Source: Spirochaetaceae bacterium (lineage in GTDB: Bacteria > Spirochaetota > Spirochaetia > Treponematales > Treponemataceae). From it: a stretch of DNA of 64,000 bases. The stretch spans positions 1 to 64,000 of the forward strand of contig JAGAAX010000006.1 of the NCBI GenBank assembly GCA_017614995.1. Reading direction: 5' to 3'. The position numbers and the translations under genes are program-made. Position 1 is the stretch's first letter; each line of letters starts with the position of its first letter. Under the pieces are notes generated by a model. That model was not told the origin of the DNA. It searched no databases and saw nothing but the letters and a program-made list of their open reading frames with translations. This document shows positions 1 through 64,000 of the stretch, in pieces.

Positions 1-1692
1 CTGCACATCGCTGATGACAGTCTTGATTTCCTTGATGCTGTCGATGATAGTGTCAGACAGACGGCGTATTTCCGTAGCAACGATATGGAAGTTCTTGCCA
101 GCTTCGCCGGAACTGGCAGCTTCAAGCTCTGCGTTGAAGGCGATGATTTTGGTCTGATCGGCGACAGTGTTGATGATGCTAACGATGTCCCAGATGCCGT
201 CTACCTTTGTATTCAGCTCCTTGATGCCGTTTATCGTGAGCGTGTTCATGTTTCGGATTTCCTGCAAATCACGGACATTGCTCTGCAAAGCTTCGGTGCC
301 CGAACGTACGGCTTCGGTAATACTCTTGATTGCTTCGCGGATTTCTTTCTCGTGATCTTGGTTGGCAAGGTGCATGACATAGTGGTGACAGTTCTCACGG
401 CGGTTAAGTCCATTGAAAATAGCGACAGCCATCTGCCTGCAGCCGCTATAACCGCAGGCACAGCAGTCGTATAAATCTGCCTTAGACTGCTTTCCCATGC
501 TGATGTAAATCTGCTGAAGCTCGTCTTCGCTTGGAATCTTGATGAATCTCTGCATTGTTGCGCTGCGGTCATTGTACTTGCGCTCGTAAATGCCGGGCTT
601 CCAGTAATTGCTGATTGTCTTATCCAGCTTTTTAAGAGCAAATTTGCTTATCTTGCTGCCTGTGGTTTTCCACTGTTTTTCTCTTTCCTGTGCGCGGTTT
701 TCAACGAGTGCTTCAAGTTCGTCAAGCGGCATGTCGTTAGGCGTTGTTCCGCCGCCTCTGTTGCAGCCTTTCTCGCAGTTCAGACAGTCAACAAGCTGAT
801 AGTATGGCTTGCCGCCAGAAGAAATCATCCGGTCTAAGCCTTCAAGATATTCAAATACGGCAGGCTGACCTTCAATTTTGCGGGTCTTTGATGAAATACC
901 TGGAACAAAGCGTTCTGCCGTGCGCATAAGACCGCCCGGCGTTGAATATAATACCGCACGTTCGGCAGGCGGGTTATCGTAATCAACCTTGGAAAAATTG
1001 GAAAGGTCTATGTTCCTCTCTTTGAATAATAGGTCAAGATTCCGCATTGTAACGTTATAGTCGCCACGTCCGTTCTCATCGAACTCGCGTCTCTTGGCAA
1101 AACAGGGCGAAATTACCGCTATCTTGCAGTTTTTGTATTTGGGGTAAAAATGACGGATACATTCGATTGTATGCGCCATCGGGCTGTCTGCCTTGGCAAG
1201 ATATTCAATGAGCTGCGGCTGATAAATCTCTATAAAGCTGACAAGTGCCGGGCATGGCTGCGATATCATAACCGGCGGGTTCTCGCTCTTTATCTGTTCT
1301 ACATAGCTTTTTGTAGTCAGTTCAGCACCAAAAGCTACATCAAAAACAGCCTTAACTCCAATGGATTTGAGCCAGCCGTTCAGTTCAAGAACTTTTCCTT
1401 TAAAGTTTACGGCAACAGCAGGTGCAACAACAGCCACCATCGAAGTGCCAGCCTTAAGGTCGTGCAAGAATGTTTCCGTATCGTCTATGCCGGTTCTTGC
1501 GCCATGTACACAGGCATCAATGCATGTGCCGCAGCCGATGCAGAGGTCGTGGTTGACAGATACATGGTCTCCTGATCCGTCGTTGCACAGCTTGACAGGA
1601 CAGACGCTGATACAGCGGTGGCAGTTACAGCATTTTTCCGGATCAACATAAATTACCGGGCGAAGGTGTTCCGCATTGGAATATTCATTCAT
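1..1692 (-). CDS. FeFe-hydrogenase-like sensor fused to an MCP signalling domain (3' end missing)
   Basis: 564 codons are visible; the C-terminus lies beyond the left edge. Domains in order: two [4Fe-4S] ferredoxin motifs (C21/24/27/31 and C51/54/57/61); an iron-hydrogenase large-subunit domain (about 75-325); a CxCGYxxC-type Fe-S domain (C411, C413, C418, C435); and a methyl-accepting signalling helix whose tip reads IIAFNAELEAASSGEAGKNF (about 505-530). The H-cluster motifs are altered: SQPCP at 144-148 instead of TSCCP, a retained PCFAK at 196, and DCLNCEKGC at 302-310. This pattern is like the group C (HydS-type) putative sensory hydrogenases. No transmembrane segment is seen, so it is probably a cytoplasmic H2 or redox receptor signalling to the Che system. 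The ATG at 1692 keeps the first ferredoxin motif. The sensing role is inferred from family and fusion partner. Confidence 0.85.
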   Translation of the reverse strand, partial: MNEYSNAEHLRPVIYVDPEKCCNCHRCISVCPVKLCNDGSGDHVSVNHDLCIGCGTCIDACVHGARTGIDDTETFLHDLKAGTSMVAVVAPAVAVNFKGKVLELNGWLKSIGVKAVFDVAFGAELTTKSYVEQIKSENPPVMISQPCPALVSFIEIYQPQLIEYLAKADSPMAHTIECIRHFYPKYKNCKIAVISPCFAKRREFDENGRGDYNVTMRNLDLLFKERNIDLSNFSKVDYDNPPAERAVLYSTPGGLMRTAERFVPGISSKTRKIEGQPAVFEYLEGLDRMISSGGKPYYQLVDCLNCEKGCNRGGGTTPNDMPLDELEALVENRAQEREKQWKTTGSKISKFALKKLDKTISNYWKPGIYERKYNDRSATMQRFIKIPSEDELQQIYISMGKQSKADLYDCCACGYSGCRQMAVAIFNGLNRRENCHHYVMHLANQDHEKEIREAIKSITEAVRSGTEALQSNVRDLQEIRNMNTLTINGIKELNTKVDGIWDIVSIINTVADQTKIIAFNAELEAASSGEAGKNFHIVATEIRRLSDTIIDSIKEIKTVISDVQ

Positions 1693-1858
1693 AAAGATAC
1701 CTGTTACCTAAAAAATGGCAGCTCCCAAAAGCCGCATTTGAAATTATACCATGCTTTCTGAGAATTATGGAAAAATATTTTGGGCAGGGCTTTATTAGGA
1801 AAAGACTGAATAATTCGCAAAGCTTTACAAAGCGCGGTTTATCACTTAAGCTGATTTT

Positions 1859-2356
1859 ATGAAGAAGCTAATTTGTCTGATTTTTGCATTTTTGATTTCT
1901 GCAGCGGTTTTTGCGGAAGCTCCGGCTTCGGCAGAAGATTATACGCTCAACTATTTTAAGAAACTGAACAAAACGCAGGAAAAACTCACCTATATGCACA
2001 AAAAAAGCTCGCTTGCCAAAGTTGGAACAGAAACGGTAAACGGCGGCATTTCGGGCACGCTTTTTTATGACGTAAAAATCAAAGGCTTGGGCGCGGTTGT
2101 AACGCTCCGGTACACAAACTATTGCGACGAAGAAGGCTGGATTTACAACGGCGAGATAATTACACACTCTAACATGGCGCAGAACGGCAAATTTTCGGGC
2201 ACAATCAAAGTGTCGGGCATTTCGCCGGCAGAAGTCTGCTACGACAATGTTATTATGCAGAAAGGCAGCCCGGCTGACGGCTTTTATCTCTTGACCCAGC
2301 CCGACACGCCCCCTGCAAAAATGAATTACAAGCTTTATCTCGAATCAACAGAATAG
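1859..2356 (+). CDS. Small secreted protein of unknown function
   Basis: 165 residues with a clear signal peptide (a KK start, a hydrophobic core to about residue 17, probable cleavage after AVFA). The mature part is probably beta-rich, with no domain I recognise; it contains a GTLFYDVKIKG segment and a single NYCDEEGW cysteine. It is convergent with the MCP gene, leaving 7 bases between the two stops. The ribosome-binding site is weak. The signal peptide and the lack of a competing frame make it a real gene. Function unknown; probably periplasmic or surface exposed. Confidence 0.6.
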   Translation: MKKLICLIFAFLISAAVFAEAPASAEDYTLNYFKKLNKTQEKLTYMHKKSSLAKVGTETVNGGISGTLFYDVKIKGLGAVVTLRYTNYCDEEGWIYNGEIITHSNMAQNGKFSGTIKVSGISPAEVCYDNVIMQKGSPADGFYLLTQPDTPPAKMNYKLYLESTE

Positions 2357-2363
2357 CGCCAAA

Positions 2364-4445
2364 TTAAGAATTAAACTGGTCAACTTGCGTTCCAATCTCA
2401 ATAATAGATTTTTCCATAACAGAGGAAATTTCTGTAAGAGAAGCACCCATCTGCTCGATGCGGTTTGCGCCATGCGACATCTCGCTCATGCTCTGGTGCA
2501 TTTTCTCGGTTTCATTCTGCAAAATGCCCATCTCGTCAACAATTACGCGGCTGCCCTCGGTCATATTCTGCGAGGCGTCGCGGACTTCTGCCGTACTGGT
2601 GTTCAAATTGCGGAGCGCGCCTGTTATCTGGACTGAACCTTCCTGCTGCTCTGTCATGGCGGCTTTTATCTGCTGTACGAGAGAGTCTGTCATGCGGATT
2701 TCGCCCGCAAGGCTTGTGTAGCCCTGCACGCCCTGCTGTGTGGCAATAACAACAGTGTTTATAGCTTCCTGAATGTGCTTGAGCTGCTCGCCGATTGTCT
2801 TTGACTGTCTGGTTGAAGTCTCTGAAAGCTTCCGGATTTCGTCTGCAACAACTGCAAAGCCTTTACCCGCTTCGCCTGCATGGGCAGCCTCAATTGCGGC
2901 GTTCATCGCAAGCAGGTTTGTCTGCGCGGCAATGTTTGCAATGGCTGTATTCGCGTCATTCAAAAGCTTAGACTGGTTCTCAATTTCCGCAATCTGCTCC
3001 TTCAACTTAGCCTGTGTAGCCGCACCGTTTTCTGCGTCTTGGGCAAGTGTACCGAAAGACGACGCCATTTTGTCGACAGAGCGGTTTACCTCGCTTATAT
3101 TGCCGATCATCTGCTCGACGGCACTTGAAGCTTCCTGCACGACCTTTGACTGCGTGCCGACAAGATTTTCAAGCGAATGTATGCTGTCTATAATGTTGTG
3201 GATTGTCTTTGCGGTCTGCTCAACGCTCGAATTCTGTGTGGCGATGTTGCCCTCAAGCCCGCTTATGCTGCCGGTAATCTGCGAGATTGCGGCGGAAGCT
3301 TCCTGTGTACCGGTTTTAAGTGATTCACCTGCTTGTGTAAGCGACAGCTTTGAGTGCTTCATGCTGTTTATTGTATTCTGAAGCCGCTCCGAGAATGTGT
3401 TGAAGCCTTCAGCAAGAAGCGAAGCTTCAGTTGTAAAGTAGTTTCTGTATTTTTTAGAAAAATCGCCGTTTGCAATATATGTACAGCCGTTTGCAAGTTC
3501 TCTAAAGTTTCGGGATACGCGCTTTGCAAGCAGAATATCTACCACAATCATTGCCAGAACAATTCCAAAAAGAATTATATAAACCAGGCGGATAATTCTA
3601 ATATATACACCGGAAAAATCAGAAACAGGGCCTTCGACAACAATGTACCAGCTTGTATTTTTAACAGGATGAATACCGTAAAACCTATTGTTTTCTATAA
3701 ATGATTTGGCTGTTCCGTCCATATAAGAAGAACTTGTAAATTTGCTGAAAGAAACTTCGTCAAAATAGTTTTTGTTCATAATCGCAGAAAAATCATCGTT
3801 TGTAAGATACAATCCTTCGTTATTGATGATGTTAATTCTGCTGTCTTCAGAAAGCTTTATGTTTTTTACTGCGGAACTAAGCGATTCAAGGTAAAGATCG
3901 GCAGCAACAACGCCTGCGAGGCTGCCATCATTATTATATGCCGCACACGAAATGGTGATGCACAAAGTTCCTTCCATTGCATCAACATACGGCTCGCCGT
4001 AAGTAACTTTGCCATGTGTTTTGACCGCATCTTTCCACCAGTCGCGTGTAGACGGAATCCAGTCAGGTTCAGGCTGCCAGTCTGCTCCATCTATGAAAAA
4101 ACCGCCTTCTTCATAGCGCGAAATTACCGTTGCATAATAAATATCATTGTTATCACGCCCAAAATAATCTGTTGCCTTATGAATGACACCATCAAGAACA
4201 GATTCAGATGCCGATGAAGACGCAGCAGTCGCAATGGTATTTACCGATACTTCATACGGCGTAAAAATTGCAGAAACCTGCTCATTGAGTGTTTCCATTG
4301 CCTGGTTTACAGAACTGATTGCTGATTTTTTAAGAATATCGCCTGTCAAAAATGTGAATGAGACACAAAGAAAGAGCGTCGAAACCAGCATTATTCCGAT
4401 TGTGCCGATTACAAGTTCTGAGCTAAGCGAAAGATGTTTCTTCAT
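2364..4445 (-). CDS. Methyl-accepting chemotaxis protein with Cache sensor
   Basis: 693 residues. A first membrane helix (about 10-32), a periplasmic dCache-like sensor (about 45-270, with the [16 protein letters not shown] strand pattern), a second helix (about 282-303), HAMP (about 304-357) and a long MCP signalling coiled coil. The hairpin tip, [20 protein letters not shown], is the conserved CheA/CheW contact region. AGGAGA lies just upstream of the ATG. Cache domains usually bind small metabolites such as amino or organic acids; the ligand cannot be told from sequence. A chemoreceptor for a motile spirochaete; the family call is secure. Confidence 0.95.
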
Positions 4446-4551
4446 CTTGATTTTCTCCTAAAGGCATAGGAAGCCATAAATAGATATAAAAATATTTTAT
4501 ACCCACTTTATTTTTTCATCAATTAATTTTTGTCATTAAACTAATAAAAAG

Positions 4552-4713
4552 ATATTCGAGCCCGAATATGACAGTCTGCTAAAATCATCAGCAAACTATG
4601 ATAATCGGTCATTGAGCGAAGTCGAAATGACCGATTTGTCAATTTTAAACTAAAAACTTCTGCTTATTGTGGCTTCGACTACGCGGTTGGTGAGCGCAGC
4701 CGAACCACAGCCA
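4552..4713. repeat. Intergenic palindromic repeats, one nested in another
   Basis: Three palindromic pieces between the MCP and cbiL. 4552-4569 is ATATTCGAGCCCGAATAT. 4604-4635 has arms ATCGGTCATT and AATGACCGAT. 4669-4713 has outer arms GTGGCT/AGCCAC whose loop holds a further hairpin (GGTTGG..CCGAACC). Close relatives occur at 32618-32707, 50249-50350 and 53219-53244. They lie 3' of cbiL and could also end its transcript, but no clean T-tract is present. Confidence 0.75.
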
Positions 4714-4734
4714 CCGCAATTCTGCAAACCGAAC

Positions 4735-5706
4735 CTACAAAAGCTCTTTGATTTTAGCTTTCATCAGCTCGTAGTTTTCTCTTTTATGCGGAAACGAGCA
4801 GTTGATGCACGACTTTACGCCTTTTTCGGTGTAATAGAAGTTTCCGCCGCAGTTTTTGCCCAAGGCATAGAGCGGACAATAGCAGAATAGGCAGTTGAAA
4901 TTTTCTTCAGAAAGGCCGTCTGTGTCTTTGTGGCAGGGGAACATCTCGCACATTCTGTTCTGAAAAAACTTGTAGTGTGCGCCTTTTTGTGCTTTGCGGT
5001 TCTTTACAATTACCACAGTCATGTAACCTGAATCAGCATCAAACGAGGCAAGGTCGCGGCAGATTTTTTCGTTTTCTAAGCCGCAGTTTGATACGGCATA
5101 AAACTCAAAGTCTATATTGTTTTCAGTTTTCTGCTTTAAAAGAAACTGCTTGAGCTCTGCAAGGCGGCTGCCGGACTTCATAAAAATGAGCGTGCCTTCT
5201 AAGTCAAAAGCTTTTTCCATTGAATATGAGCCTGGAATTATGTGAATAGGCTCGTCCGGTTCGGCAAGCGTTATGCCAAGCCTTGCTGCCGCGGCGCAAA
5301 AAGACGTAACGCCGCTCACAATTTCCATTTTAAAGCCCTTCTGTTCAACAAAAGCCGAAATATGCATAAACGTGGAATAAACCGCCGGGTCGCCGACTGT
5401 GAGAAAAGCCACATCGAGATTCTGCTCAAGATATCCGCAGATTGTGCCGGCGGCAGCTTGTTTTGCCGCAAGCACAGCAGAAGAATCTTTTGTCATGGGA
5501 AAATCAAGAAAAACGCATTTCTTTTGTGATTTTTTCGCGGCGAGACTGTCCAAAAGCTTTTCTGCAATGCCGTAAGCCATGCACTTTTCTTTGTCTTTGT
5601 TCGGAAAGACTATTACATCACATTCGCGGATTTTCCGTTCAGCTTTTAAGCTCATAAGTTCGCTTTCGCCCGGTCCTACGCCGACACCAAACAATGTACC
5701 AGCCAT
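4735..5706 (-). CDS. cbiL: Cobalt-factor-II C20-methyltransferase with a C-terminal Cys-rich domain
   Basis: Methylates C20 of cobalt-factor II with S-adenosylmethionine in anaerobic corrin synthesis. The N-terminal 230 residues are a tetrapyrrole methylase: GVGVGPGESELMSLKA at the start, TVGDPAVYSTF in the middle, and GVTSFCAAAARLGI. About 85 residues follow with some nine cysteines (CEMFPCHK, CLFCYCPLY, CGGNFYY, CINCSFPH), resembling the cysteine-rich small domain (PF04071) found near cobalamin genes, here fused. Start: an ATG at 5712 overlaps the cbiA stop (ATGA), but AAAGGGG is spaced better for the ATG at 5706, which opens MAGTLFGVG. Last gene of the cbi operon. Confidence 0.9.
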   Translation of the reverse strand: MAGTLFGVGVGPGESELMSLKAERKIRECDVIVFPNKDKEKCMAYGIAEKLLDSLAAKKSQKKCVFLDFPMTKDSSAVLAAKQAAAGTICGYLEQNLDVAFLTVGDPAVYSTFMHISAFVEQKGFKMEIVSGVTSFCAAAARLGITLAEPDEPIHIIPGSYSMEKAFDLEGTLIFMKSGSRLAELKQFLLKQKTENNIDFEFYAVSNCGLENEKICRDLASFDADSGYMTVVIVKNRKAQKGAHYKFFQNRMCEMFPCHKDTDGLSEENFNCLFCYCPLYALGKNCGGNFYYTEKGVKSCINCSFPHKRENYELMKAKIKELL

Positions 5707-5708
5707 AC

Positions 5709-7097
5709 TCATTCCCCTTTTCCGGCTGAAGCGCACGCCGCCAGAAATCTTTGCGCAAATTCAGGATTTGAAAGAAAATAAAGGTGCGGAAAGCCCCACC
5801 AGTGATTTTCACCACAATGCACACAATCCCATTTTACGCCGGAAGGCTTTACGGCTGTGCAGCCGCTGCCGTTGTCTGTGCTGTCAAAATAATGGAATTC
5901 GTGCCCTTTTATTGCCGTGCCCGGCTCAAGAAAGCCCGGCTGTTTTCCGCTTATTGAAACATAGCCGAAACGCACAAGCTTATTTTTAAAAGTGCATGTG
6001 CCTTTTACCGCGCCTGCCATGCTGTGCAGTTTTCCGTCCTCTGTCTGCAAGAATTCGTGCAGATACATAAAGCCGCCGCATTCTGCAATTGAAGGCATGC
6101 CTGCATTTATTGCGGCAAGCACCGCTTCTTTCATGCTTTGATTTGCGGCAAGTTTTTCGGCAAAAAGCTCAGGGTAGCCGCCGCCCAGAATCAGCCCGGA
6201 AATTTCAGGCGGAAGCTTTCTGTCTCTCAAAGGCGAAAACTCAACGATTTCTGCGCCGAACTTTTCGAGCAGCTTTATATTGTCGTCGTAATAAAAACAG
6301 AAAGCTTCGTCACGCGCCAAAGCTATGCGCAAAGGTGTTTTGAGCTTGGGCTTTTCAGGCTTTGGCAGCAGATTTTCTAGCGGCACATAAGCGGCGGCTT
6401 GGGCTTCTTCTGCAATTTTCTCGATGCGCTTTATGTCCACAGTCTTTATAAGCTCGGTTGAAGCTTTTTGCACCATTGCCTTTATGCCGCTTATCTCGTC
6501 GGGCAGCTTAAGCCCGAGGTAACGGCTTTCAATTTTTATAGACTTTTGTACAGGGAAAAAGCCTAAGACCTGCACAGCAAGTTCGCTTTCAATTACAGGC
6601 TTTATCTGGCTGTAAAAAGACTCGCTCATGTTGTTCAGAATTACGCCTTTTATAAGGTGCATTTTGTCGAGCGAAAGGAAACCCGCAATTTCGGCGAGCA
6701 GAGACCTGCCCATTCCTTTTGAGTCAACAACCAGAATTACAGGCGCGCCGAGCACAGACGCAAGATGATACGCTGAAGCCTCATCTGTTGCGCCGATGCC
6801 GTCATACAAGCCCATTACGCCTTCGATTATCGAAATGTCACTTGTGTTGTCCGAAAAAAACAGCGACTTTACAAGCTTTTCGTCTGCAAAAAACAAGTCT
6901 AAGTTTTTAGACGGAATGCCGAGCACCTTTTTGTGGAACATAGGGTCAATGTAGTCAGGCCCGCACTTAAAAGCCGAAACCTTTTTGCCTGCTTCTGCAA
7001 ATGCGTTCATCAGTGCAATCGAAATCAAGGTTTTGCCGCTGCCGCTTTTCGGCGCGCTCAACAAAATCCGGGGTATTTTCAGTGTTTCCATGTTCAT
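5709..7097 (-). CDS. cbiA: Cobyrinate a,c-diamide synthase
   Basis: Glutamine- and ATP-dependent amidation of the a and c carboxylates of cob(II)yrinate. 462 residues, normal for the family. The N-terminal P-loop is SAPKSGSGKT (about 14-23), followed by GVMGLYDG and a dethiobiotin-synthetase-like fold. The C-terminal class I amidotransferase has GLILGGGYPE, the nucleophile cysteine in SIAECGGFMY, and GFPHLYF near the end. The start overlaps the cbiT stop as ATGA, so translation is probably coupled. An in-frame second Met (residue 3) could also serve as start. Confidence 0.95.
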   Translation of the reverse strand: MNMETLKIPRILLSAPKSGSGKTLISIALMNAFAEAGKKVSAFKCGPDYIDPMFHKKVLGIPSKNLDLFFADEKLVKSLFFSDNTSDISIIEGVMGLYDGIGATDEASAYHLASVLGAPVILVVDSKGMGRSLLAEIAGFLSLDKMHLIKGVILNNMSESFYSQIKPVIESELAVQVLGFFPVQKSIKIESRYLGLKLPDEISGIKAMVQKASTELIKTVDIKRIEKIAEEAQAAAYVPLENLLPKPEKPKLKTPLRIALARDEAFCFYYDDNIKLLEKFGAEIVEFSPLRDRKLPPEISGLILGGGYPELFAEKLAANQSMKEAVLAAINAGMPSIAECGGFMYLHEFLQTEDGKLHSMAGAVKGTCTFKNKLVRFGYVSISGKQPGFLEPGTAIKGHEFHYFDSTDNGSGCTAVKPSGVKWDCVHCGENHWWGFPHLYFLSNPEFAQRFLAACASAGKGE

Positions 7098-7684
7098 AGC
7101 TTCTTAAACGTGAAAGAAAAGACAAAAACAGGATTGTTCGCAAAAAGCAGATGGTGGCTTCCGGCTTTTTTTGCCTTTGCAACAGAAACCTGAACAGTTT
7201 CATCATCTGTAACAGCAAAATCTTTTAGAGCCGCCTGCATCGCGCCAATTGTTTCAAGACTCACCGCCGTCATTACGACTCGCATTTCAGGGTTCAGCTT
7301 ATAAAGTGCAGCCAAAATCTCTTTCAGCTTTCCGTCTGTTCCGCCTATAAATGCGTGAGTTGCTGGCGCAAATCCGTTCAAAGCATCTGGTGCGGCAGCG
7401 TGAATAAGCTCAACATTTTCAGTCTTAAATTTTATGCAGTTCTGCTTTATAAGCTCAACCGCCGCGGCATTTTGCTCAACCGCAAAAACTTTGATTTTAT
7501 CTGAAAGACGCGCCGCCTCAACCGCGACAGAACCAGTGCCGCTTCCAATGTCGAGCAGACACGAATCCGCGCAAAGTTTCAGCTTGCACAGCACAATCAT
7601 TCGGATTTCTTCTTTTGTCATGGGCACATCGCCGCGGATAAATTCGTCATCGTGAATGCATGGCGTCAAAATTTTTTCGCTCAA
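7094..7684 (-). CDS. cbiT: Cobalt-precorrin-6B C15-methyltransferase (decarboxylating)
   Basis: Methylates C15 and removes the C12 acetate carboxyl. Class I SAM methyltransferase with LLDIGSGTGSVAVEAA (motif I), preceded by the family-typical DEFIRGDVPMTKEEIR, and FIGGTDGKLKEIL. The frame is open to a TTG at 7711, inside the previous gene, but GGAAAG lies at good spacing from the TTG at 7684, one base after the cbiJE stop, so I start there (196 residues). Its C-terminal residues overlap cbiA by 4 bases. Often fused to CbiE; here CbiE is fused to CbiJ instead. Confidence 0.9.
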   Translation of the reverse strand: MSEKILTPCIHDDEFIRGDVPMTKEEIRMIVLCKLKLCADSCLLDIGSGTGSVAVEAARLSDKIKVFAVEQNAAAVELIKQNCIKFKTENVELIHAAAPDALNGFAPATHAFIGGTDGKLKEILAALYKLNPEMRVVMTAVSLETIGAMQAALKDFAVTDDETVQVSVAKAKKAGSHHLLFANNPVFVFSFTFKKL

Positions 7685-7685
7685 T

Positions 7686-9173
7686 CTATCTTTCCTTTTT
7701 GCTTGGAACAAGAAAGCCTGAGTACAAGCCTTTCTGCGTTATCTCAAGGCAGCCTTCAAGACTTAAACTGTAGAGTTTTTCGTCAGCATAAGAAAGCTGA
7801 TAACCTAATTGTACTATGTAATCTGAAATTTTTGGGTCATTCTTTTTTAAAAGAATTAGCTCACGCGCGATGCTCTGTACATCTTCTGCGCCCGACGTGA
7901 TAAAGAACACAAGTGCCCCGGAACAAACCGCACCGCGCAGGCTTTCAAGCCAGCATTCTTTTGCAACGCCATGCGTGCTGATGATTCTTGCATTCTGCCA
8001 GCTTAAATTGAATTTAGCCGCCAAATACGAAAGCGACGGAATGCCGGGCAGAATGCGCACATCTCCAAAGCCGGAAACCTTAAGCTCTGCATACAAGTTC
8101 GCCGCGCCGCTGTAAAAGCCGGTGTCGCCCGAAAAAAGCACAACGGCATTGTACGCGCCGCTCTCTTCGGCTTCAATCTGGCTCAAAACCGGAACAATGT
8201 CTTTCGCCATATAATACGGAAACTTCTTTGCGCCGGTTGTGACGCTTTCAAGCATCCTTGAAGCACCAAAAGCATAATCTGCATTCAAAAGTGCATTATG
8301 CACTTCAACAGTTTCATTTTCAGGGCTGCCCATGCCGATTCCGGCTAAAATTATGCTTAATCTGCATGTTGTTTTGAGTTTTAGCGCGAAATCTGCTTCA
8401 AGAGCGTCTGCAAGCTGTCTTATAGAATTTACGGTCTTATAATTTTCGGGCGCATCACAGCCGGGCTGTTCTGCCGGTTTTCTGATAATAAAGCATTTTA
8501 TGCCTTTTTTGCGGCATGCAGCTATTTTGGTGTCCTCGCCGCCGGTTTTGCCGCTTTCTTTTGTGACAAGTACCGAAACATGAAAATCTTCGATTTGGGT
8601 TTCGTTCATTTTTTGAGAGAACGGCCCCTGCATTGCAATTATCTGTCTGCCTTCAAGCCCTACTTCGTGGCAGAGCCTTACGCTTTCAACAGCAGGAAGC
8701 ACACGCACAACAAGCCGCTTCTTCAATTCTTCGGTCTGGCAGAAAACAGGCAGGTCTTTTGAGCCGGTTGTCAGCAGAATTGTGCCGTCTGTGCTTTTAA
8801 GCCTTTCGGCACATTCTTCTGCGGAATAAAAAAACGTGCAGAAGCTGTCTGCGCCGTCTGTTTTGCGCTCAAAACGGTAAAGCGGCATCTCAACGCTGTT
8901 TTCTTTCATGCAGTGCATTATGTTTTTTGAAACTTCCGTAGCAAAAGGATGCGTTGCATCTATAACCGCGGAATAATCTTCTTTGGCAAGCACTTCTTTC
9001 ATTGCCGGTTCAGAAAGTCTGCCTGTTTTCACATGGACAAATTCAGATTCGGCAAGAACTTCTTCGCCGTATTCTGTAGCAACGCAGACATCGCTCGCAA
9101 TCTGATTTTCTGCAAGAAATTGAGCCGTAAGCCGCCCTTCTGTAGTTCCGCCGAAAACAAGGATTTTCTTCAT
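7686..9173 (-). CDS. cbiJE: Fusion of cobalt-precorrin-6A reductase and cobalt-precorrin-7 C5-methyltransferase
   Basis: 495 residues with two enzymes of successive late ring steps. Residues 1-255 are CbiJ/CobK-like: ILVFGGTTEGRLTAQFL at the N-terminus, AVIDATHPFATEVSKNI, and GPFSQKMNE. Residues 270-490 are CbiE-like: IILAGIGMGSPENETVEVHN, then VLFSGDTGFYSGA and VRILPGIPSLSYLAAK of the tetrapyrrole methylase fold. The joining region has no internal start or stop, so this is a true fusion. The ATG overlaps the cbiH stop by 4 bases. Confidence 0.93.
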   Translation of the reverse strand: MKKILVFGGTTEGRLTAQFLAENQIASDVCVATEYGEEVLAESEFVHVKTGRLSEPAMKEVLAKEDYSAVIDATHPFATEVSKNIMHCMKENSVEMPLYRFERKTDGADSFCTFFYSAEECAERLKSTDGTILLTTGSKDLPVFCQTEELKKRLVVRVLPAVESVRLCHEVGLEGRQIIAMQGPFSQKMNETQIEDFHVSVLVTKESGKTGGEDTKIAACRKKGIKCFIIRKPAEQPGCDAPENYKTVNSIRQLADALEADFALKLKTTCRLSIILAGIGMGSPENETVEVHNALLNADYAFGASRMLESVTTGAKKFPYYMAKDIVPVLSQIEAEESGAYNAVVLFSGDTGFYSGAANLYAELKVSGFGDVRILPGIPSLSYLAAKFNLSWQNARIISTHGVAKECWLESLRGAVCSGALVFFITSGAEDVQSIARELILLKKNDPKISDYIVQLGYQLSYADEKLYSLSLEGCLEITQKGLYSGFLVPSKKER

Positions 9174-9913
9174 ATTGAATACCCGCGCTTTGTGATAAGC
9201 CTGTCACCGCAGATAAAGCTTTGCGAATTGCCGATGAACACAGTGGTGAACATGTCAGCCTGCTTTTCTGCAAGTTCGCCGAGAGTACAGACAGAGACGG
9301 CTGTGTTTTCTCTTCCGATGTTTTTGACATAGCCGCAAGCCCGCCCCGGAGAAGCACCTGCGCCAAGCATTACGGCACAGGCTTTTTTGAGATAGCCGTT
9401 CCGTACATGGCTTGAAGGGTTGTAGAGCGCGATAGCAAAATCGCCCTGAATTGCGCAAACAAGCCGCTTTTCGATTGTCTCCCATGGAGTAAGGCGGTCG
9501 CTCAAGCTGATAACGCAATAGTCGTGGTTGAGCGGCGCACCAAGAAGCGAAGCACCGCTGTTTGCCGCGGTTACGCCTGCAATCACGCAAAGCTCCACGT
9601 CAGCAAAGGCAGGTTCAGCAAGTTTCAGTTCAAACATAAGAGAAGCAAGCCCATAAACTCCGGCATCGCCGCTGCAAACAAGCGCGGTCTTGCTGCCTTT
9701 TAGCGCATAATCAAAGCAGAGCCTGCACCGCTCAACTTCGCGCGTCATAGGCGTTGAGACAAATTCTTTGCCAGAAAAATAAGGCTTTAGAAGCTCTACA
9801 TAAACTTGATAGCCCACAATCACATTGCACTGCTGCAAAATCTGGTGCGCCTCAAGCGTCATGTTTTCAAGTCTGCCCGGGCCGGTTCCCACTATGCAAA
9901 TTGTGCTTTTCAT
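9170..9913 (-). CDS. cbiH: Cobalt-factor-III C17-methyltransferase (ring contraction)
   Basis: Catalyses C17 methylation coupled to ring contraction and delta-lactone formation. 247 residues starting MKSTICIVGTGPG at 9913; the frame stays open upstream but that extension lies inside cbiG and does not look like protein. Motifs: VGTGPGRLENMTLEA, ALVCSGDAGVYGLASLMFE, IAGVTAANSGASLLGAPLNHD, LYNPSS. ATGA overlap with the cbiG stop. No C-terminal Fe-S extension is present. Confidence 0.94.
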   Translation of the reverse strand: MKSTICIVGTGPGRLENMTLEAHQILQQCNVIVGYQVYVELLKPYFSGKEFVSTPMTREVERCRLCFDYALKGSKTALVCSGDAGVYGLASLMFELKLAEPAFADVELCVIAGVTAANSGASLLGAPLNHDYCVISLSDRLTPWETIEKRLVCAIQGDFAIALYNPSSHVRNGYLKKACAVMLGAGASPGRACGYVKNIGRENTAVSVCTLGELAEKQADMFTTVFIGNSQSFICGDRLITKRGYSI

Positions 9914-10941
9914 TTCAGATGCCCCCCCCAGTCTGCAATTAGCGGCTTGCGCTCTGCCACTGCCAGCGTCATACCGTCTTGCGCCGTCTTTGCAAGCACA
10001 AGCCCTGCACCAGCACCGGCGCACAAAACGGCTGCTCTTTCGCAGACATTTGAAACGCCTGTCGTTTTTTCAACAAATTCTGACTCTGAAAAACTGCCTT
10101 GAGCAAGCTTTAATTCTTCAGTAGAAAACGTAACAAACGGCAGATGATAATATTGCGCCAAAGTCATAAGCCCAATCTCGTTCTGCTTCAAGTCTATGCT
10201 TGAAACCGCATACAACAATTCAGTTTTATTAAAATTGGCTTCTAAAAAAGTGCGCAAGTCCTCAAAACTCTTGCCCTTTTTGCAGCCTATGCCCGCACAA
10301 TAAAGACGCGGCACAAGAAGCAGCGTACAGTCTTTTTCTTTTAATTGAACGCTTCGCGGCAAATCAATTAAGATATCTGCATAAGCCGGTTTAGTTTTTT
10401 CCATTATAAGAGACAGGCATTCCGGCACATTTTTGTCTTTTATGCAAATTTCTGGATTAACCCAAACTGTAAGTTTTTCATTTTTAAGCACTTTCGCCGA
10501 TATCTGCTTTATTCCGTCTTTATTTACGATTTTAAGACCGTTGTTTTTGGCAAAAACATCAACAGCAAATTTCTGCTCAACATCTGTAGCCGTTGTAACA
10601 ACATTCCGGGCGTTAATACGGCTTGAAATCAAAGCGGCAAGCTCGTTTGCACCGCCCACGTGCCCCGAAAGCAGCGGAATCACAAACTGGCCTTTTTCGT
10701 CCATTACAAGAACAGGGCTGTCCTCAAGCTTGCTGCTCACAAAATCCGCGATAGTACGCACCGCAATACCGGCCGCCCCGATGAACAGCAGCGGCAGATG
10801 CCTGTCAAAAGCAAATTTTGCCCAGTCTTTTAAGTTTTCGTCTGCATTGCGGACGAGCCACGTAATTTCGGGCATTTTGCTTTTAAGGCGGCTCAAGAGA
10901 AGCTTTCCATTTTCTGTAAAAAAACAGGCACAGACTATCAT
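9910..10941 (-). CDS. cbiG: Cobalt-precorrin-5A hydrolase
   Basis: Opens the delta-lactone and releases the C20 fragment as acetaldehyde. 343 residues with both usual regions: the N-terminal core with GAAGIAVRTIADFVSSKLEDSPV and PLLSGHVGGANELA, and the C-terminal domain with YCAGIGCKKG and FSTEELKLAQG. The start overlaps the cbiF stop (ATGA). A gap-free match to family layout; no fusion. Confidence 0.94.
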   Translation of the reverse strand: MIVCACFFTENGKLLLSRLKSKMPEITWLVRNADENLKDWAKFAFDRHLPLLFIGAAGIAVRTIADFVSSKLEDSPVLVMDEKGQFVIPLLSGHVGGANELAALISSRINARNVVTTATDVEQKFAVDVFAKNNGLKIVNKDGIKQISAKVLKNEKLTVWVNPEICIKDKNVPECLSLIMEKTKPAYADILIDLPRSVQLKEKDCTLLLVPRLYCAGIGCKKGKSFEDLRTFLEANFNKTELLYAVSSIDLKQNEIGLMTLAQYYHLPFVTFSTEELKLAQGSFSESEFVEKTTGVSNVCERAAVLCAGAGAGLVLAKTAQDGMTLAVAERKPLIADWGGHLK

Positions 10942-11711
10942 ATATCCGCTTTATCCTTTTTGGGTTTTCTGAACTCTGTTTCAAAATCTGCCGCATAAAG
11001 GCGCGACTTTGCATAATGCGAATGGGCTATTGCGTCACCGACCAGAATGACGGCGGTTTCCTTAATTCCGTTTGCTTCTGCGACCTCGGGCAAAGTCTTT
11101 ACCGTACAGACAAAAGCCTTTTCGTCCTGCCACGTTGCCTTATAGACAATGGCAGCCGGTGTTTCGGGTTTGTAGCCGCCAGCAATAAGCCGCGCCGAAA
11201 GCTCTGCAATCATGCCGGTGCTAAGGTACACAGCCATCGAGGCGTTGTGCTTTGCAAAGCTTTCTATGCTCTCAGCTTGCGGCACCGGGGTTTTGCCGGC
11301 GAGCCTTGTAATAATCAGCGACTGCGAAACCTCAGGCAGCGTAAACTCTATATTCAGCCTTGAAGCCGCTCCGAAACAAGCGCTTACACCCGGCACAACT
11401 TCATAGCTTATGCCCCAAGCTTCAAGATTATCCATCTGCTCGCGGATTGCACCGTAAAGGCTCGGCTCGCCTGAGTGAAGCCGCACAGTGAGAAGCTTTT
11501 CTGATTCAGCCTGTCTTATTATTGCGGTTACTTCCTCTAAAGTTAAAAGCGCGCTGTCATAAGTCTTACATTCAGGCTTTGCAGCTTCAAGTAGTTCAGT
11601 ATTTATAAGCGAGCCTGCATAAATGATTACGTCCGCTTTCTCTAAAAGCCTTAAGCCTCGCACCGTTATCAAGTCTGGCGCGCCGCAGCCTGCACCGACA
11701 AAATAGACCAT
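10938..11711 (-). CDS. cbiF: Cobalt-precorrin-4 C11-methyltransferase
   Basis: SAM-dependent C11 methylation. 257 residues from MVYFVGAGCGAPDLITVRG at 11711, where AAAGGAGA is well placed and the start overlaps the cbiD stop by one base (TGATG); an in-frame upstream Met (11732) lies inside cbiD and is less likely. Motifs: VRLHSGEPSLYGAIREQMD, YEVVPGVSACFGAASRLNIE, MAVYLSTGMI. Normal length. Confidence 0.95.
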   Translation of the reverse strand: MVYFVGAGCGAPDLITVRGLRLLEKADVIIYAGSLINTELLEAAKPECKTYDSALLTLEEVTAIIRQAESEKLLTVRLHSGEPSLYGAIREQMDNLEAWGISYEVVPGVSACFGAASRLNIEFTLPEVSQSLIITRLAGKTPVPQAESIESFAKHNASMAVYLSTGMIAELSARLIAGGYKPETPAAIVYKATWQDEKAFVCTVKTLPEVAEANGIKETAVILVGDAIAHSHYAKSRLYAADFETEFRKPKKDKADI

Positions 11712-12829
11712 CAGTTCTCTCCTTTTTTGCACTGTTCAAGCATAGCTTTTGCGTTGGCGCTTTCTGCGAGCAGCCCGAACTGGTTGCAGTAAATCATACA
11801 GGCGGTTTCTATCTTTCCGCCGCCGCGCTTATCCAAAAAGAACATGACTTTTTCCATTATATAATTCATTGAAGCTTCAAGCCTGCCCTCATTTTTTATG
11901 TGAACAAGCGCCTCTTCTGTTGTAACACAATCCAAAACAGATTTAACCGCGTCCAGACTGCACCCAACTTTTACGGCGGCAGCGGCGAGCAGCTCCATGC
12001 GGCAGTCGCCCTCTTTTGAATGTGTGTTCATCATTCCGCCGGAAATTTTTACAAGTTTGCCGATATGCCCTGTAAGCAGAATGCCCTTAAAGCCAAGCTC
12101 CACCGCCATGTCGATTGTATTTCCGATAAAGTTGGAGCATTTCACACTCTTATCAAGGTCGTAGCCGTAAGTCTGCTTCATAAAGTCCTGCCCGTAATTG
12201 CCGGGCGTAACAGCAACAGACGTAAAACCGAGCGCCTTCTTCTGGTTCAGCTCGACGCGGATTGTGTCAATTAAAGCCTGACTGCTCATCGGCTCTACAA
12301 TGCCGCTTGTGCCCAAAATGGAAATGCCGCCCGTAATGCCGAGCCGCGGATTGAACGTCTTTTGCGCAAGCTGCTCACCTTCAGGCACAGACACCTCGAC
12401 AAGAATTCCGCCGTTATAGTCGCAGATATTGCAGACTTCCGCCACTTCGCGTTCAATCATCTCGCGCGGAACGCGGTTTATCGCGGCATTTCCGACCGGC
12501 TGATCAAGTCCGGGCTTTGTTACAGTGCCAACACCTTTTCCGCCCTTAATTTCGATATAAAGCTTTTTGTCCTTGTTTTCAGGCAGGAAACTTACAGTTG
12601 AAACAATATGCGCGCCGGTCGTTATATCCGGGTCGTCGCCGCCGTCTTTTATTACAGCACAAGACACCGAATTTTCCGCGCGTACAATATCGACAATCTC
12701 TGCATCAAAGACTATGCCTTTCGGCGTCTCGATTTTTATTCCGCGCTTTATTCTGCCGGTCAGCAGCATGTACGCTGCCGCCTTAGCACCGGCGGCAGCA
12801 CAGCTTCCTGTCGTAAAACCAAACCTCAT
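11711..12829 (-). CDS. cbiD: Cobalt-precorrin-5B C1-methyltransferase
   Basis: Methylates C1 in the anaerobic branch. 372 residues. Family signature at the N-terminus, FGFTTGSCAAAGAKAA, followed by DGGDDPDITTGAHIV, GVGTVTKPGLDQPVGNAAIN and GISILGTSGIVEPMS; GILLTGHIGKLVKISGGMMN is near residue 250. The start overlaps the cbiC stop as ATGA. Confidence 0.96.
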   Translation of the reverse strand: MRFGFTTGSCAAAGAKAAAYMLLTGRIKRGIKIETPKGIVFDAEIVDIVRAENSVSCAVIKDGGDDPDITTGAHIVSTVSFLPENKDKKLYIEIKGGKGVGTVTKPGLDQPVGNAAINRVPREMIEREVAEVCNICDYNGGILVEVSVPEGEQLAQKTFNPRLGITGGISILGTSGIVEPMSSQALIDTIRVELNQKKALGFTSVAVTPGNYGQDFMKQTYGYDLDKSVKCSNFIGNTIDMAVELGFKGILLTGHIGKLVKISGGMMNTHSKEGDCRMELLAAAAVKVGCSLDAVKSVLDCVTTEEALVHIKNEGRLEASMNYIMEKVMFFLDKRGGGKIETACMIYCNQFGLLAESANAKAMLEQCKKGEN

Positions 12830-13464
12830 CTTGATTCCTTAAGCCCATAAAGCAAGGCATTGCAGATTGCAGCGGCTATTGTGCTGCCGCCTTTTCTTCC
12901 GCTGTTAATGATAAACGGCACTTTACAGGAATTCAAGAAAAGTTCTTTTGCAGCTTCAACATTTACAAAGCCGACCGGCACGCCGATGACAAAAAGCGGT
13001 GTAAAAATGCCTTTTTCCATCATCTCGTAAAGCGAAATTAAAGCCGTCGGCGCGTTGCCGATTGCAAAAATCACAGGCTTGCCGAGTTTTGCGGCGCGTT
13101 CCATGCTTACAGCCGCGCGTGTAAGTCCGCGTTCTTTGGCTTCTTCCGCAACGTCCTCATCAGCCATAAAACAGTGAATATTGCCGCCGAAAGCTTCCAG
13201 AGCTTTTTTGTTGATTCCGGCTTTAGCCATATTTGTGTCTGTCACAATGTCCGCGCCTTCAAGCAGCAGCTTCCGCGCAATTTCTACCGCATCAGGCGAA
13301 TATTTCATCGTAGACGCATAATCAAAATCTGCACTCGCATGAATGACGCGCATAGTTACAGCTTTTTCGCTTTCCGGCAAGACAATATTTTTTGATTTGA
13401 GTTCAGCTTCAATTATCTCGAAACTCCGCTTTTCTATTTCAGAAGGAATAACGTACTCAATCAT
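12826..13464 (-). CDS. cbiC: Cobalt-precorrin-8 methylmutase
   Basis: Moves the C11 methyl to C12 to give cobyrinate. 212 residues. Typical motifs are RVIHASADFDY with the catalytic histidine, GADIVTDTNMAKAGIN, FAIGNAPTAL and VPVGFVNVEAAKE, ending in the GRKGGSTIAAAICNALLYG region. First gene of the downstream half of the locus, with AAGGAAGTG just upstream. Its leader carries a 120-bp palindromic insert and a promoter-like sequence (13613-13648), both described separately. Confidence 0.96.
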   Translation of the reverse strand: MIEYVIPSEIEKRSFEIIEAELKSKNIVLPESEKAVTMRVIHASADFDYASTMKYSPDAVEIARKLLLEGADIVTDTNMAKAGINKKALEAFGGNIHCFMADEDVAEEAKERGLTRAAVSMERAAKLGKPVIFAIGNAPTALISLYEMMEKGIFTPLFVIGVPVGFVNVEAAKELFLNSCKVPFIINSGRKGGSTIAAAICNALLYGLKESR

Positions 13465-13468
13465 AAGA

Positions 13469-13492
13469 CACTTCCTTTATGGCTTCAATCAA
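13469..13492. repeat. Left copy of duplicated cbiC leader, part 1
   Basis: 24 bases (CACTTCCTTTATGGCTTCAA then TCAA) identical to 17943-17966. On the minus strand they contain the cbiC ribosome-binding site. With 13613-13648 they form the left of two long matches bounding the 13.65-17.94 kb island. Confidence 0.9.
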
Positions 13493-13612
13493 CAACCTCG
13501 CCGCAGAGCGACGAGGTATGTTGTTCTTAATAAGTAATTGCACTCGGCTTTGATACCCTGTGTTTCGACGCAGAGCGTCGGGGTATCAAACCCTCGGCAC
13601 GAATCAACAGCT
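13493..13612. repeat. 120-bp palindromic element in the cbiC 5' leader
   Basis: Two hairpins: CCTCG..CGAGG (about 13496-13511, inside a wider AACA..TGTT pair) and TTTGATACCC..GGGTATCAAA (about 13551-13590). Both carry a near-identical GCAGAGCG core. AATCAACA occurs at both edges (about 13487 and 13602), like a short target duplication. The element is absent from the right copy of the leader at 17943-18007, so it arrived after the duplication or was lost there. Confidence 0.75.
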
Positions 13613-13648
13613 GATTATAATACAACATCAATGATTTTTTAATAGCGG
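13613..13648 (-). promoter_or_regulatory. Probable cbiC promoter (left copy of repeat, part 2)
   Basis: 36 bases identical to 17972-18007. Read on the minus strand they contain TTAAAA, 17 bases, then TATAAT, a fair sigma70-type promoter pointing at cbiC. No cobalamin riboswitch boxes are visible between here and cbiC. Confidence 0.55.
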
Positions 13649-13757
13649 AAATTTCGGGGAAACTGAATAAGAGTATAAATCATATAAAACCGATGAAAGT
13701 GATTTTTTATGTTTATTAACTAAAAATATGATATAATACTTTTGAGGAGGTGTTGAA

Positions 13758-14009
13758 ATGAGCGCGAAAGAATTACGAAATTTTGAAAATCAATTAGAAC
13801 TTCTCTCTTATACAGAACAGCTTGCAATTCTTGAATTTCTTGCGAAACTATTACAGAAACATCCAGAAAAAAACGCGGATAAAAACATAAACTTTGAAGT
13901 TGAAAAAATCAATGCTGTCCTTGAAAAAATTCCTGATTCAGAACAATTGGAATATTGTGATGTAGGAATAGAATCTGTAAGGGAGGCTTTGAAAAATGAC
14001 TCGTGGTGA
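13758..14009 (+). CDS. Probable antitoxin of a MazEF-like pair
   Basis: 83 residues, strongly charged and probably helical, with no conserved domain I can name. It starts 14 bases before the end of a clear MazF-type toxin gene, the standard antitoxin-first order. GAGGAGG precedes the ATG and a TATAAT lies at about 13734. By position and size it should bind and neutralise the toxin and repress the operon; both are inferences. First gene of the island inside the cobalamin locus. Confidence 0.75.
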   Translation: MSAKELRNFENQLELLSYTEQLAILEFLAKLLQKHPEKNADKNINFEVEKINAVLEKIPDSEQLEYCDVGIESVREALKNDSW

Positions 14010-14331
14010 AATTTGGTGGGTTGATTTTGGTATTCCCCTTGGAAGTGAAGTAGGTTTTAAAAGACCTGTAATAATCCTTCAAAACAATATATTAAATGAA
14101 AGTAATTTAAAAACTACAGTTGTTTTACCACTTACCACAAACACACTTTACGCTGATATTCCGAATAACATTCTGCTTGCAAAAGAAGTCACAGGGCTTC
14201 CAAAAGATTCAGTAACTCAACCACATTTACTTGTTCATGTTGATAAAAGACGCCTTTCTGAAAAGGTTAAAAAATTAGATTCATCTGTTTTAGATAAAAT
14301 AATGCAGGGTGTTATTGCAACAATTGAATAA
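13996..14331 (+). CDS. MazF/PemK-type mRNA interferase toxin
   Basis: 111 residues. The N-terminal RGEIWWVDFGIPLGSEVGFKRP matches the family opening RGDIWWVDF..P..GSE..K.RP, followed by VIILQNN, VVLPLTT and a C-terminal QPHLLVHVDKRRL. Family members are sequence-specific endoribonucleases cleaving single-stranded mRNA. GGGAGG inside the antitoxin gene serves as ribosome-binding site; the genes overlap by 14 bases. Confidence 0.9.
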   Translation: MTRGEIWWVDFGIPLGSEVGFKRPVIILQNNILNESNLKTTVVLPLTTNTLYADIPNNILLAKEVTGLPKDSVTQPHLLVHVDKRRLSEKVKKLDSSVLDKIMQGVIATIE

Positions 14332-14410
14332 TAATAATCTGGAACTATTATAAACTTTGAATGGGAATGGTAGTCAGCCAGTCCCAGAACGAATGAAACT
14401 ATGTTTTGTA

Positions 14411-14785
14411 TTAATTGACTTCGGCATCAGAAGCTAGCAGATTAAGTTTTGCTTCGATTTTATCAAGTCTTGAATTCAAGACTCTCATCTGTGATTGAAT
14501 GAATTGTTCCAATAAAAGAGCCGTTGCGTTAGCCTGCTCATAGTTGACTTCATGCTCATATCCGCCAAAAAGCATAGCAGGAGATACTTCGAGAACTTCA
14601 GCAATTTTGCCAATAAGAGGTGCGGATGCAAACTGTGTACCAGTTTCGATTATGGACATGTGCTTTTGAGAGATTTGCAGTTTTATGGAAAGCTGTTCTT
14701 GTGTCAGCCCTGCCTTTTTTCTGTATTTCTGAACATTTTTTCCGAACAGTTTTGGGATGAATGATTCTCCATTATCTGTGTGCAT
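14411..14785 (-). CDS. XRE-family transcriptional regulator
   Basis: 124 residues. Helix-turn-helix at about 15-70 (KNVQKYRKKAGLTQEQLSIK, then ISQKHMSIIETG) and a C-terminal predicted coiled segment (QFIQSQMRVLNSRLDKIEAK), probably for dimerisation. Divergent from the transglutaminase gene across a 155-bp AT-rich region holding TATTACGGTAATA and TATGGTAATATA, plausible operator halves. Function as a local repressor is inferred. Confidence 0.85.
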   Translation of the reverse strand: MHTDNGESFIPKLFGKNVQKYRKKAGLTQEQLSIKLQISQKHMSIIETGTQFASAPLIGKIAEVLEVSPAMLFGGYEHEVNYEQANATALLLEQFIQSQMRVLNSRLDKIEAKLNLLASDAEVN

Positions 14786-14940
14786 AATTCCATTATCTAT
14801 GCAGAATTCATTTCGTAAACTTGTATTACGGTAATAATTATCCCTTATATGGTAATATATTTTGTTGCTTCTTGATATTTTAGATGTTATTATATTACTT
14901 AATAGGTCGTAAAATCCATTTTTACATAGGAGAAATCTGA

Positions 14941-16467
14941 ATGAAAAAGAATTATATCTTGTATATGTGCACTCTCTTGATGATGGCGGTTATGCCTTTA
15001 TATGCGGCATCAATGAATGGAAAAGTCCGAAGCATCAATAAGGATATTTCTGAAAAGGTTTTTGTTCAGCCGGAAGAATATCTGCCGTCTGTAGTACAGG
15101 CACTTACTTCTGGTATATCGGGAACATCTGAACGTGTCAAAGTTCTTCATGACTGGATATGCGACAACATAGCTTATGACACAGATATATTCAAAAAGAA
15201 CAATAACATTAAAAAGCAGGATTATGTCACCGTCCTTAAGAAGAAAAAGGCGGTTTGCGCTGGTTATACAAACCTTATGAACGAGATGTGCCGTCTTGCA
15301 GGAATAGAATCAATCGGCATTTCGGGCTATTCTAAAGGCTTTGGTTATACTGGAAACATAAAGAAAGGACAGAAACCTGATCATGCATGGAATGCTGTTC
15401 ATATTGGCAATAAATGGCAGCTAATTGATGTGACATGGGATGCTGGTTTTTGTGATTGGGCGCATTTTGTAAAACATTACAGCACTGACTGGCTTTATCT
15501 TACGCCCGAACAGTTCATATTCTCGCACCTGCCGGAAGACGAGCAGTATCAGTATTTAAAAGAACCTATAAGCGTAAAAGAATTTGTAGAACAGCCTTAT
15601 GTTAATGGAAAATTCTTTGTACATGGGCTTGCATTTACAAAGGATATGCCATGCTACAACAATATTATAGAAGAATGTGCTTCGTGGGATTTTCTTGTAA
15701 AAGATTCAAATATTCTTGTAGATACCGATTTGACTACATCTACTGGAAATTTCATTACAAACTCATGTTGGGCAGACAGAGTTTCTGGAAAAGTAACTGC
15801 AAGTTTTGATGTACCTGATTCTAGTGAATACAAGGCAAGACTTTTAAGCCGCCGCAAAGGCGAAATTGTAAATCCTGTTTTTATGTCAATCGGCGAATGG
15901 GAAGGTTCGGTATTACCTTGCGCTATGGGGCTTGTGCAGGAAAAGAAAATCACAGAGAAAGAATATGAATTTCTTGAAGCTTCTTATAAGAAGGTGCAGG
16001 AAAACGGACGGTATTACATCCTTGAAGATTTGTTTGATTTGCAGAGAAACAATGCTGTTACCAAAATTCTTAAGCTCTTAAACAAGAACACAGCAAACTA
16101 TGAAGAAGTGCTTTCTATAAATGTTAAGGCTTCAAAAAACTATAAGGGATATGCTAAAGAGAAAGAATACAAAGCAGGTCGCTTTCCTCTTAAATATATT
16201 TCCCATACAGAATGCCTTAATACCAAGCTCATTGAACCAAGGTCGGGTTCTGTCGAAAAAGGAACAAAAGTTCTGTTTTCAATACAGTCAAAAGATTATT
16301 CGGGCTTTGCGTTTGTTATAAATAACAAATGGAACATGTTCACTTTTAATTCCTCTACAGGCTGCTACGAACTGGAACTTGATGTGCCTGATGTTGATTC
16401 TTTGACACTTATGGGAACAAAGAACAAACGTCAGTATGACGGCATTTTGACTTATGCCGTACGGTAG
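14941..16467 (+). CDS. Secreted transglutaminase-like protein
   Basis: 508 residues with a signal peptide (cleavage near MPLYA-ASM). The transglutaminase/protease core spans about 60-175, with Cys106 in KAVCAGYTNLMNEMC, His148 in DHAWNAV and Asp163 in LIDVTWDAG: a complete Cys-His-Asp triad. The rest (about 200-508) is probably beta-rich with no named domain. The family includes protein-crosslinking enzymes and cysteine peptidases; the reaction here is unknown. AGGAGA precedes the ATG. It sits on the island with toxin-antitoxin and regulator genes. Confidence 0.85.
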   Translation: MKKNYILYMCTLLMMAVMPLYAASMNGKVRSINKDISEKVFVQPEEYLPSVVQALTSGISGTSERVKVLHDWICDNIAYDTDIFKKNNNIKKQDYVTVLKKKKAVCAGYTNLMNEMCRLAGIESIGISGYSKGFGYTGNIKKGQKPDHAWNAVHIGNKWQLIDVTWDAGFCDWAHFVKHYSTDWLYLTPEQFIFSHLPEDEQYQYLKEPISVKEFVEQPYVNGKFFVHGLAFTKDMPCYNNIIEECASWDFLVKDSNILVDTDLTTSTGNFITNSCWADRVSGKVTASFDVPDSSEYKARLLSRRKGEIVNPVFMSIGEWEGSVLPCAMGLVQEKKITEKEYEFLEASYKKVQENGRYYILEDLFDLQRNNAVTKILKLLNKNTANYEEVLSINVKASKNYKGYAKEKEYKAGRFPLKYISHTECLNTKLIEPRSGSVEKGTKVLFSIQSKDYSGFAFVINNKWNMFTFNSSTGCYELELDVPDVDSLTLMGTKNKRQYDGILTYAVR

Positions 16468-16514
16468 AGGAAATATGACTAAAGAAGTACAGTTATTGTG
16501 AATCTTTTAAAGTA

Positions 16515-16551
16515 TTGACACTTTCACAAATTTCAATTATGATTGTGAATC
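16515..16551 (+). promoter_or_regulatory. Strong promoter abutting the start of the XRE/ImmA-like gene
   Basis: TTGACA at 16515-16520, a 17-base spacer and TATGAT at 16538-16543; the ATG is only 8 bases beyond. Transcription should begin at or within two bases of the start codon, and no Shine-Dalgarno is present. GATTGTGAATC (16541-16551) overlaps this point and ATTGTGAATC recurs about 45 bases upstream, suggesting autoregulation by the gene's own HTH. Confidence 0.7.
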
Positions 16552-17832
16552 ATGAAAGAAACAAATACTAACACAATAACTATCGGAAAGAATCTTACAT
16601 CGATTATCTCTTACTTGAACTTGTCAAATAAAATGGCAGCTGATGAAATAGGCATAAGCTACAACACATTGTCTAACATAAAAAATGGCAATTTCCCTAT
16701 ATCAGCTGCAACAATGGAGAAAATCGAAAACTTTCTTACCAAGCATAACCTTGATGTCAATTTATTATATAAGGAAAATATTCCTGTGCGCAATTTTAGA
16801 CTTAGAATACAAAAAACTCTCTCTGGCAATGAAAAATCAGCACTACGAAATACTGTTGCTAAATTGGAAAAATTATTTGTAACCATTGATACTCTGGAAG
16901 ATAAAAAGAAGTTTTTTCTTTTTGGCTATTTTGACAGATACGAATTGCCATACGGTAATATTCAGCGTTTTGATGCATCTCAGCGTTTGTATGAATTTAT
17001 AAAAATTATTTGTGAAAAAACGAGAACGCCTCTTCAATGGGCATCATACTTCCTTAATCCAACCAATAAAGAATTTTGGGGAAATCTATATTTGGGTTTT
17101 GGAAAAAGTTTTCCAATCAATTATTCAGTTGAATGTCTTGGCATTCGTATTCATTATATGTCATTTGGAACAGAAAAGGTTGAATCCTGTTCAACCTCTA
17201 TCATGGATGATGAAGCCAGAACACCTAATGTTCTGTGGGCAAAGCCATCTATAATTATTAATACAGATGCCTGTAATACCGCTGAAAAATGTCTTTTAGC
17301 ACTAGCAAAAGAACTTTTTCACATGATTTCAGACTATAATGAATATGATTTATTGTCATGCACTGACTTTAAACTGGAATCACCAGAAAGAGATAACAAT
17401 GCAGAAACTTTTGCAAAAGAGCTTCTTCTACCAGAATCTGCACTAAATGACTATATTAAAAAGCTAAATAAAAGAACACTTTCTGTAAATGATTTGAGCA
17501 TTATGAAAAATGACTTCAAAGTAGGATATGAGCTTTTGATAGAGCGGTTAAACGAGTTGAATCTTTGCAGCCTTTCACCTGCTGATTATCTTGATGGTTT
17601 ACATTCATTATATGCTGCTGATAAACCTATATTTCATAATTCAGAGCCAGACCCTGTACCAATGTCGTTCAGAGGTGAAGATTTTTTCGTATGTGCAATA
17701 CTTGCAGCTTATGAAAAAAACTTACTGACAAAAAGTGAATGTGCTGAATATCTAGATTGTACAGAAGAAGAACTTGATGACAAAAAGAAAGCACATATTT
17801 ATAGTATAAAAGCAATATTAGACGAGAAGTAA
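16552..17832 (+). CDS. XRE regulator with C-terminal ImmA/IrrE-like domain lacking one metal ligand
   Basis: 426 residues. HTH at about 10-55 (IGISYNTLSNIKNGNFPIS), a linker, then an ImmA/IrrE-like (COG2856) peptidase region: LAKELFHMISD at 251-261 and the typical NAETFAKELLLPESAL at about 284-299. In active relatives the first motif is HExxH; here it is K253-E-L-F-H257, so one zinc histidine is replaced by lysine and peptidase activity is doubtful. Active relatives cleave or release phage-type repressors; this one may only bind. Its promoter abuts the start codon. Confidence 0.8.
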   Translation: MKETNTNTITIGKNLTSIISYLNLSNKMAADEIGISYNTLSNIKNGNFPISAATMEKIENFLTKHNLDVNLLYKENIPVRNFRLRIQKTLSGNEKSALRNTVAKLEKLFVTIDTLEDKKKFFLFGYFDRYELPYGNIQRFDASQRLYEFIKIICEKTRTPLQWASYFLNPTNKEFWGNLYLGFGKSFPINYSVECLGIRIHYMSFGTEKVESCSTSIMDDEARTPNVLWAKPSIIINTDACNTAEKCLLALAKELFHMISDYNEYDLLSCTDFKLESPERDNNAETFAKELLLPESALNDYIKKLNKRTLSVNDLSIMKNDFKVGYELLIERLNELNLCSLSPADYLDGLHSLYAADKPIFHNSEPDPVPMSFRGEDFFVCAILAAYEKNLLTKSECAEYLDCTEEELDDKKKAHIYSIKAILDEK

Positions 17833-17838
17833 AAGAAC

Positions 17839-17911
17839 TGCATATAGTTTTTGCAATTATATGCATATAACTTGTTTTTATCTGCATATAATCTTATAAT
17901 TAATATGCAGA
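17839..17911. repeat. Cluster of TGCATAT motifs
   Basis: Four TGCATAT-type motifs in 73 bases just 3' of the XRE/ImmA-like gene, the last two forming a 9-bp inverted repeat (TCTGCATAT 17881-17889, ATATGCAGA 17903-17911). They could be an operator cluster or a weak terminator; no T-tract follows. Confidence 0.5.
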
Positions 17912-17942
17912 TAGGAATAGCATCTCCTTATTTTGATTCAAG

Positions 17943-18007
17943 CACTTCCTTTATGGCTTCAATCAATAGCAGATTATAATACAACATCAATGATTTTTTA
18001 ATAGCGG
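17943..18007. repeat. Right copy of the duplicated cbiC leader and promoter
   Basis: 17943-17966 equals 13469-13492 and 17972-18007 equals 13613-13648. The copy keeps the TATAAT-type promoter and ribosome-binding site of cbiC but has no gene behind it on the minus strand; it would fire antisense into the XRE/ImmA-like gene. It lacks the 120-bp palindromic insert of the left copy. Confidence 0.9.
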
Positions 18008-18121
18008 TGTTCATGCTAGAAACATTGACACGCACGAAAAGTACATTTCTATTTGCAAGAGCGCAAATAGTGCAATATAATTATTCACAGAGAAGCCGGT
18101 TTTTTGGAGACTAAATAGTTT

Positions 18122-18394
18122 ATGGAAGACATGAAAAATGATTGGCGATATACGAATCAAGAGAGATATTTGCACGATATGGTATTCACATTTAAGCAAT
18201 ATGATATTCCTTATCCTGCACATGATCATTGTGAATTTTGCTGGATAAAATTTGGTGCAGGAGGCGAAATTCAGGAAGGATATACAGATGAAACAGAATA
18301 TCGCTGGATTTGTCCTCAATGTTTTGAAGACTTTAAAGACTTGCTGCTTGGTGAGTGGCATTGTACATTGTCACAGACAAGCGGAACTGAATAG
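18122..18394 (+). CDS. Small zinc-ribbon-like protein
   Basis: 90 residues with C-x2-C (HCEFCW, about 37-40) and C-x2-C (WICPQCFEDF, about 61-64), a likely zinc knuckle. The NDWRYTNQERYL opening is familiar from small hypothetical proteins but I cannot name the family. A promoter-like TTGCAA, 17 bases, TATAAT lies just upstream (about 18055-18083) and GGAG precedes the ATG; an in-frame Met at residue 4 could also be the start. It lies outside the right leader repeat and before an antitoxin remnant in the same frame. Confidence 0.6.
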   Translation: MEDMKNDWRYTNQERYLHDMVFTFKQYDIPYPAHDHCEFCWIKFGAGGEIQEGYTDETEYRWICPQCFEDFKDLLLGEWHCTLSQTSGTE

Positions 18395-18481
18395 TCCCGC
18401 TCTGGTTGGGCAAAAGCATTTTCTGCTATGCATGAAAACAAGGAAGATGTTTTAGAAGAAATTCCAGATTCGGAAATCTAA
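18395..18481 (+). pseudogene. C-terminal remnant of a MazE/AbrB-type antitoxin
   Basis: Directly after the TAG of the zinc-ribbon gene, and in its frame, 28 codons read SRSGWAKAFSAMHENKED and end in EEIPDSEI-stop. The SGWAKAF..M acidic tail is typical of MazE-type antitoxin C-termini. The DNA-binding N-terminus is missing and no toxin follows. The end overlaps the 3' end of cobD tail to tail. Probably a decayed piece of a second toxin-antitoxin pair; readthrough from the upstream gene is possible but unsupported. Confidence 0.6.
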
Positions 18482-19542
18482 ACCACCGCTGCTATGCTTT
18501 CAAGCAGAAGCTGGTTTGCGGCGTGGGTCTTTATGCCGATGCGGTAAAAGCCGCTGCCAAGCCCCGGAAAATCGCTGCAATCTCTAATGAGAATGCCGCA
18601 GTTCATTAGCTTTTCGCGAAGCCGGTTCTCTTTTTGCGAATAAAACAAAACAAAGCACGAGTTTGAGCTGAAAACCTCAAAGCCGAGCTTTTCAAGCCCC
18701 GCACAAAGAAAGCGGCGCTCTTCTTGTATGAGTTTCCGCGAACATTCTAGATAGCCACCGTCTTGCAAAGCCGCAAGACCTGCACACTGTGCTATCGAAG
18801 ACACATTCCATTCAGCAAGCTGCATTTCCACTTTTTCAAGAAGCCGCTCATCTGCAGAGAGAAGATAACCAAGCCTCAGCCCGGGCACAGCAAAAGTTTT
18901 GGTAAACGCCCGCAGAACCATAACTTCGGGGTACTCAGCCAGCAATGGAATAAATGTGTCTGTCTTTGCATTATCCGATAATTCCATGAAACATTCGTCT
19001 ATCAAAAGCTTTGTGCCATGCTTTCGGCACAATTCTGCAAGCTGTTCCATTTGGGGCAGCGGCTTCACGCTTCCATCAGGGTTATTCGGGTTAGTCACAA
19101 TAAAAATGTCAGGGCGCTTTAATTCAAGGCAGTTATCAAGCTCTTCAAGCAGCTTATCATTCAGTTTGAACTGTGTCTGCCAAGAAAGATTGAAAAAACT
19201 GAATTCTACGGAGCTTCCCGCGGCTTCAATTAAAGACAAAAAAGCGCGTTTATATCCGACAAAGCACGGTGCAAACATAAGAGCGTGCCTCACTTTTAAC
19301 GCGCGGAACAGCGCCGGAATAAGTTCAGAAGCTCCGTTTCCAAAAAGAATCTGACTGGCAGAAATTCTCAATTTGTCCGCGAGCGCAAGTTTCAGTTTTT
19401 CGCATTTTTGGTCAGGGTACTGCTCAAGAACCTGCATATTTTCAGAAACGGCGCGCCTGATGCTTCCGCTCATTCCAAGAGGGTTTATGCTGACAGAAAA
19501 ATCAAGCTCAATTTTGTTCCTGTAAATATCGCCGCCATGCAT
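18478..19542 (-). CDS. cobD: L-threonine-O-3-phosphate decarboxylase
   Basis: PLP enzyme producing (R)-1-amino-2-propanol phosphate for the nucleotide loop. 354 residues from MHGGDIYRNKIELDFSVSIN; the start overlaps the cbiB stop by one base (TAATG). Motifs: ILFGNGASELI, VTNPNNPDG, LLIDECFMEL and the PLP lysine in RAFTKTFAVPGLRLGYLLS. An upstream in-frame Met lies inside cbiB and is rejected. Last gene of the riboswitch-proximal half before the island. Confidence 0.93.
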   Translation of the reverse strand: MHGGDIYRNKIELDFSVSINPLGMSGSIRRAVSENMQVLEQYPDQKCEKLKLALADKLRISASQILFGNGASELIPALFRALKVRHALMFAPCFVGYKRAFLSLIEAAGSSVEFSFFNLSWQTQFKLNDKLLEELDNCLELKRPDIFIVTNPNNPDGSVKPLPQMEQLAELCRKHGTKLLIDECFMELSDNAKTDTFIPLLAEYPEVMVLRAFTKTFAVPGLRLGYLLSADERLLEKVEMQLAEWNVSSIAQCAGLAALQDGGYLECSRKLIQEERRFLCAGLEKLGFEVFSSNSCFVLFYSQKENRLREKLMNCGILIRDCSDFPGLGSGFYRIGIKTHAANQLLLESIAAVV

Positions 19543-20507
19543 TAGTGCACCCCCGCAAGAATTATCGCAAGCATTATCGCCGCGCAAAGACCTTCGCACA
19601 CAAAAGACGCTGCAAACATCAGCTTATTGGCGCGCTTTATGTCGGCATTTTCAATTTTTCTGGTTTCGTCACCGATAAACGGCTTATTCTCAATAATTCC
19701 GGCATAACTTGCAGGACCGGCGAGCCTTAACCCGAGCGCGCCTGCACAGGCACTTTCAGTCTGTGCAGAATTCGGGCTTTCGTGGTTGAAGCGGTCTCTT
19801 TTATAAATGCGCCACGCATTCTTAAAACTGAAGCTTCGCCCCAAAAAGGCACAGGCAAAAATCATCAGCAGGGCACTTATGCGTGAAGGCACAAAATTAG
19901 CAGCATCATCTGTTTTTGCGGCAAAAAAACCGAAAGCGATGTAGCGCTCGTTTTTGTAGGCGACCATCGAATCCATTGTGTTTATTGCCTTATACAAAAA
20001 GCCCAAGACAGGGCCGCCGAGCGCAGTATACAGCATCGGCGCAATAACTCCGTCTGAAGTATTTTCCGCGACAGTTTCAACCGCCGCTTTTGCGACTTCT
20101 TCTGCCGTCAGATTTTCAGTGTCTCTGCCAACAATCATAGAAACAGCTTTGCGGGCTTCTTCTATTGTACCATGCTCAAGCTTTTTATACACTTTCATGC
20201 TTTCAACTTTAAGGCACTTTGCCGCAAGAAGCTGATAAGTCATCATTGTTTCAAGAACACAACCCAAAACAGGGTGTACCATATATCCGGCGGCAAGCAC
20301 CGCAAAAACACAAAGCTCAACGGCTAGGCAGACTAAAAGAACAAGCACAAAACCGCGAAAACGGCTGTGCTTTTTGCCGTAAAGCATTTTTTCCAAAACA
20401 CTGATTAATTTTCCAATTGCCCTTACCGGGTGCGGAAGCCAATAAGGGTCGCCGAAAGCAAGGTCAAGCAGAAAACCGGCGCAAAAAGCTAAAAGATGAT
20501 ACTTCAC
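19542..20507 (-). CDS. cbiB: Adenosylcobinamide-phosphate synthase
   Basis: Integral membrane protein joining aminopropanol phosphate to adenosylcobyric acid. 321 residues: LDLAFGDPYWLPHPVRAIGKLI at the N-terminus, SMIVGRDTENLTAEEVAKAAVETVAENTSDGVIAP (positions about 121-155) and MVAYKNERYIAFG, all family hallmarks; several hydrophobic helices. Abuts the cobC stop directly. Confidence 0.95.
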   Translation of the reverse strand: MKYHLLAFCAGFLLDLAFGDPYWLPHPVRAIGKLISVLEKMLYGKKHSRFRGFVLVLLVCLAVELCVFAVLAAGYMVHPVLGCVLETMMTYQLLAAKCLKVESMKVYKKLEHGTIEEARKAVSMIVGRDTENLTAEEVAKAAVETVAENTSDGVIAPMLYTALGGPVLGFLYKAINTMDSMVAYKNERYIAFGFFAAKTDDAANFVPSRISALLMIFACAFLGRSFSFKNAWRIYKRDRFNHESPNSAQTESACAGALGLRLAGPASYAGIIENKPFIGDETRKIENADIKRANKLMFAASFVCEGLCAAIMLAIILAGVH

Positions 20508-21089
20508 CTATAACCTCCTGCAGCCGCTGAAACTCAAGCCGGACGCTGACTTAACAGCCGTACAAACGTAGCCTTCGCCGTTTTTGCACTGCCAGTCGAA
20601 ATAATTGCCGCCGCAATAAGCTGACAAAATTGCCATAATGCTGCCGCCATGAACCACAAAAGCAATGTTCCGCAGAGGTTCATCTGTGGCGAGCACCAGC
20701 CTGTCAAAAGCTGCAACCGTACGGCTGATAAAGCTTTCGCTTGCCTCACCCTCCGGAAAAGGCAGCGTTCCGTTGCTTTCAATCCACTGCTGGTACAAAG
20801 CAGTGCCGCTCAATTCGTTGTAGGATTTTCCCTCAAAAATGCCGAAATCTATTTCTTTGAGATTCTCCTCAACAGTCACAGTCTTATCAGGGTAAATAAG
20901 CAAAGCTGTTTCAAGGCAACGCTTCATAGGGCTAGAAAAAACTATGTCAACGGAAGGGTACTTGCCGCTCGCCACATTTTCTGCAACAACTTTTCTGCCT
21001 GCTTCAGAAAGCGGCTCATCTGTGCGCCCGATATAGCGCTTTTCAGCGTTTCCTAAAGTTTCACCATGGCGTATGAGAATTATTGTCAT
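20508..21089 (-). CDS. cobC: Alpha-ribazole-phosphate phosphatase (histidine phosphatase family)
   Basis: 193 residues from MTIILIRHGETLGNAEKRYIG. The RHGET motif carries the phosphohistidine; ERCLETA-like KRCLETALLIY, EIDFGIFEGKSY and VVHGGSIMAIL complete the fold. It would dephosphorylate alpha-ribazole or adenosylcobalamin 5'-phosphate. The ATG at 21089 overlaps the preceding stop (ATGA); eight upstream in-frame codons are not used. Confidence 0.88.
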   Translation of the reverse strand: MTIILIRHGETLGNAEKRYIGRTDEPLSEAGRKVVAENVASGKYPSVDIVFSSPMKRCLETALLIYPDKTVTVEENLKEIDFGIFEGKSYNELSGTALYQQWIESNGTLPFPEGEASESFISRTVAAFDRLVLATDEPLRNIAFVVHGGSIMAILSAYCGGNYFDWQCKNGEGYVCTAVKSASGLSFSGCRRL

Positions 21090-21475
21090 TTCAATGTCTG
21101 TGGAATTCCGCATGAAATTCTCACCACCTTGTCTGCTTTTTGCGCAAGCTTAACCATAAGCCGCCCAGTCAGTTCGCGGTACAGGCGCTCGTCTTTATCC
21201 AAAGGCACAATGCCGTTCCCAATTTCATTGCAGATAATTGCAAGGTCAGAAACGCAGCTTAGTGCCTGCATTATTTCAGATTCAGTTTCTTCGGTTTTAA
21301 AGCCTTCTGAAAGCATTTTCTTCACAATCAGATGAAAATGGTTAAGCACTTTTACACCAGTTTTGCCGGCGGCGCTTTTAAGGCCGTCTAAATCTTCAAA
21401 AACCAGACAAGAAGGGTGCCGGCTTAAAACATAATCAAGTTTTCCCTGTGCATAACCGCCGATATATAATTCCAT
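21086..21475 (-). CDS. CobU-like protein with altered P-loop
   Basis: 129 residues from MELYIGGYAQGKLDYVL, with AGGAAAG before the ATG at 21475. It resembles the short CobU-type proteins of Firmicutes: NHFHLIVKKML, then AIICNEIGNGIVPLDKDERLYRE-like sequence and KADKVVRISCGIPQ. The nucleotide loop is GGYAQGK, shorter than that of the canonical CobU encoded 0.8 kb upstream in the same operon. Role in cobinamide kinase/guanylyltransferase chemistry is inferred from similarity and position. Confidence 0.75.
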   Translation of the reverse strand: MELYIGGYAQGKLDYVLSRHPSCLVFEDLDGLKSAAGKTGVKVLNHFHLIVKKMLSEGFKTEETESEIMQALSCVSDLAIICNEIGNGIVPLDKDERLYRELTGRLMVKLAQKADKVVRISCGIPQTLK

Positions 21476-21483
21476 ATTCTTTC

Positions 21484-22275
21484 CTAAGCCTGAAAAAAGA
21501 TGCAGCAGACTGAAACAGCCGCAAGCGCCGCAAGTTCTGCAACCGCAACAAAAAAGCCGCACAAATCGCCAGTCACACCGCCAAATTCGCGGCGGCTCAT
21601 AAAATAAAACCAGACAAACAAAAGCAGAACTGCCGCCAGTGCAGAAACGCCATAAAGCATTTTAAGCGAAGAAGCGAAAAACATAAATATTACAGCGCCT
21701 GCAAGCTGAAGAAGCAGACAAATTAAGACGATTTTTTTGTCTTCGTTAGCAGAAGCCGCCGAGAGCATTCCGTCTTTTTTGGCTTTTGGAAAGCATGTAA
21801 CCGCAATGCCGCTCAACGCGCGCGAAATGAAAAAAAACGATATTACAACAATGACGGCCTCTTTTCCGTTTATTTCAGAGATAAAAGCTAAAGCAAGAAG
21901 CGCGTAAACAAGCAGGCTTATAACTGCAAAAGCCCCGATATGCGGGTCTTTCAATATTTCAAGCTTTTTCTCTCGCGGCTGATACGAATGCAAGGCGTCC
22001 ATTGTGTCCATAAAGCCGTCTACATGAAAACCGCCTGTAACTAAAAGCGGAATAACAAACGCTAAAAGCGCATAAAAAACTGCGTTGACAAAACCGCCTT
22101 GAAAGAGGCAGAACAAGCCCCACTCCAAAACCGCAATTACAGCACCGACCCATGGAAAAAAGCAGAGATGATACTTCATGTCATCGCTTGCCCACTCAAA
22201 TTTTGGCATTGGAATCTTTGAATAAATTGAAAATGCAACATCGATTGATTTTAATATTGTCTTCAAAAGCTTCAT
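21484..22275 (-). CDS. cobS: Adenosylcobinamide-GDP ribazoletransferase
   Basis: Membrane enzyme that attaches alpha-ribazole to GDP-cobinamide. 263 residues: FSIYSKIPMPKFEW at the N-terminus, VTGGFHVDGFMDTMDALHSY with the metal-binding acidic residues, KLEILKDPHIGAFAVISLL, and GGVTGDLCGFFVAVAE near the end. Multiple membrane helices. The start overlaps the cobU stop by 4 bases. Confidence 0.95.
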   Translation of the reverse strand: MKLLKTILKSIDVAFSIYSKIPMPKFEWASDDMKYHLCFFPWVGAVIAVLEWGLFCLFQGGFVNAVFYALLAFVIPLLVTGGFHVDGFMDTMDALHSYQPREKKLEILKDPHIGAFAVISLLVYALLALAFISEINGKEAVIVVISFFFISRALSGIAVTCFPKAKKDGMLSAASANEDKKIVLICLLLQLAGAVIFMFFASSLKMLYGVSALAAVLLLFVWFYFMSRREFGGVTGDLCGFFVAVAELAALAAVSVCCIFFQA

Positions 22276-22796
22276 TTTATTTTCACCGGAATTCCTGCAA
22301 CAACTTCAACAACTTCTTCTGCGTGTTCTGCAAGCAGACAATTTACCTTGCCCAATGCCTTTATATACTGCATGGTGCTTTCATCATATATATTTCCGTC
22401 TTGAAAAACGGAATTACTCACAACAACAAGCGACTGCGCCGCCTTATCAAGCAGAAGCACATCTTCCGCAACTTTAGAAGCCACTTTGTCCGGGGCTTTA
22501 GGCGTTTCAGACTGAAACATTTCATTTGCAACAAGGTTCGACATGCACTCAAGAAGCACAGCCGCATTTTTCCCGCAAATTTCAGCGGCCGCCCTGCCGA
22601 CATTTTCAGAATATTCCAAAACAGAAAAGCCTTTGCCTTCGCGCAGCTTCTGGTGGCGTGCAATTTTCTGGCGTTCTTCTTCGCCAAAAACCTTCATTGT
22701 TGCAATATAATAGCGCGCTGAAGCCTGAAACTTCATTATGCAGTCTTCAGCATATGCAGACTTGCCGCAGCCGCTGCCTCCATAAACAAGCTTCAT
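22272..22796 (-). CDS. cobU: Adenosylcobinamide kinase / adenosylcobinamide-phosphate guanylyltransferase
   Basis: 174 residues with a canonical P-loop, YGGSGCGKSAYAED, IATMKVFGEEERQKIARHQ with the GMP-acceptor histidine region, LLECMSNLVANEMF and LVVVSNSVFQDG. It activates cobinamide and transfers GMP. ATGA overlaps at both ends, with cobT upstream and cobS downstream. Confidence 0.92.
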   Translation of the reverse strand: MKLVYGGSGCGKSAYAEDCIMKFQASARYYIATMKVFGEEERQKIARHQKLREGKGFSVLEYSENVGRAAAEICGKNAAVLLECMSNLVANEMFQSETPKAPDKVASKVAEDVLLLDKAAQSLVVVSNSVFQDGNIYDESTMQYIKALGKVNCLLAEHAEEVVEVVAGIPVKIK

Positions 22797-23836
22797 AAGC
22801 CGAACCTCTTGTACTGCCCCACGCCGGAAGCCGAAAACGGCACGCTGTTCTCGTAGACATCAGCAATTGTCTGAAGAATTCCAAGCATTAATACAGCACC
22901 GGAACCTTCGCCTAGCGCCATGCCTGCGTCCAGAACAGCGTCAATTTTAAGCTCCTGCATTATGAATTCCGCGGCAGGCTCGCGGCTTTTGTGCGACGGA
23001 ATCAGAAAATCAATTACGCCTTTTTCAATTCTTTCTGCAACAAGTGCCGAAACAAGGCTTATAACTCCGTCTAAAATGACAGGCACGCCGTATTTTTTTG
23101 CGCCAAGAAAAGCGCCCGCCATTCCGGCTATGTCAAAGCCGCCCACAGCAGAAAGCACTTTAAGCGGCTCGCATGAAAACACAGCATATTTTTCCACAGC
23201 TTTTTGAATTACGCTTATTTTGCGCCTTAGCCCTTCATCGCTTAAGCCCGCGCCACGCCCCGCAAGCTCCGCTGCGCTTTTGCCGAACAGCAGAGCCGCA
23301 ACCGCCGCAGAAGTTGTTGTGTTACCTATGCCCATTTCGCCCACGCAAAGAATGTCGTAGCCCTGGCTTTTGCAATCGCGGACGAGGTTCATTCCAATGT
23401 TTATGGCTTTTTCAGTTTCAGCCTCTGTCATGGCACTTTCTTTTAAGAAATTGCGCGTGCCTTTACGCACTTTACGGCTTAAAACGCCGGATAGAACGTC
23501 ATCAGAATCTATGCCTATGTCAACGGCTATAATGTCTGTTGCAGAACGGCGTGCCATTATGCCCACAGCGGTTTTGCCCTGCGCAATATTTTCAGCACAA
23601 ATCCGCGTGACGCTTTTATCTGACTGGCTTATGCCTTCTTCCACAATTCCGTTGTCGGCGCAAAAAACAAGAACGGCACTTTTCTGAAGTTTGGGGTAAA
23701 TCGTTTTCTGCACCGCCCCGATTTTGGCAAGAATCGTTTCAAATTTGCCGAGGCTGTCGAGCGGTTTGGCAATTGCGTCCCAGTTCTGCTTTATCTGACG
23801 GAAATAACGCCAATATTCGGTTTCTGCCATGCTCAT
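22793..23836 (-). CDS. cobT: Nicotinate-nucleotide:dimethylbenzimidazole phosphoribosyltransferase
   Basis: Activates the lower-ligand base as alpha-ribazole phosphate. 347 residues: [55 protein letters not shown] and [11 protein letters not shown]; a glutamate near GEGSGAVL may be the catalytic base. The substrate base (dimethylbenzimidazole, adenine or another) cannot be judged. ATGA overlap with the preceding fusion gene. Confidence 0.95.
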
Positions 23837-26133
23837 TCTCCGTCAGTCTGCTGAATATGTGAATACGAAAGCATTGAATAAACCGCGTCCATGTTAAGAT
23901 GAGCGCGCATTGTGTCCGCAAGCAAATCGTATTGCGATTCTTTAAATTTGCGGTAGTCGGTGTTTTCGCTTTTAAGCTGAACGCCCTTATCTTTGGCGGC
24001 GGCTTCTGCAACAATAAAAGCTATGCCGTCAGCGTCAAAAAAGCCATGAATATAAGTGCCGTAAACATTGCCGGAGCACGCGCCCGAAGCAAAAGCCTGT
24101 GCGTCCCCAATTTCAGTTTTTCCCATGTGGATTTCATAGCCAGAAACATGCTTTTCTGAAAGCCCTGCAAGCTTGCCCGGCACAGCGGCAGTTACAGTTT
24201 CAACCTGCTTCCGCGTCTTGTCTTTTTCAAGCGTCGTCTCAATATCAAGCAGCTCCATTCCGCGAATACTGCCGCTTTCTTCTACGCCGAACGGGTCGTG
24301 TATCATTTTGCCGAGCATCTGATAACCGCCGCATATTCCAAAAACAAGCCTGTCTTTGGCAAATTTTTTGACGGCTGCTTCCAAGCCGCTCTCTCTAAGC
24401 CACTTCAAATCACCGATTGTGTTTTTGCTTCCGGGAATAATGAGCATGTCCATTTTTTCAGCTTCAGAGGCGCTGCCGATGTAATGCACACCAACGCCGT
24501 CAATCAGCTCAAAAGCCGAAAAGTCTGTAAAATTCGAGATATGCGGAAGCCGCACAACCCCGATGTTGACAAGCTTCTGCTCTTTGCGCTCAAAGCGACT
24601 TGAAAGGCTGTCCTCATCGTCAAGTGAGATGTGCATATAAGGCAGAACGCCGGTAACCGGGATTTTTCCCTTTTCTTCAAGCATCTCGATGCCTGAATCT
24701 AAAAGCGATTTATCGCCGCGGAATTTATTGATAATAAGCCCTTTTACGCGCTCTTTTTCAGTTTTCTGCAAAAGCTCAAGCGTGCCCAAAAGCTGGGCAA
24801 AAACACCGCCGCGGTCAATGTCGCCGACAAGCAGCACTGGTGCGTCAAGGATTTCCGCAAGCCCCATGTTCACAATGTCGTTTTCGCGCAGATTAATCTC
24901 GGCGGGGCTTCCCGCGCCTTCAATTACAATAATATCAGAAGTTTCCTCAAGTTTTTCAAAAGCCTTTATAATGTCGGGCACAAGCTGCTTCTTAAACGCA
25001 AAATAATCGCGCGCGCTCATGCTGCCCAAAACTTCGCCGTTCACAATAACCTGCGAGCCTTTGTCAGTCGTCGGCTTGAGCAGAATCGGGTTCATGCAGA
25101 CTTCGGGCTCGCGCCCGCAAGCTTCTGCCTGCATAACCTGCGCGCGCCCCATTTCAAGCCCTTCTTTTGTAATAAAAGAATTCAGCGCCATGTTCTGCGA
25201 CTTAAACGGCGCGACACGCCAGCCGTCCTGCTTAAAAATTCTGCACAAGCCCGCAACCACAAGGCTTTTGCCTGCGTTAGACATCGTACCCTGAACCATA
25301 ATCACTTTTGCAGACGACTTTCTTCTATTTTTAATTGAAGCTACCGCGCGCACGTCTTTTGATGTGTCAGAATTTTCCGGCAGAAGGTGCACAGTGGCAT
25401 TAGACGGATCAAATTCAGCCTCTTTAATGCCGTAAAGCTTTTGAATAAAAGAACCGGAGAAAATTTCGTCCACAGTTCCAGTCTTTACGACTTTCTCGCC
25501 GTCAAGACAGACAACAATGTCCGCGGTCATTTTCACCAAATCAAGCTCGTGTAGCGACATGATTATAGTCTTATTTTTTTTGTGCGCCAGAGTGCGTATA
25601 ATCTTTAGAAGCTCAAGCTTATAGTGCATATCAAGATACGATGTCGGCTCATCCAAAATTATTATGGCGGTGTTCTGGCAAATTGCGCGCGCAAGCATTA
25701 CAAGCTGGCGCTGCCCGTCGCTGACTTTGGCAAAATCTTTTTCTGCAAGACTTTCGGCATGCACAAGCTTAAGCGCATCATCTACGGCGCGCCAGTCATC
25801 ATCAGAGAGAATGCCGAGTCTGCCAGTATGTGGATAACGCCCTGTTGCAACAACTTCGCGGCATGTCATGCTCTCCGGGTGTATGCGCTCAGTCATCACC
25901 ATTGAGATAATGCCTGCAACATCGCGGTCTTTCAGCGCTGCCATGTCTTTGCCGAGAACAGCAATTGAGCCATGCTGAATTTTAAGCTGGCGCGTGATTG
26001 TCTTTAATACTGTAGATTTTCCCGAACCGTTCGGTCCAATCAGCACCATTATTTTGCCCGGTTCAGCTTTGAGATTAATATCTGAAATTAAAAGCTGCCC
26101 GTACCCGACAGCGAGATTTGACGTTTCAAGCAT
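23833..26133 (-). CDS. Fusion of vitamin B12 ABC-transporter ATPase and cobyric acid synthase
   Basis: 766 residues. Residues 1-250 form an iron/B12-type ABC ATPase (BtuD/FecE-like): Walker [12 protein letters not shown], signature [15 protein letters not shown], Walker [13 protein letters not shown], switch histidine in MSLHELDL. After a short linker, residues 275-760 form a full CobQ/Cbi[52 protein letters not shown], the glutamine-amidotransferase cysteine in [12 protein letters not shown] and GTYIHGFFD. It amidates four side chains of adenosylcobyrinate a,c-diamide. No internal stop. It overlaps btuC by 8 bases. Confidence 0.93.
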
Positions 26134-27133
26134 TTTTTCTTCCCTGTTTTTTTACCATCATATAAATGACAACTGGAACAAGAAAAAAAGCCGTTACAGT
26201 GCTTATGCTGAGTTCCGTCGGTGCAAGAACCGTTCTTGCGACCCCGTCACAGAAAAGCGTAATAACTGCGCCGCCCAAAAAACAGCCCGGAATAATCACA
26301 AGCGGCTTTGCTGTGCCAAAAGCGCTCTTTACAAGATGCGGAACGGCAATGCCGACAAAAGAGACAGGCCCTGCAAAAGCCGTTACACAGGCTGAAAGCA
26401 GGCTTGAAAGCAGAATAAGCAGCACGCGCAGCAGCCTTATGTTTACGCCCATATTGCGCGCATAATTTTCGCCAAGCTGATAAGCGCCAATCGGTTTAGA
26501 CAAAAGAAAAACAGCGGCGCAGACACCAAGCACAATCACCGCCATAATTCTAACTTCGTTCCAGTTTGTGCCGGAAAAGCTGCCGAGCGACCAGTTGTGC
26601 AGATTGACAATATTCGAGTCGCTCGCAAAAGTCACAAAAAAGTCTGTAAATGCCGAACAGATGTAGCCGACCAAGATTCCGCATACAATGAGCATGGACA
26701 TGTCGCGCACCTTTTGCGAGATTAGCAGAACAAAGCCTGTCGCGCAAATTGCGCCGGCAAAAGCCGCGACCACAAGCCCAAAAGAATTGAGAATTATTCC
26801 ATGTTTAAGCAGAAAAATCAGTGTCAGCGCGACAGCAAGCTTTGCACCGGACGAAATGCCGAGTACATAAGGGCCTGCTATCGGGTTGCCGAAAAACGTC
26901 TGAAGCAGAAAGCCCGAAACAGACAATGCGCCGCCGAGAAGCAGCGCTGCAAAAAGGCGCGGAAACCGTATGTTCCAGATTACTCTGTAAGCCGCCGCAT
27001 CAGTTCTATTGCCGCCGATTATCGAAAAGACTTTCGACAGCGGATATGAAACACTTCCAATTGAAATGTTCCAAACCGAAACTGCGGCAAGCAGCAGAAT
27101 CAATATGATAAAAAGCAGCATGTACTTTTTCAC
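26126..27133 (-). CDS. btuC: Corrinoid/iron ABC transporter permease (FecCD family)
   Basis: 335 residues, about nine or ten membrane helices. [44 protein letters not shown] is split over about 50-95 and matches the family core; [15 protein letters not shown] near residue 255 is the ATPase-contact region. GTG start at 27133 with AAGGAA at good spacing. Corrinoid substrate is inferred from the operon. Confidence 0.93.
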
Positions 27134-27156
27134 GCGCGGTTTCCTTTTTCGGCTTC

Positions 27157-28275
27157 TTATTCAAGCTTTGTCAAATAAGTAAGTTTGTCGTCTTTGCCTG
27201 TTATAATTTTGTTCAGCTCTGATATTATAGCCGCAGTTTCAGTTGTTTTCTGCAAAAATTCCGGCTCTGTGCAGTAAACTTTGCCGTTTTTAACAGCCTT
27301 AAAATCTGAAAAAAGCTCATTTTTGGCAGTTAAATCCGCAATGCTTTCAAGCTTTCCGTCTACAGCCGAATTATAAACCAGCACATCTGCGTCTACAGCC
27401 GAAAGATAAAAATCTTCCATTTGAATGTTCATTGTCGAAGAATGTTTTTCATTTTTCAGCGTTTCGCCTTGAGCATAACGGCCGCCGGCAAGCTCAATCA
27501 TCTTTACGACATAATCCTCGGAAGTGCGCACATTTATTCCGCCGTTTGAATTGACATAAAAAAAGGCAACGCGCACATCAGTCTGTTTGCCGTTAAGCAC
27601 TTTTTTGATTGACTTGAGCCGGTTCTCAAAAAACGCGTCAGCTTCTTTTTCGCGGTCAAACAAAAGCCCATAAAGCTTTATCCACTCAAGCCTTCCGAGA
27701 GGATGCTTCTCGTTGCCTGCATAATCTACCATAACAGGAATGCCGAGCTCCTCAAGCTTTTCTTTTATTTCGGGCTTGTGGTAAATCATTGTGTTCTCAA
27801 CCGCAAAGTTGCAGCCTTCTGAAACGAGAAGCTCAAAATCCGGCGCACTGTATTTACCGGCGTACAAAAGATTTCCGCTTTTCATAGCTTCTGTGGCTTC
27901 GGCAATGTACCACTCTTTTGTGCCTGCAAAGCGGAGCTTTTCCATTATGTTAAGCGCCACCATAAAGTCCATTGAAGCAGTTGAAACTAAATAAGTTTTG
28001 TCGAGCGGCTGTTTAAGCACCGTAACGTCGGCCGGAACCTCCGAAGGAATAGAGGCATTCTGCGGAACAAGTAAGAATTTCTCTTTATCAGCGATTGTAA
28101 TCAGATTATATGCGCCCGCTTTTTTTACACTGTACTGAACCGCATACAAGGGCTTTTTGGTTTCTGCAAATTCAAGCGAGCTGAATGAAACGTTTGCTGA
28201 CTGGGAAGGATCTTTTTTGGCGCACGCACACAAAAGCAGAATCAGAATAACAAGGAATATCGCTCTAAACTTCAT
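27157..28275 (-). CDS. btuF: Periplasmic corrinoid-binding lipoprotein
   Basis: 372 residues with a lipoprotein signal (ILLLCACAKK; lipid cysteine about 17-19). Type III periplasmic binding protein: PADVTVLKQPLDKTYLVSTASM, GCNFAVENTMIYHKPEIKEKLEELGIPVMVDYA, and SSTMNIQMEDFYLSAVDADVLVYN. Working with btuC and the ATPase half of the next gene, it should bring in cobamides or cobinamide. AAGGAC precedes the ATG and derives from one copy of a 28-bp repeat. Confidence 0.9.
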   Translation of the reverse strand: MKFRAIFLVILILLLCACAKKDPSQSANVSFSSLEFAETKKPLYAVQYSVKKAGAYNLITIADKEKFLLVPQNASIPSEVPADVTVLKQPLDKTYLVSTASMDFMVALNIMEKLRFAGTKEWYIAEATEAMKSGNLLYAGKYSAPDFELLVSEGCNFAVENTMIYHKPEIKEKLEELGIPVMVDYAGNEKHPLGRLEWIKLYGLLFDREKEADAFFENRLKSIKKVLNGKQTDVRVAFFYVNSNGGINVRTSEDYVVKMIELAGGRYAQGETLKNEKHSSTMNIQMEDFYLSAVDADVLVYNSAVDGKLESIADLTAKNELFSDFKAVKNGKVYCTEPEFLQKTTETAAIISELNKIITGKDDKLTYLTKLE

Positions 28276-28285
28276 TTTCGTCCTT

Positions 28286-28381
28286 CTTTTTTGCCAATCA
28301 GCGCAAGGTCAAAGCACTGAGAGAAACGCTTACTTTGTGGTCGTACCAAGTACCTTTTTTGCCAATCAGCGCAAGGTCAAA
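28286..28381. repeat. Two 28-bp direct repeats spanning the domain-ORF/btuF junction
   Basis: Identical 28-base copies at 28286-28313 and 28354-28381 (each contains GCCAATCAGCGCAAGGTC). The right copy codes EEFDLALIGKK in the domain ORF; the left copy is read in a different frame there and supplies the last residues and the TGA at 28298-28300, and it also lies in the btuF leader. A tandem duplication that remodelled the C-terminus. Confidence 0.9.
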
Positions 28382-28674
28382 TTCTTCGTTCAGATTTTTT
28401 ACTGGAACATCAAAGGCAAAAACCTTTTCTGAAGAACCGTCACTGTATGTAACGGTTTCTTCAACAGGTTTAAGCCATAAAGCTTCGGCAGAAGGCGCGT
28501 CTGCTGCCATTCCCGGAAAAAGATTCAGGATTTTTTTGCCTGAAAGTCTTATGTGAATGGTCATTTTGCCGTTTTTTACGGTAAGAACACCCTTTCCGGC
28601 GTCTGCTTCATTAACATGAAACATTGAACTGTCAGTTTTGAATAAAGCCTGATAAACGCCGTCCGCTAATTCAG
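28298..28674 (-). CDS. Beta-sandwich-like domain, probably the frameshifted C-terminal domain of CbiK
   Basis: The open frame begins at 28674 right after the A9 run of cbiK and reads TELADGVYQALFKTDSSMFHV, then NEADAGKGVLTVKNGKMTIH, with TVTYSDGSSEKVFAFDVP later. The first ATG (28624) falls inside the conserved-looking block, cuts off its N-terminal strand and has no ribosome-binding site, so an independent start is unlikely. It resembles the iron-transport-associated/NEAT-like domains of surface uptake proteins; that name is tentative. One extra A, or a -1 shift, would fuse it to CbiK. Confidence 0.65.
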
Positions 28675-29832
28675 TTTTTTTTTAAGCTGCGAAACGGCAA
28701 CAGCTGTGTGGTCTACGTACATTTGCTGAATTGCAGGAATTCTACCGAGACCGGCAATCTGGCAGTCGATTTTTTCAAAAGCACCAGAAGCCTTGAACAT
28801 GCTCTTCCAAGAATCTTCGTCGTCACCTGCCATGTCGTTGTTTGCGTGGTCGCCTGAAACAACCATAAGCGGACGGAGCACAACTTTTGTGTAGCCTGCG
28901 TCTTTTACAGCTTCTATTACATTTTCACAGGCTGTTTCTTCAGGCTCGCCCTCAACTGTGCCGATAAACACATTCTCGTAGCCGAGTTCTTCCATTTGAG
29001 AAGCCATCTGGCTGTAGCTGATTTTTGCCGAATGTGAAGTGCCATGACCCATAAATACAAAAGCTGTGCCTTTTTCGGCGGCAGCTTCAAGTGAAGCAAA
29101 ACCTGCGGTTTTTACGGCTTCTGCTGTAATTGCAACTGCAACATCTTTTTTGTCCTGGTTAATAACAGAAGCGCTGTTACCGACTTTGCCCAAAAGCGGC
29201 TCTGCAAATGCAATGTTCTCAAACTTGTCTTTATAGCCGTTTACAGCTTCAACAAGCTCGTCGTATTCTGCGCCGCGCATAAGGTGTGTCGGCTGAATTA
29301 CAAGGTTCTTTACACCGCATGAAACAGCGCGTTCCAAAGCCTGTTCCATATTGTCGATTTTTTCGTTATCTCTAGCCTGAATGTGGTTGATGATAATCTG
29401 TGCTGTAAAAGCGCGGCGCACTGACCAGTCAGGGTTGGCTTTCTGAATGGCTTTTTCAACGCTGCCGATGTCGGCTGCCCGGCTGTCATTAAAAGATGTA
29501 CCGAAGCTTACAACGAGAATCTCGTTTTCGCCTATTCCGTCCTGATTTAGCGGGTCGTCTTTAGAAGCATCGCCTGTATCACGTCCGAAATAATCCGGGT
29601 CGGCGTCCTCGCCTTCAACAAGCTCTTTCTGTGCGTCTGTAAGCGCGTCCCATGCTTTTTTGGCGGCTGCACACTGTGCGTCTGTTTCCGGTGTCCACTT
29701 CTGCACATAAATTGCGTCGATTAATGCCGCAACAGCATCGGCTTTTTCTTTGTCTTTTTTGCTGTTGTTACAGCCTGTAAACAGCAGCGAAACAATCATT
29801 GAGATTGAGAATAAACGAAACAAGTTCTTCAT
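28666..29832 (-). CDS. cbiK: Exported sirohydrochlorin cobaltochelatase
   Basis: 388 residues in the zero frame, with a lipoprotein signal (SLLFTGCNNSKK). CbiK family: ENEILVVSFGTSFNDSRAADIG, VRRAFTAQIIINHI, QPTHLMRGAEYDE, the metal-site histidine in FVFMGHGTSHSA, and LMVVSGDHANNDMAGDDEDSW. It inserts cobalt into sirohydrochlorin; exported CbiK versions are known in some anaerobes. An N-terminal insert (about 27-95) precedes the chelatase. First gene behind the cobalamin riboswitch. The last codons run through nine A residues and stop at TAG; see the frameshift feature. Confidence 0.92.
   Translation of the reverse strand: MKNLFRLFSISMIVSLLFTGCNNSKKDKEKADAVAALIDAIYVQKWTPETDAQCAAAKKAWDALTDAQKELVEGEDADPDYFGRDTGDASKDDPLNQDGIGENEILVVSFGTSFNDSRAADIGSVEKAIQKANPDWSVRRAFTAQIIINHIQARDNEKIDNMEQALERAVSCGVKNLVIQPTHLMRGAEYDELVEAVNGYKDKFENIAFAEPLLGKVGNSASVINQDKKDVAVAITAEAVKTAGFASLEAAAEKGTAFVFMGHGTSHSAKISYSQMASQMEELGYENVFIGTVEGEPEETACENVIEAVKDAGYTKVVLRPLMVVSGDHANNDMAGDDEDSWKSMFKASGAFEKIDCQIAGLGRIPAIQQMYVDHTAVAVSQLKKKLN
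28675..28683 (-). other. A9 slippery run at the end of cbiK
   Basis: On the coding strand CTT is followed by nine A and CTGAATTAG. In frame 0 this reads L-K-K-K-L-N-stop. With one extra A or a -1 slip it reads L-K-K-K-T-E-L-A-D-G, entering the downstream domain with no stop for about 125 codons (total near 511 residues). A-AAA-AAA is a classic -1 slippage heptamer and A9 is long enough for polymerase slippage. A plain indel mutation or assembly error would look the same. Confidence 0.6.
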
Positions 29833-29852
29833 TTTCAGTTCCTTGAATATTT

Positions 29853-29894
29853 AAAATAAAAAAGCCCTGACCTGCCGTTGCGGCAGAACAGAGC
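29853..29894 (-). terminator. Riboswitch-linked intrinsic terminator before cbiK
   Basis: Minus-strand GCTCTGTTCTGCCG, loop CAA, CGGCAGGTCAGGGC (fully paired but for one T-T), then TTTTTTATTTT. A competing stem exists: GAGTAATTGGTC (29944-29955) can pair over 12 bases, with wobbles, with GGCTAATTGCTC (29891-29902), which takes the first four bases of the terminator arm. Confidence 0.85.
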
Positions 29895-29984
29895 AATTAG
29901 CCAAAGTTTAAAATACGCCCGTAAAATGCGTTTTTATCAGTACGACCAATTACTCGTGATCTGAAAGCAAAAGCTTTCTGTACT

Positions 29985-30175
29985 ATTATAACCGGCAGGT
30001 TTCCTGACTTTAAAATCAACGCATTTGCCAAGCCTTCCCAAATCCAAGATTCAGTGACTATTTTATGGCAAATGCTCCTTTATTACAGTGACGAGATCGC
30101 ACAGGATTTGCACCTGTTTCCCTTTTAACTGCTTCTTGCGTTTATGCAGAGCAGCACCGCTTACTGTTCAATCTG
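29985..30175 (-). ncRNA. Cobalamin riboswitch
   Basis: On the minus strand the conserved aptamer elements appear in order: AAAGGGAAACAGGTGCAAAT, CGTCACTGTAATAAAGGAGC, GCCA, AGTCACTGA, GGGAAGGC, and the B12 box GTCAGGAAACCTGCCGG (29992-30008). It lies between a promoter and the terminator/antiterminator pair ahead of cbiK. Known class behaviour: adenosyl- or related cobalamin binding stops expression. It should control cbiK through cobD by transcription termination. Edges are approximate. Confidence 0.93.
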
Positions 30176-30183
30176 TTTTATAA

Positions 30184-30212
30184 AAAATACCACTTATTTA
30201 TGTTAAGTTCAA
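30184..30212 (-). promoter_or_regulatory. Promoter of the cobalamin operon
   Basis: Minus strand: TTGAAC (30212-30207), a 17-base spacer and TATTTT (30189-30184). Predicted start near 30177, at the 5' edge of the riboswitch. It abuts the stop codon of the Rrf2 gene. Confidence 0.65.
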
Positions 30213-30617
30213 TTATTTTTTGCACAAGTCGGCGAGCGTAACGCCGTCAAAAAAGTCGTTAATCAAGGTGTCAAGCTTTGCCCACATCGGCAGGGTGCGG
30301 CAGTTCTCTTTTTTGGGGCATGGTGCTGCACCGCACTCAAGACAGGCAACAGGCGCAAGCGTTCCCTCTGTTACTTTGAGAATTTCGCTCACTTTGTAGT
30401 CCTCAGGTTTGCGGTTGAGCTTGTAACCGCCGCCTTTGCCATGCACGCCGTCAACCAGATTGTGCTTTGAAAGCAGGGTCATAATAGCTTCTATGTATTT
30501 TTGCGAAATATCCTGCCGGGCAGCAATTTCTTTTAACGGAATGCGCCCGTCTTTTTCGTTTTCTGCCAAGTCTACCATAACACGCAAAGCGTAGCGTCCT
30601 TTTGTTGAAACTATCAT
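30213..30617 (-). CDS. Rrf2-family transcriptional regulator
   Basis: 134 residues: winged helix at the N-terminus (STKGRYALRVMVDLAENE, IAARQDISQKYIEAIM, LVDGVHGKGGGYKL) and four cysteines near the C-terminus (ACLECGAAPCPKKENC). Rrf2 proteins include IscR (Fe-S sensing) and CymR (cysteine control); the four cysteines would fit a cluster or metal, while the neighbourhood of metY points to sulfur control. AAAGGAAG precedes the ATG. An operator-like site overlaps its own promoter. Confidence 0.9.
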   Translation of the reverse strand: MIVSTKGRYALRVMVDLAENEKDGRIPLKEIAARQDISQKYIEAIMTLLSKHNLVDGVHGKGGGYKLNRKPEDYKVSEILKVTEGTLAPVACLECGAAPCPKKENCRTLPMWAKLDTLINDFFDGVTLADLCKK

Positions 30618-30655
30618 GTAATCTTCCTTTGTCTGCGCGGCTTGCGCAAGCTGTT

Positions 30656-30691
30656 ACCTAGTAGTTTAATAGATTTTTCGACTTTTGTAAA
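30656..30691 (-). promoter_or_regulatory. Rrf2-gene promoter with overlapping operator
   Basis: Minus strand TTTACA (30691-30686), 17 bases, TAAACT (30668-30663). The plus-strand sequence ACCTAGTAGTTTAATAGAT (30656-30674) covers the -10 and matches the two metY sites at most of 19 positions. Suggests negative autoregulation. Confidence 0.6.
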
Positions 30692-30702
30692 ATGCTGTGA
30701 AA

Positions 30703-30749
30703 CAAAAAAAGCTTAATACCGGGGAAAACTCTAACGGTATTAAGCTTTT
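30703..30749 (-). terminator. Intrinsic terminator downstream of metY
   Basis: 15-bp perfect stem (AAAAGCTTAATACCG with CGGTATTAAGCTTTT) followed on the minus strand by a T-rich tract. It lies about 260 bases past the metY stop and just upstream of the Rrf2 promoter, insulating the two genes. Confidence 0.8.
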
Positions 30750-30805
30750 AAGGAACAGCCGGTCAAAACTTGCTGCATAAACCGGCAGTTCCATGCTGTT
30801 TTTGT

Positions 30806-30944
30806 AAGATTGAAGAGAACCTCTAAAAACTTCAGTTTTTAGAGGTAACTTTGAAAATGCGATGTTGTAAATCGCGCTATTACAGCGATTTACAACTCGC
30901 GGGAATCTCTAAAAAGTCACGATAGTGATTTTTTAGAGATTCCA
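30806..30944. repeat. Three consecutive stem-loops, probable repeat element
   Basis: Stem 1: CCTCTAAAAACTTCAGTTTTTAGAGG-type (about 30812-30841). Stem 2: TTGTAAATCGC..GCGATTTACAA (about 30864-30896). Stem 3: GGAATCTCTAAAAA..TTTTTTAGAGATTCC (about 30901-30943). Arms of stems 1 and 3 are related. The same three-part plan, including an AACTTCAGTTTT core, recurs at 46422-46540. Confidence 0.7.
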
Positions 30945-31007
30945 TGAATTATTCCAAACAGCAAATCTGGCTTATAAGGAGGCTTTCAGCAAATTTTTTT
31001 TACTTTT

Positions 31008-32303
31008 TTATTTTGCTACGGCATCAAAGGCCTGCTGCAAATCGGCGATAATGTCGTCAACATGTTCTGTTCCGATGCTCAGACGGATTGTACCTTGTGT
31101 AATTCCCTGGTCGGCAAGCTCAGCATCACTAAGCTGGCTGTGTGTTGTTGTCGCCGGATGAATTACAAGCGATTTTACGTCTGCAACATTGGCAAGCAGG
31201 CTGAATATCTTCAAGTTGTCTATGAATTTCCAGGCTGCTTCTTTTCCACCTTTAATCTCAAACGTAAAGATTGAACCGGCGCCTTTCGGGAAATATTTCT
31301 TGTAAAGTGCATGTTCAGGATGATCTTCAAGAGCAGGATGATTAACCTTTTCAACCAGCGGATGATTCTTTAAGAAATCAACAACTTTAAGGGCGTTTTC
31401 AACGTGGCGCTCAACGCGGAGACTCAATGTTTCCAAGCCCTGCAAAAGAATGAATGCGTTGAACGGACTTAAAGTTGAGCCTGTATCGCGCAAAAGCACC
31501 GCCCTGATTCTTGTTACATAGGCGGCTTTTCCGACAGCTTCTGTAAACTTAACACCATGATAGCTTGGGTCGCCGTCTGAAAGCAGCGGGAATTTTCCGC
31601 TTGCCTTCCAGTCGAAGTTGCCGCCGTCTACAATTACACCGCCGAGCGTTGTACCATGACCGCCGAGAAATTTTGTTGCAGAATGAACAACAATGTTTGC
31701 GCCGTGCTCAATAGGACGGAACAGATAAGGCGTTCCGAAAGTATTGTCAACAATAAGCGGAACCTGATGCTTATGCGCAATCTTTGCAATTTCATCAAAA
31801 TCAAGAATATTTGAATTCGGGTTGCCGAGCGTTTCAATGAAAATTGCCTTTGTATTTCTCTGAATGGCTTTTTCAAAATTAGCCGGATTGCTTCCGTCAA
31901 CAAAAGTTGTATCTACACCGAATTCTGCGAGCGTATGCGCAAGAAGATTGTATGTTCCGCCATAAATTGTCTTTGCGCTTACAATATGGTCACCGGCTTT
32001 TGCAAGATTCTGAAAAGCATAAGTGATTGCAGCAGCACCAGAAGCAACCGCAAGACCTGCGACACCGCCCTCAAGAGCGGCAACCCTGTCCTCAAAAACG
32101 CCCTGCGTAGAGTTTGTAAGACGGCCGTAAATGTTTCCGGCATCGCTTAAACCAAAGCGGGCTGCCGCATGTGCAGCATTGTGAAATACATAAGCTGCTG
32201 TCTGATAAATCGGAACAGCGCGTGAATCTGTGGCAGGGTCAGCTTTTTCCTGACCAACATGCAATTGTAATGTTTCAAAATGAAGTTTCTTAATATCTGA
32301 CAT
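31008..32303 (-). CDS. metY: O-acetylhomoserine sulfhydrylase
   Basis: PLP enzyme making homocysteine from O-acetylhomoserine and sulfide. 431 residues, the longer size typical of this class. Motifs: [28 protein letters not shown], split over residues 7-35, [25 protein letters not shown] and the PLP lysine in [24 protein letters not shown] precedes the ATG. Expression should depend on an Rrf2-type operator pair and on a cysteine-rich leader peptide (both listed). It is monocistronic with a terminator after it. Confidence 0.95.
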
Positions 32304-32348
32304 AATTTACTCCTGTTTTCGTTCAAAATTTGTTAAAAAGTTTATGGT

Positions 32349-32435
32349 TTAGTTTTTTGCAAAGGGGCAGCAACAGGAGTTCATGCGCCCGAAACGGAAA
32401 TTGCAGCGTACAAGTTTTTCAAAATAATCTTTCAT
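32349..32435 (-). CDS. Cysteine-rich leader peptide upstream of metY
   Basis: 28 codons, with AAGGGGC before the ATG at 32435. The peptide contains CNFRFGRMNSCCCPF, with three consecutive Cys codons (TGT TGC TGC) near its end. The stop is 45 bases before the metY start. ACTCCTGTT (32380-32372), inside the Asn-Ser-Cys-Cys codons, is the exact complement of AACAGGAGT (32317-32309), which contains the metY Shine-Dalgarno. A ribosome held at the Cys codons would keep the SD free; one finishing the leader would let it pair. Mechanism is inferred. Confidence 0.8.
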   Translation of the reverse strand: MKDYFEKLVRCNFRFGRMNSCCCPFAKN

Positions 32436-32465
32436 AATCTGCCCCTTTTGGCTTTTGATTAACAA

Positions 32466-32533
32466 ACCTAGTAAGTTAATAGGTTTTATTTATACGTTAT
32501 TTATATCGTCTAAAACCTACTATGTCAATAGGT
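32466..32533 (-). promoter_or_regulatory. metY promoter with two Rrf2-type operators
   Basis: Minus strand TTGACA (32528-32523), 17 bases, TATAAA (32505-32500). Site A, ACCTACTATGTCAATAGGT (32515-32533), contains the -35; site B, ACCTAGTAAGTTAATAGGT (32466-32484), lies just after the predicted start near 32493. Both are imperfect palindromes ACCTA-N9-TAGGT; a third copy is at the Rrf2 gene. Confidence 0.8.
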
Positions 32534-32617
32534 ATTTATGAAAAATTTTGATTTTTTTTGAAAATATTTAAAATGACTCAATTTCGAGTTTAAAAAAATT
32601 GAACTTTTGCAATGAAA

Positions 32618-32707
32618 ATCGGTCATTGAGCGAAGTCGAAATGACCGATTTTTCAATTTCCATTAATAAAACTTCTGCTTATTGTGGCTTCGACTACGCT
32701 CAGCCAC
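32618..32707. repeat. Palindromic repeat pair, unnested copy
   Basis: ATCGGTCATT..AATGACCGAT (32618-32649) and GTGGCTTCGACTACGCTCAG, completed by CCAC (32684-32707), separated by 34 bases. Same order and similar spacing as at 4604-4713 and 50249-50350. It lies between the metY promoter and the 3' end of the YgjV-like gene. Confidence 0.8.
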
Positions 32708-32750
32708 CGACTTTATAAAAACTCGACATTTGACCTAAAAAACCGATGTA

Positions 32751-33356
32751 TTAAAACTCTTTTATAAAGGCATCATCTACTTTTTTGAAGCCCATCTTGT
32801 TCAGATATTTTTCGTGGTAGTTGGCTTTCTGCTGAAATTCGATTTTTTTGATTCCTTCGTATTTTAAGTCTTCAAAAAGATGGTAGCCGACCGCATAATC
32901 GCGGTATTGCGCAACCGTATAATCCAAAAGAACGCAGAGCTTGCCGTCTTCGTCTTGAATTGCGGCAAATAAGCCCACAATCTGATTTTTGCAGAAAATA
33001 AGACGCGCGAAATTCGCCTTTTCAATTACATGCACAAAATCTGGAAAAAATAACTGAATATCTTCTTTGTTGTCGTTTATAAAAAAGCGCATACATTCTT
33101 CTGAATAAGACGACTTTATAATGCTGAAATTCTCGCGGTGGCGGAAAAGTTTGACAAGATAATAGCAGTTAATCAAAAGCAGGCAGGCGTTCATCAAAAC
33201 TGTTGGATATGCGTGAATTAAAAAGCCGTACAAAATGCAGACCACCGACCCGCACGAATTTACGACACGCAGCTTTATAACAGAAGCCATCAAAAACGAA
33301 ATCAAAACCAACGCCGAGCCAATATAGCCGATAATTTCTAAAACAATCTGATTCAT
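32751..33356 (-). CDS. YgjV-like membrane protein with C-terminal acetyltransferase-like domain
   Basis: 201 residues from MNQIVLEIIGYIGSALVLIS. Residues 1-75 form about three membrane helices with the IGYIGS..LISF..ASVIKLR..N..G pattern of the YgjV family. Residues 80-200 are soluble and GNAT-like at the end: YAVGYHLFEDLKYEGIKKIEF and YLNKMGFKKV. Substrate unknown. TATAAT lies only 6 bases upstream of the ATG at 33356 and no Shine-Dalgarno is seen; an upstream in-frame Met (33374) would lie before that promoter. Confidence 0.7.
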   Translation of the reverse strand: MNQIVLEIIGYIGSALVLISFLMASVIKLRVVNSCGSVVCILYGFLIHAYPTVLMNACLLLINCYYLVKLFRHRENFSIIKSSYSEECMRFFINDNKEDIQLFFPDFVHVIEKANFARLIFCKNQIVGLFAAIQDEDGKLCVLLDYTVAQYRDYAVGYHLFEDLKYEGIKKIEFQQKANYHEKYLNKMGFKKVDDAFIKEF

Positions 33357-33516
33357 AAGTACATTATAGCTCAACCGAAATCTTCTTCAAGAGATTTTTT
33401 CCATGACAACAGCCGTATTCTGATTGCGCAACATATTTTGCGTTTTTTGTAAAATCATAAAAATTCTTCCTCAAAAAGTACAGAAAAAAACAAAAAAGCA
33501 TATATATATACTATAT

Positions 33517-34335
33517 ATGAATTACACAGAAAAACAAAAGCGGAGACAGGAAAGCATTCTCTCCAAAATTAAGCAGTTCCGGCTGTTTGACGACGAGTTT
33601 ATGTCAAAGGTCTTTGAGGACGACATTGAAGCGACAGAATTCTTGCTAAGGATTATCCTGCAGCGTGATGATTTAACCGTCACCGAATCCAAAGGGCAGT
33701 TCTCAATCAAGAATTTGCAGGGACGTTCGGTGCGGCTGGACATAAAGGCAAAAGACAAAGAGGGAAAGCTTTACAACATTGAGGTTCAGCGCGCGGACGA
33801 AGGCGCAGGTTCTAAAAGAGCCAGATATAACAGCGCAATACTTGACTGCAATAGTCTTATGCCGGGCGAAAGTATCGAAAATTTGCCTGAAACGTACATC
33901 ATATTTATAACAGAACATGATGTGCTTGGCTGTGGGTTGCCGCTGTACCATATAGAGCGCACCATCAAAGAAAATAACATGACTTTTGACGACAAAGCGC
34001 ATATAATCTATGTAAACGGCGAATTTACAGACGACAGCGACATCGGCAAATTGATGCACGACTTCTCATGTGCAGACCCCAGCGAAATGAAGTACAAACT
34101 TCTTGCCGAAAAAACAGGGCGGTTCAAAAACGATGCAAAAGGAGAAAAACAAATGAGCAAACTTTGGGAAGATTTTTTGAAAGAAGAACGGGAAGACGAA
34201 CGCGAAGAAATTGCAATGAATATGCTGGAAGACGGCAGTTTTTCTACTATAAAAATTGCCGAACTTACAAAACTTTCAGAAGCCAGAGTGCAGGAACTTG
34301 CAGAAGACCTGAAAGCAACTGCGGCTTCCCGTTGA
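33517..34335 (+). CDS. Rpn-family PD-(D/E)XK nuclease/transposase-like protein
   Basis: 272 residues from MNYTEKQKRRQESI; the frame is open about 90 bases further but that stretch is AT-rich leader. RLDIKAKDKEGKLYNIEVQ gives D75, E89 and Q91, the D-x(n)-E-x-Q core of the family (PF12784, recombination-promoting nucleases). C-terminal KLWEDFLKEEREDEREEIA and a short helix-turn-helix-like end (IKIAELTKLSEARVQELAED) are usual for it. Often multicopy in spirochaetes; the biological role is unsettled. Confidence 0.88.
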   Translation: MNYTEKQKRRQESILSKIKQFRLFDDEFMSKVFEDDIEATEFLLRIILQRDDLTVTESKGQFSIKNLQGRSVRLDIKAKDKEGKLYNIEVQRADEGAGSKRARYNSAILDCNSLMPGESIENLPETYIIFITEHDVLGCGLPLYHIERTIKENNMTFDDKAHIIYVNGEFTDDSDIGKLMHDFSCADPSEMKYKLLAEKTGRFKNDAKGEKQMSKLWEDFLKEEREDEREEIAMNMLEDGSFSTIKIAELTKLSEARVQELAEDLKATAASR

Positions 34336-34399
34336 TGTTCATTTTCAGCTTGAAACTTACGGTTAAACTATCTATGATAAACTCAAAAGGGAGTTTTAT

Positions 34400-35962
34400 A
34401 TGAGTTTATCACGTTCAAGCGGCATTCTGCTTCACCCTACTTCTCTGCCATGCACGCCCGGAATCGGCACAATCGGCAGGCAGGCTTTTCGTTTTATAGA
34501 CTGGCTTAAAAGCGCAAGACAAACGCTCTGGCAGATTCTGCCGCTCGGGCCGACCGGCTACGGAGATTCGCCTTACGCGTCTTTTTCAACTTTTGCGGGC
34601 AATCCGCTGATAATAGATCTTGATATTCTTGTTGAGCAGGGCTTTCTGACCCAAGAAGACATTACACCGCCTGAATGGATTTCGCACAGCGGCCACATTG
34701 ATTTCGGCTCGGTTGTTTACTGGAAAATTCCCTTATTGAAGAAGGCAGCCGAAAATTTTTTGAAGAAAACTCAAAAAAGCAAAAGCCTTTCAAAACGCTT
34801 TGAAGCATTTAAAGAAAAACAGAGCTACTGGCTTGATGATTATTCCACATTTATGAGCATAAAGGAATTTTATGACGCAAAGGCGCAGAAAGAAAACCGC
34901 TTTGGCGCAATGTGGAGCAATTACTGGCCTAAAGAACTTGCCACTTGCAGCGCAAAGGCTGTTGCAAAATGGCAGCAGGAACACACTGCAGAAATTGAAG
35001 GGCACAAAGCTATTCAGTTTTTCTTTTTTGAGCAGTGGACAGCTCTGAAAAAATACGCCAACGACAACGGCATTTCTATAATCGGAGATATTCCGATTTT
35101 TGTTGCGCCTGACTCTGCTGATGTTTGGTCAAACCAGAAATTGTTTCAGCTTGATAAAAGCGGTAAAGCCACTGCGGTTGCAGGTGTTCCGCCTGATTAT
35201 TTCTGCGCTACAGGCCAGCTTTGGGGCAATCCGCTTTATAAATGGAACGAAATGAAGAAAACAGACTATGCATGGTGGATTCAGCGCATAAAAGCAATGC
35301 TTTCGCTTGTTGACTATGTGCGCATTGACCATTTCCGCGGATTTGAAGCTTATTGGTCTGTTCCGGCCGGCGAAGAAACTGCTGTAAACGGCAAATGGGT
35401 AAAAGGCCCGGACCACGACCTTTTCAACGCAATAAAAGCGCAGCTCGGCAATATTCCGATTATTGCGGAAGATTTGGGCGTTATAACTGACAAAGTTGGT
35501 GCGCTCAGAGATGACTTTGACCTTCCGGGAATGAAGGTGCTTCAGTTTGCGTTTGATCTTGGTGAAAAAGAGCGCGGCGGGCTTGTAAACGCATTTTTGC
35601 CGCACATGTACAAGCAGAACTGCGTTGTTTACACCGGCACACACGATAATGACACTTTGCAGACATGGCTTGATGAACTTTCGCCTGAAATGAAAGACTT
35701 GGTAAAGAAATACTCTGGCGTAGAAGATGACAGAAAGCTTTGCGCAGAATTAATAAGACTTGCAATTGCCTCAACAGCGGCATTCGCGGTTATTCCTATG
35801 CAGGATTTGTACAATGTCGGAAAAGAAGGGCGCATGAATGCCCCTGCCACAACCGGCGGACAAAACTGGCAGTGGCGCATGAGCGAAGAGCATTTTTCAG
35901 GCGAAAAAGCCGACTGGCTGAAAAACTTGTCGTGCCTGTACGGCAGAAACTTGAAGAAATAA
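34400..35962 (+). CDS. malQ: 4-alpha-glucanotransferase (amylomaltase)
   Basis: GH77 enzyme transferring maltosyl units between alpha-1,4-glucans. 520 residues. Family motifs: RSSGILLHPTSLPC, WQILPLGPTGYGDSPY, IGDIPIFVAPDSADVW, YVRIDHFRGFEAYW with the nucleophile Asp, IAEDLGVIT with the acid/base Glu, YTGTHDNDT and MQDLYNVGKEGRMN. GGGAG precedes the ATG. No other maltodextrin gene adjoins it. Confidence 0.97.
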   Translation: MSLSRSSGILLHPTSLPCTPGIGTIGRQAFRFIDWLKSARQTLWQILPLGPTGYGDSPYASFSTFAGNPLIIDLDILVEQGFLTQEDITPPEWISHSGHIDFGSVVYWKIPLLKKAAENFLKKTQKSKSLSKRFEAFKEKQSYWLDDYSTFMSIKEFYDAKAQKENRFGAMWSNYWPKELATCSAKAVAKWQQEHTAEIEGHKAIQFFFFEQWTALKKYANDNGISIIGDIPIFVAPDSADVWSNQKLFQLDKSGKATAVAGVPPDYFCATGQLWGNPLYKWNEMKKTDYAWWIQRIKAMLSLVDYVRIDHFRGFEAYWSVPAGEETAVNGKWVKGPDHDLFNAIKAQLGNIPIIAEDLGVITDKVGALRDDFDLPGMKVLQFAFDLGEKERGGLVNAFLPHMYKQNCVVYTGTHDNDTLQTWLDELSPEMKDLVKKYSGVEDDRKLCAELIRLAIASTAAFAVIPMQDLYNVGKEGRMNAPATTGGQNWQWRMSEEHFSGEKADWLKNLSCLYGRNLKK

Positions 35963-36054
35963 ACCCACAGAGTAGATTGCTTCGCCTACGGCTCGCAATT
36001 GACGGGATTGCCAGACGAAGGGTGCACAGAGGTGCGCCCTCGCCCAACTAAATT

Positions 36055-36137
36055 CTTGGAAAAACGGACAAAATATACTAAATTCACCTTGGAAAAACGG
36101 ACAAAATGTACTAAAATTATCTTGGAAAAACGGACAA
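36055..36137 (+). repeat. 33-bp tandem repeats in the ATPase-gene leader
   Basis: Copies at 36055, 36088 and 36121 (the last partial), each starting CTTGGAAAAACGGACAA. In the third copy the repeat runs directly into AAGGAGG, the ribosome-binding site of the next gene. Upstream, 35975-36050 holds a GGGTGCAC..GTGCGCCC hairpin just past malQ. Confidence 0.85.
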
Positions 36138-36149
36138 GGAGGTACAATC

Positions 36150-37499
36150 TTGTTGTTTAGAAAAATTTATTCAGAATTAGAAAAGTTTTATTCAGAAAAC
36201 TCAAGAGAAGCTCTTCTTGTCACAGGCGCGCGCCAGATTGGAAAGTCCTTTGTAATCAGGGAATTCGGAAAATCTCATTTTGAAAACTTTATCGAAATCA
36301 ATTTTTTAGAAATGCCGCAGGCAATTGAAGCTTTTAATAATGCAAAAGATGCACAGGACATTCTTCTTAGAATCACAGCGCTGACAAATCAGCCTATGCA
36401 AAAAGGCAAAACCCTTATCTTTTTTGATGAGATTCAGAAAGTTCCCGAAATTGTTACCGCCATAAAGTTCCTAGTTGAAGAAGGAAGCTACCGCTATGCG
36501 CTCAGCGGTTCACTGCTTGGAATTGAACTTAAAGGTGTCCGTTCTGTGCCTGTCGGTTTTATGACAATAAAAGAAATGTACCCTTTAGATTTGGAGGAAT
36601 TCTTTATTGCCTGCGGAGTTCAGCCGCAAATTCTTGAAACACTCAAGAAGAACTTTGAACAAAAGACACCTGTTGATTCTGTAATTCACGAAAAAATGAT
36701 GCAGCTTTTCAGGCTTTATATGATTACCGGCGGAATGCCTGCCGTTGTTCAGACTTATATCGATACTAACAATATTCAGAACGTGCTGTCGGTTCAAAAA
36801 TCAATTCTTCAGATGTACCGCGAAGACATTTCTCAATATGATCCGCAGAATAAACTCTATATCGAAGATATTTTTGATTTGATTCCGGCAGAGCTTAATT
36901 CACAGAACAAACGCTTTATTCTAAAAAAGCTGAATGAGAATCTTAAATTCAGCCGCTATGAAGACAGCTTTATCTGGCTTAGAGAAGCTGGCGTTGCACT
37001 GCCGGCATATAATGTTGAAGCTCCCGCCATGCCTCTGGAACTGGCGAAGCTGCGCAATCTGTTCAAGCTTTTTTCTAATGACGTCGGGCTGCTTGCAAGC
37101 CAATACGCGCAGGGAATTCAGCTTAAAATTCTGAATAATGAAAATGGCATTAATTTTGGTGCAATTTTTGAAAATACTGTTGCACAGGAACTAAAAGCTC
37201 ATGGCTTTAAGCTTTTTTATTTTAACAGCAAAAAACAGGGTGAACTTGATTTTGTAATCAAGTTAGACGATGAAATTGTTCCAATAGAAGTCAAATCGGG
37301 CAAAAATTATGAACGTCACAATGCCTTGAAAAATGTTCTTTCAAATTCTGATTATGATATTAAAAAAGCGTATGTGCTATGTAATGAGAATCTTAAGATT
37401 TCCGGCAAAATTACATACCTTCCGATTTATATGACTATGTTCATTCAAAACAGTGTTCTGCCGAACTTTGTATATAAAGTTGATTTGGAAGGTATGTAA
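36150..37499 (+). CDS. AAA-type ATPase with C-terminal DUF4143 domain
   Basis: 449 residues. Walker A GARQIGKS (26-33), Walker B TLIFFDEIQKVP (about 88-99) and sensor-like YALSGSLLG. The C-terminal DUF4143 region ends in a PD-(D/E)XK-like fold: GAIFENTVAQEL, GELDFVIKLDDEIVPIEVKSG. Broadly spread, often duplicated in anaerobes; function unknown. TTG start at 36150 (a second TTG follows at 36153), well placed after AAGGAGG. The preceding tandem repeats end in this ribosome-binding site. Confidence 0.85.
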   Translation: MLFRKIYSELEKFYSENSREALLVTGARQIGKSFVIREFGKSHFENFIEINFLEMPQAIEAFNNAKDAQDILLRITALTNQPMQKGKTLIFFDEIQKVPEIVTAIKFLVEEGSYRYALSGSLLGIELKGVRSVPVGFMTIKEMYPLDLEEFFIACGVQPQILETLKKNFEQKTPVDSVIHEKMMQLFRLYMITGGMPAVVQTYIDTNNIQNVLSVQKSILQMYREDISQYDPQNKLYIEDIFDLIPAELNSQNKRFILKKLNENLKFSRYEDSFIWLREAGVALPAYNVEAPAMPLELAKLRNLFKLFSNDVGLLASQYAQGIQLKILNNENGINFGAIFENTVAQELKAHGFKLFYFNSKKQGELDFVIKLDDEIVPIEVKSGKNYERHNALKNVLSNSDYDIKKAYVLCNENLKISGKITYLPIYMTMFIQNSVLPNFVYKVDLEGM

Positions 37500-37509
37500 G
37501 GCTTGGCTG

Positions 37510-39225
37510 TTACTTTATCACAATATTTCTAAGACAGCATTCTTCGGTCAAATCCTTTTCTCCAAAGTCAAATCTCAAATGTTTGATTCTTTTCCAAGTG
37601 AAAAGACCTTCGCCGCTATACCACTTTTGTTCTGCTTCGTTCCACGTGCCGTTGTCTTTCATGTCTTTAAGCGGAATTCTAACCTTATGCCATTTGCCGT
37701 CATTAAGATCTTCATTATTTCGGATAGAGTATCCGGCTTGCCATTCATATCCTTGTTTGCCCAAAGAATCATCCAAGCTATCCATAAAATAAACATACAA
37801 GTTAAAATTGTTTTGAGTTGTCTTAACTTCAAATTCAAGACAAAGACCTTTGTCAACAAAAGGAGTAAAATCATACACTTTGTTGAACTCAAATGGTAAC
37901 GGATTGTATTTCTCTGCATTTGGAATTGCAATATACAAGCCTCCGTTGTCGTCAGCCTGATTGTCAAATGTTATAAACTCATTTTTTCTTATGTAAGTTG
38001 TCCATGCCGTGCATATTAAATTTTTAGCAAGACCGTTTTTATAGATTGCATACTCTCCGTTGTTATAAGAGGTCTCAAGCCAGTTTCTTGATCTAGGCTT
38101 TATGTCAGAAGGCATTTTATAGCCCATCGCTTCTATCAATTCTACATTAACGTCTTCCGGAAAATTTGCAAAACTACTAGGCGTGTTAAAGATTCCAAAG
38201 CGGTCTTTATAATCATGGCTCAGACGTATGATGTTGCGCTCGTCCATCCATTTAGCTTTTAACCTGTACCAGTTGACGCGCTCCTCTTTGTCGGCATATT
38301 CCATAGAAACGCCCCATTCATTGCACATTAAAGGCAGTCCGTGCTTGTTGGCAAATTTTACGGCATCGTCTAATGGCTTTACAAGAGTCGCTTCGCTTGA
38401 TTCCTGTTTATAATTCTCCCACCCCCATTTTTCCTCATCAGTAGCGTTTTTAGGAAGTGGCGGCATTTTGCTTTTGTTATATGGAAAAGGAACACCTGTC
38501 AGATGCTTAAAATCTGACCAAGGTGCTCCTTGATGTGTAAAAAGCATAGGAGAATAATCATGAAAGTTAAGTATGATGTTGTCATCTTTGTAGTCAGGAA
38601 GCTTCAAAAGCTGCACAACAGAGTTCCAGCCTTCCGCTCCAACAATTACTGTATGCTTTGTGTCAATCGTTCTTATAAGTTTTAAGATTCTTCCCTGAAT
38701 TTTATTCCACTTTGAAACATCTGCCGCAATATTACCGCTTCTCATGTGCGGTTCATTATAAATTTCATATAGAACATATTTACCGGAATCTTTATAACGT
38801 TCTGCAATCTGTGGCCAGATTTTTTCAAGCATATTTTCAACATCCGGACGGGTTTTTGAATTTCCGTCACAGTTATTTTGAAAATCAATAATCAAGTACA
38901 ATTTGAGTTCTGTACACCAGGCGACTGCGTCGTCAATCCTTTTCCACAGCCAGTCCGGAATAATAAAATCAGGGTCGCCTGAACTGAATTCCTCAAACAT
39001 TATATAAAGGCGTGTAATGTCCGCGCCCAGACTTTTAATATCTTCAAAATCCTGCTTTCCATAGTTAGCCACATCGTAAGGCTGATTTCCCATCAACCAG
39101 TTAGAAAGGTTAATGCCTTTGCTGAACGGCAGTGTCTTGTTTATGCGGGGCACTTCCTTTTCTTTTGCCGCAAAAAGGCAGCTTACAGCAACTAATAGCA
39201 AAACCAATGCAATAATTTTCTTCAT
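37510..39225 (-). CDS. Secreted glycoside hydrolase family 5
   Basis: 571 residues from MKKIIALVLLL, with a signal peptide (cleavage near CLFAA) and GGAGG before the ATG at 39225. Catalytic barrel about 30-350: GINLSNWL, YEIYNEPH with acid/base E158, and LMCNEWGVS with the nucleophile Glu near residue 290. The C-terminal 170 residues are probably beta-rich (KGLCLEFEVKTTQNNFNLYVY, WHKVRIPLKDM) and look like a carbohydrate-binding jelly roll. Activity on beta-glucan, mannan or xyloglucan cannot be told apart. Confidence 0.9.
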   Translation of the reverse strand: MKKIIALVLLLVAVSCLFAAKEKEVPRINKTLPFSKGINLSNWLMGNQPYDVANYGKQDFEDIKSLGADITRLYIMFEEFSSGDPDFIIPDWLWKRIDDAVAWCTELKLYLIIDFQNNCDGNSKTRPDVENMLEKIWPQIAERYKDSGKYVLYEIYNEPHMRSGNIAADVSKWNKIQGRILKLIRTIDTKHTVIVGAEGWNSVVQLLKLPDYKDDNIILNFHDYSPMLFTHQGAPWSDFKHLTGVPFPYNKSKMPPLPKNATDEEKWGWENYKQESSEATLVKPLDDAVKFANKHGLPLMCNEWGVSMEYADKEERVNWYRLKAKWMDERNIIRLSHDYKDRFGIFNTPSSFANFPEDVNVELIEAMGYKMPSDIKPRSRNWLETSYNNGEYAIYKNGLAKNLICTAWTTYIRKNEFITFDNQADDNGGLYIAIPNAEKYNPLPFEFNKVYDFTPFVDKGLCLEFEVKTTQNNFNLYVYFMDSLDDSLGKQGYEWQAGYSIRNNEDLNDGKWHKVRIPLKDMKDNGTWNEAEQKWYSGEGLFTWKRIKHLRFDFGEKDLTEECCLRNIVIK

Positions 39226-39246
39226 AATAGAATCCTCCTGTTGATT

Positions 39247-39300
39247 TAAAAACAAAAACCCGCTCAAACGGCAAAATTTGCACAGCCGTTCAAGCGGGTT
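39247..39300 (-). terminator. Terminator downstream of the thioesterase gene
   Basis: Stem AACCCGCT-tt/ca-AACGGC arms at 39257-39272 and 39285-39300, followed on the minus strand by TTTTTGTTTTT. It separates the thioesterase transcript from the GH5 gene. Confidence 0.8.
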
Positions 39301-39533
39301 AATTTAAAATTTAGAGAAAAATCATTTAAAGACTTTACGCCACAACGAGCAACGAGCAACGAGCAATTATAGGTCGCACATTCTGCATGTCAAGTCTTTC
39401 GAGAAAAAAAGCTGAATTATTCGTTGCAATGCACAAAGTCATAGCATGATTATAACATGGAGTTTTTGGAGTTGTCAAAAAATGTTGAATCATGCTTGAG
39501 GGCGACTCTATTTTTATATCACCGATTATTCGC
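39301..39533. other. Intergenic region without a gene
   Basis: With the terminator this makes about 300 bases between GH5 and the thioesterase. AACGAGC occurs three times in tandem (about 39351-39371). No ORF, tRNA or strong promoter is visible. Confidence 0.5.
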
Positions 39534-39953
39534 TTAAACCGAAATGTTGTTGGTTTCGGGCTTTAAGCCGTCTACAAGAAATTCATCGGGCAGCTTTGCG
39601 GGGTGCTGGGTTTCGGCGTTGACGCTTGCCCAAGAAACCTGTGCTTCTACGCAGACAGAGCCGTTCTCTTTTTTGATTACCTGCTTGAATGTGCCGGAAA
39701 CTGCGCCGGTCTTTAGCGGTTCAGTTTCAATTATAAGCTTGTCATCAAGAAATGCAGAAAACTTATAGTAAATGTCGATGTGGGTTACATAAAGGTAATA
39801 GCCTGACTCAACGCATTTGTTATAGTCAAAGCCGATTGACCGCATAAATTCAGTGCGGGCATATTCAAGATAATTCAAATAAACTGCATTATTTACGTGA
39901 CCATAAGAATCACATTCATAAGAGCGGACTCTGTGACAAGCTGTTGTTTTCAT
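39534..39953 (-). CDS. Acyl-CoA thioesterase (4HBT hot-dog fold)
   Basis: 139 residues. VRSYECDSYGHVNNAVYLNYLEYARTEFM, spread over residues 9-38, contains the DxxGHVNN..Y..Y.E.AR pattern of FcbC/YbgC-type thioesterases with the catalytic Asp. The acyl substrate is unknown. Followed by its own terminator. Confidence 0.88.
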   Translation of the reverse strand: MKTTACHRVRSYECDSYGHVNNAVYLNYLEYARTEFMRSIGFDYNKCVESGYYLYVTHIDIYYKFSAFLDDKLIIETEPLKTGAVSGTFKQVIKKENGSVCVEAQVSWASVNAETQHPAKLPDEFLVDGLKPETNNISV

Positions 39954-39977
39954 TTTTTTCCTGCTGTGTGTAAAATT

Positions 39978-40112
39978 CTGGAGCTATCTTAAAAGTTTGC
40001 AAATTGTCATATTCGGGCTTGACCCGAATATCTTTCTCTGTATTCTTACAGGCGTTTAAAGATTGCCGCGTCAAGCGCGGCAATGACATTTAGTAACTTT
40101 AAGACAATTCCA
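39978..40112. repeat. Composite long palindrome upstream of the thioesterase
   Basis: Outer arms TCTTAAAAGTT / AACTTTAAGA and TGTCAT / ATGACA enclose two inner hairpins: ATATTCGGG..CCCGAATAT (40009-40031) and ATTGCCGCG..CGCGGCAAT (40062-40084). The first inner hairpin is related to 4552-4569. Confidence 0.75.
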
Positions 40113-40175
40113 GCTTTAATATTACACATTTAACACATTTTGTCACGAAGTAATTTTAAATTGCGGCGTTTTTTT

Positions 40176-42674
40176 CTAGCCGTTCAAGACTGAATCTACA
40201 AGACGCTTAAAATCGTAGTTTATTTTTACATTAGCAGAAGAATCTTTTTCTTCATGGATACGGTAAACGCCGTTTTCGATGTGAATGTTATCGATTTTGT
40301 GCTCAGTCTCTGTAAATGCAGGCGGAGTTTTTGCGTTTGTGCTTTCAACAATGCGGTCTACAATGCCTTTGCGCTCAAACGAGCCGCGCTGTTCCGGCTC
40401 TTTGTTTGCAAATGCCGCAAAAAGCTGCGGTGCGCTCTGCAAACTGAATACGCTTGTAATTGTTTCGGTTTCTACTGCCGGCTGAAGCTCCTCAAGAGTT
40501 TCGTCATATAAAGATGTGTCCATTTTCTTTTCCTTTTGCTGTTCAACAGCAGATTGGGTGGATTGTATATCGGTCTGGTTATTCCGTCTTGAGTTTTTCA
40601 AGTCTAAAGTGTACAAAGCAGGTTTTTGCGGCAGATTAGAGCGGTAGTCGTCACCGCGGTACAAAAGCCCATGCTGCGAAATGTCAGTCAATTCTGTTGA
40701 AGGCGCTGTCTGCTGTACAAAACTATGAAGAGCGCTGTGCCCGCCCTGCTTTTCTGCATAAGGCTGATTCTGGGTAATCTTTTCCTTGAAAATTGAAGAA
40801 AGGCTGCTTTTTCTTAAAGGCGCGGACTTGATTTCCTGCTGCGGCTGTTCTTTCTTTTCTTCCTGCTGAATCTGCTCTTTTTTCTGCTGCTCTTCAGCAA
40901 GAATTGCGTTGCCGGCAGACAGCAGGCCATGCCTTGTTTCAGGCTGTGCGGGTTCGGCATTTTCTAAAATGTCAAAGTCTGCATCAAATTGAGGAATCTC
41001 TATTTCAAAGTTTTCATCTATAGTTGTGGCAGTTGTGGCAACAGGCTCATCAGCTTCTGGCTCATCAGTTTCTGGCTCTTCAAGATGCGGCTTAGGCACA
41101 GGCTGCGTGTATTCTTCGATAATCTCCTGGCGCTGGTGCATACGCTCGTCAATTGCGCTAAGAAAAGCGGCTGTAGACAACGGCTGTGCAGTTTCGGCTT
41201 CTGCTTGGGCTGATTCTGTTGCTTGGGCTTGGGCAAGTTCTGCGTCTGCGCCTTGGGCTGTTTCTGCTCCAGCGGCTTCTGCTTCAACTTCTGCGGTTTC
41301 AGGCTGCTCAAACTGCGCTTCTTCAAGCTGCTCTGCAATTTCAGTCTGCATCTGCAATGCAGGCAAAGGCTCTGATAACGGTTCTGCTTCTTCTATTAAG
41401 TCAGACATATCAGGCGTGTTGAGCTGTTCAGTCTGTGCGTCTGTATTTTCAAAGCTGTCGTCAAAAAGCGCATCGTCAAACTGCTGGCTGTCGTAATCAA
41501 ACTGCGGCACTTCTTCGGCTTCTTCAGTTTTTTCACTGTTTTCAGTCTGCAAAGATTCTGCGGCGAGCATCTCAAATACGTCGTCAATCTTTTCAATAAG
41601 AGATTCGTCTTTTTTGGGTTCTTCTGCCCTTATGCTGACTTCTGATGCGGCTTCTTCTGCAAGCTTTTTGTCATCTTTTGCATGAAGCGGCATTTCAGCA
41701 TGTTTTTCGACGGCGTTTTTGGCAATGCAGCAGATAAAGCTTATAAAGAAAATCAGGCTGATTGTTGCAAGCAGAATTATGTTGCTGATTCTCTCCGGCA
41801 TATACAGAATGTTTTCGCTAAAGACGGTGCTTACATAGCCGTTCTTGTTTTCGGCTGAAACAAGCAGGTATTTTGCTCTTGAGGCAGTTTCTGTGTCTTC
41901 AAAAGCAAATATTTTCTGGCTAGAAGTCCATGACGAAACAGCCGCATTTTTGCACACGTTTTCCAGCCCCTCAGGCACAGAAAAAACAAAGCCATGTATT
42001 CCGTCTTTTGGCGCGCTCCAAAGAAAGATGCCGCTTTGGGCACTTAACCTGTCTGTCGGAATAAAATAGCGGAGCATTGACGGCGCATTCACATAAAAGG
42101 CGATTGTGCCTATAAAAGCCATCTCGTTGTCGTAAAACGGATAAGAGAAAATAAGGCGGTTGCTGTCAGAGTCGTTTAAAATGCGGCTTTTGGTCTCTTC
42201 TGAAGCTGCTATGGACTCAAAGGGAATGTCGTTTTTGGGGTAATTTCTATAAGTTGCAGGCTCATCGGCTTTGCGCGCGGCAAAATCCTGCGGAAAAGTG
42301 CTGTAATAGATTGTCTTGCCGTTTTCGCCGATTATACGCAGACCTTCAAGCCCCTGCGTTTCTGTAAGCAGACCGGACGCAAGGTTAGCCCTGCTTTTAA
42401 GCATGAGTTCGTCCTGCTCTTTTTGGGTAACACTACGGATTTCGGGATTGGCGGCAAAAAGCGTAAAAAGCGCGTCCTGTGTGTCAATGTATTTTCCCAC
42501 AGTTTCAGAAAGCAGGTCGTTGCGTTCCTCAAGCTGCCTGTAAACCATCGGTTTGTAGAATTTGTTTTCAATAACAGACAGCAGCCCGAAACGGGCAGTC
42601 AATGCAAAAGCCGCACATACTAAAGAAGCAATAATAAATGTTATTAAGACTCTTTTACCGCCTGACACGCGCAA
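40176..42674 (-). CDS. Large membrane protein with Cache-like sensor and acidic disordered tail
   Basis: 832 residues. Membrane helix about 8-30, an extracytoplasmic domain about 40-290 resembling a Cache fold (LRIIGENGKTIYYSTFP, IFSYPFYDNEMAFIGTIAFYV), a second helix about 295-320, then over 500 cytoplasmic residues rich in Glu, Gln, Ala and Pro with no enzymatic or MCP domain. HGLLSA and HGLLYRG occur in the tail (about 585 and 672); HGLLSA also ends the MCP at 55.9 kb. It may be a receptor-like scaffold. No named family recognised. Confidence 0.75.
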   Translation of the reverse strand: MRVSGGKRVLITFIIASLVCAAFALTARFGLLSVIENKFYKPMVYRQLEERNDLLSETVGKYIDTQDALFTLFAANPEIRSVTQKEQDELMLKSRANLASGLLTETQGLEGLRIIGENGKTIYYSTFPQDFAARKADEPATYRNYPKNDIPFESIAASEETKSRILNDSDSNRLIFSYPFYDNEMAFIGTIAFYVNAPSMLRYFIPTDRLSAQSGIFLWSAPKDGIHGFVFSVPEGLENVCKNAAVSSWTSSQKIFAFEDTETASRAKYLLVSAENKNGYVSTVFSENILYMPERISNIILLATISLIFFISFICCIAKNAVEKHAEMPLHAKDDKKLAEEAASEVSIRAEEPKKDESLIEKIDDVFEMLAAESLQTENSEKTEEAEEVPQFDYDSQQFDDALFDDSFENTDAQTEQLNTPDMSDLIEEAEPLSEPLPALQMQTEIAEQLEEAQFEQPETAEVEAEAAGAETAQGADAELAQAQATESAQAEAETAQPLSTAAFLSAIDERMHQRQEIIEEYTQPVPKPHLEEPETDEPEADEPVATTATTIDENFEIEIPQFDADFDILENAEPAQPETRHGLLSAGNAILAEEQQKKEQIQQEEKKEQPQQEIKSAPLRKSSLSSIFKEKITQNQPYAEKQGGHSALHSFVQQTAPSTELTDISQHGLLYRGDDYRSNLPQKPALYTLDLKNSRRNNQTDIQSTQSAVEQQKEKKMDTSLYDETLEELQPAVETETITSVFSLQSAPQLFAAFANKEPEQRGSFERKGIVDRIVESTNAKTPPAFTETEHKIDNIHIENGVYRIHEEKDSSANVKINYDFKRLVDSVLNG

Positions 42675-42809
42675 TTCCCCTTACGTTAGATTTTCGGATA
42701 ATTCTATACAAACTTAAGGCGCAAATAACTGCACGATTTTCGCTACAAATTAACACATTTAAATTTTTTCTACTTTCAATTATGGCGTTCATCTGTTAAA
42801 ATAGTTGAC

Positions 42810-43295
42810 ATGAAACGGCAATTTTTTCATCTGCGCTTTACAGCATTTCAAAAAGTTCTGCTATATCTCTGCGCCCTTATCTTTATAAGCGCGGTTTTTG
42901 TCACCGCCTTTGTTATGACATCTCATCCAGAAAAAATCGGCTCAGGCTTAAGGCGCATTGAGCATGTACCTGAAAATCTTGAAAAAAAATCGGGAAAAAC
43001 CGTCTACAAGGACATCGGGCAGCTTAGAGCAATTACAGCCGACGTTCCGCCCGTTTCACTGGTTGTAACGCCTTATTTTACGTTTCCTACTGCTGACGGA
43101 GAATTCTTCGAGGAGCTTGTGCAGAAAAAGCGCCGCCTCCGCAGCGTGTTTCTCGATTATTTTGCCCTGCACTCAAAAGATGAGCTGACCGACGAAAAAA
43201 AGGTCAAGCAGGAGCTGCTTGAAAAGCTTAACGCCGAGCTTATGCTTGGAAAAATCGAAGTCCTCTATTTTGAGGTCTACCAGTTCTTGAATTAG
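42810..43295 (+). CDS. FliL-like membrane protein
   Basis: 161 residues. N-terminal membrane helix (about 15-38), then a domain ending in the FliL-like pattern RLRSVFLDYFALHSKDEL, KQELLEKLNAELMLGKIEVL and YFEVYQFL. FliL-family proteins sit at the flagellar basal body; this may be a paralogue since no flagellar operon adjoins it. TAAAAT (42797-42802) lies 7 bases before the ATG and there is no Shine-Dalgarno. First of five plus-strand genes leading to an ECF sigma/anti-sigma pair. Confidence 0.65.
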   Translation: MKRQFFHLRFTAFQKVLLYLCALIFISAVFVTAFVMTSHPEKIGSGLRRIEHVPENLEKKSGKTVYKDIGQLRAITADVPPVSLVVTPYFTFPTADGEFFEELVQKKRRLRSVFLDYFALHSKDELTDEKKVKQELLEKLNAELMLGKIEVLYFEVYQFLN

Positions 43296-43329
43296 TGGCT
43301 GTGCTGATTTACTCTTAAGGAGGGTGGTA

Positions 43330-43737
43330 ATGCCGGTAAAGTTTCATCCACAAATTATTCTCTATGGCGAAAACATAAAGCCGCGCGAATGGAGCTATAA
43401 TAACCGGAGTGAACTTTGTTTTTTCAGCCAGTCTGACGAAAAAGGCGACTGGGATCAGCGTTTCAGCCGTTACAGAACTTTAGGCCGCGCCGTCATTGAC
43501 GTTTATCCAGGCAATAATTCCAGAAAAGCAATTTCTGACATAATTCAGTATTACTTAAAGATAACAGAAAAAGGCGAGGACAAGCTCGGAATTGAAAAAA
43601 AGGAGTTTATTCTCTTTGTAGAGACTGAAACCAGCCTTCCGAGTGTCAGTTTTGACGCCGCCGACCTTGCCTTGATAAGCAGTCACTTTCCGGAGCTTCA
43701 AATCTCATTTGTGCCTGCCTCTGCCCAGACAAACTGA
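43330..43737 (+). CDS. Hypothetical protein
   Basis: 135 residues, soluble, with no recognised domain. The end, DLALISSHFPELQISFVPAS, and the ELCFFSQSDEKGDWDQRFSRY segment are distinctive. AAGGAGG is better spaced for the ATG at 43330 than for the GTG at 43324. It lies 34 bases after the FliL-like gene, likely cotranscribed. Confidence 0.7.
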   Translation: MPVKFHPQIILYGENIKPREWSYNNRSELCFFSQSDEKGDWDQRFSRYRTLGRAVIDVYPGNNSRKAISDIIQYYLKITEKGEDKLGIEKKEFILFVETETSLPSVSFDAADLALISSHFPELQISFVPASAQTN

Positions 43738-43817
43738 AGCTACTGACGTCAAACTTCAAAGACTTTACGCAACTTTTTATTAAAAACAGTGTCCAATTTT
43801 TAGAAGGATAAAGCTAT

Positions 43818-44141
43818 ATGAATTCATTTACAGAACCAGCCGCTCAAATTATAGTGGCATTGATTCCAATTGCAGGAATTGTAATAGGCGGAATCGTCAT
43901 TTTCTTCTATTTGTTGTGGCACCACAGGCAGATAATGTTTCAGCTTAGAAACGGAACTTACACGCCGCAGAGCTTAAACTTGAAAAATTTTGCCCTAATT
44001 ACAGGGCTTCTGCTCTGCTCGGTAGGACTTGTTCTAAGCGTGCTTTTCTGCATTATAGACGGTATCTCTTATTCTTTGTTGGGCGGGCTGCTTCCGTTGG
44101 CCCTTGGTGTCGGTCTCTTAATCTATAACCGCTTGTCTTAA
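43818..44141 (+). CDS. Small membrane protein
   Basis: 107 residues with three hydrophobic helices (about 9-31, 56-80, 84-104) and a central HHRQIMFQLRNGTYTPQS loop. The layout resembles small proteins that often accompany ECF sigma/anti-sigma genes. AGAAGGATAAAG precedes the ATG; 12 bases before the sigma gene. Function unknown. Confidence 0.75.
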   Translation: MNSFTEPAAQIIVALIPIAGIVIGGIVIFFYLLWHHRQIMFQLRNGTYTPQSLNLKNFALITGLLLCSVGLVLSVLFCIIDGISYSLLGGLLPLALGVGLLIYNRLS

Positions 44142-44153
44142 CCAGAGTCTGTT

Positions 44154-44735
44154 TTGTCAATCTTAAGCCGCGTAGCCAATTTTCCCTCTCAAATTGCTGA
44201 TGCAGTTGAGCTTGCGCTTATTAAAGCCGCAGCTAACGGGGATTCGCGCGCGTTTGCAAAACTTGTAAGCAAATACGAGCGGCGGCTTAGGTTTTTCGGC
44301 ATGAGATTTTTCAAAAATGACACCGACTGTGACGACTTTGTTCAGGAAGTTTTCATCAAAGTTTTTACAGGTCTGAACACCTTCAAAGGCGATTCGCAGT
44401 TTGCCACATGGCTTATGCGCATTGCCTACAACACAGCGGTCAACACCATAAACCGGCGCAAAGAATGTATCTCGTTCCCGGAAAATTTTGAAATTCTAGA
44501 CACAACCACAGACCCCGAAGAAAAGCACTTAAGGGAAATGACGGCACAAGTAATCAGAGAATCAATCTCCGAACTGCCGGAAAAATTCAGTATGTGCCTG
44601 ATTTTTTATTTCTACTACGACATGAGCTATAACGAAATCAGCGTAATAACAGACTTGCCTGTAAACACGATTAAATCTCACGTTTTTAGGGCAAAAAAAA
44701 TATTGAAAGACAAACTTTCAGAACAGCTTGCCTGA
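44154..44735 (+). CDS. ECF-type RNA polymerase sigma factor
   Basis: 193 residues. Sigma region 2 at about 24-95 (AFAKLVSKYERRLRFFGMRF, DDFVQEVFIKVF, FATWLMRIAYNTAVN) and region 4 at about 130-185 (ISELPEKFSMCLIFYFYYDM, YNEISVITDLPVNTIKSHVF). TTG start at 44154 chosen because no earlier ATG or GTG exists. The next gene is a matching anti-sigma candidate. Stimulus unknown; the neighbouring membrane proteins suggest envelope control. Confidence 0.92.
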   Translation: MSILSRVANFPSQIADAVELALIKAAANGDSRAFAKLVSKYERRLRFFGMRFFKNDTDCDDFVQEVFIKVFTGLNTFKGDSQFATWLMRIAYNTAVNTINRRKECISFPENFEILDTTTDPEEKHLREMTAQVIRESISELPEKFSMCLIFYFYYDMSYNEISVITDLPVNTIKSHVFRAKKILKDKLSEQLA

Positions 44736-44749
44736 AAGGGGGCATAAAC

Positions 44750-45235
44750 ATGAAACAAACTGAAAACGGAAAATGCGAAAAATACATGAACCAGTTTTTG
44801 ATGCTTGATAAACGGCAGGCTCTGCCGCTTGCTTTGAGCATTCATCTTCTCTGCTGCAAAAAGTGCCGCACACAGGTAAGGCTTATGGAGCTTGCCGAAA
44901 AAAAGGCTGCCGAGCCTCTGTTTATTCCTGTACCTTTTACAGACGACAAGCTTTTGCGCACAATGAAGACCATTGACCCGGATTTTGATCCGCAGAATAT
45001 ATGCCCTGTAAGCTTTTCAAAGTGGGTTATTGCAGGAATCTGTCTGATTTTAGCTTTTGTAATTTTTGCGCTGATTGATGCTGTGCCGCTTATCTCGGCA
45101 GGCATGACTGTAGCGGTCTACACAGTTTTCGGCATAAGCATAACGCTCTACTGCACGCTTTTTATATTCAGCAACCTGGACTTTTTCGTCAAAAAGGTGG
45201 AGAACATAAAACCGCTTGCAGAGCATTTAAGCTGA
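44750..45235 (+). CDS. Probable zinc-binding anti-sigma factor
   Basis: 161 residues. H32-x3-C36-x2-C39 (SIHLLCCKKCR) is the ZAS motif of zinc-containing anti-sigma factors, followed by a cytoplasmic linker and two membrane helices (about 89-112 and 118-142). Fourteen bases downstream of the ECF gene with GGGGG before the ATG. It should hold the sigma factor at the membrane. Confidence 0.82.
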   Translation: MKQTENGKCEKYMNQFLMLDKRQALPLALSIHLLCCKKCRTQVRLMELAEKKAAEPLFIPVPFTDDKLLRTMKTIDPDFDPQNICPVSFSKWVIAGICLILAFVIFALIDAVPLISAGMTVAVYTVFGISITLYCTLFIFSNLDFFVKKVENIKPLAEHLS

Positions 45236-45239
45236 AAAC

Positions 45240-46397
45240 TTAATTCCAGACGTTGGCAGGATTTATCGGAGAACCGTTTTTATAGACTGTAAAGTGAAGG
45301 TGCGGGCCTGTACTCTGACCTGTTGAACCGACTTCGCCGAGCTTAGTGGCTGTAGTTACGTGAGCGCCCTTCTTAACCGTAATCTTGCTCATGTGGCCGT
45401 ACAAAGTCTTGTAGCCTGAATGGTGCGCAACCGTTACATACTTGCCGTAAACATTGTCCCAGCCTGTTGCAATTACAGTTCCGCCAAGAGCGGCATAAAT
45501 CGGTGTGCCTGTTGGGGCTGCCATATCAATTCCATTGTGGAATGTACGTCTGCCTGTAAACGGATTTACACGCCAGCTGAAGCGAGAAGAAATGTAGTAG
45601 CTTCTGTGCAGAGGACGTGTGAACAGGTCGCCGTTAATCTCCTGTCTTGTAATCCAGTCTAATTCAGCATCTGGAACAAAAAGCGTTGTACCTGCGCCAA
45701 AAGCAGTGCCAAGCTCTGTCTGGTTTACCTGCGCTACTTTTGCGGCAGAAACCTTGTATTTTTCGGCGATTGATTCCGGCGTTTCTTCTGCTGTTTTTGT
45801 TGTGTACACAATTCCAGCCATTGAAGGAATGCGGATATACTGACCGATTTGGATTGTTCTTGACTGTTTAATGTTGTTTACGCTTATAAGTGTGTCCTGC
45901 GTAATGTGATTGTTCTCTGCAAGTGTGCTTATCATGTCGCCGGGTTTTATGCGGTAAACCGTATAATAAAGCTCCGGCGCTTCAATGCCCATCTCCGGCT
46001 GCGGCGTAACATCTGCGCCGCCCATGCCGTTAAGTCCGGCAGGAGCAGAAACAGTTTCAGCTTCTTTTGTAGTTTTTGCAGCAACTTCGGCAGCCGGTGT
46101 TACGGCGGCGGCTTCAGCGTTATCTGTCAAAGAAATTTCTATGGTTTCAGGTTTTGCGTCTACAGCTTCTACTGTATTTTCTGCGACTTCTGTATCTTCT
46201 GCGGCAATAATTTCTACAGTTTCAGCCTGTGCAGGCGAAGAAGCCTCCGCGGCATCAGCACCGATTGCAGGTTTTGTCAGTTTTCTAGGCTCTACAGGGT
46301 TTCTTGAAGCAGAGCCGATGATTACAAAAGTAATGGCAGCAACATAAATACATACAGCAGGTACAATTAAAAAATACAAACGCTTTTTCTTTTCCAT
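45240..46397 (-). CDS. LysM-containing M23 endopeptidase
   Basis: 385 residues. N-terminal membrane anchor (about 6-28), an Ala/Glu/Thr-rich linker, two LysM repeats (YRIKPGDMISTLAENNHITQ at about 147, a second at about 198) and a peptidase M23 domain with HNGIDMAAPTG, YGHMSKI and GPHLHFTVYKNG, so all zinc ligands are present. It should cut peptidoglycan cross-links. Convergent with the anti-sigma gene, 4 bases apart. Confidence 0.93.
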   Translation of the reverse strand: MEKKKRLYFLIVPAVCIYVAAITFVIIGSASRNPVEPRKLTKPAIGADAAEASSPAQAETVEIIAAEDTEVAENTVEAVDAKPETIEISLTDNAEAAAVTPAAEVAAKTTKEAETVSAPAGLNGMGGADVTPQPEMGIEAPELYYTVYRIKPGDMISTLAENNHITQDTLISVNNIKQSRTIQIGQYIRIPSMAGIVYTTKTAEETPESIAEKYKVSAAKVAQVNQTELGTAFGAGTTLFVPDAELDWITRQEINGDLFTRPLHRSYYISSRFSWRVNPFTGRRTFHNGIDMAAPTGTPIYAALGGTVIATGWDNVYGKYVTVAHHSGYKTLYGHMSKITVKKGAHVTTATKLGEVGSTGQSTGPHLHFTVYKNGSPINPANVWN

Positions 46398-46421
46398 AAA
46401 AATATATATTCCTTAAATAGA

Positions 46422-46540
46422 CGTGTTTGAAAACTTCAGTTTTCGAACACGAACTTTAGTAAATCGCAATTTTGTAAGGCTTTAGCCTGAAAAATTGCCG
46501 ACCTGTTCGAAAACTAACCAAGTTTTCGAACAGGTCTAGT
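46422..46540. repeat. Three consecutive stem-loops, second copy of a family
   Basis: Stem 1 GTGTTTGAAAACTTCAGTTT with TCGAACAC; a middle piece with AAATCGC; stem 3 ACCTGTTCGAAAA..TTTTCGAACAGGT. Stem 1 and 3 arms are related, as at 30806-30944. It sits directly past the rlmE stop and before the M23 start. Confidence 0.65.
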
Positions 46541-47140
46541 TTATGCTTTTTTGTTCAAACCAATCAAATATGTTTCAAATGATTCTGAACGGCACGCCGC
46601 CGGCTTAAAACCTTTGGCTTCTGTAAAAATTTCACGCATCTTTTTAAGCAGCATCTGCTGGTCGCCGCCCTGAAAAATCTTTACAGCAAAATTGCCCCCC
46701 GGCTGCAGCATTGTCTCTGCATAATAAATGGCAAGCTCCACAAGTCCGCTTGAGCGGGCTGTGTCAATTACCCTGTTTCCGGTTGTAGGCGGTGCAGCAT
46801 CGCAAATTACCAGATTATACGGACCTAATGCTGATGCTTCACTTCTTATTTCTTCGGAATAAAGATCACCTTGTATGAACGTTAAATTAGAACTTTTTAC
46901 ATTTTTTGACAAAGGGTTCAAATCAATTGAAGTAACATGCCCAGAACCGTCAAGCTGCCTTAGTACAAACACAGTCCAACTTCCGGGCGAAGCGCCCAAA
47001 TCAAGAACGCGGCTGTTCTTTTTGATAAACCCGAATTTTTTGTCTATCTCCTGAAGCTTGTATACTGAACGAGCCGGATAGCCTTCTTTGAATGCTTTTT
47101 GAGACCAAAAATCAGGTTTCTGATAACTGTTTGTACTCAT
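46541..47140 (-). CDS. rlmE: 23S rRNA 2'-O-ribose methyltransferase
   Basis: 199 residues from MSTNSYQKPDFWSQKAFKEG; AGGAAAC precedes the ATG at 47140 and a 21-codon upstream extension is rejected. RrmJ/FtsJ fold: SVYKLQEIDKKF with the first catalytic Lys, VLDLGASPGSWT, VICDAAPPTTGNRVID and FAVKIFQGGD with the second Lys. It methylates U2552 (E. coli numbering) of 23S rRNA. Divergent from the polyprenyl synthase gene. Confidence 0.93.
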   Translation of the reverse strand: MSTNSYQKPDFWSQKAFKEGYPARSVYKLQEIDKKFGFIKKNSRVLDLGASPGSWTVFVLRQLDGSGHVTSIDLNPLSKNVKSSNLTFIQGDLYSEEIRSEASALGPYNLVICDAAPPTTGNRVIDTARSSGLVELAIYYAETMLQPGGNFAVKIFQGGDQQMLLKKMREIFTEAKGFKPAACRSESFETYLIGLNKKA

Positions 47141-47187
47141 ACCGTTTCCTACTTTTGCAAGAAGCTTAAATGTGCTAAACTTAACCG

Positions 47188-48240
47188 ATGAATAAGTATA
47201 CACAAAGACTGGAAAAAATTGAAGTTGTTCTCAATAAAAATCTGCCGGAACTTTTTGACAAGGCTCTGAAAGAACGGCTTTTCTTGAATCTTCCGCAAGC
47301 TGTTAAAGCTGAACATATAAAACCGCTGCTAGAACCATGCAGAGAGCTGCTTCTTTTAGGCGGAAAGCGCTGGCGTCCGCTTCTGCTTGTGCTTTGCGCC
47401 GAGCTTTTTGCAGACAAATCTTCTGCCGAAATGCAGGCAGCTTATGAAGCAGTTCCGCTTGTTGAATTTGTACACACCGCAAGCCTTATACACGACGATA
47501 TAGAAGACTCTGCCGACATGCGGCGCGGCAAGCCTTCAGCCTATCTTACATACGGACTTGATACAGCCTTAAACGCAGGCTCTTGGCTATATTTTACGGC
47601 TTTTGCCGCAATCGAAGGTCTTGCTGTTAGCGCCAGTCTTAAACTTGAGCTTTACCGCACCGTAAGTGCAGAACTCCGCCGCCTTCATTTGGGTCAGGCT
47701 ATGGATATTGCATGGCACAGAAACAACGCCTATATTCCGTCCAGAGAGGAATACGAGGCAATGGTGCGCTGCAAAACCGGCACACTCGCCTGCCTTGCAG
47801 CTAAGACAGGCAGCCTTATTGCAGGTGCTTCAAAAGAAGAAAGCGGCAGACTTGGCGCAACAGCCGCAGACATTGGCGTGGGCTTTCAGGTGCTTGACGA
47901 TGTAATCAATCTTTCGACAGGCAACCCGGGCAAAAAGCGCGGCGACGACATTGTTGAAGGCAAAAAAAGCCTGCCGGTGATTATTCACCTTAGCGAACAC
48001 CCTGAGGACTTGGAAAAAATCAAGGGCTTCTTTAGTGAAGCCAGAAAAGACGGCATTGATTCACCTGCTGTAGAAAGCTGCATTGCACTTCTGACAGAAA
48101 GCGGCGCAGTAAGCAGGGCAAAATCTTACAGCGCAGAACTTATCGAAAAATCGATAGGCTCAATTGAAAAAGAGTATTCTGCCTGCGAAGCATCAGTATT
48201 GATAGCGGAGCTTTTCAGGTCAATGCTGAAAAAGAATTAG
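47188..48240 (+). CDS. Polyprenyl diphosphate synthase
   Basis: 350 residues. GGKRWRPLLLVL, first Asp-rich motif HDDIEDSADMRRG, HLGQAMDIAWH, CKTGTLACLAA and the second motif FQVLDDVINLS (DDxxN rather than DDxxD), then KKSLPVI. Product chain length cannot be told. TAAACT lies 6 bases before the ATG and there is no Shine-Dalgarno. It starts an operon with the next three genes (gaps of 8-13 bases). Confidence 0.9.
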   Translation: MNKYTQRLEKIEVVLNKNLPELFDKALKERLFLNLPQAVKAEHIKPLLEPCRELLLLGGKRWRPLLLVLCAELFADKSSAEMQAAYEAVPLVEFVHTASLIHDDIEDSADMRRGKPSAYLTYGLDTALNAGSWLYFTAFAAIEGLAVSASLKLELYRTVSAELRRLHLGQAMDIAWHRNNAYIPSREEYEAMVRCKTGTLACLAAKTGSLIAGASKEESGRLGATAADIGVGFQVLDDVINLSTGNPGKKRGDDIVEGKKSLPVIIHLSEHPEDLEKIKGFFSEARKDGIDSPAVESCIALLTESGAVSRAKSYSAELIEKSIGSIEKEYSACEASVLIAELFRSMLKKN

Positions 48241-48248
48241 GAAAAGAT

Positions 48249-48785
48249 ATGCAGGAAAATTCTGAAGCATTAAACAGCCGCGCAATAGAACTTGCCACAG
48301 ACGGAGCTTACCCGGAAGCTGTGGCATGCCTAAAACGTGCGCTGTCAATAGACAGAGACAATTACCTCTTGTGGTACAACCTCGGCGTTATCTACCGCAA
48401 TTCTGGCGACCTGGAATATGCAAAGCAGGCTTTGAAAAAGGCGGCTTCTATCAACAGCGAGGACGCAGACATTTTTGAGACGCTGGGCTTAATCTGCTAT
48501 TCTTTGCAGGAATATGATGACGCTTACGGCTATTATATTGCGGCTCTTGAAATTACACAGGACAACGCAACTTTATGGAATAATCTCGGTGTGCTGCTTT
48601 TTGCGCGCGGCGAATATGCTGATGCGTGCGAGGCATTTGAAGAAGCAATTACGATTTTTCCGCATTATTACGACGCGCTCTACAACCTGCGCGACACATA
48701 CACAGAGCTTGGCAACACAAAAGGCGCGGCAATCTGCGACGAACAGCTTAAGACTTTGGGAAAGCAGCACAAAGGGAAACTCTAA
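48249..48785 (+). CDS. Tetratricopeptide-repeat protein
   Basis: 178 residues, about four TPR units: AIELATDGAYPEAVACLKRA, YLLWYNLGVIYRNSGDLEYA, IFETLGLICYSLQEYDDAYG, TLWNNLGVLLFARGEYADAC. No signal peptide, so probably a cytoplasmic protein-interaction scaffold. Eight bases after the polyprenyl synthase gene. Confidence 0.88.
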   Translation: MQENSEALNSRAIELATDGAYPEAVACLKRALSIDRDNYLLWYNLGVIYRNSGDLEYAKQALKKAASINSEDADIFETLGLICYSLQEYDDAYGYYIAALEITQDNATLWNNLGVLLFARGEYADACEAFEEAITIFPHYYDALYNLRDTYTELGNTKGAAICDEQLKTLGKQHKGKL

Positions 48786-48797
48786 AAGGGATTAGTT

Positions 48798-49604
48798 TTG
48801 GACATTCGCGTATTATACATAGCAGAAATAGTCGGCAAGGCAGGCATACAGTGCGTAAAACAGCTTCTGCCCGAAATAAGGGAACGCTACTCAATAGATT
48901 TTGTAATAGGCAATATTAACGGCGCAACAAACGGCACAGGAATCGGCAAAAACCACGCAGGATATCTTCACAAATTGGGCATTTCTGTTCTTACAGGCGG
49001 CGACAAAATCTATTACAAGAAAGACTTAGTGGACGATTTTTCTGAAATGCACTATGTTCTCCGCCCTGCAAACTTTCCGCACGAAAGCCCCGGACGGAGC
49101 TGGAAAACCTGCACAGTGAACGGCAGAAAAATTACGGTTGTCTCGATTTTGGGCTACACAGGCTTTATGCGCATTCACGCGGACAACCCGTTTGTGCAGC
49201 TTCCTTTTCTGCTTGAACGGCTCAAAAAAGACACAGACAGCATAATCGTAGATTTTCATGCGACAACAACCGCGGAGAAAAAGACTTTTGCCTTTTATGC
49301 AGACGGAAAGGTCAGCGCCGTTATCGGCTCACATGGGCGCGTGCAGACTGCCGATGAGCGAATACTCCCCAAAGGCACTGCCGCAATAACAGACGCAGGC
49401 AGAAGCGGCTGCATTAACGCTGTTGGCGGTTGCAGCGCAAATGCCGCAATCTACGAATATCTTTCAGGTATTCCAAACTGGACGCGCGGCGAAGAACCTA
49501 CAAAAGAGACATTGCCGGAGCTTCAGGGCGTTATCTTCACCTTAAATGACGACGGCACAGCAAAAGACATTATGCGGTTGCGCGAACCGCTTTATAAAGA
49601 CTAA
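48798..49604 (+). CDS. YmdB-like metallophosphoesterase-fold protein with altered metal site
   Basis: 268 residues, TTG start after AAAGGG. The layout follows the YmdB/TIGR00282 phosphodiesterases: RVLYIAEIVGKAGIQCVKQL, RPANFPHESPGRSW, IIVDFHATTTAEKKTF, IGSHGRVQTADERILPKGTA and TDAGRSG. In usual members the first motif is GDVVG, the second NGENAAGG and the third GNHxWD; here they read AEIVG, NINGATNG and GGDKIYY, so several metal ligands are changed. Catalysis is uncertain. Confidence 0.8.
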   Translation: MDIRVLYIAEIVGKAGIQCVKQLLPEIRERYSIDFVIGNINGATNGTGIGKNHAGYLHKLGISVLTGGDKIYYKKDLVDDFSEMHYVLRPANFPHESPGRSWKTCTVNGRKITVVSILGYTGFMRIHADNPFVQLPFLLERLKKDTDSIIVDFHATTTAEKKTFAFYADGKVSAVIGSHGRVQTADERILPKGTAAITDAGRSGCINAVGGCSANAAIYEYLSGIPNWTRGEEPTKETLPELQGVIFTLNDDGTAKDIMRLREPLYKD

Positions 49605-49617
49605 AATGGGGGCAGCA

Positions 49618-50052
49618 ATGAGAAACACCGTAAAAGTAATTTCCATAAAAGAAAATAACGCTGTTGAAGTTGTGCCTCTCATTACAGACGCGTGCATCGG
49701 TTGCAGAAATTCTGAATGTACAAAGCAGGGTCACCCGTTTATTGTGCATAACACGCAGAAACTGCCGGTTTATCCGGGCGCAATCGTAAAAATCAGCGCA
49801 TCGGCCGTAAGACAGGCTTTGCAGGCACTTATCTCTCTCTGTCTGCCGCTTGCCGCCGCAATTGCAGGCTACATTCTTACACCGAAAATCTGCGCCTCAA
49901 TTGACGGCGCAAAAACCGCCACAGAAGCCACCCGAATTGCAGGCGTGTTCATCTCGTTCTTTGCCACGTCAATTCTCGTGCTTATTTTCAACCGCTTTAT
50001 CAAAACCGAACGCCACGCCACAATAACGGAAATAATCACCTATGGCACTTGA
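49618..50052 (+). CDS. RseC/SoxR-reducing-system family protein
   Basis: 144 residues from MRNTVKVISIKENNAVEVVP; GGGGGC precedes the ATG at 49618. A cysteine motif, CIGCRNSECTKQGHPF (about 28-43), precedes two membrane helices (about 72-92 and 106-125), the RseC layout. In other bacteria such proteins tune envelope-stress or Rnf/SoxR redox systems; here the role is unknown. End of the polyprenyl synthase operon. Confidence 0.8.
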   Translation: MRNTVKVISIKENNAVEVVPLITDACIGCRNSECTKQGHPFIVHNTQKLPVYPGAIVKISASAVRQALQALISLCLPLAAAIAGYILTPKICASIDGAKTATEATRIAGVFISFFATSILVLIFNRFIKTERHATITEIITYGT

Positions 50053-50067
50053 AAGTGCCGAAACTTT

Positions 50068-50160
50068 CCAAGGGAGGACACCAGCTCAGAGTCCGAAGGC
50101 CGCTGGTTTCCTCCCTTGAACCCACCTTCCTTGGCCACGGCCTAAGGGCTCTGCCCTTAG
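50068..50160. repeat. Two hairpins after rseC
   Basis: AAGGGAGGACACCAGC (about 50079-50094) pairs with GCTGGTTTCCTCCCTT (about 50102-50117); then CCTAAGGGC..GCCCTTAGG (about 50141-50161). They could end the upstream operon but lack long T-tracts. Confidence 0.6.
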
Positions 50161-50163
50161 GAA

Positions 50164-50204
50164 TCCCGGATTGTCTACAAGTGAAAGTCTTGTACAATTA
50201 ATCT
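50164..50204. repeat. Degenerate outlying copy of the 41-bp unit
   Basis: TTGTCTACAAGTGAAAGTCT (50171-50190) then TGTACAA shares the ACAAGTGAAAG core with the array at 50401-50605 and folds as ACAAG..CTTGT. Weaker than the five main copies. Confidence 0.4.
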
Positions 50205-50248
50205 TCAGTCTGTAAAGCACATGCACTATAGATATTTTTGAGCAAAAC

Positions 50249-50350
50249 CGGTCATTGAGCGTTGGTTAGTGAGCGTAGTCGAACCAAGTCGAAATGACCG
50301 ATTTTCGCAAAAAAAGTCTGTTTCTCGTGGCTTCGACTCCGCTCAGCCAC
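50249..50350. repeat. Palindromic repeat pair with an inserted hairpin
   Basis: Same pair as at 32618-32707, but a TTGGTT..AACCAA hairpin (about 50261-50287) lies inside the loop of the first palindrome. The second, GTGGCTTCGACTCCGCTCAG plus CCAC, is at 50327-50350. Confidence 0.8.
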
Positions 50351-50400
50351 CAACTTATTGAATCTCCTTTTCTTAGATTAAATCCAACAAAAATTCTGCA

Positions 50401-50605
50401 TGTGGTTTGTTTCCTGCAAATGAAAGCTACTAATCACATTTTGTGGTTTGTCTCCACCAAGTGAAAGCTAACAGCCATATTTTGTGATTTGCTTCTACCA
50501 AGTGAAAGCTTTCAACCATATTTTGTGGTTTGTTGCCGACAAGCGAAAGCTGGCAACCATTTTTTGTGGTTTGTTACCGACAAGCGACGGCAAGCAACCA
50601 CATCT
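50401..50605 (+). repeat. Array of five 41-bp direct repeats with two variable patches each
   Basis: Copies begin at 50401, 50442, 50483, 50524 and 50565, an exact 41-base period. Each unit: conserved TGTGGTTTGT, a 6-base variable patch (TTCCTG, CTCCAC, TTCTAC, TGCCGA, TACCGA), a conserved CAAGYGAAAGCT core that can fold as AGY-GAAA-GCT, a 5-base variable patch (ACTAA, AACAG, TTCAA, GGCAA, AGCAA) and an AACCATATTT-like end able to pair with the unit start. No coding potential. 112 bases upstream of the DUF6261-like gene, same direction assumed. Confidence 0.9.
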
Positions 50606-50657
50606 CGATTTTTTGTAAAATCATGCCGAAAAAGGCTTATTTTAGTTGATTTTTGCT

Positions 50658-50685
50658 TTGCAGTTATAAAATGCTGGTGTATTCT
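50658..50685 (+). promoter_or_regulatory. Possible promoter between array and DUF6261-like gene
   Basis: TTGCAG (50658-50663), 16 bases, TATTCT (50680-50685). It would exclude the array from the gene's mRNA, so the array would need its own promoter. Only a fair match. Confidence 0.4.
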
Positions 50686-50716
50686 AAACGTAGATTCACA
50701 AAAAACAGGAGAGGCT

Positions 50717-51451
50717 ATGAACAAAATAAAGCGGGTTATCCGCAATACTGAAATTGACACGCTTTCGGATACGATTATCCGGTTTTTTAAGGCAGACAAA
50801 GAGGCGCAGAAGGACGCTTTTTTGAGTTCGGCAATCGGGGAACTTGAGGAGCTTTCGGAGAAGATTACCACTGCCATTTTGCAGGACAAAACGCTTTCTA
50901 CGCTTGAAACAGCCGACGGCGCGAGAAACAGGGCTATAAGAACGCTTGGAACTGTCCTGAAAGGCTATGCCGCGCTTCCAATCGAGAGCAAGGCGGCGCA
51001 CGCCGTTCCGCTTAAGGCAATTTTTGACAAATACGCAAAGGGCAGAATAACAAGGGAAAGCTACGCGGCGAAATCTTCTCTGATTGAAAGCATGTTGCAG
51101 GACTTTGCCGCCGCGCAGCTTGCAGAGCACATCAAGGAGTTAGAAGGTGTCGCCGAATCAATCGCGGCAATCCGCACGGCGCAAGACGCTTTTGCCAAAG
51201 CCAACGACGCCTTTTTAGACGCAACCGTAAACAAGGGCGCGTCTGCCACCAGCTTCAACAAACAGATTGCGCTGCTCATAAACGAAAAGCTTATCCCCTA
51301 TCTGAATGCCATGCTCCTCACCGGCAACGCCAACTGCACAGATTTCGCCAAAAACGTAGAAGAAGAAATCACCCGCATAAATGAGGCAATTGCAAAGCGC
51401 ACAAAGAAGGCGGCGGATAAGGCGGCAGAGAAAGCGGTGAATGAAGTTTAA
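50717..51451 (+). CDS. DUF6261-like all-helical protein
   Basis: 244 residues from MNKIKRVIRNTEIDTLSDTI, with AGGAGAGG before the ATG at 50717; the frame is open upstream into the repeat array but that part has no coding character. Almost entirely predicted helix, Ala/Lys/Glu-rich, without signal peptide or membrane segment, ending in a Lys/Ala-rich tail (KRTKKAADKAAEKA). I recall this as DUF6261, seen in Bacteroidota and Treponema, with no known function; not verified. Its 3' end overlaps the convergent TPR gene by 4 bases. The adjacent 41-bp array may be its partner. Confidence 0.75.
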   Translation: MNKIKRVIRNTEIDTLSDTIIRFFKADKEAQKDAFLSSAIGELEELSEKITTAILQDKTLSTLETADGARNRAIRTLGTVLKGYAALPIESKAAHAVPLKAIFDKYAKGRITRESYAAKSSLIESMLQDFAAAQLAEHIKELEGVAESIAAIRTAQDAFAKANDAFLDATVNKGASATSFNKQIALLINEKLIPYLNAMLLTGNANCTDFAKNVEEEITRINEAIAKRTKKAADKAAEKAVNEV

Positions 51452-52659
51452 TTCCCTTGCCTGCTAAGAACTTTTAACATTTTGTCAATTTCATCTGTAA
51501 GGGTTCCGTTTTTCTCAAAATAAATGCGGGCATTGGCAGCCATTTCTTTAGCTTCAGTATATTTACCCATAGTATGATATAAATCTGCAAAATGGAAATA
51601 AAGATTTTCACAAGCTTTGCTATTATCTTTATATTCAATTACAGCCTCTTCAAAGAAAGCAATTGCAAAATCATTTTTGCCTGCATTACCACATTGTTCT
51701 ATAATCATCCGGCAGACTGTAGGATTTTCTGGAGCAAAAGCAAAAAGCTCCATAGCAGAAGAAACAGCTTTCTTTTTGTTATTCTGTAAAGAATATAAAC
51801 CTACACTGTATTGTGGAATTCTGTAGTTTTGCGGAAATAACTTTTTACCGTTCACCAGATATTTTTCAGCCATTTTATAATCTGGAATTGCCATGCCGAT
51901 TCTTGCAGCGATGATATAGGCATCTGCCTGGTACTCAGGATTATCTTTATATCCTTCTATAGCTTTTTTAATATAATTGATACCAGCCTTTGGATTTCCG
52001 GAAAATAATAGAACACTGCTATAGTGATAGTTGTCTGTCGCTGTTAATTTAAATTCTTTTTCTTTCTGCTTATAAACAGCAAGTGCAGAATTTAAATCAT
52101 TCTTAGTATAATACGAAGTAGCCAGAGTACTTAGAGAGTAAGCATCATAACAACCTTGGTCTAAAGCTTTTTGCAGATATAATATAACATTATCTGTCAG
52201 CTCATCTGTTGAGATAAGCCAGTTACTGCCATATCTTTTCAAAACATCCTGATAATAAAGACCAAGAGAATAATTAAGAATTGGCTTTTCACCGTTGTTT
52301 TCTTGAAAATTTTTTATTTCTTTTACAGGGTCAAATAGAATAAGTGAATACGTTACATCAGTTGCATTCCGCACATCTTCTAATGTTTCATTTTCTTCCA
52401 AATCTTTAAATGTAAACATCTGATGCATCATGCTCAATGCAAAACCATTGATAGCAATTTCAATTTTTTTTGCAAGAATATATTCATTATATGCAATAGA
52501 AACTTTTCCAAAAGCTGTCTGATACTGCTTTTTTTTCAAAAGATTATCAACAGCTTCTAAAATTTCTTTTGTCTGTTTATCCGCACCCGAATAAACATCT
52601 TTACAGAAAAGATTTGCTGTAAAACATACAATTAAAATAATAAAAATAAGTTTTTTCAT
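51448..52659 (-). CDS. Exported TPR-repeat protein
   Basis: 403 residues with a signal peptide (cleavage near LFCK; a lipoprotein reading is possible but the lipobox is poor). Multiple TPR-like helical pairs: YSLSTLATSYYTKNDLNSAL, YHYSSVLLFSGNPKAGINYI, DAYIIAARIGMAIPDYKMAE, LYFHFADLYHTMGKYTEAKE. Probably a periplasmic interaction scaffold. Lower GC than the neighbouring genes. Confidence 0.8.
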   Translation of the reverse strand: MKKLIFIILIVCFTANLFCKDVYSGADKQTKEILEAVDNLLKKKQYQTAFGKVSIAYNEYILAKKIEIAINGFALSMMHQMFTFKDLEENETLEDVRNATDVTYSLILFDPVKEIKNFQENNGEKPILNYSLGLYYQDVLKRYGSNWLISTDELTDNVILYLQKALDQGCYDAYSLSTLATSYYTKNDLNSALAVYKQKEKEFKLTATDNYHYSSVLLFSGNPKAGINYIKKAIEGYKDNPEYQADAYIIAARIGMAIPDYKMAEKYLVNGKKLFPQNYRIPQYSVGLYSLQNNKKKAVSSAMELFAFAPENPTVCRMIIEQCGNAGKNDFAIAFFEEAVIEYKDNSKACENLYFHFADLYHTMGKYTEAKEMAANARIYFEKNGTLTDEIDKMLKVLSRQGN

Positions 52660-52985
52660 GTCTGGATTTTACATTATGTATTACAAAGTGGTCAACTTAT
52701 CGAGTAACAAAAAATAGCACTCTCTTAAAATGATGACAATTTGGGCTTCTTAGAAGTTCTTTTCGCAATAGCTCTTTTCGCAATAGATGAATCTACAGTT
52801 AAAGTCTATTCGGCGAAAAGCGCCGCTTTTTGCTTCCGCAAAAACCGGCAGCCTGTACAGCACAAAAAAACGGCAGCTTGGGTGAAGAATCCGGCAACTT
52901 ATGTTTTTGGGTATTTTGTTTTTGAAGTTTTGGCTTTATAGTTGAACCATAAAGATACCGCTGTGGTACATATAAGGAGTTTCAA
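52660..52985. other. Intergenic region, no supported gene
   Basis: Separates divergent genes. CTTTTCGCAATAG occurs twice 15 bases apart (52759 and 52774), and GGCGAAAAGCGCC (about 52811) forms a small hairpin. A 66-codon TTG-start frame (52741-52941) has no ribosome-binding site and no family resemblance. Confidence 0.5.
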
Positions 52986-53171
52986 ATGAAAAGCATTAAA
53001 TCTTTAATAAACCTGATTCTTAAGGCAGTCGCAGTTGCAATGGGTGTCGCTGTTACCGTTATCAGCATCATCGGAGAACTTGAAACAAAATCTGCAATTC
53101 TTATGCTGGCTATAGGCTTGTCTTGTGCTGGAATTTCAATGCTCGCCACAAATGCAGACAATAACAAATAG
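52986..53171 (+). CDS. Small membrane protein
   Basis: 61 residues with two hydrophobic helices (about 11-29 and 37-54) separated by GELETKSA. A very good ribosome-binding site (AAGGAG, 8 bases) supports it. No homologue recognised; function unknown. Confidence 0.65.
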   Translation: MKSIKSLINLILKAVAVAMGVAVTVISIIGELETKSAILMLAIGLSCAGISMLATNADNNK

Positions 53172-53218
53172 CAGAAGCCCGCAAAACCGGCAGATTATGT
53201 ACACAAGCTCACATCGTT

Positions 53219-53397
53219 GGTCACTTCGACTCCGCTCAGTGACCGGATTAATCTGCTTAAGCGGAACTCTGCCGGAAATATTTGTACACACGGGTTTCCA
53301 AAGGGCAGAGCCATTTGGCGGTGCCGGAAAAGGAAGGGGTCGAAGGGGAAGGAAAAACCGTGCTTCCGAATTAAGGGTTTTTCCGTCCCCTTCAAAG
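53219..53397. repeat. Palindromic repeat and long inverted repeat upstream of lysS
   Basis: GGTCACTTCGACTCCGCTCA plus GTGACC (53219-53244) is a single-module relative of the dispersed palindromes. GAAGGGGAAGGAAAAACC (about 53351-53368) pairs with GGTTTTTCCGTCCCCTTC (about 53380-53397), one mismatch. Confidence 0.7.
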
Positions 53398-53471
53398 TTC
53401 CGGCACTTCCAAGTGCCAAAACCCCCTCTCATATTCCATAAAAAACTTTTTTTAGCTATAATAGCTCCATT

Positions 53472-55670
53472 ATGAGCAACCCTAACAAAGAAGAAAAAAA
53501 TCCACTTTTGTGCCACTGGGCAGACCAGATGGCGGCTAACATCATTCGCGAAAAAGGCGACTTAGACTTATACACTTGTGCTTCGGGCATTACACCGAGC
53601 GGCACTGTTCATATTGGAAATTTCCGCGAAATTATTACAGTTGACTTAGTAGTGCGTGCCCTGCGCGACCGCGGCAAAAACGTGCGCTTCATCTATTCAT
53701 GGGACGATTACGACGTATTCAGAAAAGTTCCTGCAAACATGCCAGACCCTGAAATTCTTACACAATACTTGAGATTTCCTATTACTTCTGTGCCTGACAC
53801 AACAAAAAGAGACGCAAACTATGCGCGCCACCACGAAGTTGACATTGAAACACAGCTTCCGCGCGTAGGCATCAAGCCTGAATTCTTGTACCAGTCTGAA
53901 CGCTATCAGGCGCACCGCTATGTTGAAGGCATGAAAAAAGCCATGCAGAACCGCGAGCTTATCAAGCAGTGCCTCAACGAATACCGCGACGACGCCCACA
54001 AAATGAAAGACAGCGACGTTTATTGGCCTACAGCAATTTTCTGCGGCAAATGCCATAAAGACACAACTGAAATCACAGGCTACGACGGCGAATACGGCGT
54101 TTCTTATAAATGCGAATGTGGCAACGAAGAAACCGTAGACATCCGCAAATTTGGCGGCATAAAGCTCGGCTGGCGCGTTGACTGGCCTATGAGATGGAAC
54201 GAGGAAAAGGTTGTATTCGAGCCGGGTGGAAAAGACCACATCAGCCCGGGCGGAAGCTATGACACTGCAAAGCTCGTTTCAAAGAAAATCTACAACTGGG
54301 ACGCACCTGTAACAATGCGCTACGACTTTGTTCAGCTCAAAGGCGTGCCCGGCAAAATGAGCTCGTCTAAAGGCAAGGTTATCTCGCTTGTAGACGCTCT
54401 TGAAGTTTATCAGCCGCAGGTTCTGCGCTACATCTTTGCTGGCACAAGACCGAACACTGAATTTGCCATCAGCTTTGACCTTGATGTTCTTAAAATTTAC
54501 GAAGACTACGACAAGACAGAGCGCATTGTCTACGGCATTGATAAGGCTAAGAACGAAGACCATCTTAATAAAGAAAAGCGCATTTATATGCTCAGCCAGA
54601 TGGACGGAAAAATCCCAGAGGTTATGCCTTATCAGATTCCGTTCAGAATGCTCACAACTCTTCTGCAAATTCACAGCGGAGACATTGACAGCGTAATCAA
54701 ATACCTCGGCGACGTTAAGCCTGAACAGGAAGAAACACTGCGCCAGAGAGCAAAATGCGCATGGTTCTGGATTACAGAATCTGCCCCGACTTGGGCACCG
54801 GAATTCTGCTTTGAGCTGCGTAATGACGACAAGCCGGTTTATGTTTCAAAAGAAATTGCAGCCGCTATTAAGAAAATCCACGAGGACATAGTTCCAAAGG
54901 TTTCAGACTTTGCAACAGACAAAGACTGTCAGCAGGCAATCTATGAAGTTGCAGAAGCTCTTTCTCTTGATACAAAGGTGCTTTTCACAGGCTTGTACAA
55001 TGTTCTTGTAAACAAAGACCAGGGTCCGCGCCTCGGCAGCTTCTTCCGCATTGTCGGCAAAGACCGCCTCGATAAGATTTTCTCTCATGTTGTGGCTGAC
55101 GAAAACGCCGGTGCAAAAAAGGCTGCTGCTGCTGCAAAGAAACTTACACCAGCCGAAATTGACCAGCTTCCGCCGGCAGAGCGTTTCAGTAAGCGTGTTA
55201 TCCTTAAAGTAAGCAAAATCGAAAAGGTTGAGCAGCATCCGGGCGGCACTTTCCTTTATATTCTTACGCTCAACACAGGCGATGAAGAGCCGCGCCAGAT
55301 TGTAAGCTCAATCGTCAATTTTTATAAGCCCGAAAATTTGCTCGGCAAGAACATTGTGCTTGTGTACAACTTAAAGCCTGCTAATTTCCGCGGCGTGCGC
55401 AGTAACGGTATGCTTCTTGCTGCAACAGACCCAACAACAGACAAAGACACTTGCGAAGTTATTTTTGCTCCTCAGTTTGAAGTCGGAACAATTCTTGAGC
55501 CGGAAGGCTTCACGCCGCCGGAAGAAGAGCTTTGTTTTGTAAAGCCTGAAAAATTTGCAGACATGAACCTCTGCACAAAAGACGGTTTTGTAGAAATTGA
55601 CGGCACAAAAATCGGCAGCAACGGCAAATATCTTACTGTTGAAACCTACAAAAACGGCAGCGTAAAATAA
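53472..55670 (+). CDS. lysS: Class I lysyl-tRNA synthetase with C-terminal EMAPII-like tRNA-binding domain
   Basis: 732 residues. Class I LysRS core: PSGTVHIGNFRE (HIGH motif, about 42-53), a zinc-ribbon-like CGKCHKD..CECGN (about 194-218), WRVDWPMRW, PGGKDHISPGGSYD and KMSSSKG (about 295). Spirochaetes are known for class I LysRS, usually near 520-530 residues. The extra C-terminal part (about 575-700) reads ILKVSKIEKVEQHPGGTFLY, NLKPANFRGVRSNGMLLAAT, an OB-fold of the Arc1p/EMAPII/MetRS-beta type that binds tRNA. TATAAT (53457-53462) is 9 bases before the ATG and no Shine-Dalgarno is seen. Confidence 0.95.
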   Translation: MSNPNKEEKNPLLCHWADQMAANIIREKGDLDLYTCASGITPSGTVHIGNFREIITVDLVVRALRDRGKNVRFIYSWDDYDVFRKVPANMPDPEILTQYLRFPITSVPDTTKRDANYARHHEVDIETQLPRVGIKPEFLYQSERYQAHRYVEGMKKAMQNRELIKQCLNEYRDDAHKMKDSDVYWPTAIFCGKCHKDTTEITGYDGEYGVSYKCECGNEETVDIRKFGGIKLGWRVDWPMRWNEEKVVFEPGGKDHISPGGSYDTAKLVSKKIYNWDAPVTMRYDFVQLKGVPGKMSSSKGKVISLVDALEVYQPQVLRYIFAGTRPNTEFAISFDLDVLKIYEDYDKTERIVYGIDKAKNEDHLNKEKRIYMLSQMDGKIPEVMPYQIPFRMLTTLLQIHSGDIDSVIKYLGDVKPEQEETLRQRAKCAWFWITESAPTWAPEFCFELRNDDKPVYVSKEIAAAIKKIHEDIVPKVSDFATDKDCQQAIYEVAEALSLDTKVLFTGLYNVLVNKDQGPRLGSFFRIVGKDRLDKIFSHVVADENAGAKKAAAAAKKLTPAEIDQLPPAERFSKRVILKVSKIEKVEQHPGGTFLYILTLNTGDEEPRQIVSSIVNFYKPENLLGKNIVLVYNLKPANFRGVRSNGMLLAATDPTTDKDTCEVIFAPQFEVGTILEPEGFTPPEEELCFVKPEKFADMNLCTKDGFVEIDGTKIGSNGKYLTVETYKNGSVK

Positions 55671-55714
55671 CCGATAAACTGCGTCATTTCACGCTTAACC
55701 GCTATACCAAACAA

Positions 55715-55752
55715 AGGCTGTCCTTCAGTTTTAGGGCAGCCTATTTTTTTTC
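55715..55752 (+). terminator. Terminator of lysS
   Basis: AGGCTGTCC (55715-55723) pairs with GGGCAGCCT (55734-55742) over 9 bases, followed by ATTTTTTTT. Confidence 0.85.
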
Positions 55753-55855
55753 ACATTGCAAAGAATTACAAAAATAAATTCGTTTTTCAGTTCTTTTTTT
55801 TAATATATATGCTATAATACATTCAGGTTTAAAAAACGTTTTCAAGGTATAATTT

Positions 55856-58297
55856 ATGAAGTTAAACACAAAATTTGTCATACTTATCTCGTCTTTTGTC
55901 ATCGTTACGATGGGCGTTTCAGTTCAGATTTTTTCATCATTCAATAAGATACGGCAGCTTCAACAGTTTGAGCAGGAAACCTTGAACATGAAGCTTCTTG
56001 TCGAAGAGATTTACGCTTTTCCTCCGACAATTCTTTCAATTAGGGCAAACAATGCTGTGCTTGTTTCTGAGTGGCAGACTCTAAGCGAGAAAGCAAACGC
56101 CCAGATGGAAGTTATTTCCTCTGAAAACTACAGGAAGCTTCTGTCAAAAGAAGAAGCTGAATATCTTGATACACTGCTTAAAGTCTGGTCTGTTATATCT
56201 CCGCAGCTCACCAAAGTTGAAGCTACGCTGAAAGAATTTACAGAACTTACCTTCTCTAAAGCTGAAGAGCTTTCAATGAGGTCAAACGGTGCCATTCAAA
56301 CAATAATGAACCTTGACGACGAAGACAGCCGCAAGACAATCATGATGTACATGATAAACCGCATAACACAGGCGACAAGCGTTTTGATGGATTCAAATGA
56401 CGCTTTTTCTAACGTGCTTACAAAGCTGTCTTTAAGCCTAACAGAGCGGAACGAGAAAACATTCACAAGGTTCATGATTCAGAACATTCTCATTCTTTGC
56501 GCCGCTTCAATCGCTGTTTTCATAATTGCATTGACCGTTACAAGAAAAATTACAAAGCGCGTAAAGCTGCTCAGAAACGCCTCTACAAAGCTGGCTCAAA
56601 AAGACTTTACTGTAGACATAAGCGGCATTTCAAAAGGCAAAGACGAAATTTCTTCTCTTGCCGCAACTTTGTCAGACACAATCAAAGACTTGAGTTCATT
56701 CCTTGAAATTGTCAAAGACTCTTCTTTGCAGAACGTAGACTTGGGCGAGAACATCAGTCTTGCGGCGCACAATACGGCAAGTGCTACACACGAAATCCGC
56801 TCTAATATTGAATCTCTCCGCAAGCAGTTTGACAATATTGAAGCAGCGGTTGAAACTTCAGTTGATTCACTTTCGCGTATGTCTGCCGCCGTTATGGGGC
56901 TTTCTAAAGACAATCACCAGCAGTCAATTGCTATTCAGGAAACAGATAAGGCTTCATCAAAAATGGCTGCTTCAGTTGAAAAAATCAGAAACATGGCAGA
57001 AGCAAACTGCTCAAGTGCAGAGGACATGCAGGAAGCTGTTACTTACGGCGACCAGAAAATTGAAGCTTCTAACTCAATGATACGCGAAGTTGCAAGCCAG
57101 ATTAAGAGCGTTGCCGAAGTCGTAGATGTAATCAATTCTGTTGCAGAACAGACAAACATTCTCGCAATGAACGCCGCAATTGAAAGTGCCCACGCAGGAG
57201 AAAGCGGCAAAGGCTTTGCGGTTGTTGCTGAAGAAATCCGTATTCTTGCAGAAAGCACAGGCGAAAACTCAAAGCGCATTTCAGACAGCCTCTTTACGAT
57301 TATCAGCCGCATGAGCGAAGTTACAGATTATTCAGAAAGTGCGGCACAGGCATTTGCCGACATCAACGGAAAATCTACAACTATTCATAAGTCTTTGAAC
57401 CAGATTCTCGACAACATCAGCGAAGTTGCAATTGAAGCCGAGAAAGTTGCGGCTTATTCACAGCGCATATCTTCTGCTTCAGAGAAAATGAATGCAGCTT
57501 ATGACAATTTGGACTCACAGCGCGAGTCGGTTTCTTCTGAAATGGAAAAACTTGAAGATGTTGTTGCCCTTTCAAGAAACGGAATTGACGAAATCAAAAT
57601 TGGTGCAGAAGACATTGTTGAGCGAATGCTTGAAGTTAATGAGTTGAGCTCTAAGAGCCGCACAAAGATGACTTTGCTCAGCAACGACTTGAACCAGTTC
57701 AAAACAAAAGACAGCGACTTTATCTCAAGTGCAGCACCGGAACTTAAGCCAGTTGAAACTGAATCAAAGGTAATTTCTGACGAACTTCACGATGCTATTT
57801 TTGGCGGTGAAGACACTGAAACAAAAGAAGACATTATTGCTGCAACAAAGCTGAGCCTTGAAGAAAGCCCGAATGATTTGCAGCTTGAGGCAGACATCGC
57901 TAATTATAACGCCGAATATGAATTAAAGACTGATACAGGCATAGCAGTTCCGCCTGCCGTAAATGAAGCTACAGCAGAAAAGACTGAAGAAATTGTACAG
58001 CAGCCGGCTGAAACTGAATCACCTGCTGCAAATGAAACAGCACAGGCTGTTACAGAAGAGCCGGTTCAGAAAGTTGAAAGCGAAAGTGTTGAAGAAAAAC
58101 CTGCTGAAGCAGAATCAGCCAAAAAGCACGGTCTTTTGTCAGCCGCTTCTACTGCTGCAAGCGCACCGGCTGCGGCAAGCAAACCGGCAGAACCGGCTGA
58201 ATCTACAGGCTTCTTTCAGTCAAGCGATGATGACGCGATAATTCTTCCGATGGACGATTTTGACACGCTCTTTAAAGACTGCGAAAGCAACGTATAA
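55856..58297 (+). CDS. Methyl-accepting chemotaxis protein with long acidic C-terminal extension
   Basis: 813 residues. Membrane helix about 7-27, a mostly helical periplasmic sensor (about 28-200), second helix about 203-225, HAMP about 226-280, then an MCP signalling domain with tip [20 protein letters not shown]. After about residue 620 comes an acidic, Ala/Glu/Pro-rich tail of some 190 residues containing KKHGLLSAAST and ending MDDFDTLFKDCESNV. The tail is unusual for an MCP; the HGLLSA motif is shared with the membrane protein at 40.2 kb. AAGG precedes the ATG; TATAAT at about 55814. Confidence 0.93.
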   Translation: MKLNTKFVILISSFVIVTMGVSVQIFSSFNKIRQLQQFEQETLNMKLLVEEIYAFPPTILSIRANNAVLVSEWQTLSEKANAQMEVISSENYRKLLSKEEAEYLDTLLKVWSVISPQLTKVEATLKEFTELTFSKAEELSMRSNGAIQTIMNLDDEDSRKTIMMYMINRITQATSVLMDSNDAFSNVLTKLSLSLTERNEKTFTRFMIQNILILCAASIAVFIIALTVTRKITKRVKLLRNASTKLAQKDFTVDISGISKGKDEISSLAATLSDTIKDLSSFLEIVKDSSLQNVDLGENISLAAHNTASATHEIRSNIESLRKQFDNIEAAVETSVDSLSRMSAAVMGLSKDNHQQSIAIQETDKASSKMAASVEKIRNMAEANCSSAEDMQEAVTYGDQKIEASNSMIREVASQIKSVAEVVDVINSVAEQTNILAMNAAIESAHAGESGKGFAVVAEEIRILAESTGENSKRISDSLFTIISRMSEVTDYSESAAQAFADINGKSTTIHKSLNQILDNISEVAIEAEKVAAYSQRISSASEKMNAAYDNLDSQRESVSSEMEKLEDVVALSRNGIDEIKIGAEDIVERMLEVNELSSKSRTKMTLLSNDLNQFKTKDSDFISSAAPELKPVETESKVISDELHDAIFGGEDTETKEDIIAATKLSLEESPNDLQLEADIANYNAEYELKTDTGIAVPPAVNEATAEKTEEIVQQPAETESPAANETAQAVTEEPVQKVESESVEEKPAEAESAKKHGLLSAASTAASAPAAASKPAEPAESTGFFQSSDDDAIILPMDDFDTLFKDCESNV

Positions 58298-58319
58298 GCA
58301 GCCTGCTTAACCGCGTGCG

Positions 58320-59135
58320 TCAGCGTTTCTTAGAAGGAACAATTATAAACAGCAGCAAAGCCACAATATAAGGCATTGCAAGCAGAACAGAAGGCTTTAT
58401 CACATTAAGCCCCTGAAGTCTGTTTGCGGCGTATTCTGCCGCGGCAAACAGCAGCGTTGCAAGCACAACCCCAAACGGATTTTTGCGTCCCAAAAAGACA
58501 ACAGCAAGCGCTATCCAGCCTTTGCCTGAGCTGATATTAGGCACAAACGACTGTAAGCGTACTGCAAGAATGCTTCCAGATAATCCGGCAAGAGCTGATG
58601 CCGCAATCCAAGACTGACACTGCAATATTTCTGCTTTTATACCGGCGGCATGTACTACCTCTTTTTGCGTACCGCAGATACGGACAGCAAGCCCCCATGG
58701 AGTTTTCAGTATAACAAAGATAAAGCACAAAGCCACAGCAAAGCACATCAGCGTTGAACCGCCGCGCACAAAAAAGGCAGACGGCGCAATAATGCCGGCG
58801 GCGACAACACCGCTTGTGCCGAACCATAACTTTGAGAACAGCGGAATAATTCCGGCTGACAGAATATTAAGCCCTGCCCCGACGAGATAAATATCAGCTT
58901 TTGTTTTCTGCACGAAAAGCCACGCAGCAAAAACATAGAACATGCAGACAAGGCATGCGCCTAAAATACCGGCGGTAACACTGCCGGTCAAAGCAGAAAA
59001 CGCAAAGCAGAAAAACGCGCCGAGATTTATACAGCCTTCAAGAAAAATCGCCATAACGCCTGCATATTCAGAAACAAGCGCGCCTAAAGCTACAAGCAGG
59101 AATGGTGAAGCTATTACAAGAATATCTAAAATCAT
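58320..59135 (-). CDS. BMP-type ABC importer permease 2
   Basis: 271 residues, about eight membrane helices. ALGALVSEYAGVMAIFLEGCINLGAF at the N-terminus is the conserved opening of nucleoside/BMP-associated permeases (YufQ-like); ISSGKGWIALAVVFLGRKNP is the coupling region. Directly abuts the next permease gene. Nucleoside or purine uptake is inferred from the whole cluster. Confidence 0.9.
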   Translation of the reverse strand: MILDILVIASPFLLVALGALVSEYAGVMAIFLEGCINLGAFFCFAFSALTGSVTAGILGACLVCMFYVFAAWLFVQKTKADIYLVGAGLNILSAGIIPLFSKLWFGTSGVVAAGIIAPSAFFVRGGSTLMCFAVALCFIFVILKTPWGLAVRICGTQKEVVHAAGIKAEILQCQSWIAASALAGLSGSILAVRLQSFVPNISSGKGWIALAVVFLGRKNPFGVVLATLLFAAAEYAANRLQGLNVIKPSVLLAMPYIVALLLFIIVPSKKR

Positions 59136-60191
59136 TCAGTTTCTCTCCCTGCTGCGCTCTTTTTTCTGCTCAATAATGAATTGCGCCGAAACAACGATTA
59201 GAACTACGCCCTGAACCAAAAACGTGCTGTTAAGGCTCATGCTGTTCTCTAAAACAGCGCAGTCCGTCGCCGTTATAATGTAGGCAAGCAGCAATGCAGA
59301 CGGCAGCACAAAAAACGGGTTGCTCTTTGCTATAAGCGAAACTGAAAGCGCGTTCCAGCCCATTCCCGCGGAAAAACCTTCATGGCAGGTGTAATATGTT
59401 CCGATAACAGCAAAAAAGCCGGACAAACCATGCATAACCGAAGAAAAGCACATAGACGACACATACAGCTTTTTTGTGCTGAAACCGCAATATTCAGAAA
59501 ATTCCGGTGCTTTGCCTGTACAGCGGAGCTGGTAACCCTTTCTGGTGAAAAACAAAAACAGCCCTGCCGCCACAGAAACCAGAATCACAACAAAAAATGA
59601 GACATTCAATGCCGAAGGCTTCAGTATGCTTTTTAAACGGAAAGCCTTGTCTATAAAAGGCGTTGCAAGCAGCATTCCTTTTGAATCTCGCAAAGGGCCG
59701 CTTACCGCATAATCTACAAGCGGCAGAATAGCACTAGAAATCAAAAACGAAGACAAAAGCTCGTTTACGTTTCTGTAAATCTTAAGCAGGCCGGAAATCA
59801 GTCCGAGCGCCGCGCCTGCAAGCACAACGGCAAAAAAAGTTGCGGTTAAAGCCACAAAAGGCTGTGCGCCGCCGAAGGCGTTCAGCATTATTGCCGCTAT
59901 AAAGCCGCCAAGATATATCTGTCCTTCTCCGCCAAGATTAAAGCAGCTGCATCTAAACGAAATGCACATTCCCACAGCGGCAAAACCTAAGAGCGCGGCG
60001 GAATTGAGCCATGTGCCAAAATAGTACGGTGCAGAAAAAGGAACGGCAAAAAAAGAACACAAAGACTCTAAAGGCTTGTCGGAATTCAGCAGCAGCAAAA
60101 CCAGAACAACGGAAACTGCGGCTAAAAATGAAAAAAGCGGTATTCTTAGAACTGTCCAAATCTTTTCAAGCTCAAGCTTTTTTATTTTCAT
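59136..60191 (-). CDS. BMP-type ABC importer permease 1
   Basis: 351 residues, about nine membrane helices. FGTWLNSAALLGFAAVGMCISFRCSCFNLGGEGQIYLGGFI (about 57-97) is the family signature (YufP-like), and GMGWNALSVSLIAKSNP the coupling loop. Overlaps the ATPase gene by 4 bases. Confidence 0.9.
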   Translation of the reverse strand: MKIKKLELEKIWTVLRIPLFSFLAAVSVVLVLLLLNSDKPLESLCSFFAVPFSAPYYFGTWLNSAALLGFAAVGMCISFRCSCFNLGGEGQIYLGGFIAAIMLNAFGGAQPFVALTATFFAVVLAGAALGLISGLLKIYRNVNELLSSFLISSAILPLVDYAVSGPLRDSKGMLLATPFIDKAFRLKSILKPSALNVSFFVVILVSVAAGLFLFFTRKGYQLRCTGKAPEFSEYCGFSTKKLYVSSMCFSSVMHGLSGFFAVIGTYYTCHEGFSAGMGWNALSVSLIAKSNPFFVLPSALLLAYIITATDCAVLENSMSLNSTFLVQGVVLIVVSAQFIIEQKKERSRERN

Positions 60192-61672
60192 AAATCATTC
60201 CCTTTGTGAATCTGCCCTTCTTTTATCTCGTAGAGACAATTCCATTTGGAAAAACCGTCATCGGCATCTGCCATAAGCACAACAACAGCAGTTCCGGCAG
60301 AAGCCGCCGCTGTCAGCCTGTCTTCTAAATAGCGGACAGTCTTATAATCCAAGCCGTAAAGCGGATCAGCCAAAATCAGCAGTTTAGGTTCTGCCGCAAG
60401 TTCGCGCGCCAGAATCAGCCTCTGCAACATTCCGCCGGAAAGGTTAGAAACAGGCTCATCTGCTGAAATATCTATTTTTTCGGCTTCTATCATAGATTGA
60501 ACAGCTTCTGCATCTTTTTTGCAATGACTGAAACCGTTACCTGCTAAAAAAGGCATCAAAAGCTCTTTCACCGTCAGATTCGGATTAGAACTGACCAAAT
60601 ATTTTTTAGAAGAAACTATACCTGCGCCGTTTTTTCGTAATAAGGCAGGAGTGATTTTCTTTAGCTTTTCGCCGAACAGTTCAATAAAGCCGCTATATTC
60701 CGGCGGGTTAATTCCAGTAAGGATATTCTCTAAAAGTGCAATTCCGCCGTTTTTTTCGCCTTTTATAACAGTTATTTCGCCCTGCCGGCATTCAAAAGAA
60801 ATGCCGCTCAAGTTTTTCTTATTCTTTATCGATGTTTCCAAATTTCTGACAACAAAAACTTTTTGTTTTTCATTTTTTAAAACTGAAACCTTCAGGTCAG
60901 CATGTTTTTCAGTCTGATGAGCTTCTGTTTTTTGCCCTTCCGTTTTTTGGCTTTCACCACCGAACATTATCTGCAAAATTTCAGATTCTTTAGTATTATA
61001 GGCAGTATTGTCTAAAGTAGCCTTGCAAACGCCCTTGCGCAAAATGCTTATCGTATCGCAGAGCTTTAAGGTTTCTTCAAGATTGTGGCTTATATAGATT
61101 ACTCCGAGATTCTGCGCGCGCGCTTTTTTAAGCGAATCGAAAAACAATGTGCGCTGTGCTGCGTCAAGTGTGGCAGTTGGCTCGTCTAAAATGAGAAAGT
61201 CGGGCTTGCCGGCAAGTCTGCAAAGCAGCGCGGCATAAAAGCGTTCTGAATCATTCAGCGAATTAATCTTTTTATTCAGGTTAAGCTGAAAATTCCAGCT
61301 TGCACAGATTTGCTCAAGATTTGCTGTAAAAGCGCTTTTCTTATAAGGTTTTAGTGAGCTTTTTTGTGCGGCAAGCAGCGCATTCTGCCAGACTGAAAAA
61401 TCTTCGGCAAGCTTTGGATTCTGGTGAACCATAAAGATTCTGGGTTTCGCGCCGTTTCTGCAATAAAGCAGCTCACCGTCATAAGTTATTGAACCTGAAG
61501 TCGGCTTTAAAAGACCTGAAATAATGTGCGCCAAAGTTGATTTACCCGCGCCGTTTTCGCCGAGCAGAGCATGAATTGAACCTGTTTTGAACTGCACAGT
61601 TGCACCGTCAAGTGCCTTTTTGTGAGTAAAATGCATACAAATGTCTGTGCAGCAAAGTTCATGCAAATTCAT
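60188..61672 (-). CDS. BMP-type ABC importer ATPase with two nucleotide-binding domains
   Basis: 494 residues. First domain: Walker A LLGENGAGKST, signature degenerate (LNDSERFYA), Walker B FLILDEPTATLD. Second domain: Walker A degenerate (VIKGEKNGGIAL, lacking the lysine), signature canonical (LSGGMLQRLILARE), Walker B LLILADPLYGLD. The halves are complementary, so one composite ATP site could be catalytic. Between them is a His/Glu/Thr-rich linker. YufO/NupO-like, by cluster. Confidence 0.92.
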   Translation of the reverse strand: MNLHELCCTDICMHFTHKKALDGATVQFKTGSIHALLGENGAGKSTLAHIISGLLKPTSGSITYDGELLYCRNGAKPRIFMVHQNPKLAEDFSVWQNALLAAQKSSLKPYKKSAFTANLEQICASWNFQLNLNKKINSLNDSERFYAALLCRLAGKPDFLILDEPTATLDAAQRTLFFDSLKKARAQNLGVIYISHNLEETLKLCDTISILRKGVCKATLDNTAYNTKESEILQIMFGGESQKTEGQKTEAHQTEKHADLKVSVLKNEKQKVFVVRNLETSIKNKKNLSGISFECRQGEITVIKGEKNGGIALLENILTGINPPEYSGFIELFGEKLKKITPALLRKNGAGIVSSKKYLVSSNPNLTVKELLMPFLAGNGFSHCKKDAEAVQSMIEAEKIDISADEPVSNLSGGMLQRLILARELAAEPKLLILADPLYGLDYKTVRYLEDRLTAAASAGTAVVVLMADADDGFSKWNCLYEIKEGQIHKGNDL

Positions 61673-61739
61673 ACAGCTGCAATATTACCAGTTTTTTTTA
61701 TATTTGTCATTTGCTCAAAATAAGATAGATGAGATTGGT

Positions 61740-62080
61740 AAAAAAGTGTCATGCTGAATTTATTTCAGCATCTACGATAGGTATAGTAATGAGATCCCGA
61801 AACAAGTTCGGGATGACATGAACTTCTTTATCTGCTTATTATATGTCATTGCAGGGCGCGCGAGTAGACTATTCTACGGAATAAGTCTTATTTGGCGCGC
61901 CGCGCAAGTTTTGCGCTTCGCGCAAAACTTGAAAAACATTAGAATGAGATTTTGCTTGGCGGAAATCCGTTACTTGCGTCCGTCTCACTGCTCGCGTGGG
62001 ATAATTGGTGGTCAGACTCGCTTTCGCTCGCTCCCACGAGGCAGTTCGCGTCCGCAATTCACTACTTTCCGCCAGAAAAA
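61740..62080. repeat. Structured intergenic region rich in inverted repeats
   Basis: About 470 bases between the importer ATPase and its binding-protein gene. ATGCTGAAT..TTTCAGCAT (about 61751-61772); GATCCCGAA..TTCGGGATGA (about 61793-61816); AAGTTTTGCGC-TTC-GCGCAAAACTT (about 61908-61932); and a large stem with TGGCGGAAA (about 61955) against TTTCCGCCA (about 62067), inside which CGTGGGA pairs with TCCCACG. No gene seen; the short frames here have no family resemblance. Confidence 0.65.
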
Positions 62081-62143
62081 TACAATCTACACAGGTTCTT
62101 ACATGGTATAATTTCTAAATTGTCTTTTACACTGAAACCCGGG

Positions 62144-63211
62144 CTACTTGTTTGTGGCGGGGAGCTTAAGTTTACCGGCTTTTATGTCGGCTTCAACGGC
62201 TGAAAGCTGCTCTACAAAAGTTTCCGGAATATTCTGGCGGTATACAGGATCGTCTTTTACAAAAGTGATATAGCCGTCCTTTATGCCGACTGTTTTTGCT
62301 TTTCCAAAATCAAGCTTATTTTCCAAATAAGCAGAAACCATCTCTTTTGCGAGCTTTTTCTGCTCAAGTGCCATGCTTGAAATTACAAGCCCAGGTGCTT
62401 TGTCATAGCCGTTATTGTCAAACCATGTAACATAAAAATTCAAAGACTGTGCAGCAGAAATAACGCCCTGATTTGCACCGCCCGAAATCGGCAGAATTAC
62501 ATCAACACCCTCTTCATATAATGAGCGTGCAATATCTGCGCTTTTTGAAGCATCATACCAGTTTCCTACAATTCTGAATTCTACTGAAACGCCGGAATCA
62601 GCAGCTTTTGCGCCTTCCTCAAAAGCAGGAAGAATAATTTCATTCATCACAGGATATTCCTGGGCAGCAACAAGCGCAATTTTTTTTGCAGCATTAGCGT
62701 AAGGAAAAACAGACTTATCCGCAGTTGTTGCAAGACCGGCGGCATAACCTGTCAAATAGCCCTGCTCTCTCTGATTATAGTTCACAGTCGCGACATTGCG
62801 GTTGTTCTCAAGATATGCGTCTAAAACCAGATATTTCTGTTCCGGAAACTGCTCAGTTAAAGGCTCTATAAGTGCCGGCAGCGATGAATTAGAAGAAACA
62901 ATAAGGCTGTATTTATTGCTTGCAGTGAGAGCCGTCAATTTTGAGCTCCATTCTGCCTGATTTGTTCCGGCTTCAATTACATCAATTTTAACATTCTGAT
63001 TTGTTCTCTTGTTGTATTCCTCAACAGCTTCAACCGAACCTTCTGCGAGCATTTCATAAGTAGGGCTTCCGGCAATTACCCCCGGAACAAAAACAGCGAT
63101 TGAAACTTCTTTTGCGGCTTTTTTTGAACAGCCTGAAACAGCAAGACTGCCCAAAATCAAAACCAGCAGCAGACTAAAAGAAAAAAATTTTCTAGTAAAA
63201 CATGTTTTCAA
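62144..63211 (-). CDS. BMP/PnrA-family substrate-binding lipoprotein
   Basis: 355 residues. TTG start at 63211 chosen: CAGGAG lies 8 bases upstream and the product opens with KTCFTRKFFSFSLLLVLILG and the lipobox AVSGC. BMP domain: VSIAVFVPGVIAGSPTYEML, VATVNYNQREQGYLTGYAAGL, VDVILPISGGANQGV. Treponemal and borrelial relatives bind purine nucleosides or thiamine-like ligands; ligand here unknown. Same strand as the ATPase/permease genes but separated by 470 bases. Confidence 0.88.
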   Translation of the reverse strand: MKTCFTRKFFSFSLLLVLILGSLAVSGCSKKAAKEVSIAVFVPGVIAGSPTYEMLAEGSVEAVEEYNKRTNQNVKIDVIEAGTNQAEWSSKLTALTASNKYSLIVSSNSSLPALIEPLTEQFPEQKYLVLDAYLENNRNVATVNYNQREQGYLTGYAAGLATTADKSVFPYANAAKKIALVAAQEYPVMNEIILPAFEEGAKAADSGVSVEFRIVGNWYDASKSADIARSLYEEGVDVILPISGGANQGVISAAQSLNFYVTWFDNNGYDKAPGLVISSMALEQKKLAKEMVSAYLENKLDFGKAKTVGIKDGYITFVKDDPVYRQNIPETFVEQLSAVEADIKAGKLKLPATNK

Positions 63212-63331
63212 TTGGAAAACTCCTGTAATTTGAATGTAGTGTGTGAGTAGTTTTTTAATTTGCACAATTTTAATTTGAAATAAAAATATAGTCAATATCA
63301 AAGGCTAAACACGCTGCCAAAGGATTTAAAC

Positions 63332-63362
63332 AAAAAAAGCACAGCCGTTTCAAGCTGTGCTT
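63332..63362 (-). terminator. Terminator of the MarR gene
   Basis: AAGCACAGC / GCTGTGCTT (9-bp stem) followed on the minus strand by TTTTTTTG. Confidence 0.85.
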
Positions 63363-63386
63363 CTCAACTATTTATAAGATTTTAGC

Positions 63387-63839
63387 TTATTCATCAGATT
63401 CGGAATCTGAAAAATTATCTGCGATTCTGGTTAAAAGCTTGTAGGCTGTTTCTTTATCTTCGTTTGAAAAACCCTGATAACAGCGGTCAATCAATCTCTT
63501 TGAAATGTCCGCTGTTGTCTTGTTGTATTCAGTACCCTTTTCGGTAAGAACCAGCAGGATTTTCCGGTAGTCCTCTTTGCAGCGGGTGCGCTTTACAAAG
63601 CCCAGACGTTCAAGCTTGTTTACAAGAACTGTGGCGGTTGACTTATCGCGGTGAATCATTTTTGCCAATTCAGACATGGAAAGCGAATCAGCCTGAGAAA
63701 GTCGGTACAAAATATTTCCATGAGATGTTGAAAAATCCGGCAAACCACTATTTGCCAGCTCTGCATTCAGATAAGTTACTGTTTCTGCATGAATTTTTGA
63801 AATTAATGATAATATTCCAGAAAGATGTCCGTTATTCAT
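63387..63839 (-). CDS. MarR-family transcriptional regulator
   Basis: 150 residues. Winged helix at about 45-115: LSMSELAKMIHRDKSTATVL, VNKLERLGFVKRTRCKEDYR with the wing DYRKILLVLTEKG. It probably regulates itself or the importer behind it; TTGACTATATTTT occurs both upstream of the binding-protein gene (minus strand, about 63293-63281) and near 63951 (plus). Effector unknown. The region 63840-64000 holds no gene on either strand. Confidence 0.9.
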   Translation of the reverse strand: MNNGHLSGILSLISKIHAETVTYLNAELANSGLPDFSTSHGNILYRLSQADSLSMSELAKMIHRDKSTATVLVNKLERLGFVKRTRCKEDYRKILLVLTEKGTEYNKTTADISKRLIDRCYQGFSNEDKETAYKLLTRIADNFSDSESDE

Positions 63840-64000
63840 AATAGTATTATATCATACATTTAATTCTTTCTCTACACTTATTGCAAAATTTTTTAATAAA
63901 GTAACAAAAGTTTATGTATATATTCCCTAAAAACTGAAGATCATGCAATGTTGACTATATTTTAAGAATCATTTAAAACTTTTATTATGATTTTGTTCCT

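Follow-up and report, generated by a model that had tools for sequence, protein, structure and literature searches.

Integron gene-cassette arrays have been reported from Treponema and from oral metagenomes (PMC4909258). The islet described here, which lies in a 64,000-nucleotide stretch of DNA from a Spirochaetaceae bacterium (the window), resembles these arrays in being made of small modular units with toxin-antitoxin cargo in a spirochaete, but differs from them in that no integron integrase-like open reading frame (ORF) is found near it, its repeats consist of a promoter leader that occurs at this locus only, and its genes are of mixed orientation. Our literature search returned general integron and island papers only. 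The islet is flanked by cbiC and a cobC-like gene of a cobalamin locus, and the features of the region are listed in Table 1.

Table 1. Features of the islet and its flanks, with positions in the window.
Feature	Position	Strand	Remarks
cbiC, precorrin-8X methylmutase	12826..13464	-	PF02570, E=4.8e-76; intact, downstream of leader copy A
Leader copy A	13469..13648	-	cbiC promoter TTAAAA-17-TATAAT at 13642-13614 and RBS; split by 115-bp insert
Dispersed double-hairpin element	13493..13607	-	115 bp, in copy A after TTGAT(T); probable IS200/IS605-derived palindromic element
Inserted composite islet	13649..17942	.	between leader copies; absent from relatives; GC drop
Antitoxin-like ORF	13758..14009	+	precedes and overlaps mazF/pemK gene
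PemK/MazF-type toxin	13996..14331	+	PF02452, E=1.2e-23, above cut-off
XRE-type regulator (XRE1)	14411..14785	-	HTH_31, E=1.5e-8; divergent from transglutaminase
Transglutaminase-superfamily protein	14941..16467	+	PF01841, E=9.4e-16; signal-peptide-like N terminus
XRE + ImmA/IrrE (M78) protein	16552..17832	+	PF01381 and PF06114
Orphan promoter/operator palindrome	17836..17919	+	precedes Fic-family genes in other Treponemataceae
Leader copy B	17943..18007	-	uninterrupted; continuous with flank found beside cbiC in relatives
Orphan gene of older insertion	18122..18394	+	probable immunity to Ntox37-like polymorphic toxin
MazE/AbrB-like antitoxin C-terminus remnant	18396..18477	+	77-87% DNA match to tails of intact antitoxin-like genes
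cobC-like PLP aminotransferase	18478..19599	-	PF00155, E=4.5e-48; upstream cobalamin gene

The first-pass annotation had described the cbiC leader as occurring twice, with 24 + 36 identical bases, and a repeat search of the window confirmed the duplication, positions 13469-13492 being identical to 17943-17966 (24 nt, 100%) and 13602-13648 matching 17961-18007 (47 nt, 96%). Both matches are real, but they belong to a single unit, which appears split because a dispersed 115-bp element sits in copy A. With these 115 bp (13493-13607) removed, the copies align as one gapless 65-bp direct repeat in which 63 of 65 positions are identical, and besides the two mismatches they differ at the start-codon edge (GTGTCTTATG in one copy versus GTGCTTGAATC in the other). 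The sigma-70-like promoter is present in both copies, and the Shine-Dalgarno region of cbiC also lies inside the repeat. A search of the organism's entire 3.05-Mb genome found the 65-bp sequence in these two places only (partial E-values of 5.8e-15 and 3.3e-5), indicating that the repeat is neither a chance match nor a common genome-wide repeat, the latter having been named in the annotation as an observation that would speak against an island. A riboswitch in the leader was considered and rejected, the sole Rfam match in the window being a cobalamin riboswitch far off (RF00174, 29977-30176, minus strand, 108.6 bits).

As repeats are typical misjoin points and the assembly consists of 64 contigs, the arrangement might also reflect a chimeric contig joined at the leader. 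We regard such an artefact as extremely improbable, since the copies differ and their longest exact match is 36 bp, and since the window lies inside a 110-kb contig with cobalamin genes on both flanks, in the same order as in relatives.

For comparison of the junction we gathered cbiC homologues from genome collections that hold one genome per species, the comparators being mostly draft MAGs. Empty sites with a single leader, which the annotation had proposed to look for, are present in three congeners (L025, L026 and L027), where the leader is joined directly to cbiC. The match to window positions 18008-18382 in L026 and to 18008-18273 in L027 runs through one leader into cbiC, and L025 displays the same continuity over its 95 available bases. 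L026 and L027 come from Spirochaetales MAGs with a CbiC identity of 83-85%; relatives are 78-90% identical, are different species and carry a leader that is about 17 bp shorter. None of the relatives compared shares the arrangement found in the window. Copy B and the leaders of L026 and L027 are identical in 41-43 of 67 alignment columns, as compared to 63 of 65 between copies A and B, indicating that the duplication is recent and lineage-specific and took place after the split from L026 and L027. The insertion of the islet together with the duplication of the leader is specific to this lineage, and the earlier idea of an inserted island with duplicated leader DNA holds in this respect; what has to be revised is that the repeat is one 65-bp unit and that the junction had already been split by an older insertion.

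The junction itself, previously referred to as cobD-cbiC, is a cobC-cbiC junction, as the first cobalamin gene encountered upstream of the islet is cobC-like and cbiB/cobD lies one gene further. In more distant relatives (L028 of genome G005, and L037 of Treponema sp. JC4) cobC abuts cbiC, which indicates that the junction was hit repeatedly: genomes G001 and G007 contain an orphan immunity-like gene and a leader at this position, and L026 and L027 yet other, differing cargo. Three states can thus be distinguished, namely adjacent genes, an older insertion with the orphan immunity-like gene (18122-18394) and a promoter leader, and the further 4.3-kb islet of the window. The product of the orphan gene has 92% amino acid identity to its counterpart in L026 and 82% over 51 amino acids in L027. 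In genome G133 a relative of this gene follows a toxin C terminus that matches PF15535 just below cut-off, and the gene probably confers immunity to an Ntox37-like polymorphic toxin. The intact antitoxin-like genes that match the neighboring remnant are followed by PemK-like toxins in L145, L146 and L148.

A further observation concerns a contig from a different genus (L144, G272:C90, about 800-1620), whose orf90 tail and antitoxin tail are 94% identical to the window. Here, a fragment of the cobC 3' end harbors a ToxN-type gene (PF13958, E=2.7e-45), ahead of which lie repeat units and a terminator-like hairpin similar to ToxI RNA. Past the gene the cobC match picks up again, about 11 bp of sequence being shared.

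The different contents of the junction in L028 and L037, in G001 and G007, and in L026 and L027 mark it as a repeated insertion site, which would also fit a history in which the leader was first duplicated in tandem by slippage or unequal crossover, with the cargo arriving between the two copies afterwards, either at once or stepwise. This order of events is unlikely, as it needs more steps and as two leaders without cargo were observed in none of the relatives.

The islet comprises about 4.3 kb of AT-rich DNA, with a GC content of 0.31-0.40 inside as compared to 0.45-0.53 on the cbiC side, so that its composition differs from that of the flank. The plus-strand orientation ascribed to the genes between the leader copies applies to the antitoxin-like, PemK/MazF, transglutaminase and HTH + M78 genes, but not to the small XRE gene (14411-14785), which is on the minus strand. 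The first two of these genes form a candidate MazF-type toxin-antitoxin pair. The toxin aligns over nearly its full length with MazF6, for which a structure is available in the PDB (E=2.4e-18), and the antitoxin-like ORF, which has no Pfam or NCBIfam match, accompanies MazF homologues in many relatives. It is plausible that the pair stabilizes the cobalamin locus, as the annotation had suggested; its role in addiction, if any, is putative. MazEF is also present in G001, G155 and G079, in each case without the islet. In other Treponemataceae we observed MazEF homologues bracketed by CAGTGAG/CTCACTG hairpin repeats (L131, G079:C7, positions 4361-4462, 6046-6147 and 6848-6916; L130, G155:C201, positions 5943-5990 and 6910-6957). 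An integron-like cassette with flanking repeats was rejected as a general rule, the repeats in G155 and G079 being unrelated dispersed CAGTGAG hairpins or paralogous gene fragments and not leaders.

The remaining modules have their own distributions. XRE1 has 82-85% amino acid identity to genes adjoining a transglutaminase gene in G248 and G133, where the pairing is likewise found at chromosomal loci. The transglutaminase, a putatively secreted protein judging from its N terminus, has relatives in 44 of 274 family genomes, and the XRE-M78 protein, in which a motif check identified a degenerate zinc motif (KELFH in place of HExxH), is rare (5 of 274); both counts include the organism's own genome. 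In G248 an XRE-M78 gene and the same XRE-transglutaminase pair are a few kb apart, separated by a CAP-domain gene and one additional ORF. A more distant XRE-M78 relative (50% identity) is encoded on a 3024-bp contig (L154, G240:C364) that also carries a DUF4469 gene; this contig has a 55-bp exact terminal overlap, the ORF of the DUF4469 gene closes across the join, and the contig would seem to be either a circle of about 2969 bp or a tandem repeat.

At the right end of the islet, positions 17836-17919 match an AT-rich palindromic promoter in ten other family genomes, which is aligned mostly upstream of a Fic-family gene and possibly acts as an autoregulatory operator. The palindrome is conserved in Treponemataceae genomes (loci L120-L126, L138 and L139). 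No fic coding sequence was found in the window, and a fic remnant was rejected on the same grounds. The presence of a fic promoter without a fic gene indicates that the right end of the islet is ragged, cut just after the promoter. The cargo of the islet is composite, and its unrelated modules together with the ragged end point to the capture of an arbitrary DNA fragment.

In agreement with the first-pass annotation, the ORF and domain check identified no integrase, transposase or recombinase reading frame in 13469-18007. The window contains no tRNA, and tRNA-targeted integration was rejected accordingly. The XRE-M78 protein has no match in viral contigs, phages or plasmids and the MazF protein none in viral contigs, and a phage or plasmid origin was likewise rejected. 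Proteins of the XRE and ImmA types act as regulators in some integrative elements. The 65-bp direct repeats, which flank the whole cargo and occur as a single copy in relatives, might be read as attL and attR of an integrative or cis-mobilizable element that used the cbiC leader and whose integrase was lost or acts in trans, and the terminal overlap of the 3024-bp contig, with an ORF closing across the join as in a circular molecule, would fit such an element. We consider this quite unlikely: the 4.3 kb encode no site-specific recombinase, the proteins lack matches among mobile elements as described above, the right end is ragged with a promoter cut from its gene, and the leader is encountered neither elsewhere in the own genome nor at the ends of islands in the genus. 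The circular appearance of the 3024-bp contig, moreover, may be an assembly effect. Even more speculative, and very improbable, is the extended version of this idea, in which the leader is the true attachment site of a small recombinase-less cis-mobilizable islet, XRE-M78 or XRE controls excision by an enzyme acting in trans, and every integration restores a functional promoter to the metabolic gene that has been entered.

The insert in leader copy A belongs to a dispersed family whose copies are about 115-121 bp long and contain two strong hairpins. The own genome harbors about nine near-full-length copies (loci L002-L010), many copies are found in four congeners, and dozens of full or partial ones in G001, G005 and G007. 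Copies start after TTNAT and end in GTTGATT. TTGATT is unbroken in copy B exactly where copy A is split, indicating that copy B naturally preserves the element's empty site, and no target duplication other than TTGAT(T) accompanies the insertion. Being multi-copy, having terminal/subterminal hairpins and being inserted 3' of a fixed short target, the element has the hallmarks of a non-autonomous IS200/IS605 derivative, which it probably is. This assignment is supported by the preference of ISDra2 for TTGAT as target. No Y1 transposase was found in a search of the own genome; in the congener G001 (contig C23) a Y1 transposase gene (564-923) has the element's palindrome on either side (475-507 and 1003-1026). 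The element lengthens leader A by 115 nt and brings in a terminator-like hairpin at 13517-13495, rendering present-day expression from copy A uncertain.

Taken together, we favor, with a probability of roughly 60%, a scenario in which host-driven recombination or repair recently brought a foreign, AT-rich Treponemataceae fragment of 4.3 kb into the intergenic cbiC leader, the leader being duplicated in the process. The ragged end and the lack of a recombinase favor capture of an arbitrary fragment over a site-specific element. Integration would have duplicated the 65-bp leader so that copy B kept the old upstream flank and copy A stayed attached to cbiC. The route would be illegitimate or homologous recombination driven by the host, with no self-encoded integrase, and the duplication might have arisen either by fill-in of a staggered break or by a single crossover of a circle carrying a copy of the leader. 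For break repair, 65 bp would be an unusually great length of duplication, which counts against the favored scenario. As the copies differ slightly at the start-codon edge, we leave the entry of a circle open, and the differences overall (2 of 65 positions plus this edge) would be compatible with a donor allele as the source of copy A in place of a simple target duplication. Later, copy A would have received the 115-bp element, which separates its promoter from its RBS. Since the duplicated unit spans promoter and RBS, a full leader remained with cbiC and the insertion would be tolerated. The duplicated piece being just the cbiC promoter and RBS, the most economical reason for the survival of the duplication is that cbiC stayed expressible. 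Both the recombination route and the selective keeping of the promoter are steps that we infer from the arrangement of the locus.

Compared with MazEF/PemIK type II toxin-antitoxin systems (PF02452), the islet's toxin fits the family in both its domain and its MazF6 alignment and has a small overlapping partner ORF upstream; in contrast to these systems the partner matches no known Pfam or NCBIfam antitoxin family, and the pair is known here from sequence. The 115-bp element corresponds to IS200/IS605-derived palindromic elements (PATE/REP-like) in its size, its hairpins, its insertion after TTGAT(T), its copy number and the palindromes flanking the Y1 transposase gene in G001, but differs in that no Y1 transposase was found in the own genome, its mobility being putative. 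Small and hairpin-forming, it occurs throughout the genus and reshapes leader regions. With genomic islets and defense-type hotspots between core genes the islet shares variable toxin-antitoxin and immunity genes, AT-richness, a repeatedly hit junction and the lack of an own recombinase; unlike these, it is flanked by a 65-bp duplication in which the downstream gene's promoter and RBS are fully contained. As the cobC-cbiC junction in gut Treponemataceae is caught in at least three states, its stepwise history is readable, and the locus provides a clean recent example of toxin-antitoxin and immunity genes settling in a biosynthetic cluster without an own recombinase, the target promoter being duplicated and left complete. 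The islet is a clear example of how a gut Treponema-like bacterium captures a gene island in the ordinary way, by a mechanism that we infer. It belongs to a known kind, that of genomic islets that lack a recombinase, carry a type II toxin-antitoxin pair and occupy a recurrent insertion junction; the duplication of the promoter in full is a neat trait and not a new category.
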